Made by a program: the position numbers and the translations under genes
Shown: positions 1-33,409 of the stretch, in pieces
Layout of the letters: the number at the start of each line of letters is the position of its first letter
Numbering within the stretch: position 1 is the stretch's first letter
Notes under the pieces: model-generated
Seen by the model: only the letters and a program-made list of their open reading frames with translations
What the model was told of the DNA's origin: nothing
The model's database searches: none
DNA from: Alphaproteobacteria bacterium
GTDB lineage: Bacteria > Pseudomonadota > Alphaproteobacteria > RF32 > CAG-239
Assembly: GCA_017479985.1 (NCBI GenBank)
Contig: JAFVBL010000017.1
Location: 1 to 33,409, forward strand
DNA: 33,409 nt
Direction: 5' to 3'

Positions 1-47
1 CTGGATTGGATTCGCCAACGCGACGGCTATAAAAGTATTATGAATAT

Positions 48-518
48 ATGGCTCTGCATCAACACGACCATACTGCCGCCGAGCTTAAAGAATATTATCA
101 GGCGGTTATCAGTTGGGTTGAGACAATCTTTATGAAATATCGTAAGGAAATGAAAGGCTTAAAATGGGGAATATTTTACAACAAATATCATCACATTGAT
201 TTTTCTCCGCAAAAATTGGAAGCACAAATCACAGAACTGATGAAAGATGAATACGATGAAATATCCTCCAAAAAAGGTATTTATGAATATGTACTATCCG
301 GCGACGAACGGTGCTTAAGTATTCGCGCGTTTAAGGATAGCGAAAAGCGCGCGGTTTATGAACGGCAAAAGGGAATATGCCCGAAGTGCGGCAAACATTT
401 TGAAATAAGTGAAATGGAGGCAGACCACATTACGCCGTATTCTAAAGGCGGACACACTACTCTTGAAAATTGTCAAATGTTATGCCGTGATTGTAATCGG
501 CGTAAAAGCGCGGTGTAA
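48..518 (+). CDS. HNH endonuclease domain, C-terminal part of a probable frameshifted DUF262-type protein
   Basis: The 156-residue reading frame ends in a zinc-binding HNH nuclease module: Cys111-x2-Cys114, Asp126-His127, Asn141, Cys146-x2-Cys149, then a basic NRRKS tail. Such modules cut DNA using a His-metal centre. The region before it, with MALHQHD near the start and a WVETIF stretch, resembles the C-terminal part of DUF262/HNH proteins, whose N-terminal domain lies upstream. Bases 1-39 read as coding in frame 1 (LDWIRQRDGYKS), while this frame has a stop at 30-32. Adding one A to the AAAA run at 31-34 would join them as RDGYKKYYEYMALHQHD. The gene is therefore probably cut by the window edge and also frameshifted, or has a base error. 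No ribosome-binding site precedes ATG 48. The HNH call is firm; the DUF262 relation is inference. Confidence 0.75.
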   Translation: MALHQHDHTAAELKEYYQAVISWVETIFMKYRKEMKGLKWGIFYNKYHHIDFSPQKLEAQITELMKDEYDEISSKKGIYEYVLSGDERCLSIRAFKDSEKRAVYERQKGICPKCGKHFEISEMEADHITPYSKGGHTTLENCQMLCRDCNRRKSAV

Positions 519-532
519 AAAAACGGAAAATT

Positions 533-1744
533 TTATTTCTGCTGCAACACACAGACGAAAAAGCCGTCAGTGCCGGTTGTAAGCGGCGAGCATTTGAGCC
601 AACGAGTTTCATTAAACGGAAACGGCATTTCGAGTTTGCGTTCCCACAATTTTTGCATATCCACCGTTTCAAAATCCTGATGATTTTCCAAAAACCGCCC
701 TATTCTCTCCTCGTTTTCTTCAGGCAGAACCGAGCAAGTCATATACACAATGCGCCCGCGCTCTGTCAGATGCGCCGCGGCAATTTCGAGAATTTCTTCC
801 TGTGCCTTTTCAATGGCTTTGAGCTGTTTCGGCGTCAAGCGATATTTTGCGTCCGGCGAGCGCCGCCAAGTGCCGCTGCCCGAACACGGTGCATCTACAA
901 TAAAACGGTCAAACAAATCGGTCGGTTTCAGTGCTTCTGTAACTTGAATATTTTTAATTCCGAGCCGTTCTGCTCTGTCTTTCAGTCCGTCCATACGCTT
1001 AACGTTTTTATCGTGCGCAAAAATCGTTCCTTTATTATTCATCAATGCGCCGAGCATCATACTTTTTCCTCCGCCGCCGCAACAATAGTCGATAATCTTT
1101 AAATCCGCACGCACATCACACAAAATCGCGCCGAGTTGCGAGGCCTCGTCCTGCACTTCGATTTCGCCGTTTTGATAGGCAATGCAGTTTTGCAAATTTA
1201 TCCGTTCCGCCGAGCGCAACCCGTATGGTGAATACGGCGTAAACGAGAAAAACAATCCTTCTTTTTGCAATTTGTTTTTGGCATCTTCGCGCGAGATAAA
1301 ATTGGCACGGATATCCGCTGACGCAGTCGTGTTAAGCGCCTCTGCCAACGCCGGATTATTTATTTTTTCATAAAGCCATTTCGGACATTCTTTTTCAATA
1401 TATTCGGGATAAACTTCTTCATTAAGATGTGCAAGTTTTTCTTTTTCAAGCTTATCAAGCGGTTTCAAACCGTATTGCGAACCGTCGGCAACAATGTCAA
1501 AATCTTCATCTTTGAGATACGTCAGTAAGAGCATACGCGGCTCGCAACACCCGCAGTCAAACTCCAACCGGCTGCGATGACGGATAATATCCCACACCGT
1601 ATTGGTAATAAACTTGCGGTCTTTCGAGCCGATGTATTTGCGCGCACGCATATATTCTTTGATGATATTATCGGCGGGATATTGGTCTTGCATCACTCTT
1701 TCCAAGATTTCCAAAACCGCCTGATATTTTGCACTGATTTGCAT
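533..1744 (-). CDS. RsmB/NOP-family rRNA (cytosine-C5) methyltransferase
   Basis: This 403-residue protein is a SAM-dependent RNA m5C methyltransferase of the RsmB/Nol1/NOP2 family. An N-terminal helical part (about 1-140) is followed by the Rossmann methyltransferase fold. VQDEASQLGA (about 197-206) leads into the SAM-binding loop DYCCGGGGKS (219-228). DAPCSGSGTWRR (284-295) carries motif IV Cys287, and YMTCSV (334-339) carries the motif VI nucleophile Cys337. Both catalytic cysteines are present, so it should be active. It lies downstream of the autotransporter on the same strand, with a 76-nt gap that contains its own promoter candidate and a GAGAGG ribosome-binding site 6 nt before the ATG. 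The exact target base (16S C967 or another) cannot be read from sequence. Confidence 0.93.
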   Translation of the reverse strand: MQISAKYQAVLEILERVMQDQYPADNIIKEYMRARKYIGSKDRKFITNTVWDIIRHRSRLEFDCGCCEPRMLLLTYLKDEDFDIVADGSQYGLKPLDKLEKEKLAHLNEEVYPEYIEKECPKWLYEKINNPALAEALNTTASADIRANFISREDAKNKLQKEGLFFSFTPYSPYGLRSAERINLQNCIAYQNGEIEVQDEASQLGAILCDVRADLKIIDYCCGGGGKSMMLGALMNNKGTIFAHDKNVKRMDGLKDRAERLGIKNIQVTEALKPTDLFDRFIVDAPCSGSGTWRRSPDAKYRLTPKQLKAIEKAQEEILEIAAAHLTERGRIVYMTCSVLPEENEERIGRFLENHQDFETVDMQKLWERKLEMPFPFNETRWLKCSPLTTGTDGFFVCVLQQK

Positions 1745-1767
1745 ATTTTTCCTCTCTTTTGCAAGGA

Positions 1768-1796
1768 ACTATACACAACATCAGTGCAAAATACAA
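1768..1796 (-). promoter_or_regulatory. Candidate sigma-70 promoter for the RsmB-type gene
   Basis: On the minus strand, TTGTAT (1791-1796) and TATAGT (1768-1773) are separated by 17 bp in the gap between the autotransporter and the methyltransferase gene. It would allow separate transcription of the methyltransferase. Confidence 0.45.
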
Positions 1797-1820
1797 CATA
1801 AAAATTAAGTGTGCTTTTTT

Positions 1821-4800
1821 CTAAAACATATATTTCATCTCAAGCATACCGGTATGATTTTGATAATCTTCACGATATGCACCGAGGTAACCGATATTTG
1901 CCGTCAGATTTGAAGTCAAATCGGTTGCCAAACCGGCGTGGAATTCCGCACCCATACGATTCAGACGTTTGCCGTGCACGGCATAATTGGAACCGTTAGG
2001 CAGTGTAACCAAAGCGTTGTCGCGGTCACTGATAAAGTCATAAGTTAACCCGAAATACATCTCCGGACGGAATTGTCCGCACGGACTCTGCATTTTTACG
2101 CCCAATACACCGGTCAAAATATCTAAATTTTTACTGCCGACGGATTGTGCCGCACTGTCTGTATAACCATCTCGCTTTATGTGATAATAACGCAAGCCCG
2201 TTTGCGGTGTCATATATGAAACCTCATAACCGGTTAAAGCCTGTAAGCCATAAATTTCGGCATTATAATCCGCCTTGACTGTTTGACCGAGCGTATGCTT
2301 TTTCTCGTCATAATCCGCGTGAGAATAAGATGCAATGCCGTTCATAAACCATTTGCTCGGTTGATATTCGGCATAAACAAAGCCTGCCCAAGTATCTATA
2401 TCGTCTTTACGGTTATATCCTTTAACATCTGTGCGATCGTATTGCATACCGATACCGGCCTTTGTATGCGATGTAAATTGTTTTTCGATACCGCCGACAA
2501 CACCGGCACTATCGGTATTGAAGCCGTAAAATTCTTTACGTTTTTGTAATTTTGATTCACCGTAATACGGGGTTGCCCATACGGAAATTCCCTTTAAGGA
2601 ATACATACCGCTATCGCCTGAAGATATGCCGTATTCGTTTGTACGCGCCAATTGTGTATTGACGGCATTAAACAGTTTATTGTTTTGCGATACCGATACT
2701 TCTTGTACCACAGGTGCATCATTCGGTGCCAATATCGTCAGATTTTTCTTCAAACCCGCACCATCGGTTTGTGCCAATTCAATTAAGTCATCGGCTATTT
2801 TTTGTGCTGTTGCCGATTCCGAAAAATCTCCGCCGTCCACCCAAGCCGCAGCGGCTGCCTGATTTGTTTTGGTACCGCCGTATTCCTTTACTACATCTGC
2901 CGCCGTCTTCTCGGTAATGACACGATATTGACCGCTTGTCCCGACTTTTTCAAATTTAAACATATTGTTCTCAAATGTATAATCAAAATTATCAACAAAC
3001 GAACTGTCGGCGGAACTTAAAAGCTGATATGTGACCGGTGTGCCGATGGCTGCTGCCGATTGCGATAATACGGCTGACAATTTGGCATTTTTTTCAACAT
3101 TGATGGTATCGGCAACAATTGAACCGTAGCGGTCTGCATTTTCGATTTTCAGCTTTAATGTTGAATTACTTTTAAACATTGCCGCTTTCAAAGTTACGGT
3201 ATTATCGGCTATATCAACCGTACTGCCGCTTTGCGCCGTCAATGATACCGTATTGTCAAAGTTGTCGGCGGAAGATACGCTTAATGTGCCTCCGATAACA
3301 TTAACCGCATTGCCGGAGATTTTACTTGTTCCCAAATTCGTATCGCCGTTGATGTTTGTTATGCCGTTGCCGCTGATATTGTTTGTATTTGTAGCTCTTA
3401 CCGAAGATGCGCTAAACAGATTCAATGTTCCTTCATTATGAATATCTGACAGCAATTTTGTTATATCCGAGGTCAAAACCGCACCGGACAGGTTTTCGAT
3501 TTTACCGTCCGTTACTTCAAGCGAACCGCCTTCGGTATTTTCAAACGTACCGGCGTTTTGCCAAGATGCGGTTGTCATAGCTGCTTTATTTTGAACTTTA
3601 CCGCCGGCAATTTCTACTGTTTTTGCATTATTTACATTACCGCCGAATAAAACCGTACCGGTTGTTTCCTGATTGATTTTCAAATCATAATCCATACCGT
3701 CGATACCGCCTTCCAAACTGATGTTTTTCCCCTCCGCGGCATTAAGATTAACCGCACCGAGGGAATAAATATCATTTGCCGCACCGTTTGCCGTATTGCC
3801 GGAAAATGACGCGTCTTGCGTTACGGCGGAAATGGTTAGCTCGCCCTCGTTATAAATCGCGCCGCCTTGTGAGGTTGCCGAGTTATCAATAAACGAAGCC
3901 GCATCGGCAAGCGTAAGTGTACCGGTATTATAAATCGCTCCGCCGTTTTCCGCCGTATTTGCGGAAAAAGTCGAGATACCGTTCAGAGTCACGTTGGCAA
4001 TATGGTCGTTTTGCGCAATATTATAAATCGCGCCGCCGTTTATGGTTGCACTGTTATTTTCAAAAGTCGTTGTTCCGTTAATAATAAAATCGGCGTCTTG
4101 GTCTTCATCAACAGCACGATTCATAATGGCTCCGCCGTTGGTGACAGAACTGTTGCCGGTAAACGTATTTGTACTTTCGGTATCTTTACCAAGCGTGAAA
4201 TTCGCCGCCAAATAACTTGATGATTGGTTGGCAATTGCGCCGCCTCCGACCTTATAATAGCGTGTTTCGGCAACCGTTGCTTCCATTTTATTGCCGTCAA
4301 ATGTATTGTTTCCGCCCAATAACAAAAGATTTCCGGCAGCATTTAAAACCGCACCGCCGCTGCCGCTGAAAGAAGTTGCCACAACACTGTTGTTGCTGAA
4401 CGTTATTGTATCTGCCGTAAAAGTCGAAGTATAATTACTGCTGTCGGTAACTGCCGTATGGCGCAAAGCCCCGCCTTGAACACCGGAATTGTTATTGTTA
4501 AATGTCAGTGATGAAACATCTGCCGTTACGGCTGCCGCATTTTGCGTAATATCCAATGCGCCCCAACTGGATATATTGTTTTCAAAAGTCCAATCTCCGT
4601 CCGTCATTGTCAACGCGGTGCCGTTCAATTCAATCAAACCCAGTACACCGTTATATTCCAGACCGGAAATAACACCGCCGTTCTTAAACGTCAATGAACC
4701 GCCGCGAAAATGCATACCGGTGGCAATATTTTCCGTGCCGGAAATTGTTTTGCCGTTCAAATCTGCAATATTTGTCTGATTATCTACGGATATAACAGTG

Positions 4801-5015
4801 TTTGCCGTCAAATTGTCCGTAATAACAACATCGGCATTACCGGTTGTCAATGATGTTTGTAAATCACTCCAAGTGTCTATATCGGTTGCCGCCGATGCCG
4901 GTGCGGAAATTACCCCAAAAAACGCAAACAAACCAAGATTAAACAACAAACATTTTTTTAAAACACTGCGGTATTGCGCCGCTAAAAGTCCGAGTGCGGA
5001 ACGAGTATATTTCAT
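1821..5015 (-). CDS. Autotransporter (type Va) with beta-helix passenger and C-terminal barrel
   Basis: A 1064-residue surface protein. The N terminus has a basic stretch containing QYRSVLKKC, a hydrophobic core and a signal peptidase site at about APASA|A (around residue 43), directing Sec export. The passenger (about 44-800) is low in Cys and rich in Asn, Thr and Gly. In its first half it repeats GGAI/GGAIYN followed by FxxN-type steps at least five times, as in polymorphic outer-membrane proteins built as right-handed beta-helices. Residues from about 808 (KGISVWATPYYGES) to the terminal Phe (KYMF) form the outer-membrane autotransporter barrel with alternating aromatic strands. The ATG follows a GGAGAA site and lies 14 nt after the stop of a small upstream gene, so the two are probably cotranscribed. 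Likely roles are adhesion or host contact, which the sequence does not specify. Confidence 0.93.
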   Translation of the reverse strand: MKYTRSALGLLAAQYRSVLKKCLLFNLGLFAFFGVISAPASAATDIDTWSDLQTSLTTGNADVVITDNLTANTVISVDNQTNIADLNGKTISGTENIATGMHFRGGSLTFKNGGVISGLEYNGVLGLIELNGTALTMTDGDWTFENNISSWGALDITQNAAAVTADVSSLTFNNNNSGVQGGALRHTAVTDSSNYTSTFTADTITFSNNSVVATSFSGSGGAVLNAAGNLLLLGGNNTFDGNKMEATVAETRYYKVGGGAIANQSSSYLAANFTLGKDTESTNTFTGNSSVTNGGAIMNRAVDEDQDADFIINGTTTFENNSATINGGAIYNIAQNDHIANVTLNGISTFSANTAENGGAIYNTGTLTLADAASFIDNSATSQGGAIYNEGELTISAVTQDASFSGNTANGAANDIYSLGAVNLNAAEGKNISLEGGIDGMDYDLKINQETTGTVLFGGNVNNAKTVEIAGGKVQNKAAMTTASWQNAGTFENTEGGSLEVTDGKIENLSGAVLTSDITKLLSDIHNEGTLNLFSASSVRATNTNNISGNGITNINGDTNLGTSKISGNAVNVIGGTLSVSSADNFDNTVSLTAQSGSTVDIADNTVTLKAAMFKSNSTLKLKIENADRYGSIVADTINVEKNAKLSAVLSQSAAAIGTPVTYQLLSSADSSFVDNFDYTFENNMFKFEKVGTSGQYRVITEKTAADVVKEYGGTKTNQAAAAAWVDGGDFSESATAQKIADDLIELAQTDGAGLKKNLTILAPNDAPVVQEVSVSQNNKLFNAVNTQLARTNEYGISSGDSGMYSLKGISVWATPYYGESKLQKRKEFYGFNTDSAGVVGGIEKQFTSHTKAGIGMQYDRTDVKGYNRKDDIDTWAGFVYAEYQPSKWFMNGIASYSHADYDEKKHTLGQTVKADYNAEIYGLQALTGYEVSYMTPQTGLRYYHIKRDGYTDSAAQSVGSKNLDILTGVLGVKMQSPCGQFRPEMYFGLTYDFISDRDNALVTLPNGSNYAVHGKRLNRMGAEFHAGLATDLTSNLTANIGYLGAYREDYQNHTGMLEMKYMF

Positions 5016-5029
5016 TTTTCTTCTCCGAT

Positions 5030-5299
5030 TTATTGTATGTTTTGATAATTTGAATTGAATATTTCAATATAAGACGGTGGATTTTGAGCAACGGTTCGCG
5101 ATGTTTCCGTTGGTTCTCCGGCTGCTTTAAATACGGCATCGGCAAATTCTTTCTTTGCCAAATAAATCAGAAACAGCGGACGCTCAAGTTTAAGCTTTCC
5201 CATAACTTCTTCCAATGCCTCAAACGTATCATAAATCGTGCCGGCATACATTAAACAATCTTCCAAACGGACATATTCGCTTTCTTTTATTTTTCGCAT
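5030..5299 (-). CDS. Small hypothetical protein upstream of the autotransporter
   Basis: An 89-residue protein starting MRKIKESEYV. I chose the ATG at 5299 because GAGG lies 6 nt upstream; the longer reading frame would begin with a TTG and have no such site. The first 60 residues look helical and charged (EYVRLEDCLMYAG, FEALEEVMGKLKLE), followed by LFLIYLAKKEFADAVFKAAG and a polar tail. There is no signal peptide, membrane helix or recognised motif, so it is probably cytoplasmic. Its stop lies 14 nt before the autotransporter ATG on the same strand, which suggests one transcript. I do not recognise the family. A regulator or partner of the autotransporter is possible, but this rests on position alone. 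Confidence 0.7.
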   Translation of the reverse strand: MRKIKESEYVRLEDCLMYAGTIYDTFEALEEVMGKLKLERPLFLIYLAKKEFADAVFKAAGEPTETSRTVAQNPPSYIEIFNSNYQNIQ

Positions 5300-5394
5300 T
5301 TTGTACCTCATAAAATAATTTGCACAAAGCAAAAAATAAGCGTTGATTTAAAAATACAAATATGCCCGAACGGACAGCTTGAAATTTATCACCG

Positions 5395-5583
5395 TTACAT
5401 CAACCGATATTTGGTATTTACATCACGCTTGAATTTTATCTTATCGTGCGGAAATACGTATTTTTGCTGATTCCAACCGTCAACCAATGCACTGATAATG
5501 TGAGTGTCAAGATATATTTTATCTGTTGTACGACTCTGTGAAATATCATATAACAGGACGTTCATAATATTTTGCTGTGACAT
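5395..5583 (-). CDS. Small hypothetical protein (62 aa)
   Basis: A 62-residue protein starting MSQQNIMNVLLYDISQ. It is supported mainly by a strong GGAG site 7 nt before the ATG. The sequence contains KIYLDTHIISALVDGW followed by a basic C-terminal part (KIKFKRDVNTKYRLM). No signal peptide, membrane segment or known motif is visible. It lies between two other minus-strand genes with about 95 nt and 110 nt gaps, so it may be monocistronic. A short GU-tolerant hairpin (TGTCCG TT CGGGCA) in the downstream gap at about 5365-5380 could end its transcript, but it is weak. It could be a complete small protein or the remnant of a longer one. Confidence 0.6.
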   Translation of the reverse strand: MSQQNIMNVLLYDISQSRTTDKIYLDTHIISALVDGWNQQKYVFPHDKIKFKRDVNTKYRLM

Positions 5584-5693
5584 CGTAATCTCCTTTTCAG
5601 AGCGATATATAGGATTGTTTTATTGCAAATAAAGGGAAATTAAAACCAAAGTCTATATTGATAAGCAAAAAAAATGCTTGACGCGCAGAGAAT

Positions 5694-6572
5694 CTATATT
5701 TTTCCGCATAAACCGCAATCCGAACAACCGTTGCAAATCAGTCGTGAACCGCAATTGTCGCACGGTTTGCGCCAATGTTTTTGATACCATCCGTCGTTAT
5801 CAAACAAATTTCCCTGAGGTTTGTATAAATTCCATTCAATCGGTTTTCCGGCAAATTGCAGACCGGATTTATATGCCATCTCGCTTTGCAGACGTTTGTC
5901 CGGCATTTTATAGATTTTGCCGTCTTTTTCAAACATTGTGCCTGTTTCGATAAAACAAAACATTGTCTTTGCGGCAACACATTCGTCATACAGTTTTTTT
6001 ACCCACTCGTATTTCAAAACGCGCGCACCGTCATAATTTTCACCGCCGGCAATAACCTGCTCGATTTGACCGGTCTGCAACCATTTTGCAAGCGATATTT
6101 CTCCGATAAAAGGTGCCGTCATCACCCCTTTATGCTTAAAAGGCAAATCCATCAGTATCGGCAAACGCTCGTCAGCACGAGGCTGATTTTCCGCAGTTAC
6201 GCTGAAAAATACGTTATCCCAACCTTCTTTCCAATCCTTCGGCAAACAGTCTGCTACCCGCTCGGGACGTTTGGTTAACAGAAAAAAACCGACATCGGGA
6301 CGCTTTTTGATGATATTCCACGCCTCATCTCTCCAGTCATCGGCTTCTTCCAAAAAGAAATCAGAAGTCAGACATACGCGCAAACACTCTCCGCTTTTGA
6401 TTTTGTATGAACCGTCTTTGTTTTTGTGTAAGGGATAATCAAAATTGTTTTTGACACGATATATTTTTGAGCCGTCGCGATTACGTTGACGGTCCAAAAA
6501 ATACATATAGCAGTGTCTGCACCCTTCGCTTTTTTTAATACAACCGTGCCACGGATTCCATATATCGTGCAT
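5694..6572 (-). CDS. DUF5131 (phage Gp37/Gp68-type) family protein
   Basis: A 292-residue protein whose start at 6572 is preceded by GAGG at a 9-nt spacing; the upstream in-frame ATG contains that site. The N terminus WNPWHGC-x6-C-x2-CYMY (Cys11, Cys18, Cys21) is the signature of the Gp37/Gp68 or DUF5131 family, whose cysteines suggest an iron-sulfur or radical-SAM-like centre. Further family features are CLTSDFF, FLLTKRPERV, VTAENQ and a glycine-rich VIAGGEN. The C terminus adds a second Cys-rich cluster with seven Cys in the last 20 residues (PCDNCG, CNGCSDCGLCG), possibly a zinc or iron-sulfur site. The substrate is unknown. The family occurs in phages and in many bacterial chromosomes. 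It has its own consensus-like promoter and is transcribed divergently from the small gene at 6734. Confidence 0.85.
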   Translation of the reverse strand: MHDIWNPWHGCIKKSEGCRHCYMYFLDRQRNRDGSKIYRVKNNFDYPLHKNKDGSYKIKSGECLRVCLTSDFFLEEADDWRDEAWNIIKKRPDVGFFLLTKRPERVADCLPKDWKEGWDNVFFSVTAENQPRADERLPILMDLPFKHKGVMTAPFIGEISLAKWLQTGQIEQVIAGGENYDGARVLKYEWVKKLYDECVAAKTMFCFIETGTMFEKDGKIYKMPDKRLQSEMAYKSGLQFAGKPIEWNLYKPQGNLFDNDGWYQKHWRKPCDNCGSRLICNGCSDCGLCGKI

Positions 6573-6592
6573 TTTATTTTTCCTCATTCAAA

Positions 6593-6621
6593 ATATAACG
6601 CAATTGCGGTTATCTTGTCAA
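6593..6621 (-). promoter_or_regulatory. Sigma-70 promoter for the DUF5131 gene
   Basis: On the minus strand TTGACA (6616-6621) and TTATAT (6593-6598) are 17 bp apart, about 20 bp before the chosen start. The -35 box is a perfect match. Confidence 0.6.
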
Positions 6622-6679
6622 TAATTCTTAAAAAAAGTAATACGAGAATCGAAACTAAATTAAGAAACTTCTTTTTTTA

Positions 6680-6708
6680 TTGCAATCATCACTGAGATAC
6701 ACTATATT
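6680..6708 (+). promoter_or_regulatory. Sigma-70 promoter for the RDAC-like small gene
   Basis: TTGCAA (6680-6685) and TATATT (6703-6708) are separated by 17 bp. The expected start is near 6715, giving a leader of about 19 nt that carries GGAG at 6722-6725. Confidence 0.6.
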
Positions 6709-6733
6709 ATCGATATTAAAAGGAGTATGAATA

Positions 6734-6955
6734 ATGATAGCGACTTATGCTCTCGCAGCAGATTTAAAAAAGCACATTGCCGGAAAATTCGGCGTAAATC
6801 TTCATTTTCACGATACCTGCGGTGGCGGAATGTATTTTTCGCTTGATGCTCGCAATGATGATATTGCCGAATTTATAAAGCAATATTTTGCCGCAAAAAA
6901 TATGAAAGTTTCCATCTCTGAAAGCGGTTTAAATTTTACGGTCGAAGATGACTGA
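6734..6955 (+). CDS. Small RDAC-like protein (73 aa)
   Basis: A 73-residue protein with a GGAG site (6722-6725) 8 nt before the ATG and a good promoter. The sequence HFHDTCGGGMYFSLD, followed by an alternating helix and strand (DIAEFIKQYFAAKNMKVSI, then GLNFTVED), resembles the small RDAC family proteins named for an Arg-Asp-Ala-Cys motif before two glycines; here the motif reads His-Asp-Thr-Cys. Their function is not established to my knowledge. The protein has no signal peptide or membrane helix and is probably cytoplasmic. Its single Cys in a glycine-rich turn is the obvious residue of interest. It converges on the DHH gene with only 5 nt between the stops. The family link is from memory and moderately sure. 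Confidence 0.75.
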   Translation: MIATYALAADLKKHIAGKFGVNLHFHDTCGGGMYFSLDARNDDIAEFIKQYFAAKNMKVSISESGLNFTVEDD

Positions 6956-6960
6956 AACTC

Positions 6961-7836
6961 TTACTGCGGCTTTGTCCACGGCTTACCGTTAAGCAAAAAC
7001 GCCGGCAATTCGGTTAAAGATGATGCACCGGCCGCTTTGGCGTGTCCGCCCCCGCCGAACTGCGCCGCAATTTTTGAAACGTCAACATCATTTTTATACG
7101 TATAAAACGTCAGATTCCAGCGATTTTTCTTATTCATAAAGAAATTAACCATAAAATCAAAATCCCGATTATTTTCAAGCGAATCAAAAAACTCAGATTG
7201 CCCTTGCGCCATATTTGAACATATACATTTTAAGCCGTTGTATTCGCTCTCAAATGCCATACCGCGCACCAAACGATAATTCCGATGACGAACCCAAGAC
7301 AAAATAGCATTGCCTTTTTCCACCATTTCTTTGATATTGATTTCATTATTGATTAACTGTGTCCATATTTTATCGGTCGGACGGTTAACCCCAAAAGTCT
7401 GTACCGCATATTCAAACGGACGCACCCGACGGTCACGTAAATCATAAATATCATTCAGACCAAGCAAACGCAATCCCTCCGGTAATTCTTTATCCGGATA
7501 AAAATATTGCCAAGTCAGCACCAATGCAGCCGTTCCGATTTCGCGTTTACCCTTAATCGGTTCATATTCCCCGCTTTGCATCAATTCATCATACTCTTTT
7601 ATGACGGAAATATGATGATCAATCCAAGTCAAATCGATCTTCTTATTCAACTCCAGCATATATTTTACCGGCAGAGCAATATCGCATATCACGATTTTAT
7701 CGTGCTTTTCGATTTCCGCATACGGAATTTCCATATCGTGATTCAAGCCCATCAGTTCCGTTTCCGGAAACACCGACTTAACGATTGCCGCCGAGCCCTT
7801 GCCGTCGTGATCCGCAATATGATAAATACAAAGCAT
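6961..7836 (-). CDS. DHH-family phosphoesterase (DHHA1-containing)
   Basis: A 291-residue protein of the DHH superfamily, which hydrolyses phosphodiesters in nanoRNA or small nucleotides with two metal ions. Visible motifs are Asp9-His-Asp11 (IADHDG), ICDIA with Asp52, and the name-giving Asp73-His74-His75 in WIDHHIS. Near the C terminus is the DHHA1 substrate-binding loop GGGGHAKAAG (about 265-274). It looks complete and active. The ATG is preceded by GGAG and lies 11 nt after the stop of the metallo-beta-lactamase gene, making this the last gene of the long minus-strand run that begins with the lytic transglycosylase. NrnB-like oligoribonuclease activity is a reasonable guess; the exact substrate is not visible. 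Confidence 0.9.
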   Translation of the reverse strand: MLCIYHIADHDGKGSAAIVKSVFPETELMGLNHDMEIPYAEIEKHDKIVICDIALPVKYMLELNKKIDLTWIDHHISVIKEYDELMQSGEYEPIKGKREIGTAALVLTWQYFYPDKELPEGLRLLGLNDIYDLRDRRVRPFEYAVQTFGVNRPTDKIWTQLINNEINIKEMVEKGNAILSWVRHRNYRLVRGMAFESEYNGLKCICSNMAQGQSEFFDSLENNRDFDFMVNFFMNKKNRWNLTFYTYKNDVDVSKIAAQFGGGGHAKAAGASSLTELPAFLLNGKPWTKPQ

Positions 7837-7847
7837 TATTTTTCTCC

Positions 7848-8633
7848 TTACAGTTCAATTTCCAATCCGTCGTATGCCGGCGCCATATTTTCCGGCGTTA
7901 TCTGCATAACTTCATCATAATCACATTCCGGTCCCAAGTGCGTAAAAAACACCTGTTTCGGCGCAATGCGGCGGATATATGTTATATCTGTTTCAATACC
8001 CGAATGATACTTTGTTGTCCGCAGATTCGTCAAGGGTATAATTAAAACATTCACATCAATTTTTTGTAAATATTCCAATGTTTGTGCCGGAATAATTTTA
8101 TAATCCGGAATCAAAACAATTTGTCCGTCATTCAAGGCATAACCCGTTGTCGGAACAGGGTGACCGGTAAACTCCAACGGCATAATTTTGATGTTGCCGA
8201 CACAGAACTCCCGTCCGAGTTCAAGCGTATTTGCAATAAGTTGCGGACGCAACGTGGTCTCGTTTGACGGAATATCCGCAAAGACATAGCCGAAACGACG
8301 TCTCAGCTCATTTAAATGAATAAGAGCGGCATAAATATTCAGCCCCTGCTGACGATGATACGTCAATGCACGTAAATCATCAATCCCCATAACGTGGTCG
8401 GCGTGCGCGTGAGTATATAAAACGCCGTCAATTTCTCCGATATTGTTATTTATCAACTGATTACGCAAATCAGCCGATGTATCAATTAAAAGTTTTGTAT
8501 CTTCAATTTCTATATATACGCCGGCACGGCTGCGGCGGTTTTTCGGATTATTCGGATTGCAATTTCCCCAACCGCTTGAAATTACGGGAACACCTGCCGC
8601 CGCCCCGCTTCCCAAGATAATCACCTTATTCAT
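7848..8633 (-). CDS. PhnP-like metallo-beta-lactamase-fold hydrolase
   Basis: This 261-residue protein contains the zinc-binding THAHADH motif (74-80), an N-terminal LGSGAAAGVP turn, a cysteine in WGNCNPNNPKNRR and later metal-ligand candidates in FTGHPVPTTGY, LIPDYK and FFTHLGPECDY. This layout is typical of PhnP-type phosphoribosyl cyclic phosphodiesterases and the MBL hydrolase found beside tatD in Alphaproteobacteria. I chose the ATG at 8633, 8 nt after AAGG; a TTG six codons earlier is less likely. The start overlaps the end of tatD by 8 nt, which implies translational coupling. A housekeeping nucleotide-repair or RNA-processing role is more likely than phosphonate use, since no phn genes are near. 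Confidence 0.9.
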   Translation of the reverse strand: MNKVIILGSGAAAGVPVISSGWGNCNPNNPKNRRSRAGVYIEIEDTKLLIDTSADLRNQLINNNIGEIDGVLYTHAHADHVMGIDDLRALTYHRQQGLNIYAALIHLNELRRRFGYVFADIPSNETTLRPQLIANTLELGREFCVGNIKIMPLEFTGHPVPTTGYALNDGQIVLIPDYKIIPAQTLEYLQKIDVNVLIIPLTNLRTTKYHSGIETDITYIRRIAPKQVFFTHLGPECDYDEVMQITPENMAPAYDGLEIEL

Positions 8634-9408
8634 TTTTTTTGACCTTATCAAATAAATTAAAGAAATTCTGTGTTGTTATATCTGCCGTCTCTTCTATGCT
8701 TAAACCCTTAATTTCCGATAATACCTGCGCCGTATTCACAACATACGCCGGTTCGTTGCGTTTGCCGCGATGCGGAGTCGGCGCCAAAAACGGTGAATCG
8801 GTTTCAATCAATAACCTATCTGTCGGTACGGTTGCAAAAATCTGCCGCAACTCTTCACTTTTTTTAAATGTTATTATTCCCGAAGCAGAAATATAAAAAC
8901 CGATTTCAAGTGCGGCTCGGCATAACTTTTCGGAAGACGAAAAGCAGTGCAACTCCCCCTTAAACGGTTGTTTTTTATAGTTATCCGTCAGCAGTTTAAT
9001 CATTTCTTCGTCTGCATCACGACTGTGCACAATCAGCGGAAGTCCGCTTGTCTGAGCCGCTTCGATATGTGTTTGAAAGACTTTCAGTTGCTGCACCTTG
9101 ATGTCGGCGTTATAATAAAAATCCAACCCGCATTCACCGATTCCGACCACATACGGCGATTGCGCCTGCTCATATAAAATATCTGCCGTAAAATCCGGAT
9201 ATTTGTCCGCCAATTCCGGATGCAAACCGGTGGTGGTATAAATATTTTTATGCGTTTTGCAAAATTCAATAATTTCCGGCGTTTTCGCCACATCATCGCT
9301 GACATCGAGAATGTATCCGACATTCATCTTGCGCGCGCGGACAACCGTATCTTCCCTATCCGTCTCAAAATCGTCCGAATTGATATGGCAGTGACTATCA
9401 ACAAACAT
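8626..9408 (-). CDS. TatD-family metal-dependent hydrolase/DNase
   Basis: A 260-residue TIM-barrel hydrolase of the TatD family. It shows the metal ligands DSHCHI (His6, His8), GIGECGLDFYY with the bridging glutamate, IVHSRDA with a His, LHCFS with a His, and the terminal aspartate in ETDSPFLAP. The length matches the family. TatD proteins act as 3'-5' exonucleases in DNA repair and turnover. Its ATG overlaps the holB stop by one base (position 9408), and its end overlaps the following hydrolase start, so it sits in a coupled operon. In many Alphaproteobacteria metG lies between holB and tatD; it is absent here. Confidence 0.93.
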   Translation of the reverse strand: MFVDSHCHINSDDFETDREDTVVRARKMNVGYILDVSDDVAKTPEIIEFCKTHKNIYTTTGLHPELADKYPDFTADILYEQAQSPYVVGIGECGLDFYYNADIKVQQLKVFQTHIEAAQTSGLPLIVHSRDADEEMIKLLTDNYKKQPFKGELHCFSSSEKLCRAALEIGFYISASGIITFKKSEELRQIFATVPTDRLLIETDSPFLAPTPHRGKRNEPAYVVNTAQVLSEIKGLSIEETADITTQNFFNLFDKVKKNE

Positions 9409-10460
9409 TATAACACCTTACAAATTTCAGTCAGCAGATTTATCAGCATAAAACGTTTATCCATATTGATATTCGCACAATCGGCAAATCCGCGTTCCGC
9501 TTTGTTCCAACAACCGTACAGAGCTTCGATGTCTTGGCAATTTTGAAGATTCTCTTTGATAAACTTTATAATCAGTTCCCGTATAATACCGAATTTATCC
9601 GCATCTGCAGCGATTTCCGCCGTAAAATCAAGTAAATCGTTCAGCGAATAATTACGGCGAGCGCATAAAATTGCGCACATATCTTCATACAATCCGACAG
9701 CATCAGTATCGGCATAAAGCATTGCCTTACCGATGCTGCCATTACTCATTTGTGTCAACCGCGCAATCATATTTTCGTTTAAATCACTGCGATAACGCCG
9801 AAGTAAACTTGCCACCGTTTCATCACTTAAAGTCCGTATCGGAAGTTTTGCGCAACGTGAACGAATGGTTGCCAACAACATTCCGGGATTATGACTGATA
9901 AGCAGAAGCAACGTTTTGGCCGGCGGCTCTTCCAGAATTTTCAGCAATGCATTTGCCGCCGCTTTATTCATATCGTCGGCACTGTCGATAATTACAATAC
10001 GCCATCCGTCATTAAACGATGTTTTTGTTAAAAACTCATTGACCTTCCGCACATCATCAACGCGAATAAATGCCGATTTTTTTAAGCTTGACAACTCTGT
10101 TTCATTAAGCGGTTCACCGTGTTTGATGGCGCTGATTATTTTTTTGCGATCGGTTTCGATATAATCACGCTCCAAAATCATTAAATCAGGATTTGAGTCG
10201 TTTGCAACTTGTTGAAAAATCGGCGAATTTTCAGAAATATTCAGCGAAGTGTACTGTTCTTTTTTTGAAGCATCGGCTGCCAGCAGAAAACGGGCAATTT
10301 TATACGCAAGCGTTGCTTTGCCAATTCCCTGCGGACCGCTTAAAATCCACGCGTGATGCATTATATCGGATTTATAGGCGTTCAAAAAAACTTTTTCGGC
10401 CTCTTCCTGTCCGATGAGGAAGCTGTTTTTCTGCGGTTTAATATTTTGTTCTTCCGCCAT
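9408..10460 (-). CDS. holB: DNA polymerase III delta' subunit
   Basis: This 350-residue protein is the delta' subunit of the clamp loader, which works with delta and tau/gamma to place the sliding clamp on DNA. FLIGQEEAE leads into a P-loop GPQGIGKAT (42-50). VIIDSADDMNKAAANALLKILEEP is the characteristic Walker B and sensor region (about 150-175), and TIRSRCAKL is the SRC motif. The four-cysteine zinc module of DnaX-type subunits is not seen. The ATG overlaps the tmk stop by one base (position 10460), and the gene likewise overlaps tatD, so expression is tightly coupled. The identification is strong from both motifs and gene order. Confidence 0.94.
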   Translation of the reverse strand: MAEEQNIKPQKNSFLIGQEEAEKVFLNAYKSDIMHHAWILSGPQGIGKATLAYKIARFLLAADASKKEQYTSLNISENSPIFQQVANDSNPDLMILERDYIETDRKKIISAIKHGEPLNETELSSLKKSAFIRVDDVRKVNEFLTKTSFNDGWRIVIIDSADDMNKAAANALLKILEEPPAKTLLLLISHNPGMLLATIRSRCAKLPIRTLSDETVASLLRRYRSDLNENMIARLTQMSNGSIGKAMLYADTDAVGLYEDMCAILCARRNYSLNDLLDFTAEIAADADKFGIIRELIIKFIKENLQNCQDIEALYGCWNKAERGFADCANINMDKRFMLINLLTEICKVL

Positions 10461-11104
10461 TATATTTCCAATCTCTGCTCAACAATTTCCACAATTTTTT
10501 GATGTATCGTTTCAATATCGGCATCGGCATTGAGAACAACGCAACGTTCCGGTTCACGTTCGGCAATTTCTAAAAATCCGCGTCGTAAATTGTGATGGAA
10601 TTCAAGCTGTCGGCTTTCAAAACGCAATTCTTTAACGGCCATTGTTGCTGCTTTGGCAAACGAACGCCGCATTCCCGTTTCCGGCTCAATATCCAGAATA
10701 ATCGTTAAATCAGGTTTAAAATCGCCTGCCACGATTTGATAAAGATTCTGCAAGGTTTCAAGAGGAACTCGTTTGTCATATCCGTAGTATTGATATGCTT
10801 CGGTCGAATCGGCATAGCGGTCGGAAATCACCCATTTCCCTTGTTCCAGTGCCGGCCATACGACTTTTGTTAAGTTACATCTTCTGTCGGCATAATAAAG
10901 CAGGCACTCGCTGATTGCATCAAATTTATCCTTATCACCCGTTACCAAAAGTTCGCGCAGGATTTTTCCTTCCGGTGTACTTCCGGGTTCTTTGGTTTGA
11001 ACAATTTCAATACCCTTATTTTGCAAATAATCGGCAAGTAATTTTAATTGCGTTGACTTTCCGCATCCTTCGCCGCCTTCCAATGTTATAAACTTTCCGC
11101 GCAT
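10460..11104 (-). CDS. tmk: Thymidylate kinase
   Basis: A 214-residue dTMP kinase that makes dTDP from dTMP and ATP for DNA synthesis. The N terminus FITLEGGEGCGKST contains the P-loop (11-18). The DRY-type motif ISDRYADST binds the thymidylate, and the lid region RRSFAKAAT and PDLTIILDIEPETG are present. The length is as expected. It lies 9 nt after the carboxypeptidase stop and overlaps holB by one base, the common tmk-holB arrangement. A glycine-rich acidic-basic P-loop with no Arg in it suggests the lid arginine type, but this was not modelled. Confidence 0.96.
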   Translation of the reverse strand: MRGKFITLEGGEGCGKSTQLKLLADYLQNKGIEIVQTKEPGSTPEGKILRELLVTGDKDKFDAISECLLYYADRRCNLTKVVWPALEQGKWVISDRYADSTEAYQYYGYDKRVPLETLQNLYQIVAGDFKPDLTIILDIEPETGMRRSFAKAATMAVKELRFESRQLEFHHNLRRGFLEIAEREPERCVVLNADADIETIHQKIVEIVEQRLEI

Positions 11105-11113
11105 TTACCGCCT

Positions 11114-12259
11114 CTATTCAGCCCCAAACAAAAAATATTTGAAGTTTGCCCAAAATCTGCCGGTCAATCCGACTTTTTCAACATTTTTAACGGCAACAAG
11201 CGGTACTTCCAACGGTTTTTGCTCGGCAATTTCTATTTTCAGCACACCGATTTGGTCACCTTTCTTTATCGGTGCCTTAATCGGCTCATCAAACTCCGCC
11301 GTTGTTTTGACATCGTCAATCTGACTTGTGTGGACAGTTTTAATTACTTTTTCGGCAACCGCCATATCAACCGTCGATTCTTTGCCGTACCATACTTTTG
11401 CTGTTGCCACGACCTGATTATTGTCAAACATTTTTATGTTTTGAAACTCTCTGAAACCCCAACTCATTAAACGTTCGCTTTCTTCCGAGCGTTCTTTGTT
11501 GCTGTTCATACCGCTCATAACTTCAATCAGGCGGCGTCCGTCTTTTACGGCCGATGCAGCCAAACAAAAGCCGGCTTCTTCGGTATGTCCGGTTTTTAAG
11601 CCGTCCGCACCGCTCATAGAATACAACAGCGGATTGCGGTTGCCTTGCTTAATGTTATTGTACTTAAACTCTTTTTCTTTAAAGTAATGATACAAATCCG
11701 GAAATTCGCTGATAATATGGCGTGATAAAATAGCCAAATCTTCCATAGACATTTTCTGGTCCGGATGCGGTAAACCGGTCGAGTTGGCAAAACTGCTGTG
11801 CTTTAAGCCCAATTCTTGTGCGGTTTTATTCATCAAAACCGCAAAATCTTCTTCCGAACCGGAGATATTCTCGGCCACCACGATGCACGCATCATTACCG
11901 GATTGAATAACAATGCCTTTAATGATATTTTCCACACTGACATTATCACCGATTGACAGAAACATTGTTGAACCGCCGGTTGCCGCACCGCCTTTGCGCC
12001 ACGCATTTTCACTGACGGAAAACGTATCATCAAGTTTTATACTGCCGTCTTTAATCTTTCGCATCAGGATATACACCGTCATAAGCTTGCTCATAGATGC
12101 CGGCGGAACGGCTTTCGTAATATCTTTTTCAAACAGATATTCACCTGTTTCAAAATCCATCAAAATCGCATTACGTGCCGTTGTTTCAAAAGCATCAGCC
12201 CGAAATGCCCCGAATATTCCGCATAATAAAACCGCTGCACCGAATTTGTTTAACTTCAT
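11114..12259 (-). CDS. D-alanyl-D-alanine carboxypeptidase (PBP5/6-type)
   Basis: A 381-residue exported serine carboxypeptidase that trims the terminal D-Ala of peptidoglycan stem peptides. The N terminus has a signal peptide with cleavage near FRADA|F (about 23). The three penicillin-binding motifs are present in order: Ser55-Met-Ser-Lys58, Ser120-Gly-Asn122 and Lys222-Thr-Gly224. The last third (from about 290) is the beta-rich C-terminal domain of PBP5-type enzymes and ends in an amphipathic GLTGRFWANFKYFLFG tail expected to bind the inner membrane. The gene starts 9 nt after the rlpA stop with a GGAGAGA site. It sits in a cell-wall block with rlpA and a lytic transglycosylase. Confidence 0.94.
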   Translation of the reverse strand: MKLNKFGAAVLLCGIFGAFRADAFETTARNAILMDFETGEYLFEKDITKAVPPASMSKLMTVYILMRKIKDGSIKLDDTFSVSENAWRKGGAATGGSTMFLSIGDNVSVENIIKGIVIQSGNDACIVVAENISGSEEDFAVLMNKTAQELGLKHSSFANSTGLPHPDQKMSMEDLAILSRHIISEFPDLYHYFKEKEFKYNNIKQGNRNPLLYSMSGADGLKTGHTEEAGFCLAASAVKDGRRLIEVMSGMNSNKERSEESERLMSWGFREFQNIKMFDNNQVVATAKVWYGKESTVDMAVAEKVIKTVHTSQIDDVKTTAEFDEPIKAPIKKGDQIGVLKIEIAEQKPLEVPLVAVKNVEKVGLTGRFWANFKYFLFGAE

Positions 12260-12268
12260 AATTCTCTC

Positions 12269-13408
12269 CTATTTTTGCTCAATTCTTGTATCTTTAAATC
12301 CGTAATATTTCAATTTTGCCTGAGTAACCTTAGCTTCTTCTATTCGGCTGTACGGTCCGACCGAAACACGATAAAGCTTTTTCCCGTCGATTTGTGTCGG
12401 CACAATATGCGCCGAACCGTATTCCTTAACACGTACAAGCTGCTGATGTGCCAAGGCATAATTACTGAACGCACCGGTATGAATATAGTAATAACCGCGC
12501 ATATATTCATAATCACTACCGGTTTTAACGGCTTGCGTATTTGCTTTATTCGGATTTTTCGCAGCTTGGGCATAAATACCCTGATTGTCGGATACCTTTA
12601 CCTCACTGCCGCTCATTATGCCGAGCGAACCCGAACGTATTCCACCGTCTTTAGATGCCGCACTGCCGTAAACCGCAGGCTCTGCCGTTTGGCCGGTCGG
12701 TGTATAAGTTCCGGAAGTTATTTTTTTGTCACCGACGCTGGCATAAATTGCCGCTTTATCGGCTTTTTGAACTTCAGCCGCAACTTTCTGCCGCTCGGCA
12801 GAAGATTCATACAGCGACGGTGCCGGCGAAAATGTTTCTTCCGCATCAGGTGAGACATTGCCGGTCAACATTGCTTCTTTGAGCTGCTTACTTTCTTTTG
12901 CCATAATTTCTACTCTGACACGGGTTGTCCCCTGCCCCATATAGCCGAGCAAAGTTGCGCCGCGTTTGGATAAATCGATAATTCTTTCTTTTACATAAGG
13001 TCCGCGGTCATTCACACGGACAACAATCGAGCGCCCGTTTTGCAGATTCGTTACCTTTACAATGCTTGGTAGAGGCAAAGTGCGATGCGCTGCTGTCAGG
13101 GTATTCATATTATAACGTTCGCCGTTAGCCGTCTTTTTGCCGTTAAAATCTTCACCGTACCAAGAGGCTATACCTTCTTCTTTATAATTATAATCTTCTT
13201 TCGGATAATACCAACGTCCCATTACTTTATACGGCTTGCCGACTTTGTATATTCCGCCGTAATCTTTGATAATCTTTGCCTGAGCTTCCGGTGACATACC
13301 CGAAAGTTCCGGCGTGCCTGTGGTACAACCGTTGAGCAACAGCGCCCCGAACAACATACTTATTGTACATAGATATTTGAAAGTCGATATATATTCTTTA
13401 GTATTCAT
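12269..13408 (-). CDS. rlpA: Septal-ring lytic transglycosylase-like lipoprotein RlpA with SPOR domain
   Basis: A 379-residue lipoprotein. Lipobox LLNGC gives a lipidated Cys at about 28. The double-psi beta-barrel of RlpA spans about 75-170, with ASWYGEDFNGKKTANGE, RTLPLPS and VRVNDRGPY, the last carrying the catalytic Asp of the family. A long low-complexity linker follows, and the final 75 residues form a SPOR domain (YYIHTGAFSNYALAHQQL to the end), which binds denuded septal glycan. It probably acts at the division septum. The start could be the ATG at 13408 or the GTG just upstream; neither has an ideal ribosome-binding site. The gene is 45 nt after the transglycosylase and 9 nt before the carboxypeptidase. 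Confidence 0.93.
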   Translation of the reverse strand: MNTKEYISTFKYLCTISMLFGALLLNGCTTGTPELSGMSPEAQAKIIKDYGGIYKVGKPYKVMGRWYYPKEDYNYKEEGIASWYGEDFNGKKTANGERYNMNTLTAAHRTLPLPSIVKVTNLQNGRSIVVRVNDRGPYVKERIIDLSKRGATLLGYMGQGTTRVRVEIMAKESKQLKEAMLTGNVSPDAEETFSPAPSLYESSAERQKVAAEVQKADKAAIYASVGDKKITSGTYTPTGQTAEPAVYGSAASKDGGIRSGSLGIMSGSEVKVSDNQGIYAQAAKNPNKANTQAVKTGSDYEYMRGYYYIHTGAFSNYALAHQQLVRVKEYGSAHIVPTQIDGKKLYRVSVGPYSRIEEAKVTQAKLKYYGFKDTRIEQK

Positions 13409-13453
13409 CACGAAAAAAGTTACCCTGTTTTTATATTATTCTATCTCTCTGTT

Positions 13454-14755
13454 TCAGTGTTTTGCCGGTTTTTTCTGCGGTGCCGGAACCTTAAATCCGG
13501 TTTTAGCATCATACACGGCAATTTTATTCAATAATCTGTAATCCGGATATCCGTCTTCCGGCAAACGCGCCTTATGTTGCAAAAACTTCACGCTTTCCCG
13601 TGTAATCGGTCCGAGCTTACCGTCTTCTTTTATTTTTTTTGCCGACAATCTGTTATAAAACTGCTGAATTTTCTTAATTTCGTCACTGTTAAGCGTATAT
13701 TGCTGCGTTGCTTCAAGCGGCGTCCATTTTTTGTCGGCATCGGCAATATAATCGGCAAGCGTTACCACAGCAATGGCATAATTATCCGACCTGTTCCATA
13801 TCATTACGCGTTTAAAGTTGCCAAACACCAAATATGCCGGCCCCTTACGGCCGTCCGGTAAAATAACCGACCCTTTCAAATTTTCATCAAAAGGCAGATT
13901 TTTACCGCCGTATGTCAAGACACCGAGTTTTTTCCACTCACTGACTTTCTTTGTTATTTTGCGTCCGACGTCTTTAAAATCAAAATCCCACGGCAAAGTC
14001 ACTCTTGTTCCCCACGGTTCGTCATATTTCCAACCGAGTTTGGTCAGATAATTTTCAGCCGAAGCCAACGCATCGGGAAAAGAGTTCCATATATCCGGTA
14101 TTTTGTCACCGTCATAATCAACCGCATAACTGTTGTAGGTTGACGGCATAAACTGAAAATGTCCCATTGCACCGGCCCACGAACCAAGCATTTTATCTTC
14201 ACTCAGATTTGTTTTATCCATAATTTTCAATACATTATAAAGTTCGGATTTAAAAAATTTCGAGCGACGATTCTTATAGCTTAAATTGGTTAAACTGTCT
14301 ATCAAATGATGTTTTCCCTTATTCTGTCCGAAGTTTGTTTCCACTCCCCAAAACGAAACGATATAATTGAGCGGAACGTTATACTCTTTTTCGATTTTCG
14401 CATATTTTTTCTTAACATCTTTATAATGCCTGCGTCCTTCTTCCACGCGTTGTTTATTGACCAAACGATTAACATACGCGCAGGTTGTCAAAACAAATTC
14501 CGTTTGTTTTTTATCCAAATTAACAACTTCCGGTGCTTTATGATAATAGTTCTTACCCTTGTACGCTTTATCGATTGTTTTTTGTGAAATGCCCTTGGCA
14601 AGCATTTCTCGTTGCAGATTTTTGATAAATGTTGTCCATTCGGTCGGCGGCGTCACTTTTTCGGACTTGGCAGAAGTGGCGGCACACGCCGGTAGACTGA
14701 CCGAAATTACGATAACGGTCAACATATAAAAAATCAAAAAAAGTGTCTTTTTCAT
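13454..14755 (-). CDS. MltB-type lytic murein transglycosylase lipoprotein
   Basis: A 433-residue enzyme that cleaves glycan strands of peptidoglycan to 1,6-anhydro products. I chose the ATG at 14755, which has GAGG 5 nt upstream and gives a proper lipoprotein signal (lipobox SLPAC, Cys24); the reading frame extends 40 codons further but without signal features. FWGVETNFGQNKG carries the catalytic Glu139. Further MltB-family motifs are GSWAGAMGHFQFMPSTY and YDGDKIPDIW. The C terminus (about 365-420) is a peptidoglycan-binding domain with GKLGPITRESVKFLQ. It is the first gene of the eight-gene minus-strand run. Upstream is an AT-rich region shared with the divergent gene at 14947. Confidence 0.94.
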   Translation of the reverse strand: MKKTLFLIFYMLTVIVISVSLPACAATSAKSEKVTPPTEWTTFIKNLQREMLAKGISQKTIDKAYKGKNYYHKAPEVVNLDKKQTEFVLTTCAYVNRLVNKQRVEEGRRHYKDVKKKYAKIEKEYNVPLNYIVSFWGVETNFGQNKGKHHLIDSLTNLSYKNRRSKFFKSELYNVLKIMDKTNLSEDKMLGSWAGAMGHFQFMPSTYNSYAVDYDGDKIPDIWNSFPDALASAENYLTKLGWKYDEPWGTRVTLPWDFDFKDVGRKITKKVSEWKKLGVLTYGGKNLPFDENLKGSVILPDGRKGPAYLVFGNFKRVMIWNRSDNYAIAVVTLADYIADADKKWTPLEATQQYTLNSDEIKKIQQFYNRLSAKKIKEDGKLGPITRESVKFLQHKARLPEDGYPDYRLLNKIAVYDAKTGFKVPAPQKKPAKH

Positions 14756-14861
14756 AAATTCCTCACAGTTTTGTTGCTTTATTTTAGAAGTATTTATTTT
14801 AAATACCATAAAAACAAAACATTTATCCCCATATCTGTTTGTATATTTTTTCATTTTTGTG

Positions 14862-14890
14862 TTGATTTTTGGCAAAATATAAAATATAGT
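14862..14890 (+). promoter_or_regulatory. Sigma-70 promoter for the orphan gene at 14947
   Basis: TTGATT (14862-14867) and TATAGT (14885-14890) are 17 bp apart. The expected transcript start is near 14897, leaving a 50-nt leader without a Shine-Dalgarno site. Confidence 0.6.
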
Positions 14891-14912
14891 GTTTTAAAAA
14901 TGTATATTATAG

Positions 14913-14936
14913 CAATTATTTATTACAAATCTCAAA
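14913..14936 (+). promoter_or_regulatory. Shared leader element before the SD-less gene at 14947
   Basis: The 12-mer CAATTATTTATT (14913-14924) and the 8-mer ATCTCAAA (14929-14936) recur before the gene at 23205. The 8-mer ends 10 nt before this ATG, where a Shine-Dalgarno would normally be. See also 17527-17534. Confidence 0.4.
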
Positions 14937-14946
14937 CAATCTGCGT

Positions 14947-15636
14947 ATGGGAAGAATACTATTATTTTTGGTGATTGCGGTCATTATTTTAGTACCGATG
15001 TGGTATTTCAATGATGCCTTAAAGAAGAGGAAGAATGCCTCTCAACCTCAACAGACTGATGACAACGAGGCCGAACTTGATGAATCCGACATTGATTCTG
15101 TTCTGCCGCCAGACGGTAAGTGTTCGCCGACAATGGCCAACTGCTGTGTTACGGAAGACTATCGCCACGCAAATTCGCGTGCGGCGTGCGCCAAGGCATT
15201 GGCGGCTGACGCACAACTTCGGTACTTGTGGTCCAAGCTGGAGAAAGTGAATCCCGAAAATGTTCATAATCGACAGCCGGACGCAATGGACAAGTGGTTC
15301 ATCGACAATGTCGAAGAGTTTGTCAAATACGGTGAAGTGATGGCCTTTATCGAGTACCATCCGGCACTGGAAGACTTGTTTTTGGACAGTTTGAACGAAC
15401 CGTGGAATAACGTTGAGTTGCAAAAGAGAATCATCAGTGTTTGCCGCGGCTCGTATCAGGTAAACTATGTCAATCTGTTGTGCAAGTACCTGTGTCGTTG
15501 GGACTTGGTCTCGCCGGTGAAAGCTGTGGTGTTTTATGACCCGCGATTTGCACGCGCCAAGATAATCTACGACACGTATTATCCGTCGCGACACAAGCGT
15601 CGTCGCCACAGAAACAAAAAAACGAAGACCGCTTAA
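14947..15636 (+). CDS. Unrecognised single-pass membrane protein with helical repeats
   Basis: A 229-residue protein that I do not recognise. Residues 3-20 (RILLFLVIAVIILVPMWY) are a membrane anchor or uncleaved signal. A charged linker follows, then a stretch with CSPTMANCC and AACAKALAADAQL. The C-terminal half looks like short helical units with a repeated aromatic-Pro step: FIEYHPALEDLF (about 135-150) and VVFYDPRFARAKIIYDTY (about 197-215), similar in spacing to the clearer repeats of the gene at 23205. It ends in a very basic tail (SRHKRRRHRNKKTKT). There is no Shine-Dalgarno site, but it has its own promoter and a strong terminator, so it is monocistronic. It reads with fewer AT-rich codons than its neighbours. 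The repeat relation is inference. Confidence 0.8.
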   Translation: MGRILLFLVIAVIILVPMWYFNDALKKRKNASQPQQTDDNEAELDESDIDSVLPPDGKCSPTMANCCVTEDYRHANSRAACAKALAADAQLRYLWSKLEKVNPENVHNRQPDAMDKWFIDNVEEFVKYGEVMAFIEYHPALEDLFLDSLNEPWNNVELQKRIISVCRGSYQVNYVNLLCKYLCRWDLVSPVKAVVFYDPRFARAKIIYDTYYPSRHKRRRHRNKKTKTA

Positions 15637-15643
15637 ATTTCAG

Positions 15644-15690
15644 AAAAAATCCCGACAAGCCGCTGTGCTTGACGGGATTTTTTCTGTTTT
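15644..15690. terminator. Bidirectional intrinsic terminator
   Basis: A 17-bp stem (15644-15660 with 15667-15683) has one A-A mismatch, a 6-nt loop, A-rich on the left and T-rich on the right. It can end both the plus-strand gene at 14947 and the converging minus-strand gene that stops at 15699. Confidence 0.9.
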
Positions 15691-15698
15691 ATAAACAT

Positions 15699-17387
15699 TT
15701 ATTTCGTACGACTGTGTTTTTTAATCATCGGTCTGATATCCACGCGACCGGTTGTTTGAAAATTTTTCAAACTGTCAATATATTCCTGATGTTCTTTTAA
15801 ATAAGCTTCCTGTGCCGCCGTATTACAATTTTTAAATACCTGAGGAACGCGTTCAAATTCACGAATCTCATCAAAAATCATTTGGTTATCTTCTTTTGAG
15901 GCATACAACAACAGCGGTTCACGCAAATTCGGCAGATTTATGTGCAATAACTCACTTCTGCGCGGGCGAAATTCCGTATTTTCCGGTTTCGGAGGTATCG
16001 GCGTTTCATTATTTTTCTTTGAGCTTTGCGCTGTTCTTTCCAATTGTGCGCTTAACTTCGGATACTGATAAAATTCAAACATAAAATCACAACGATTTAC
16101 ATTATCGGAAATATTGTCAAAGTAAGATTTTATCGGAACTCTTTGCACCGAAAAATCGGCAATCATCGATGTTAAATCCAATCCGCGGAAAGTATACATT
16201 TTTTGCGCCGTTTTATCTAAATTTTTATCTCGTGCATTCAACTTGCAGCGATCTACGCTGAATAATGGAAAATTATGCACCGCATTATGAAAGGATTTAT
16301 CACTGTATGCACTGTTAATAACCTTGCGGAAGCAAAGATTAACCAGTTGCGGATTGGCTTCCAATTCCTCCGCGGTTTTATTTCGAAGCATATATTTAAG
16401 CTGTGACGAAATCAGCAAATGCTGAAAAATTTCTAGTTGTTTATCCAAACCGACCTCTGACATCAGCGGATAATTCTGATTAACAATATCCATAATTTCG
16501 ACACCGCCGGCTTTCATAAAACGTATTTTCGGCAACTGCTCGGCAAGCAAAACTTTATCATCTTTTGTTTCTATATCTTGTATGAAATAATCAGCAAAGT
16601 TAACACCGCCGATTGTATACATATGATTTAATATTTTTTTATAATTTTTCTTGCTGTTCGATACCAATCCGACCCGTCCGACATATCGTTGCAACATACG
16701 AAAGGTTGTCGGACTGTAATGGCGCGAATACTTTTCCATCCACATTTTCATCGTACCGTTTGCAATTAAAGAGCGTTCTTTTTCTATGTCTGCGGGATTA
16801 TTACTTTCCGGTTTGATACGACCGGCTGCCACTTCATCAAAATAAAACTTCATATAAGATTTTTTATATCTGTCGATAATTTTCTTTTTTTCCGCTCGGG
16901 TCGGTGCAGCCAAATATTCATAACGTGCCGTTAATACAGCAGCCATATTGGCGGAAATTTCATCGTGCATACAAAGTTTATAGTATTCCGTCGGTGTATA
17001 ATAGTATCTTGTACGATAACGCAACTCATCATTATGATGATGCCATTCTTCGTGTGCAAAATACGGTAATTGCATTCGGTAACTGTTATTGTTTTCAACG
17101 TAATAACGCGTAATCAAACCGGCACTGTAAAAAAGCAGAGTCGAACCGGCTTTTTCCAATGTGTCCGTTCTGTATTCGACATTCAGAATCGGATTCTTGA
17201 TTTTAGGAATCGATACTTGTTGAAGCGAATCCTTAACTGCCTGTTCCGTTTTGGCCTTTTCTTTCAGTTCGTTTATTCGTCTGCTGTGAACGGCATCACC
17301 ATACACACCAAGCCCTAGAAAACCGGCAACGGTTGTCGGCCCCAGATAACGTTTTATATATTTTTTGAGATTTTGCCGCAATGTCAT
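15699..17387 (-). CDS. Unrecognised protein with a zincin-like HEEWH motif, putative metalloprotease
   Basis: A 562-residue protein. I chose the ATG at 17387, which has GGAG 6 nt upstream and lies just after a perfect promoter; the longer reading frame begins upstream of the expected transcript start. A weakly hydrophobic segment at about 13-29 could be a membrane anchor. HEEWH (112-116), followed by more His, fits the HExxH zinc site of metalloproteases. HDEISANMAAVL (about 141-152) supplies a possible third ligand Glu143, spaced as in gluzincins. The remaining 400 residues are mostly helical and charged with no recognised domain, and a Pro-rich part (about 465-490). It is monocistronic. Protease activity is inference from the motif alone; the family is unknown to me. 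Confidence 0.82.
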   Translation of the reverse strand: MTLRQNLKKYIKRYLGPTTVAGFLGLGVYGDAVHSRRINELKEKAKTEQAVKDSLQQVSIPKIKNPILNVEYRTDTLEKAGSTLLFYSAGLITRYYVENNNSYRMQLPYFAHEEWHHHNDELRYRTRYYYTPTEYYKLCMHDEISANMAAVLTARYEYLAAPTRAEKKKIIDRYKKSYMKFYFDEVAAGRIKPESNNPADIEKERSLIANGTMKMWMEKYSRHYSPTTFRMLQRYVGRVGLVSNSKKNYKKILNHMYTIGGVNFADYFIQDIETKDDKVLLAEQLPKIRFMKAGGVEIMDIVNQNYPLMSEVGLDKQLEIFQHLLISSQLKYMLRNKTAEELEANPQLVNLCFRKVINSAYSDKSFHNAVHNFPLFSVDRCKLNARDKNLDKTAQKMYTFRGLDLTSMIADFSVQRVPIKSYFDNISDNVNRCDFMFEFYQYPKLSAQLERTAQSSKKNNETPIPPKPENTEFRPRRSELLHINLPNLREPLLLYASKEDNQMIFDEIREFERVPQVFKNCNTAAQEAYLKEHQEYIDSLKNFQTTGRVDIRPMIKKHSRTK

Positions 17388-17408
17388 AAGTATCTCCCGA
17401 TTGGTTTG

Positions 17409-17437
17409 ATTATAACCGCTTATTCTTTTTTTGTCAA
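17409..17437 (-). promoter_or_regulatory. Perfect consensus sigma-70 promoter for the HEEWH gene
   Basis: On the minus strand TTGACA (17432-17437) and TATAAT (17409-17414) are exactly 17 bp apart. Strong constitutive transcription is expected. It stands back to back with the plus-strand promoter at 17469. Confidence 0.8.
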
Positions 17438-17468
17438 GCAATCATATCAATTTGACCCTATTTTTCTC

Positions 17469-17497
17469 TTGACAAAAATCAATGTATTTTATATACT
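17469..17497 (+). promoter_or_regulatory. Near-consensus sigma-70 promoter for the gene at 17546
   Basis: TTGACA (17469-17474) and TATACT (17492-17497) are 17 bp apart. The expected start near 17504 gives a leader of about 42 nt. Confidence 0.8.
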
Positions 17498-17526
17498 GAT
17501 TCGAGTTACGATATAATTTCGATACA

Positions 17527-17534
17527 AATTCAAA
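17527..17534 (+). promoter_or_regulatory. TCAAA leader element before the SD-less gene at 17546
   Basis: AATTCAAA ends 11 nt before the ATG, at the same distance as ATCTCAAA before 14947 and 23205. No GGAG-like site is present. AT-richness makes a chance match possible. Confidence 0.3.
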
Positions 17535-17545
17535 GATTCAAATAT

Positions 17546-18106
17546 ATGGCAAAAAATTATTTAGAGCTAATCAAAAATGGTCAAGCTGATGAACTTTATG
17601 TCAGCGTGTTTGATAACCATCTCGACAACAACACCGACTCGTCGTATGTTGATGTTTTAGGTGAAGAAGCTGAAGTTGCTTTGATGCAAAAAGCATTAGC
17701 AATGCAGAGGCACGAGGCTGATCCGTGGTTGGAGTTTATTCAGCAATACAACACAAAATATCCCTTTTGCAATAAGGCTATTGATGTGTTGTTTGATAAC
17801 TTCGACAACTCCAAATCGTTGCCGCTTCTGATTTCCCTGCTCAGCCGCTTCGGATACAGCGAGTCTCAGGGGATTCGGCTCTGCAAAATTATGTTGCAAA
17901 GTAACGATCAACATTTGATTGTACAACTGCTGCAACTGTTGTGTGAGCAAGGACGCATTTTCTATCCGGAAATCCATCGTCTTTTGGAAAGTATTGACGT
18001 ACGGATTAAGGATACGGAATACAAGGAGCACGCAACCTTTGCCGAGTCATACAGACAGGCAATTGCCAACTATCGGAAGATTAACAATCTCGAACGTTTT
18101 TATTGA
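17546..18106 (+). CDS. Unrecognised cytoplasmic helical-repeat protein
   Basis: A 186-residue protein with no signal peptide or membrane helix. It appears wholly helical. EEAEVALMQ (about 40-48) resembles the EAEMRLFE step of the repeats at 23205, and later stretches KAIDVLFDNF and GIRLCKIMLQSNDQHLIVQLLQLL look like further diverged units, giving perhaps four. Family and function are unknown; a scaffold or protein-interaction role would fit a helical repeat. It starts at an ATG without a Shine-Dalgarno site, has a near-perfect promoter and a strong terminator, and is therefore a single-gene unit. It is divergent from the HEEWH gene. Confidence 0.8.
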   Translation: MAKNYLELIKNGQADELYVSVFDNHLDNNTDSSYVDVLGEEAEVALMQKALAMQRHEADPWLEFIQQYNTKYPFCNKAIDVLFDNFDNSKSLPLLISLLSRFGYSESQGIRLCKIMLQSNDQHLIVQLLQLLCEQGRIFYPEIHRLLESIDVRIKDTEYKEHATFAESYRQAIANYRKINNLERFY

Positions 18107-18120
18107 TTGTTGGTTATTCA

Positions 18121-18166
18121 AAACAAAAGCCCCCGTTATTTGATATAACGCGGGCTTTTGTTTTTA
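18121..18166. terminator. Strong bidirectional intrinsic terminator
   Basis: A stem of 19 positions per arm (18121-18139 with 18145-18163) with a single C-C mismatch, a 5-nt loop and T-tracts on either strand. It ends the gene at 17546 and can also end the smpB transcript from the other side. Confidence 0.92.
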
Positions 18167-18279
18167 CCCCGATCCGCACAGCGACGAATGAGATTATCGC
18201 GTCGGTTGCATTACAACCTCCTCATAATAACGATTTTCTTTTTGTTATAAAGTTTAATAATACTTTTTTTTAACAAGGC

Positions 18280-18759
18280 TCAATGAGCCATAATACGGGC
18301 TTTTTCACGTGCCCAATCACGTTCTTTAGCGGTTTCACGTTTATCATAAAGTTTTTTGCCCGTCCCCAAACCGATGAGCAACTTGGCGCGGCCGTGATTA
18401 TCAAAATACAGTTTGAGTGCCACCAGAGTTGTGCCTTTTCTGTTCAACGAATTGATAATCTTTACAATTTCCTTATGTTGCAACAATAATTTACGGTTGC
18501 CGCGCTCGGCGTGACCGGCATAACCTTTATATTCATACGCGGCAATAAACATATTTGACATATACAATTCGCCGCCTTCAATAATACCGTATGCATCGCG
18601 AATATTGGCGTGACCGAGCCTCAGCGATTTAACTTCGGTACCGCTTAAAACCAAGCCGGCAGTATAAGTATCACCGATAAAATAATCAAACCTTGCCCGC
18701 GGATTTTCTGCCACGGTACCGGTTGAAATAAAATCCGATCTTTTTACTTTTTTTGCCAT
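18280..18759 (-). CDS. smpB: SsrA-binding protein SmpB
   Basis: A 159-residue protein that binds tmRNA and delivers it to stalled ribosomes for trans-translation. Typical features are the N-terminal NPRARFDYFI, LSGTEVKSLR, the RNA-binding beta-barrel with NMFIAAYEY, and the C-terminal YDKRETAKERDWAREK tail that enters the mRNA channel. The ATG at 18759 shares its first base with the bactofilin stop (TGATG), so the two are coupled; a GTG one codon earlier is also possible. Downstream are 113 nt and a terminator. The tmRNA gene itself is not in this window. Confidence 0.96.
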   Translation of the reverse strand: MAKKVKRSDFISTGTVAENPRARFDYFIGDTYTAGLVLSGTEVKSLRLGHANIRDAYGIIEGGELYMSNMFIAAYEYKGYAGHAERGNRKLLLQHKEIVKIINSLNRKGTTLVALKLYFDNHGRAKLLIGLGTGKKLYDKRETAKERDWAREKARIMAH

Positions 18760-19211
18760 CACTTCACGGCTTTTAATTCTGTTTCTTGTTTATTTTCGTT
18801 TTCCGCCGTCGGGATGCTTTTGACAGTTGCGGCTGTTAATTTGGAACGCGGAACACACGTTCCTTCCACATAAGCTCCCGGCGCCAGCGCAATTTGCGTA
18901 TAGCAAGTATTACCGATTAAACGGGCATCTTTTGCCACAAAAAGTTCCTCCGTATCAATCGTACCGTTCACTGTTCCGTAAACACTGAGCGATTTTGCTT
19001 TGATATCACCGGCAACATAACCGTGCACACCGACAATCACTTCGCTGCACATAATATTACCCTCGATACGACCGTCAATCTGTACGGTTTCACCTCCCCA
19101 AATATCACCCTTGATTTTGGTATCATAACTGATGATACTCGGCACCAAAGCTTTAGAGTTTTTACCGATGGCGGCAAGTTTCAAACATATCAATTTTCTT
19201 AAATTGCGCAT
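18759..19211 (-). CDS. Bactofilin (polymer-forming cytoskeletal protein)
   Basis: A 150-residue bactofilin. I chose the ATG at 19211 because GGAG lies 7 nt upstream; the longer frame starts upstream of the promoter's -10 box. The core (about 25-115) is a compact right-handed beta-helix with regularly spaced hydrophobic turns: TKIKGDIWGGETVQIDG, GRIEGNI, VHGYVAGDIKAKSLSVYG, TVNGTI and DARLIGN. The termini are flexible and charged, as usual. Bactofilins polymerise without nucleotides, often on the membrane, and organise cell-wall enzymes. A short hydrophobic N terminus (LRKLICLKLAAIG) could help membrane attachment. It is cotranscribed with smpB. Confidence 0.92.
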   Translation of the reverse strand: MRNLRKLICLKLAAIGKNSKALVPSIISYDTKIKGDIWGGETVQIDGRIEGNIMCSEVIVGVHGYVAGDIKAKSLSVYGTVNGTIDTEELFVAKDARLIGNTCYTQIALAPGAYVEGTCVPRSKLTAATVKSIPTAENENKQETELKAVK

Positions 19212-19233
19212 TTTTATACTCCTTATATTTTTA

Positions 19234-19262
19234 TTCATAATCGCAATATTATCAATTGTCAA
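19234..19262 (-). promoter_or_regulatory. Sigma-70 promoter for bactofilin-smpB
   Basis: On the minus strand TTGACA (19257-19262) and TATGAA (19234-19239) are 17 bp apart, just upstream of the GGAG and ATG of bactofilin. Confidence 0.65.
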
Positions 19263-19374
19263 CGTTATCAAAAATCAGCGTTGCATAAGTTTTACACTCA
19301 TCGTTTTTACATACCCAGATGAATATATACATACCTTTTTATACTTTTATATATGATAATTCGAACTTTTTTTA

Positions 19375-19402
19375 TGGACAATCAATGATAAATTATTATA
19401 AT
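19375..19402 (+). promoter_or_regulatory. Candidate promoter for the efflux operon
   Basis: TGGACA (19375-19380) and a perfect TATAAT (19397-19402) are 16 bp apart. The expected start near 19409 leaves a very short leader with GAGG at 19415-19418. Confidence 0.5.
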
Positions 19403-19423
19403 CGGCTTCAAAGAGAGGTTAAA

Positions 19424-20599
19424 ATGAATGTACAAAATCAAAAAAAAATTACAATCAAGCATATTGTTTATATAATTCTTGCCGCACTGATTATTTATTT
19501 CGGCCGCGGTTTGTTCGGCAACAAAAAATCGGCGGAAGGATTTAAGACTCAACCGCTGAGCATCGGTGCCATTACCGAGAGTATTACCGCATCGGGTACG
19601 ATTAACCCGTTGTCGACCGTTTCCATCGGCACGCAGGCTTCCGGACGCATTGCCGAAATCTACGTGGATTATAACTCCGAGGTTGAAGAAGGACAGCTTT
19701 TGGCTCTGATTGACCAAGACAATGCCAAAGCAAACGTGGCACAACGCGAAGCCGCGCTCGAAATTGCCAAAGCTCAGGTTGAAGTGGTGGAAAACAACAT
19801 CAAATATTATAAAAAAACATTGGATAGAATATCCAAATTAAACGCCGCCAAATATTCGGCAGAAAAAGAACTTGAGGCCGCCGAACGCGACTATGATAAT
19901 GCTGTTGCTCAATTATCCCTTGAAAAAGCACAGGTTAAACAAGCTGAAGCCTCGCTTAATTCGGCACAAACCGAACTGTCTTACACCGAAATCAAATCGC
20001 CGGTCAACGGTATCGTCATATCAAAGGCGGTGGAAGTCGGACAAACCGTTGCCGCCAGTTTTTCAACACCTGAATTGTTCTCGGTGGCGGAAGATTTAAC
20101 CAAAATGCAAATTGAAGCATCGGTTGTTGAAGCCGATATTGCCAAGGTTAAAGAAGGTCAAACCGTACGTTTTAGCGTTGACAGCTATGCCGATGAATAT
20201 TTTTACGGCAACGTCGTACAAGTCCGCAACGAAGCCGTCACCACCTCCAACGTTGTTTCTTATACGGTTGTGATTGAGATTGACAACAGTGATATGAAGC
20301 TCAAACCGGGAATGACCGCAAATGTTGAAATCATTACCGCCGATGTGAAAGATGCACTGCTCGTACCAAATCAGGCTCTGCGTTTTTATATGGATAACAC
20401 CAAACGCTATCAAGACCGCGGCGTATGGGTATTACGCAACGGTGAACCGACGCGTATCAGCATTATGCTCGGCGTCAGCGATGATGCCAACACGCAAGTT
20501 ATTTCCGACGAGCTGAAAGCCGGTGATGAAGTTATTCTATCCAAAGCCGGTGCCGAAAATAAAGACCAGCGCGCAATGAGAATGAGGATGCCACGCTGA
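19424..20599 (+). CDS. macA: MacA-like periplasmic adaptor (HlyD family)
   Basis: A 391-residue adaptor of a tripartite ABC efflux pump. I chose the ATG at 19424, which has GAGG 5-6 nt upstream. Residues 13-29 are the inner-membrane anchor. The lipoyl half-motif SGTINPLSTVSIGTQASGRI is followed by a long helical hairpin (about 90-185, rich in Ala, Glu and Lys), the second lipoyl half TEIKSPVNGIVISKAVEVGQ, and beta-barrel and membrane-proximal domains ending in KDQRAMRMRMPR. MacA stimulates its ATPase partner and docks a TolC-type channel, which is not encoded here. The stop overlaps the next start (TGATG). Macrolide, peptide or lipid substrates are all possible. Confidence 0.88.
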   Translation: MNVQNQKKITIKHIVYIILAALIIYFGRGLFGNKKSAEGFKTQPLSIGAITESITASGTINPLSTVSIGTQASGRIAEIYVDYNSEVEEGQLLALIDQDNAKANVAQREAALEIAKAQVEVVENNIKYYKKTLDRISKLNAAKYSAEKELEAAERDYDNAVAQLSLEKAQVKQAEASLNSAQTELSYTEIKSPVNGIVISKAVEVGQTVAASFSTPELFSVAEDLTKMQIEASVVEADIAKVKEGQTVRFSVDSYADEYFYGNVVQVRNEAVTTSNVVSYTVVIEIDNSDMKLKPGMTANVEIITADVKDALLVPNQALRFYMDNTKRYQDRGVWVLRNGEPTRISIMLGVSDDANTQVISDELKAGDEVILSKAGAENKDQRAMRMRMPR

Positions 20600-21303
20600 T
20601 GAAACCGTTAATTCAACTTAAAAACATACATAAAAGCTATCCGCTTGACGGTTTTGATTTGGAAATTTTAAAAGGCATTGACTTGGAAATAAACGCCGGT
20701 GAGTTTGTGGCGATTATGGGACCTTCCGGCTCCGGTAAATCTACTCTGATGAATATTTTGGGGTGTCTCGATACCCCGACTTCCGGCAGTTATATCTTGG
20801 ACGGTGTAAATGTCGAAAACTTGAGTGCCGACGAGCTGGCGACCATTCGCAATCGAAAAATCGGCTTTGTGTTTCAAGGTTTTAACTTGCTTTCGCGCAC
20901 ATCGGCAATGGAAAATGTCGAGTTGCCGATGGTATATGCCGGTGTAGACGATGACGAACGCTTGCAAAAAGCAAAAGATGCCCTTATCAGCGTCGGTTTG
21001 GGTGAGCGTCTGTATCATCAGCCGAATCAACTTTCGGGCGGACAACAGCAACGTGTGGCAATTGCACGCGCCATTGTCAACAATGCTCCGATTATTTTTG
21101 CCGATGAGCCGACCGGTAACCTTGATACCAAAATGAGTGTGGAAATTATGCAACTTTTTTCCAAACTCAATGCCGATTTGAAGCGTACGATTATACTGGT
21201 GACGCACGAAGAAGATATTGCGCTTTATGCCAAACGAATCATCAAAATCGTCGATGGCGAAATTCATTCCGACACAGTCAATAAAACAAGGAAAATCAAA
21301 TGA
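20599..21303 (+). CDS. MacB-type ABC transporter ATP-binding protein
   Basis: A 234-residue ATPase of the MacB/LolD family. It has a Walker [10 protein letters not shown] (about 41-49), Q-loop VFQGFNLL, signature [14 protein letters not shown], Walker [14 protein letters not shown] and switch VTHEED. ABC proteins of this type drive mechanotransmission across the inner membrane rather than moving a substrate through a pore. Here the ATPase is separate from its permease, unlike Escherichia coli MacB where both are fused. The gene overlaps the adaptor by one base and the permease by four (ATGA), so the three products should be made in step. Confidence 0.94.
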
Positions 21304-22529
21304 TTGAATTAAAAACCATTTTCAAAATCGCCATTCGTGCGATTGAGGCAAACAAAATGCGTTCGGTACTGACCAGTCTCGGTATTATTATCGGCGTAGC
21401 GGCGGTGATTATCTTGCTTTCCATCGGCAACGGCACGCAGCAATCAATTGAAAATGAAATGCGCAGTATGGGTACCAATCTCGTTATGATTCGTTCCGGT
21501 GCCTCCACTTCCGGCGGTGCGCGTATGGGACGCGGCTCGCAACCGACCTTGAAAAACGGCGATGCCGATGCCATACAGGAAAAAATTGCGGCAATCCGTC
21601 TGGCGGTGCCGGTTGTGAACGACAGCGGACAGTTGGTGTATGGCAATACCAACTGGTCAACAAGTATTGTCGGCACAGATAACCGCTATTTTCAGATTAA
21701 AGAATGGGATTTGGCTTACGGGCGCTTTTTTACCGAAAATGATATTCGAACCGCCAATAAGGTTGTGATTTTGGGACAAACCGTAGCACAGGAATTGTTT
21801 GGAGATATTGATCCTTTAGGCAAAACAATCCGAGTTAAAGGTTTGCCGTTTGTTGTTATCGGCACTCTGACGGCACGCGGCCAAAGCGGTCCGGGGCAAG
21901 ATCAGGACGATATGGTTTATATGCCGCTTTCGACCGCGCAGAAAAAAGTTTCCGGCACACAATTTCCGGATATGGTTAATATGCTGATGTTGCAGGCGCA
22001 AACAGCGCAAGATACATACACATCGCAAGATGAAATCAAAGCCCTGTTGCGGCAACGTCATAATTTAGGCTTAAATAAAGAAGATGACTTTACGATTATG
22101 AACTTTACGCAATTTATGGAGATGATGCAAAGCTCATCGCAGACAATGACGATTTTTCTCGGATTTATTGCCTCGATTTCACTGATTGTCGGCGGCATCG
22201 GCATTATGAACATTATGCTGGTTTCGGTTACGGAACGCACGCGTGAAATCGGTATTCGTATGGCAATCGGCGCCAAAAGCTGGGATATTCGTCTGCAATT
22301 TTTAATGGAAGCCCTGATATTATCGCTCATCGGTGGCTTAATCGGCGTGGCATTCGGAATTATCGGTGTGTATGTTTTACCGAAAATAACATCAATTACG
22401 GCAGTTCTATCTACATTTTATGTACTGTTGCCGTTCGGTTTTTCCGGAATCGTCGGATTGATTTTCGGTTTCTTTCCGGCATACAAAGCCTCCCTGCTCA
22501 ATCCGATTAACGCACTGAGATATGAATAA
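21300..22529 (+). CDS. MacB-type ABC transporter permease (FtsX-like)
   Basis: A 409-residue inner-membrane permease with the FtsX/MacB topology. One N-terminal helix (about 20-43) follows KMRSVLTSLGIIIG. A large periplasmic domain (about 45-275) contains ERTREIG-preceding MacB core segments such as GNGTQQSIE, and three C-terminal helices follow (about 280-308, 330-358, 375-398). Within the loop after helix 2, VTERTREIGIRMAIGAK is the coupling helix that touches the ATPase. It is the last gene of the efflux operon and ends 2 nt from the converging alkyltransferase gene. No terminator was seen between them. Confidence 0.93.
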   Translation: MIELKTIFKIAIRAIEANKMRSVLTSLGIIIGVAAVIILLSIGNGTQQSIENEMRSMGTNLVMIRSGASTSGGARMGRGSQPTLKNGDADAIQEKIAAIRLAVPVVNDSGQLVYGNTNWSTSIVGTDNRYFQIKEWDLAYGRFFTENDIRTANKVVILGQTVAQELFGDIDPLGKTIRVKGLPFVVIGTLTARGQSGPGQDQDDMVYMPLSTAQKKVSGTQFPDMVNMLMLQAQTAQDTYTSQDEIKALLRQRHNLGLNKEDDFTIMNFTQFMEMMQSSSQTMTIFLGFIASISLIVGGIGIMNIMLVSVTERTREIGIRMAIGAKSWDIRLQFLMEALILSLIGGLIGVAFGIIGVYVLPKITSITAVLSTFYVLLPFGFSGIVGLIFGFFPAYKASLLNPINALRYE

Positions 22530-22531
22530 TT

Positions 22532-23029
22532 CTATAACAAGATTTTTTCGAGCATAAGTAATTGCTTTTTACGCTCCAAACCGCCGGCATAACCGGTTAA
22601 TTTACCATTGGCACCAAGAACACGATGGCACGGAATAATCAACGAAATCGGATTATGACCGACTGCATTGCCGACCGCACGCGCCGACATTGTCCGAAGA
22701 TTATTTTGTGCGGATATTTTGGCGGCAATATCACCGTATGTTATTGTTTGTCCGAACGGAATCCGTAACATAATTTTGCATACGGAATACCGAAACGGTG
22801 TTGACGGAAGCAACAAACGCGGAGTAAAATCAGGCTGTTGACCGCCAAAATAACAGTCAAGCCATTGTATTGTCCGTTCAAAAACAGGAATCTTTTTTTC
22901 AATACATTCCGTACCGACCGTTGCAGCAAAATATTTTTGCCCGTCGAACCACAATCCTGTTATGTCCGTACCGTTACCTGCCATAGTCATTGCCCCGAGC
23001 GGTGATTGATAATGCCATACAAAGTCCAT
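22532..23029 (-). CDS. ogt: Methylated-DNA--protein-cysteine methyltransferase
   Basis: A 165-residue suicide repair protein that removes methyl groups from O6-methylguanine. The active site IPCHRV (132-137) contains the acceptor Cys134; upstream are PFGQTITYGDIA and RAVGNAVGHNPISLI, the helix-turn-helix and arginine finger region. I chose the ATG at 23029 because GGGAG lies 7 nt upstream; 20 codons upstream is only a spurious extension. The length and absence of an AraC-type domain fit an Ogt-like protein rather than Ada. It is monocistronic with a promoter candidate. Confidence 0.94.
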   Translation of the reverse strand: MDFVWHYQSPLGAMTMAGNGTDITGLWFDGQKYFAATVGTECIEKKIPVFERTIQWLDCYFGGQQPDFTPRLLLPSTPFRYSVCKIMLRIPFGQTITYGDIAAKISAQNNLRTMSARAVGNAVGHNPISLIIPCHRVLGANGKLTGYAGGLERKKQLLMLEKILL

Positions 23030-23060
23030 ATTTTGTCTCCCGCACACTTTTGTTTCTGTG

Positions 23061-23089
23061 ATTTTACAAAAAATACAAGCCGAAATCAA
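23061..23089 (-). promoter_or_regulatory. Candidate sigma-70 promoter for the alkyltransferase
   Basis: On the minus strand TTGATT (23084-23089) and TAAAAT (23061-23066) are 17 bp apart, about 32 bp upstream of the start. Confidence 0.5.
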
Positions 23090-23111
23090 TCATTAAAACC
23101 AAAAATTTATG

Positions 23112-23140
23112 TTGACAAAAGTTATAATAAAGCGTACGCT
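23112..23140 (+). promoter_or_regulatory. Sigma-70 promoter for the repeat gene at 23205
   Basis: TTGACA (23112-23117) and TACGCT (23135-23140) are 17 bp apart. The start near 23147 leaves a 58-nt leader and excludes the in-frame ATG at 23109 as the translation start. Confidence 0.6.
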
Positions 23141-23171
23141 GAAAACACTTTTCAAAATGATTATAGAACAA

Positions 23172-23193
23172 CAATTATTTATTTCATCTCAAA
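23172..23193 (+). promoter_or_regulatory. Shared leader element before the SD-less gene at 23205
   Basis: CAATTATTTATT (23172-23183) and ATCTCAAA (23186-23193) match 14913-14924 and 14929-14936. The distance to the ATG is 11 nt, against 10 nt in the other copy. Confidence 0.4.
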
Positions 23194-23204
23194 ATATTAC
23201 AATT

Positions 23205-24119
23205 ATGAAGAAAATCGAAAAATTTTTCAAAACCTATGTAAGGGAAACCTTGTTGGTAGTAGTAAGCGTGTTTCTGATGCTGTGCGTTTATGCCGGCGCA
23301 GATAAGACTTCCGAAAGCGGTTCGATTTACGGAACTTTCTCTTTGATTATCCCCTCCGTGATATTCTGTGTTACGGTTGTTGTGCTCGGACGGCATATCC
23401 TTGAGGTAAAAACACTGGAACGCTTGAAATTTCTGTCCGCGGTCGTGTTTTTGGCAGCTCTCGGAATCCTGATTGCATACAGTGCATACGTTCAACAGGT
23501 ATTTCCGGCAAGCGACCTTATTAAATTGGGATGTTGCGGAATAATATGCACCCTTGTAAACGGCGGATATTTGGACGCACGCGGCGATCAACTGAAAGAA
23601 CTCGAATTACTCAAAGAAAATCGTCCGGACGAGTATCTGCGCGCCTTGATTAGAGCTAAGCACGAGTTGACAGAAATTGAGCAACTTACATTATTTAATT
23701 TGGGTGATGAAGAACATTTGCTGTTCCAATATATGCAATATGCGGAATTGTATCCGATGGCGGAAATAAAGTTGATTGAGCAACCGTATCTTCTGCATTT
23801 GTTACAACGCCTGCCGCGCTATGCTTTTTCCGATGACGGAGATGCACGGCTGTTTTATCAGCCCAACACGCCGGAATTGGTTTTGCAATACATTCAAAAC
23901 GGCAACTGTTTCAATTCGGCCAACGAGCTGAAAATGTTTGATTTGCCCAACGCAGCGGAAGTTGTTGATGCATACATTGCACACAATCCGTTGTCCGATG
24001 AAGCGGAAATGCGTCTGTTTGAACTGCCGAATGCACGAGAGCTGGTAGAGTATTACGCCGAAGAATACGATATGTCTGATGAGGCGTATAATTTAGCCGA
24101 AGAAAAAGGTTGGGCTTGA
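23205..24119 (+). CDS. Unrecognised multi-pass membrane protein with five tandem ~27-residue repeats
   Basis: A 304-residue protein I do not recognise. Four hydrophobic segments (about 16-32, 45-63, 76-94 and 105-118) make an N-terminal membrane domain. A coiled-coil-like charged stretch (125-152) follows. Residues 155-289 are five repeats of 26-28 residues with the consensus AExxLFxLPNAxELVxxYI, and a partial sixth unit ends the protein. The repeats are probably cytoplasmic paired helices forming a binding surface. The ATG at 23205 is chosen because the promoter lies between it and the upstream in-frame ATG. There is no Shine-Dalgarno site. A terminator follows at 24140, so it is a single-gene unit. 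It shares leader and, less clearly, repeat features with the genes at 14947 and 17546. Confidence 0.83.
   Translation: MKKIEKFFKTYVRETLLVVVSVFLMLCVYAGADKTSESGSIYGTFSLIIPSVIFCVTVVVLGRHILEVKTLERLKFLSAVVFLAALGILIAYSAYVQQVFPASDLIKLGCCGIICTLVNGGYLDARGDQLKELELLKENRPDEYLRALIRAKHELTEIEQLTLFNLGDEEHLLFQYMQYAELYPMAEIKLIEQPYLLHLLQRLPRYAFSDDGDARLFYQPNTPELVLQYIQNGNCFNSANELKMFDLPNAAEVVDAYIAHNPLSDEAEMRLFELPNARELVEYYAEEYDMSDEAYNLAEEKGWA
23667..24116 (+). repeat. Coding tandem repeat, five ~81-bp units plus a partial one
   Basis: At protein level the units begin at residues 155, 182, 208, 236 and 263, and a remnant at 290. Best conserved are units 3-5: ARLFYQPNTPELVLQYI, LKMFDLPNAAEVVDAYI and MRLFELPNARELVEYY. 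The DNA is more diverged than the protein, so the repeat is old rather than a recent slippage product. Confidence 0.8.
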
Positions 24120-24139
24120 TAAGTTTTTTGATACCAAGA

Positions 24140-24175
24140 GAAACCGTCGGGAGATTTTTCCGGCGGTTTCTTTTA
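24140..24175 (+). terminator. Intrinsic terminator of the repeat gene
   Basis: An 11-bp stem (24140-24150 with 24160-24170) contains one T-G wobble and is followed by TTTTAT. It lies 21 nt after the stop. Confidence 0.85.
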
Positions 24176-24207
24176 TCTGTTTATTTGCCTAAAACAACAA
24201 AAATATC

Positions 24208-24236
24208 TTGATTTTCCGATTTTTTTACATTACAGA
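24208..24236 (+). promoter_or_regulatory. Candidate promoter for the hydrolase-like lipoprotein
   Basis: TTGATT (24208-24213) and TACAGA (24231-24236) are 17 bp apart, after the upstream terminator and before GAGG at 24245-24248. Confidence 0.4.
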
Positions 24237-24256
24237 AACAATACGAGGTGATGAAA

Positions 24257-25012
24257 ATGTTTAAATCAATAGTACCTATTGTCGGATTATGTTTGTTCGG
24301 GTGCGCTACGACAACCGAAATTCCGGCAAACTATAAATATACGGAACTTTACACGCCGGATTTTGATTTTGCATCTTGGCAGAAAATCACCGATAAAACC
24401 GCAGCGTATAAAGTATATATCGAAGGCGACGGACACTCTTTCAATACCAACAAACAACCGACAGATAACCCTACGCCATACAATCGTTTTGTTCGTGAAA
24501 CGGCATTTGGTGACAATAATCCGAACGTTATCTATTTAGCGCGAGCCTGTCAGTTTATTCAACATAAAAAATGTGCACAGAAATATTGGACAGCCGCCCG
24601 TTTTGCGCCAGAAGTCGTTGATGCCGAAGCAGATGCGCTCAAACAAATTGTCGGCTCTTCACCGGTTGTCTTGGTCGGTTTTTCCGGCGGCGCGCAAATA
24701 GCAGGACTTATGGCCGTACGGCATCCTGAAATAAAAGTAAAAAAAATCATCACCATTGCCGGCAACCTGAACCATCCTGCTTGGACCAAAATGCATCACG
24801 TATTGCCCTTAACGGAATCACTTGATTTAAACAAATACAAGGCTGAATTTTTGAATATCCCGCAAATTCATTATGTCGGCGCGTATGATGATATAATGCC
24901 GCCTTCGATAAATCAACGATTTGTTGAGGGCAAAGCAAAAGTTATCGAAGTTGAAGGTGCAACGCATAACAGCGGTTGGTCGGTAATTATTCCGAAAGTT
25001 CGGGCAGAATAA
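24257..25012 (+). CDS. Alpha/beta-hydrolase-like lipoprotein
   Basis: A 251-residue protein. I chose the ATG at 24257, 8 nt after GAGG; the GTG and ATG just upstream would be too close to that site. The N terminus is a lipoprotein signal (LCLFGC, Cys16). VLVGFSGGAQIAG places a nucleophile Ser143 in a G-x-S-x-G turn; YDDIMPP (about 218-224) and ATHNSGW (about 237-243) supply candidate Asp and His, completing an alpha/beta-hydrolase triad. The substrate is not visible: esterase, lipase or amidase activity is possible. It has its own promoter candidate and converges with the kinase gene with 3 nt between them. Confidence 0.85.
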   Translation: MFKSIVPIVGLCLFGCATTTEIPANYKYTELYTPDFDFASWQKITDKTAAYKVYIEGDGHSFNTNKQPTDNPTPYNRFVRETAFGDNNPNVIYLARACQFIQHKKCAQKYWTAARFAPEVVDAEADALKQIVGSSPVVLVGFSGGAQIAGLMAVRHPEIKVKKIITIAGNLNHPAWTKMHHVLPLTESLDLNKYKAEFLNIPQIHYVGAYDDIMPPSINQRFVEGKAKVIEVEGATHNSGWSVIIPKVRAE

Positions 25013-25015
25013 TGC

Positions 25016-25900
25016 TCAAAAACGTGTTTGCAATAATCGACACACTCTGAAATATCCGCGCATAATCAGCCATAAGCACAGTTGTTTACGCCACGATTGT
25101 TTCTTGCGATTTGCCAAACGACGTTGTAACAGGCTTAAATAAAATACCTGCACACCATAAAACCACTCTTGCGGTGATATATTCAGATGCTTATTTATTT
25201 CCCGCATTATCCGTTCAAAGCGCGATAAACAACCGTATAATCCGCGGAAACCGGTCAGTTCCAAGGCTAAACAGGCAAAGTCCTCAGCTGCATAACCGTA
25301 CCGCAATTGTTCCCAATCCAAAATATAAGGCTGTTCATCAGCAGTAACCAAAATGTTGTTAGCCGTAAAATCGCCGTGTATGATTGCCTTGCTCTCAGCT
25401 AAAGATAACACCTCCGTTTCCATAAGTTTCCAAATATTTTTATATATGCACTGACTTAATATACTTTTCTGAGCTTGGAACAACGTTTCAAGCTCAGAGC
25501 GTAATTGCTGCATATTACGCATCGGCGCGATAAAATCTGCATTTATCTGACACGTCTGAACTTTTTGATACGCCGAACACAAATTTTCAATAAAACGATT
25601 CGAACAATGACGATAATGTATTTTTTGCCCGGATATAAAGGGCATAATCAAAATTTTGTATTGTCCGAAAGTCTCATTTTTAACTTTATGTAAAACATTA
25701 TGAAATAAATACAAGCATTTAAGTTTGCTAAATATTTTATCATTTTTACATAACTTCATAAAATATTTTCCGGATTGCGTCAAAATGCAAAAATTATACG
25801 AACTGCCGCCGGTATATATTTCATTCATAGAGATAAAATCCGGAAAAAAATGACTCTCCGTTACAAATTTCTGCAAACCATCCACATCAGAAAATTTCAA
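25016..25900 (-). CDS. Aminoglycoside/choline kinase-like phosphotransferase
   Basis: A 294-residue protein with the APH/choline-kinase fold. The catalytic loop IIHGDFTANNIL has His175, Asp177 and Asn182, and the metal-binding Asp195 sits in YILDWEQLRYG. An N-terminal lobe (about 27-95) contains a GGSSYNFCI turn and a probable ATP-site Lys in YFMKL. The start is a TTG at 25900, 7 nt after AGGA; no ATG fits before residue 25. It begins 16 nt after the pheA stop and is probably cotranscribed with it. The substrate could be choline, ethanolamine, a sugar or another small alcohol. Given its chromosomal setting and lack of mobile signs, drug resistance is not implied. Confidence 0.87.
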   Translation of the reverse strand: MKFSDVDGLQKFVTESHFFPDFISMNEIYTGGSSYNFCILTQSGKYFMKLCKNDKIFSKLKCLYLFHNVLHKVKNETFGQYKILIMPFISGQKIHYRHCSNRFIENLCSAYQKVQTCQINADFIAPMRNMQQLRSELETLFQAQKSILSQCIYKNIWKLMETEVLSLAESKAIIHGDFTANNILVTADEQPYILDWEQLRYGYAAEDFACLALELTGFRGLYGCLSRFERIMREINKHLNISPQEWFYGVQVFYLSLLQRRLANRKKQSWRKQLCLWLIMRGYFRVCRLLQTRF

Positions 25901-25916
25901 AGTCCGTATCCTATCT

Positions 25917-26744
25917 TTACTTGCGATATTCGTGCGCCGGATAACACCCTAAAACCTGATATTCTTCCGAAAAGAACTTCAACTCCGACAAAGCATATTG
26001 CAAAGCACGCGAATGGACGTGCTGCTCCACTTCAATATAAAATTGCGCCGAAAAAAACTTGCCGTTAATCAAATAGCTTTCCAATTTAGAAATATTGATG
26101 CCGTTGGTAGCAAATCCGCCCAAAACTTTATACAGCGCCGCCGGAATATGCTTGGTTACAAATACGATTGACGTAATAAAACGACCGCCGTCATTCACCG
26201 GAAACGCCTCATCTTTTTGCATAATCAAAAAACGCGTTGTATTGTTATTGGCATTTTCGATATTTGCCGCCAGAATATCCAAACCATAAATTTCCGCCGC
26301 CAATTTTGAAGCAATCGCCGCCTTGGTTTTATCTTGTTCCAACACAATCTTTTCACAAGATTTTGCCGTATCTATGCGCGAAACAGCCTTAATACTGTGT
26401 GCTTTCAAAAAATCGGAACATTGAGCCAAGGCTTGCGGATGCGATGCCGCACTTTGGATATCTTCCAATTTCGCACCTTGTACGGCCAATAACTGATGCT
26501 CAATACGCATAAAATGCTCACCGACAATATGCAAACCGGCTTTAGGCAATAAAAAATGCACATCACTGACACGACCGGCATTGGAATTTTCTACCGGTAT
26601 TACGGCTTTGTCAACATCTCCGTTTTTCACCAACTCCATTGCAATTTCAAACGTATCGCACGGAATATATTCCTGATTTGGGAAAAGCGTGTTGCAGGCA
26701 ATATGCGAATATGCGCCCGGCACGCCCTGATATGCAATTTTCAT
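25917..26744 (-). CDS. pheA: Prephenate dehydratase
   Basis: A 275-residue enzyme that converts prephenate to phenylpyruvate in phenylalanine synthesis. The catalytic domain (1-175) contains IAYQGVPGAYSH, VIPVENSNAG, SHPQAL and the active-site NNTTRF (Thr170-Arg171-Phe172 region). From about 190 the ACT domain follows, with GINISKLESYL at the phenylalanine-binding position; ESYL replaces the ESRP of many bacteria but is usual in Alphaproteobacteria. There is no chorismate mutase domain, so that activity must be encoded elsewhere. It has an upstream TTGACA promoter after the TPR terminator and is followed by the kinase gene. Confidence 0.95.
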   Translation of the reverse strand: MKIAYQGVPGAYSHIACNTLFPNQEYIPCDTFEIAMELVKNGDVDKAVIPVENSNAGRVSDVHFLLPKAGLHIVGEHFMRIEHQLLAVQGAKLEDIQSAASHPQALAQCSDFLKAHSIKAVSRIDTAKSCEKIVLEQDKTKAAIASKLAAEIYGLDILAANIENANNNTTRFLIMQKDEAFPVNDGGRFITSIVFVTKHIPAALYKVLGGFATNGINISKLESYLINGKFFSAQFYIEVEQHVHSRALQYALSELKFFSEEYQVLGCYPAHEYRK

Positions 26745-26773
26745 ATTTTCATCCTTTCATTAAAGCTTGTTTA

Positions 26774-26801
26774 ACAATAAGCAAATTATCGGATATGTCA
26801 A
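26774..26801 (-). promoter_or_regulatory. Candidate promoter for pheA
   Basis: On the minus strand TTGACA (26796-26801) and TATTGT (26774-26779) are 16 bp apart, between the terminator of the TPR gene and the pheA start. Confidence 0.45.
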
Positions 26802-26811
26802 TGCAAAAAAT

Positions 26812-26842
26812 AAAAAGGTGCCGAAAAATCGCGGCACCTTTT
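26812..26842 (-). terminator. Intrinsic terminator of the TPR gene
   Basis: A perfect 11-bp stem (26813-26823 with 26832-26842), an 8-nt loop and, on the minus strand, a T-rich tail. It lies 23 nt after the TPR stop and separates that gene from pheA. Confidence 0.9.
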
Positions 26843-26864
26843 GCAAAATTACACCTTACGGATT

Positions 26865-27806
26865 TTATTCTTCATCATCGTGCGGAATAATATCCGGCAG
26901 AGCACCGATAGCTTGTTTGCGTTTGAGTTTGTTCACAAACTTAATTGAGCGTTGCGCATCCCATTTGCGTTTACCTTCTTCGCTTTGATAAATCACTTTA
27001 TAAACTTCAATAGCTTGGTCAAACTCCGACAATTTTGTTAAACACGATGCCAGACCATCATAGAGTTTATGTGTATACCGCCCGTTGACAACCGCCTGTG
27101 CTTTTTTATAACATTTCAAAGCATCTTTAAACTTATACATTTTTTGATAAACATAACCGATACTGATCCACGCTTGCAAATCAGAACTGTTAATATTTAA
27201 GATTTTCGTAAAGCATTTCAATGCCGAATCGTTATCTCCCATAAGCTGATAGGTTACACCGATTCCGTTCCAAGCTTTTGTATTATATTTATCGCCGGAA
27301 AGAACTTTCTTAAAGAAAGAGATAGAACGGTCGTACTGCTTCAGTTTTTGCAAAGTCACCGCTATACTAAGCAAAGTCTGCGGATGTTTATTATCTATTT
27401 TCATCGCTTCTTCAAGCACATCAAGTGCTTCTTTATAAGAAAACATATGCTGCAATGCAATCGCCTTACCATTTAAGGCCTCCAAAGAAGTTCTGTCGTT
27501 GCCGAATGCCTCGTCAAAGCAGACTATTGCTTCTTTATACAACCCGCGCATACTTAAAGTCACGCCTTTATTATTCAAAACTTCCACCGATTTCGGGTTA
27601 ATTTCCAAAGCTCTGTCGAAACAATTTACGGCATCGGTATATTTACTCATCTTTTGATATGCAAATCCCTGACTGTTCAACGCCTTCCACGCCCGCGGAT
27701 TTTCCGCAATCACCTCGGAAAAGCGTTCGATTGCTTCTTCATATTGACCAGAATCCAAGAGCTCCTGCCCTCTTTTATATGATGTATTTTCGTTTAATTT
27801 AACCAT
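26865..27806 (-). CDS. Tetratricopeptide-repeat protein
   Basis: A 313-residue protein made almost wholly of about eight TPR units of 34 residues, starting near SYKRGQELLDSGQYEEA and including ALNSQGFAYQKMSKYTDA, VLNNKGVTLSMRGLYKEA and AWNGIGVTYQLMGDNDSA. TPRs form a superhelical surface for protein partners. A basic stretch (about 285-300, KFVNKLKRKQA) and an acidic DDEE end follow. No signal peptide is visible, so it should be cytoplasmic. GAGG lies 5-6 nt before the ATG. It is downstream of the DUF58 and MoxR genes on the same strand but has its own promoter candidate. A partner of the MoxR-DUF58 pair is a fair guess. Confidence 0.92.
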   Translation of the reverse strand: MVKLNENTSYKRGQELLDSGQYEEAIERFSEVIAENPRAWKALNSQGFAYQKMSKYTDAVNCFDRALEINPKSVEVLNNKGVTLSMRGLYKEAIVCFDEAFGNDRTSLEALNGKAIALQHMFSYKEALDVLEEAMKIDNKHPQTLLSIAVTLQKLKQYDRSISFFKKVLSGDKYNTKAWNGIGVTYQLMGDNDSALKCFTKILNINSSDLQAWISIGYVYQKMYKFKDALKCYKKAQAVVNGRYTHKLYDGLASCLTKLSEFDQAIEVYKVIYQSEEGKRKWDAQRSIKFVNKLKRKQAIGALPDIIPHDDEE

Positions 27807-27840
27807 TTTTACCTCTTTACTTTACAGAATAATTGTATAA

Positions 27841-27869
27841 GAAATATCACACAATCCGCATTATGTCAA
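27841..27869 (-). promoter_or_regulatory. Candidate promoter for the TPR gene
   Basis: On the minus strand TTGACA (27864-27869) and TATTTC (27841-27846) are 17 bp apart, directly after the DUF58 stop. Confidence 0.5.
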
Positions 27870-27874
27870 GTTTT

Positions 27875-28804
27875 TTATATTCGTGATAACTGTTTGAAAA
27901 TAGGAATATCTGTCCGAATTTCAATATATCCGCATAAAAATTTTTGACAATTCCGACGCAATAATTCACGTTGTTGATGAAAATATTGCTGATATTTTGC
28001 CGTAAACCCCTCCGTACCCGTATCAAAAACCGTTTTTTGCGTCGCATACTGAGCGGCATAAACACCGTTTTGCGGCGCTGATTCTTCCAATACATCATAA
28101 ATATTGACGCAACACACATCGTGTTTTTTTGATAAAATAGCTACTTTATCAAACCTGTCCGGTCCGAAGTTATGAAAATCGCTCAAAATAAACACCGTTC
28201 CCTGCCCCTTTTGGTGATACTGCAACATATCAAGCGCGGCACCGACATCGTTATCATACTGATTGATTAAAACATCGTGTGTTTTCTGCACGATTTTATG
28301 GAAAATATGCATCAGATTCACGATATCGTTTTGCGGTTTGAAATAAGTTGTATCTTTGCCGTCAAACAACAGCAAACCGAATCTGTCTTTATATTTATGA
28401 GTCAACCAACCGATAAGAGCTGCCGTTTTGGCTGCCGTTACCGATTTAAGTTCATTACGAGTCCCGAAAACCATTGAAGATGACAAATCCAAAACCACCA
28501 CAATTTCACGGTCTTTCTCTTCTCTGAATACCTTTGTATATGTTTCTCCTCTGCGTGCCGTTACCCGCCAATCGATATCACGCACGTCGTCACCATAGTT
28601 ATATGCACGGACTTCCTCAAACTCAATACCGCGCCCTTTAAATGCCGACTGTGTATTTCCGGCGTGCTGCGATGTCAGTTTGTTTTGACTGAAAGACAAA
28701 TACGGTAAATAACTTTGTTGATAAATCAGTTCGTCAAGCGTTACCGCCAATCCCCGATTTTCATTGATATTGTTCCCTTCTTTGTTTGGCATCGAACCAA
28801 TCAT
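27875..28804 (-). CDS. DUF58 (von Willebrand A-like) protein
   Basis: A 309-residue DUF58 protein. The signature RAYNYGDDVRDIDWRVTARR (about 66-85) leads into an Asp106-x-Ser108-x-Ser110 metal-ion adhesion site in VVVLDLSSSMVFG. FGLLLFDG, AALDMLQYH and VFILSDFHNF complete the von Willebrand A-like fold. GGAGG lies 5 nt before the ATG, and the gene starts 11 nt after the moxR stop. MoxR-DUF58 pairs are thought to work together in assembling or activating envelope or metalloenzyme complexes. No transmembrane vWA (BatA/BatB-like) gene follows. Confidence 0.92.
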   Translation of the reverse strand: MIGSMPNKEGNNINENRGLAVTLDELIYQQSYLPYLSFSQNKLTSQHAGNTQSAFKGRGIEFEEVRAYNYGDDVRDIDWRVTARRGETYTKVFREEKDREIVVVLDLSSSMVFGTRNELKSVTAAKTAALIGWLTHKYKDRFGLLLFDGKDTTYFKPQNDIVNLMHIFHKIVQKTHDVLINQYDNDVGAALDMLQYHQKGQGTVFILSDFHNFGPDRFDKVAILSKKHDVCCVNIYDVLEESAPQNGVYAAQYATQKTVFDTGTEGFTAKYQQYFHQQRELLRRNCQKFLCGYIEIRTDIPIFKQLSRI

Positions 28805-28815
28805 TCAGACCTCCG

Positions 28816-29790
28816 TTACGGCAGCGGGACCAATTTAAGCAAACGCGTAATCACATTATCTGCAGTCAGACCGTTCGCCTGTGCTTCAAAGCTTAAAATT
28901 ATACGATGACGCAACACATCATACACGACGGCGTGAATATCTTCAGGTGTCACATAATCGCGACCGGCAAGCCAAGCGTGAATTTTGGCACATTTATCAA
29001 GTGCAATCGTTGCACGCGGACTGGCACCGAAAGAAATGGCATTTTTCAGTTTTTCATCATATTTCTCCGGTGTTCGAGTTGCCATAATCAACTGAATCAG
29101 ATATTCTTCAACCGCATCGCTGACGTGCACGGCAAAAGATTCGGCACGGGCCGTCATCACATCTTTAATTGACAAAGCACATTCGCGCTCGGCATCTTTA
29201 TTATCCAAGCTTTGTAACTCCTCACCGCGCACCAAATGCAGAATTTTGCGCTCCACATCGGTTGTCGGCTGTCCGATTTTGATATACATCAGAAAACGGT
29301 CGAGCTGGGCTTCCGGCAAATTATATGTACCCTCGTGTTCTATCGGGTTTTGGGTTGCCAATACCATAAACAAACGCGGCAATTTATATTGCTTTCCGCC
29401 GATACTTACCTGATGTTCCGCCATTGCCTCAAGCAACGCCGCCTGAACCTTTGCCGGCGAACGGTTAATTTCATCGGCGAGCAACAAATTGGCAAATACC
29501 GGACCGGCACGAAACTCAAAATGCCCCGTTGCTGCCACAAAAATCTCGCTTCCGGTAATATCCGACGGCAGCAAATCCGGTGTAAATTGAATACGGTTAA
29601 ACGTTGCGTCGATACATTCCGAAAGTTTTTTTATTGCCTTTGTTTTGGCTAACCCCGGTGCTCCCTCAAGCAAAGCGTGTCCATCGGCAAGCAATGTGAT
29701 AATCAGCTTTTCAATCAAAGCCTCCTGCCCTAAAATATTTCTTTGCATATATTCTTTCAAGTTAATGATTTTATCTCTGATTTCAGACAT
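28816..29790 (-). CDS. MoxR-family AAA+ ATPase
   Basis: A 324-residue AAA+ chaperone-like ATPase. I chose the ATG at 29790, with AGG 6 nt upstream and the typical MoxR start; the frame extends 65 codons more through a hydrophobic, AT-rich region that is non-coding. Walker A is GAPGLAKT (43-50), Walker B LLLADEINR, followed by sensor 1 in FMVLATQNPIEHEG and the arginine finger region LPEAQLDRFL. A lid domain with GASPRATIAL ends the protein. It is the first gene of a moxR-DUF58 unit and is divergent from the helicase gene. Confidence 0.95.
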   Translation of the reverse strand: MSEIRDKIINLKEYMQRNILGQEALIEKLIITLLADGHALLEGAPGLAKTKAIKKLSECIDATFNRIQFTPDLLPSDITGSEIFVAATGHFEFRAGPVFANLLLADEINRSPAKVQAALLEAMAEHQVSIGGKQYKLPRLFMVLATQNPIEHEGTYNLPEAQLDRFLMYIKIGQPTTDVERKILHLVRGEELQSLDNKDAERECALSIKDVMTARAESFAVHVSDAVEEYLIQLIMATRTPEKYDEKLKNAISFGASPRATIALDKCAKIHAWLAGRDYVTPEDIHAVVYDVLRHRIILSFEAQANGLTADNVITRLLKLVPLP

Positions 29791-29915
29791 AGCATACCTT
29801 TCAAAAAATTGTTTGTAAAACGCAAAAACGCTTTGCATCAGGTTAATAATATTATAAATGTATATATAATTTGTAAAAAAAATAAATACAAGTAAAATTT
29901 TAAAGAAGAAGCATA
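29791..29915. promoter_or_regulatory. Divergent AT-rich promoter region between moxR and the helicase
   Basis: On the minus strand TTGTAT (29886-29891) and TATATA (29863-29868) are 17 bp apart and could serve moxR. On the plus strand TATAAT (29865-29870) with TTAATA 16 bp upstream could serve the helicase. The two overlap, so polymerases may compete. The boxes are weakly determined in such AT-rich DNA. Confidence 0.35.
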
Positions 29916-32312
29916 ATGTCCGATAATATCTTTGATTTGGATGAAGAAACCGCCGCACCGCAACTGTATGATAACATCGGCGCATTAAGACGTTCTTTGC
30001 CGTGGCTTGACGAACTTAATCCGGAACAGCGGCAAGCGGTTGAAACAACCGAAGGTCCGCTTTTGGTACTTTCCGGCGCAGGTACCGGAAAGACTAAAGT
30101 TTTAACGACAAGACTTGCCTATATTCTGTCAACCTTACCCGTCCAGCCGTGGAATTGTCTGGTTGTCACTTTTACCAATCGTGCCGCCAACGAAATGAAA
30201 GAACGTGTGCAGAATCTTATCGGCGATATGGCTAATTCGGTTTGGCTCGGCACATTTCACAGGATTTGCGTCAAAATTTTGCGCGCCCACGCCGAATTGG
30301 TCGGCTTACACGCCAATTTTACGATTTTGGGCGAAGATGACCAAAAAAGGTTAATTAAACATATTATCGAAACCGAAGGCTTGGACGAGAAAAAATATAC
30401 GCCGCAAAGTTTTGTTGAAAGCATTTCGCGCCTCAAAGACAAAGGAATTACCGTTGATAAAGCGGCGCAGAATTTTCGTTCGACCGTATTGCTGACGATT
30501 TATCAAAAATATCAGACACGCCTGCTTGAATTAAACTGTGTTGATTTCGGTGATATTCTGCTTTATACACTGACACTTTTAATGAGTAATTCCGACGTTT
30601 TAAAAATATATCAAGACAAATTCAAGTATATTATGGTGGACGAATACCAAGACACCAATGTCACGCAATATCTTTTTTTACGCCTTTTATCTCAGCAATC
30701 ACATAACTTATGCTGTGTCGGTGATGATGACCAATCCATATATTCGTGGCGCGGTGCCGAAATCGAAAATATTATGCGCTTTCAAAAAGATTTTGCGGAC
30801 GCAAAAGTTATCAGACTCGAACGCAATTATCGCTCAACAGCCAACATTTTGAATGCGGCTTCCGCTCTTATCTCGCACAATAAAACACGGCTTGGCAAAA
30901 CACTCAAAGTAGCGGAAAACAGTCCGGCAACAAAATGCACCAATGATAAAATAAAAGTGCTGAGTTTATATAACGGCGAAGAGGAAGCCAAACATATTGC
31001 CGATGAAATTGAAACACTGCATCGCGGCGGACTGCCGTATTCCGATATGGCGGTGTTGGTACGTACGGCGTTTCAAACCCGCGAATTTGAAGAAAAATTT
31101 ATTTCCGAAGCCATACCGTATCAGGTAATCGGCGGACCGAAGTTTTATGAACGTGCCGAAATCCGAGATATTCTTGCCTATTTCCGCGTTATCGTACAAC
31201 CCAATGATGATTTGGCGTTTGAACGCATCATAAACAAACCGGCACGCGGTATCGGTGCAAAAACGGTTGAAAAATTGCAACAAACCGCACGCAGCGAACA
31301 AACTTCAATGTTTTCCGCCGTGCAAACGCTTATTGCCAACGGCGGTTTAAGCGGCAAGGCTAAAAATAATCTCGAAGATTTGATGCAGAAATTTATCGAG
31401 TGGCGACGAATCGTCAGTTTGGTCGAACCGGCTGATTTAGCTGAAGATGTTATCAATGACTCCGGTTATATGGAAATGCTTAAGAACGATTCTTCTGCCG
31501 AATCGGAAGGGCGTATTGAGAACTTGCGCGAGTTGATTAACGTAATGACCGACACCGAGAACTATCCGACAATGGCCGAATTTTTGGAGCACGTCAGCTT
31601 GGTGATGGATAATGACAGCACAATGGATACCAATAAGGTAATGCTGATTACGTTACATTCCGCCAAAGGTTTGGAATTTGATACCGTCTTTTTACCGGGG
31701 TGGGAAGAAGGTCTGTTTCCGCATCAAAAAAGCCTCGATGAAGGCGGTGCCAATTCACTTGAAGAAGAACGGCGATTGGCGTATGTTGCCCTCACCCGAG
31801 CCAAACGCCATCTGTACATTACCACAACTCTTAATCGTCGGGTTTACGGTGAGTGGCGTAATAACGTTCCGTCGCGTTTTTTAAATGAAATTCCGACGCC
31901 GTGTTTACAACTGAGCAATCAGATTAACAACTGTTACAACGGCAGCGGTAACCGTTACGGCGGATATGATGACGGTTCGTCTTCGGGATACGGCAATGAT
32001 TACGGCAAACGCGGCGGGTACGGCAATTACAGAAAAAAGAAAACATACGGACAAGCATTTTCAACCAAGCCGAGTTATCAACGCTACACCGAGCCGACAG
32101 ATGAACACGATTATTCGTATGAGCCGGCGGAAGATGCAGGTTATGAAAACTATACACCGAAAAAATCCGCTTCAAAATACATCGGCGTACGCGTTTATCA
32201 CGAAACATTCGGTTATGGCACGATAACTGCCGTTTCCGGCTCAATGTGCGAAGTTGAATTTGACAATTTCGGCCGTAAAAAAGTTATGGGCAGTTATCTG
32301 ACAAAAGCATAG
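29916..32312 (+). CDS. uvrD: UvrD/PcrA-type superfamily 1 DNA helicase
   Basis: A 798-residue 3'-5' DNA helicase for nucleotide-excision and mismatch repair and for clearing replication blocks. The motifs are complete: LNPEQRQAV (Q motif), SGAGTGKT (53-60), TFTNRAANEMKER, GTFHRICV, VDEYQDTN, VGDDDQSIYSWRGA, LERNYRS, LHSAKGLEFDTVFLPGWEEGLFPH and VALTRAKR. After the helicase core, about 671-712 is a Gly/Tyr/Arg-rich low-complexity stretch (RYGGYDDG, RGGYGNYRKKK). Residues about 755-797 (GVRVYHETFGYGTITAV and on) form the Tudor-like C-terminal domain that binds RNA polymerase in PcrA/UvrD. Only a weak AAGAAG precedes the ATG. Downstream, 14 nt later, begins a decayed glycosyltransferase. Confidence 0.95.
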   Translation: MSDNIFDLDEETAAPQLYDNIGALRRSLPWLDELNPEQRQAVETTEGPLLVLSGAGTGKTKVLTTRLAYILSTLPVQPWNCLVVTFTNRAANEMKERVQNLIGDMANSVWLGTFHRICVKILRAHAELVGLHANFTILGEDDQKRLIKHIIETEGLDEKKYTPQSFVESISRLKDKGITVDKAAQNFRSTVLLTIYQKYQTRLLELNCVDFGDILLYTLTLLMSNSDVLKIYQDKFKYIMVDEYQDTNVTQYLFLRLLSQQSHNLCCVGDDDQSIYSWRGAEIENIMRFQKDFADAKVIRLERNYRSTANILNAASALISHNKTRLGKTLKVAENSPATKCTNDKIKVLSLYNGEEEAKHIADEIETLHRGGLPYSDMAVLVRTAFQTREFEEKFISEAIPYQVIGGPKFYERAEIRDILAYFRVIVQPNDDLAFERIINKPARGIGAKTVEKLQQTARSEQTSMFSAVQTLIANGGLSGKAKNNLEDLMQKFIEWRRIVSLVEPADLAEDVINDSGYMEMLKNDSSAESEGRIENLRELINVMTDTENYPTMAEFLEHVSLVMDNDSTMDTNKVMLITLHSAKGLEFDTVFLPGWEEGLFPHQKSLDEGGANSLEEERRLAYVALTRAKRHLYITTTLNRRVYGEWRNNVPSRFLNEIPTPCLQLSNQINNCYNGSGNRYGGYDDGSSSGYGNDYGKRGGYGNYRKKKTYGQAFSTKPSYQRYTEPTDEHDYSYEPAEDAGYENYTPKKSASKYIGVRVYHETFGYGTITAVSGSMCEVEFDNFGRKKVMGSYLTKA

Positions 32313-32326
32313 AAAAGACTAAACGA

Positions 32327-33169
32327 ATGAATGTAAAAATTAAATCACGTCCGTTTCTGACCATTATTGTTTACCAAAGTTCCAAACACCTTTCGCTATA
32401 TCTGCAAAGTCTTTGCAAATAAACATAAAAAATATGGAAATTATTTGTATCAACGACGGTTCTACAGATTCCAGCTTGAGTATTCTGCAAAGATTTGCCA
32501 ATCGCGACAAACACATTAAAATAATCAATCAAAAAAAATCAAGTTCTGTCACATACACGCAATGTCGGTATTTCTGCCGCAAACGGTGAATACATCGGTT
32601 TTGTTGACTCTGATGATACCGTTTCGGAAAATTTTTATGAATGTTTGTATAATTCAGCCGTAACAACAAAATCAGATATTGCGGGAGCCAACATAATTCG
32701 CCTGACAAATAATTTTGAAAGGGTATATTTGTATTACGGACGGCAACAAACCGCCGAACAGTTGCAGGATAAATCCGCAATTTTGCGCGTTCCTGAATTG
32801 AATTATGTATGGCACAAAATTTATGCGTCTCATCTGTTTTTACGCGAAAGCTCCTATTTCCCCGAAAATGTTTACTATAAAGATATGATTTGGGCACCGC
32901 AAATCTTGTTATATGCCGGCAAAGTCGTTACTGTACCTTGTGCCACTTATTATTATCGGCAAAATGACGCTTCAATTATGGCAACAACTAAATTTTCCGC
33001 CGTTAAAATGCAACATTCTTATGCACATCAAAAATGGGAAGCAGAATTTTTGAAAAAACATCATATTTATGAAAATATACTGTCGTGTAAAGATAAAGTC
33101 ATACCTTGCGCGGCACGGTGTATCTGCGAGTCACGGCATCTGACCTTTGCGAAGCGCAGATTCTTTTAA
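32327..33169 (+). pseudogene. Decayed family-2 glycosyltransferase
   Basis: Read across three segments, this encodes a GT-A family-2 glycosyltransferase: RPFLTIIV, then MEIICINDGSTDSS with its nucleotide-binding Asp, then TRNVGISAANGEYIGFVDSDDTV with the DxD metal site, and acceptor-side residues to RRFF. The reading is broken. Against the family pattern about two codons (Val-Pro) are missing after TIIV, an in-frame TAA stands at 32420-32422 (CAA expected), a base is lost near 32425 shifting frame 2 to frame 1, and one extra A in the run near 32526-32533 restores frame 2. Only the last 174 codons (from 32645) remain as one frame, without the donor-binding start. It would add sugars to envelope polysaccharide if intact. 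Sequencing error could explain part but hardly all. Confidence 0.85.
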
Positions 33170-33229
33170 CGCATATATTGAATAAAGCCTGCCCCTATTA
33201 TTTTTGGCTTGCTTTAATATAATCTTTGT

Positions 33230-33382
33230 CGGCGAGAGGTCGCCGGCGGAGTGTCACAACTCCTTCCATAAAAATTGAACTCCTCTATTGGTGGGGAGCC
33301 GGCGGAATATATTGAATACGCCGGACTGATTACATAACAGTTGTGAACTCCCGACCGCTTTTTGAGTGGTCGTTTTTGTTTT
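33230..33382 (+). ncRNA. Possible structured RNA or leader, unidentified
   Basis: This non-coding stretch holds four or more consecutive hairpins: 33230-33235 with 33240-33245 (GAGG loop), 33248-33252 with 33259-33263, 33280-33283 with 33295-33298, 33299-33304 with 33319-33324, and the terminator. GCCGGCGGA occurs twice (33242-33250 and 33298-33306), and AACTCC three times. A TATAAT at 33218-33223 could start it near 33230, though no good -35 box was seen. It could be a small RNA of about 150 nt or the regulated leader of the gene beginning past the window. I recognise no known riboswitch or RNA family. Confidence 0.35.
33352..33382 (+). terminator. Intrinsic terminator upstream of the next gene
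   Basis: An 8-bp stem (33352-33359 with 33365-33372, one G-T wobble), a 5-nt loop and TTTTTGTTTT. It lies 14 nt before the AAGGAG of the next gene, so it could be an attenuator or the end of the RNA before it. Confidence 0.8.
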
Positions 33383-33395
33383 GATTTAACAAATT

Positions 33396-33401
33396 AAGGA
33401 G
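33396..33401 (+). promoter_or_regulatory. Ribosome-binding site of a gene beyond the window
   Basis: AAGGAG followed by 8 nt to the window edge matches the site and spacing used by other genes here, so a start codon is expected at or just after the last base. Confidence 0.6.
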
Positions 33402-33409
33402 TTCTGAAA

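Follow-up and report, generated by a model that had tools for sequence, protein, structure and literature searches.

A Shine-Dalgarno-free start context with T at -1 shared by unrelated, lineage-specific gene families of an alphaproteobacterial genus

Three genes in one stretch of alphaproteobacterial DNA, their homologs and several unrelated gene families of the same genus were found to share a translation start context without a Shine-Dalgarno (SD) sequence, in which G is nearly absent between positions -18 and -5 and T stands directly before the ATG. The stretch, called the window below, is 33,409 nt long (Alphaproteobacteria bacterium, RF32, CAG-239; GCA_017479985.1, contig JAFVBL010000017.1, forward strand). 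From sequence comparison, the probable explanation is that initiation is independent of SD and takes place on an unstructured A/U leader bearing U at -1, in an otherwise SD-using bacterium, the three genes being part of a genus-wide class mostly without Pfam relatives. An unusual start signal had been proposed for the three genes in a preliminary description of the window; it is strongly supported by matrix tests across families and by families found blind, and it reaches far past the three genes. No description of such a gene class was found in the open-licence papers searched.

All three genes are on the plus strand. Gene 1 (P0001, 14947..15636) encodes 229 aa with one N-terminal hydrophobic segment and has no Pfam match at E ≤ 0.001, gene 2 (P0002, 17546..18106) encodes 186 aa without a hydrophobic segment, and gene 3 (P0003, 23205..24119) encodes 304 aa, with three hydrophobic segments followed by repeats of about 27 residues. 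Two in-frame ATGs, at 23109 and 23157, lie upstream of the gene 3 start, and a different true start codon had been raised as a possibility. Since the upstream frame is broken in the two nearest homologs, the ATG at 23205 was upheld. Each gene has its own terminator, as described before: strong hairpins with a U tail were identified by folding energy on the plus strand at 15641..15686 (-27.4 kcal/mol, z -7.5), 18120..18164 (-24.0 kcal/mol, z -7.1) and 24136..24174 (-24.6 kcal/mol, z -6.0) for genes 1, 2 and 3, respectively, the third being the only one listed by a simple scan. Near-consensus promoters had also been assigned to all three genes, which holds for gene 2, where TTGACA-17-TATACT (17469..17497, plus strand) gives 11 of 12 matches and TTGACA recurs in 13 of the 17 family leaders long enough to be tested, its own included. 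The plus-strand sites of the other two are promoter-like only. That of gene 1, TTGATT-17-TATAGT (14862..14890), gives 9 of 12 matches, with hexamers and spacing identical in the homologs L023 and L024; that of gene 3, TTGACA-17-TACGCT (23112..23140), was missing from the scan that counted these matches and scored 10.9 versus 5.7 for shuffles with a promoter matrix.

The three genes indeed lack an SD sequence, GGAG, GAGG and AGGA all being absent at -18 to -4. The pentamer TCAAA is present shortly before each ATG, at 14932-14936, 17530-17534 and 23189-23193, ending 10, 11 and 11 nt upstream, respectively. It lies within a -18 to -5 segment that is free of G in gene 1 (14929..14942, TCAAA being its YYAAA element) and gene 3 (23187..23200) and holds one G in gene 2 (17528..17541). 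The T at -1 (14946, 17545 and 23204, plus strand) was found in 12 of 12, 18 of 18 and 5 of 6 leaders of the respective families, own leaders included. As reported before, CAATTATTTATT is common to two of the leaders, beginning 34 and 33 nt before the ATG at 14913 and 23172. A 24-nt pattern from the gene 1 leader, with up to three mismatches allowed, had no second site in the genome; taken literally, the long match is therefore no genome-wide element. Ordinary SD sites had been ascribed to the neighbours, which is true of most and not of all: 19 of the 25 other main ORFs listed in the window carry GGAG, GAGG or AGGA when any start within the first 60 codons is accepted, 9408-10460 being doubtful among the 19. 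Chance likeness of AT-rich leaders had been considered earlier as a real alternative; the pentamer ended 10 or 11 nt before the ATG in 13 of 86 class leaders versus 1 of 588 controls when the first ATG is taken. A wider start signal exists, of which TCAAA is the local variant.

The class set consisted of 87 leaders, 86 of them long enough to count, from homologs of the three genes, their repeat-protein kin and four further families. For P0001, 12 of 13 loci were used (one was cut by a contig end), and for P0002 all 18. Of the 20 loci from the P0003 search, 6 served as homologs and 4 were taken as long paralogs; the others matched partially, weakly or in the repeats only. Seven of ten repeat genes were used, three being left out because their starts fell within repeats or at the end of a contig. 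The four blind families contributed 11 of 11, 9 of 12, 16 of 21 and 4 of 4 rows (those dropped lacked the N-terminus or were too weak), which left 36 after removal of the four queries. These homologs are not independent, and where ATGs were nested some starts in the first 47 leaders were chosen by eye, those of the 36 blind leaders by rule.

None of the 87 leaders had an SD-type 4-mer at -18 to -4; for the 50 leaders of the three families and the repeat kin, this is 0 of 50 compared with 311 of 592 control genes (first ATG). The absence alone is weak evidence, because such a 4-mer occurs at just 4.5% of random places. A YYAAA block ending 9-12 nt upstream was present in 48 of 86 class leaders versus 13 of 81 A/T-rich SD-less controls, with 4.8 expected by shuffling, and T at -1 in 82 of 86 versus 37 of 81; the controls still hold some genes later picked by matrix as class members, and these contrasts are therefore weakened. 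A was in moderate excess at -13, -12 and -11 (70, 68 and 66% versus 59, 53 and 47% in the A/T-rich controls), and over -14 to -11 it amounted to 53-72% of the 86 leaders compared with 46-59%. As read from these leaders, the general element is a pyrimidine-pyrimidine-AAA block, absence of G and T at -1.

The preliminary description had suggested alignment of homolog leaders and motif discovery. Position-locked composition transferred between families, whereas a free-position motif did not: the P0002 motif matrix was found in 0 of 29 leaders of other families, and that of P0001 in 2 of 18, 2 of 6, 1 of 7 and 0 of 4 in the other sets. A matrix built on one family separated the others from the A/T-rich SD-less controls with AUC values of 0.70-0.96 (P0001, P0002, P0003 and repeat genes), and the four long paralogs fitted poorly in some cross-tests (AUC 0.54). 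The frozen matrix finds new genes by start context alone, protein sequence not being used. Among SD-less genes it picked 9 of 94 in a further species of the genus; for two other families the figures were 2 of 97 and 4 of 161. Four genes found in this manner were followed up (F53, F63, F66 and F70). Their 36 homologs had no SD, and T at -1 occurred in 33 of them, following 46 of 47 in the first leader set; it was absent in 3 of 10 F70 homologs. A Pfam match was found for 1 of 27 genus genes picked by start context, compared with 18 of 20 SD genes, 11 of 20 low-scoring SD-less genes and 3 of 6 picks from the two other families. Six of 24 high-scoring genes had been left out beforehand (another start with SD), and the 18 kept include three repeat-family kin missed by the filter. 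Spurious ORFs, which likewise lack Pfam matches, may be among the picked genes. The start-context matrix offers a sequence-based route to lineage-specific genes in uncultured bacteria, and new orphan families were found with it.

The pattern could instead be passive, young lineage-specific genes having never gained an SD while A/T-rich leaders and a need for weak folding produce the rest. Bacteria commonly have SD-less genes whose starts fold weakly (PMC5397173), SD 4-mers are rare by chance, and the leaders are very A/T-rich. They fold less than their own shuffles (-3.33 versus -4.93 kcal/mol), and their folding energy did not differ from that of the A/T-rich controls (p 0.18). Yet the families are kept across the genus, with protein identities to the query of mostly 22-67% (up to 88% for F53), and still not one leader contains an SD 4-mer. 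Moreover, the loss is specific to G and to -18 to -5. In the same 86 leaders, G content was 1.9% at -18 to -5 versus 14.9% at -45 to -28 (Wilcoxon 5e-15), whereas C was nearly level (10.5% versus 12.7%). The 81 controls showed the opposite G trend (13.9% versus 10.0%), and T at -1 in fewer than half. We therefore regard a passive origin as unlikely, although it deserves to be weighed.

It is more doubtful that an RNA-binding protein or small RNA peculiar to the genus binds the leader and so co-regulates the genes. Blocks such as ATTATT and YYAAA do recur across leaders of unrelated families, and the genes in the window are single-gene units with terminators, but no fixed long motif exists and position-locked composition alone transfers. 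No common operator was found for the three genes, and their co-ordination is hypothetical.

The three genes had been suggested to form one gene family, which did not hold, since P0001 has no detectable relationship to P0002 or P0003. Inheritance of a shared leader with duplicated genes of one ancestral family is accordingly very improbable. P0003 does belong to a helical-repeat-like superfamily together with the repeat genes of G013 and the long paralogs, and judging from weak similarity P0002 may be distantly related to this superfamily and F53 to repeat proteins. However, F63, F66 and F70 are unrelated by BLAST to the original three genes and to one another, and representatives of P0001, F63, F66 and F70 showed no kinship to the repeat families or each other below E 0.1, though the signal is common to them. 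That the pattern is the -10 region of leaderless mRNAs is, on predicted promoter sites, quite unlikely: an A/T-rich bias at -20 to -10 is so discussed for some phyla (PMC5397173) and the best promoter-like site is predicted to end 0-9 nt before the ATG in 6 of 45 leaders, but it ends 30-69 nt away in 36 of 45, the median distance from the last base of the -10-like hexamer of the best sigma-70-like site is 44 nt, and 71% of class leaders have A rather than T at -12.

In SD-independent initiation, the 30S subunit would keep its ordinary anti-SD tail and would not be held by SD pairing on class mRNAs. It would land on the unstructured A/U leader, whose A block would then lie close to ribosomal protein bS1, an arrangement put forward for Flavobacterium. 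Extended pairing of UAUG with the initiator tRNA involves base 37, and such pairing could fix the start codon. Since G is absent and C nearly unchanged, selection against accidental SD pairing is suggested; if so, class mRNAs would respond to another initiation rate or condition than SD genes. In a sample of 28% of the window's genome, 174 of 300 genes had an SD at some start. The 16S tail of one genus member carries an ordinary anti-SD (the exact tail pattern matched in 1 of 27 genomes, and an Rfam search gave no 16S in 21 genomes). Pairing of TCAAA with the 16S tail was rejected, as that tail contains no complement, and elsewhere in 16S the sole match, an A-run against leader T-runs, was unconvincing. 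Eight of 13 genus genomes carry a full-length bS1 gene; none was found in the window's own genome or in G007 (rated 100% complete), where assembly gaps are possible. For bS21, 8 of 13 genus genomes gave 42-48 bits and 5 gave no hit, compared with 55-73 bits in 7 of 9 outside genomes.

Discussions of SD usage mostly treat it as a trait of the genome or of the level of expression. Within this one SD-using genus the dividing line is gene novelty, and G is removed where an SD would stand, which suggests that two start codes may exist side by side in one cell. We give little weight to a deliberate two-code cell. In it, conserved genes would use SD and lineage-specific proteins an SD-blind code (G-free segment, YYAAA and U at -1), anti-SD availability would shift output between the two sets, and divergent or lost bS21 would be a candidate switch; bS21 is among the proteins forming the pocket in which the Flavobacterium 16S tail is hidden (PMC9976891). 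The class is also a natural setting in which to test the requirements of an SD-free start (U at -1 and A at -11 to -13).

Kozak-like starts of Flavobacterium johnsoniae, as described in PMC6847099, where A at -3, -6, -12 and -13 stimulates initiation, resemble the class in lacking an SD, in an A-rich block at -14 to -11 (A-12 and A-13 being active there) and in keeping an ordinary anti-SD. There, however, SD is lacking throughout, whereas here most genes have an SD and one class avoids it. Also unlike those starts, A at -3 and -6 was not enriched here (44 and 43 of 86 versus 46 and 40 of 81 A/T-rich controls). SD-less mRNAs with unfolded starts in SD-using bacteria (PMC3121790 and PMC5397173) share the weakly folded A/U leader around the ATG, but in the class the bases are locked to position (T at -1, a gap specific to G), and the pattern tracks the absence of Pfam relatives. 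Among 45 plus-strand genes of Bacteroides phage crAss001, T at -1 and A at -13 each occurred in 34; unlike the G-depleted class leaders, the phage keeps G (10 of 45 at -11) and an SD 4-mer in 8 of 45. The phage T7 gene 10 element is an A/U translation enhancer placed upstream of an SD. Some class leaders have a similar A/U-rich word about 20-25 nt upstream, but no SD follows it. Most T7 derivatives are independent of the enhancer in an alphaproteobacterium (PMC8748333).

Homologs of P0001, P0002 and P0003 were found inside the genus only, among 39 genomes searched, 23 of them of the genus. Spread by phage or plasmid is without support in the records searched, P0003 having no match in 50,697 phage records and P0002 none in 72,556 plasmid records. 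Solved structures gave nothing solid; for P0002, weak matches to repeat arrays were summed and no stretch passed alone. Against a set of 84,980 species, which may omit records near the window, P0002 gave one short match, 33% over residues 16-83, to a Roseburia scaffold.

The plus-strand genes at 14947..15636, 17546..18106 and 23205..24119 were confirmed by sequence comparison as members of a genus-wide class of genes that lack a Shine-Dalgarno (SD) site, are mostly without Pfam relatives and carry a position-locked start signal. The preliminary description had proposed an unusual start signal for these three genes, and the signal proved to be wider than stated. Leaders were extracted for 12 P0001, 18 P0002 and 6 P0003 genes (products of the 14947, 17546 and 23205 genes, respectively, with homologs), the window's own genes included, together with 10 repeat-protein genes of one relative and 4 long paralogs. 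None of these 50 leaders contained GGAG, GAGG or AGGA at -18 to -4, compared with 311 of 592 control genes (first ATG). In the 47 leaders kept, G was nearly missing from -18 to -7, A was dominant at -13 to -11 and T at -16 and -8, and T was found at -1 in 46 leaders versus 41 of 85 A/T-rich SD-less controls. The TCAAA noticed before the three ATGs is present, ending 10, 11 and 11 nt upstream, and exceeds A/T-rich chance: it ends 10-11 nt upstream in 13 of the 86 countable leaders of the class (homologs, repeat-protein kin and four further families) versus 1 of 588 genus control genes. In the class leaders G rises to 34% at position -4 but is 2% at -3 and 0-2% across -18 to -7, and many leaders have GCTT, GATT or GCGT directly before the ATG.

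Motif discovery on homolog leaders had been suggested as a check. A motif finder with free placement gave no transfer between families, whereas a start-codon-anchored matrix (-20 to -1), tested against A/T-rich SD-less controls, did transfer. The P0002-trained matrix gave AUC values of 0.86, 0.82 and 0.88 on P0001, P0003 and the repeat genes, respectively, and the P0001-trained matrix gave 0.86, 0.85 and 0.96 on P0002, P0003 and the repeat genes. Training on P0003 or the repeat genes resulted in AUC 0.70-0.92 on the other three sets; the four long paralogs fitted more poorly throughout (0.54 to 0.76). Since the start-locked matrix transfers and the free motif does not, these results indicate that position relative to the ATG is the common feature of the families, as would be expected of a ribosome signal and not of a free-standing operator.

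A matrix built on the 47 leaders was then fixed and applied to parts of three other genomes. It matched 9 of 94 SD-less genes in G007, a genome of the same genus with no detected P0001-P0003 homologs, 2 of 97 in G023 (another family, even more A/T-rich, GC 30%) and 4 of 161 in G028 (another family), with match rates over all ATGs of 0.9%, 1.2% and 0.6%, respectively. Four genes of the window's genome were also chosen by start context alone, and their proteins were searched against the genus. The starts of 36 homologs found elsewhere in the genus were chosen by rule; SD was present in 0/36, T at -1 in 33/36 and a matrix score >=0 in 27/36, the three without T at -1 all belonging to one family, F70. 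Genus genes chosen by start context only had no Pfam match (0/18, three of them repeat-family kin), and matches were found for 1 of 9 such genes in G007 and 3 of 6 picks in the two other families. Among controls of 80-320 aa, 18/20 SD genes and 11/20 low-scoring SD-less genes had a match. The start signal is a mark of genes that lack recognised relatives. Part of the picks could be spurious ORFs, likewise without Pfam match, but this worry is countered for the four followed-up genes by their 10, 8, 15 and 3 usable homologs. Of these four families, only F53 shows weak relatedness to the repeat superfamily.

The G gap is specific to the region before the start. In the 86 leaders G fell to 1.9% at -18 to -5 from 14.9% at -45 to -28 (Wilcoxon 5e-15), and C was 10.5% versus 12.7% (p 0.045). 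The A/T-rich SD-less controls showed no gap (13.9% and 10.0%), and zero G in -18 to -5 was found in 67 of 86 leaders versus 17 of 81 controls. In one genus member the 16S tail has an ordinary anti-SD. An SD stands at one or another start of 174 of 300 genes in the 28% of the window's genome that was sampled. General structure avoidance would be expected to take out C too, so a loss confined to G, at the place where CCUCC would otherwise bind an SD, suggests that the leaders are kept from such pairing.

Promoter-like sites of 45 leaders, scored with a promoter matrix, ended a median of 44 nt before the ATG, so the mRNAs of the class are probably short-leader and not leaderless. The near-consensus promoters described earlier held in a simple scan for the 17546 gene and not for the other two, with promoter-like sites upstream of all; the three genes' own terminators were recovered as hairpins with folding z < -6. 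In the P0001 family, TTGATT-17-TATAGT (14862-14890) is kept in the two nearest relatives and five more distant homologs have TTGACA, so the promoter changes while the SD-free start stays. Class leaders had a mean fold of -3.33 kcal/mol over -40 to +20; shuffles averaged -4.93 and SD genes -5.85, and A/T-rich controls did not differ from the class (-3.96, p 0.18).

We moderately favor a mechanism in which the A block, an unstructured leader and U at -1 would together support SD-free initiation, with G purged from the leader window to keep these mRNAs clear of SD pairing; our confidence is slightly lowered because the A block is just moderately above A/T-rich controls. A further pairing, between U at -1 and base 37 of the initiator tRNA, has been proposed before, reportedly by Esposito et al. 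2003. Ribosomal protein bS1 may be a candidate reader of the leaders. Of 13 genomes of the genus examined, 8 yielded a full-length copy of its gene; neither the window's genome nor G007 did. In one relative (G003:C113:2249-5099) the F53 gene and rpsA, which encodes bS1, are same-strand neighbours, and in the window's genome, where full-length rpsA was not found, the F53 gene lies <=300 nt from a contig end. Ribosomal protein bS21 (TIGR00030) is divergent in the genus: of 13 genomes (G000-G012), 8 have it at 42-48 bits and 5 gave no match, two of these 5 being rated 95% and one 100% complete. Of 9 genomes from outside the genus, 7 have it at 55-73 bits.

By analogy, the class signal would work like Bacteroidota start sites. 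A study of Flavobacterium johnsoniae, which is without SD sites, describes A at -3, -6, -12 and -13 as raising translation and places the upstream A region near protein S1 (PMC6847099). The class likewise has an A block at -14 to -11, moderately above A/T-rich controls, but no A excess at -3 or -6, and SD has not been lost across the window's genome. With these two features differing, the class would represent a new variant of SD-independent initiation. Starts of one Bacteroides phage frequently have T at -1 (34/45), like the class, yet G is not avoided there.

The source genome comprises 1.18 Mb in 43 contigs (83% complete), one entire contig being the window. Its gene content, together with the 16S tail from a genus member, would fit an alphaproteobacterium of the gut. 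P0001 (229 aa) has a single N-terminal hydrophobic segment, P0002 (186 aa) has none, and P0003 (304 aa) has three, followed by ~27-residue repeats. Pfam matches at E<=0.001 were absent for all three proteins (best E 0.06-0.2, under curated cut-offs). Among 39 genomes searched, homologs of P0001, P0002 and P0003 were found in 12, 17 and 12, respectively, confined to the 23 genus genomes and absent from the 16 outside. One relative keeps the same order of all three genes on one contig (G003:C86, matches at 117, 2517 and 7482), so the neighbourhood of 14947-24119 is conserved. The stretch 19424-22529 holds an ordinary run of exporter genes with SD-type 4-mers at their starts, whose products we take to be a MacA-like membrane fusion protein and a MacB-like ABC exporter pair. 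Another genome, G013, carries a big clustered gene set with ~27-residue LPNA-type repeats on contigs C35, C89, C71, C62 and C25 (L075-L079), giving 50 separate matches to P0003. The seven with a clear start have SD-free leaders closely similar to each other, and the set looks like a recent family expansion.
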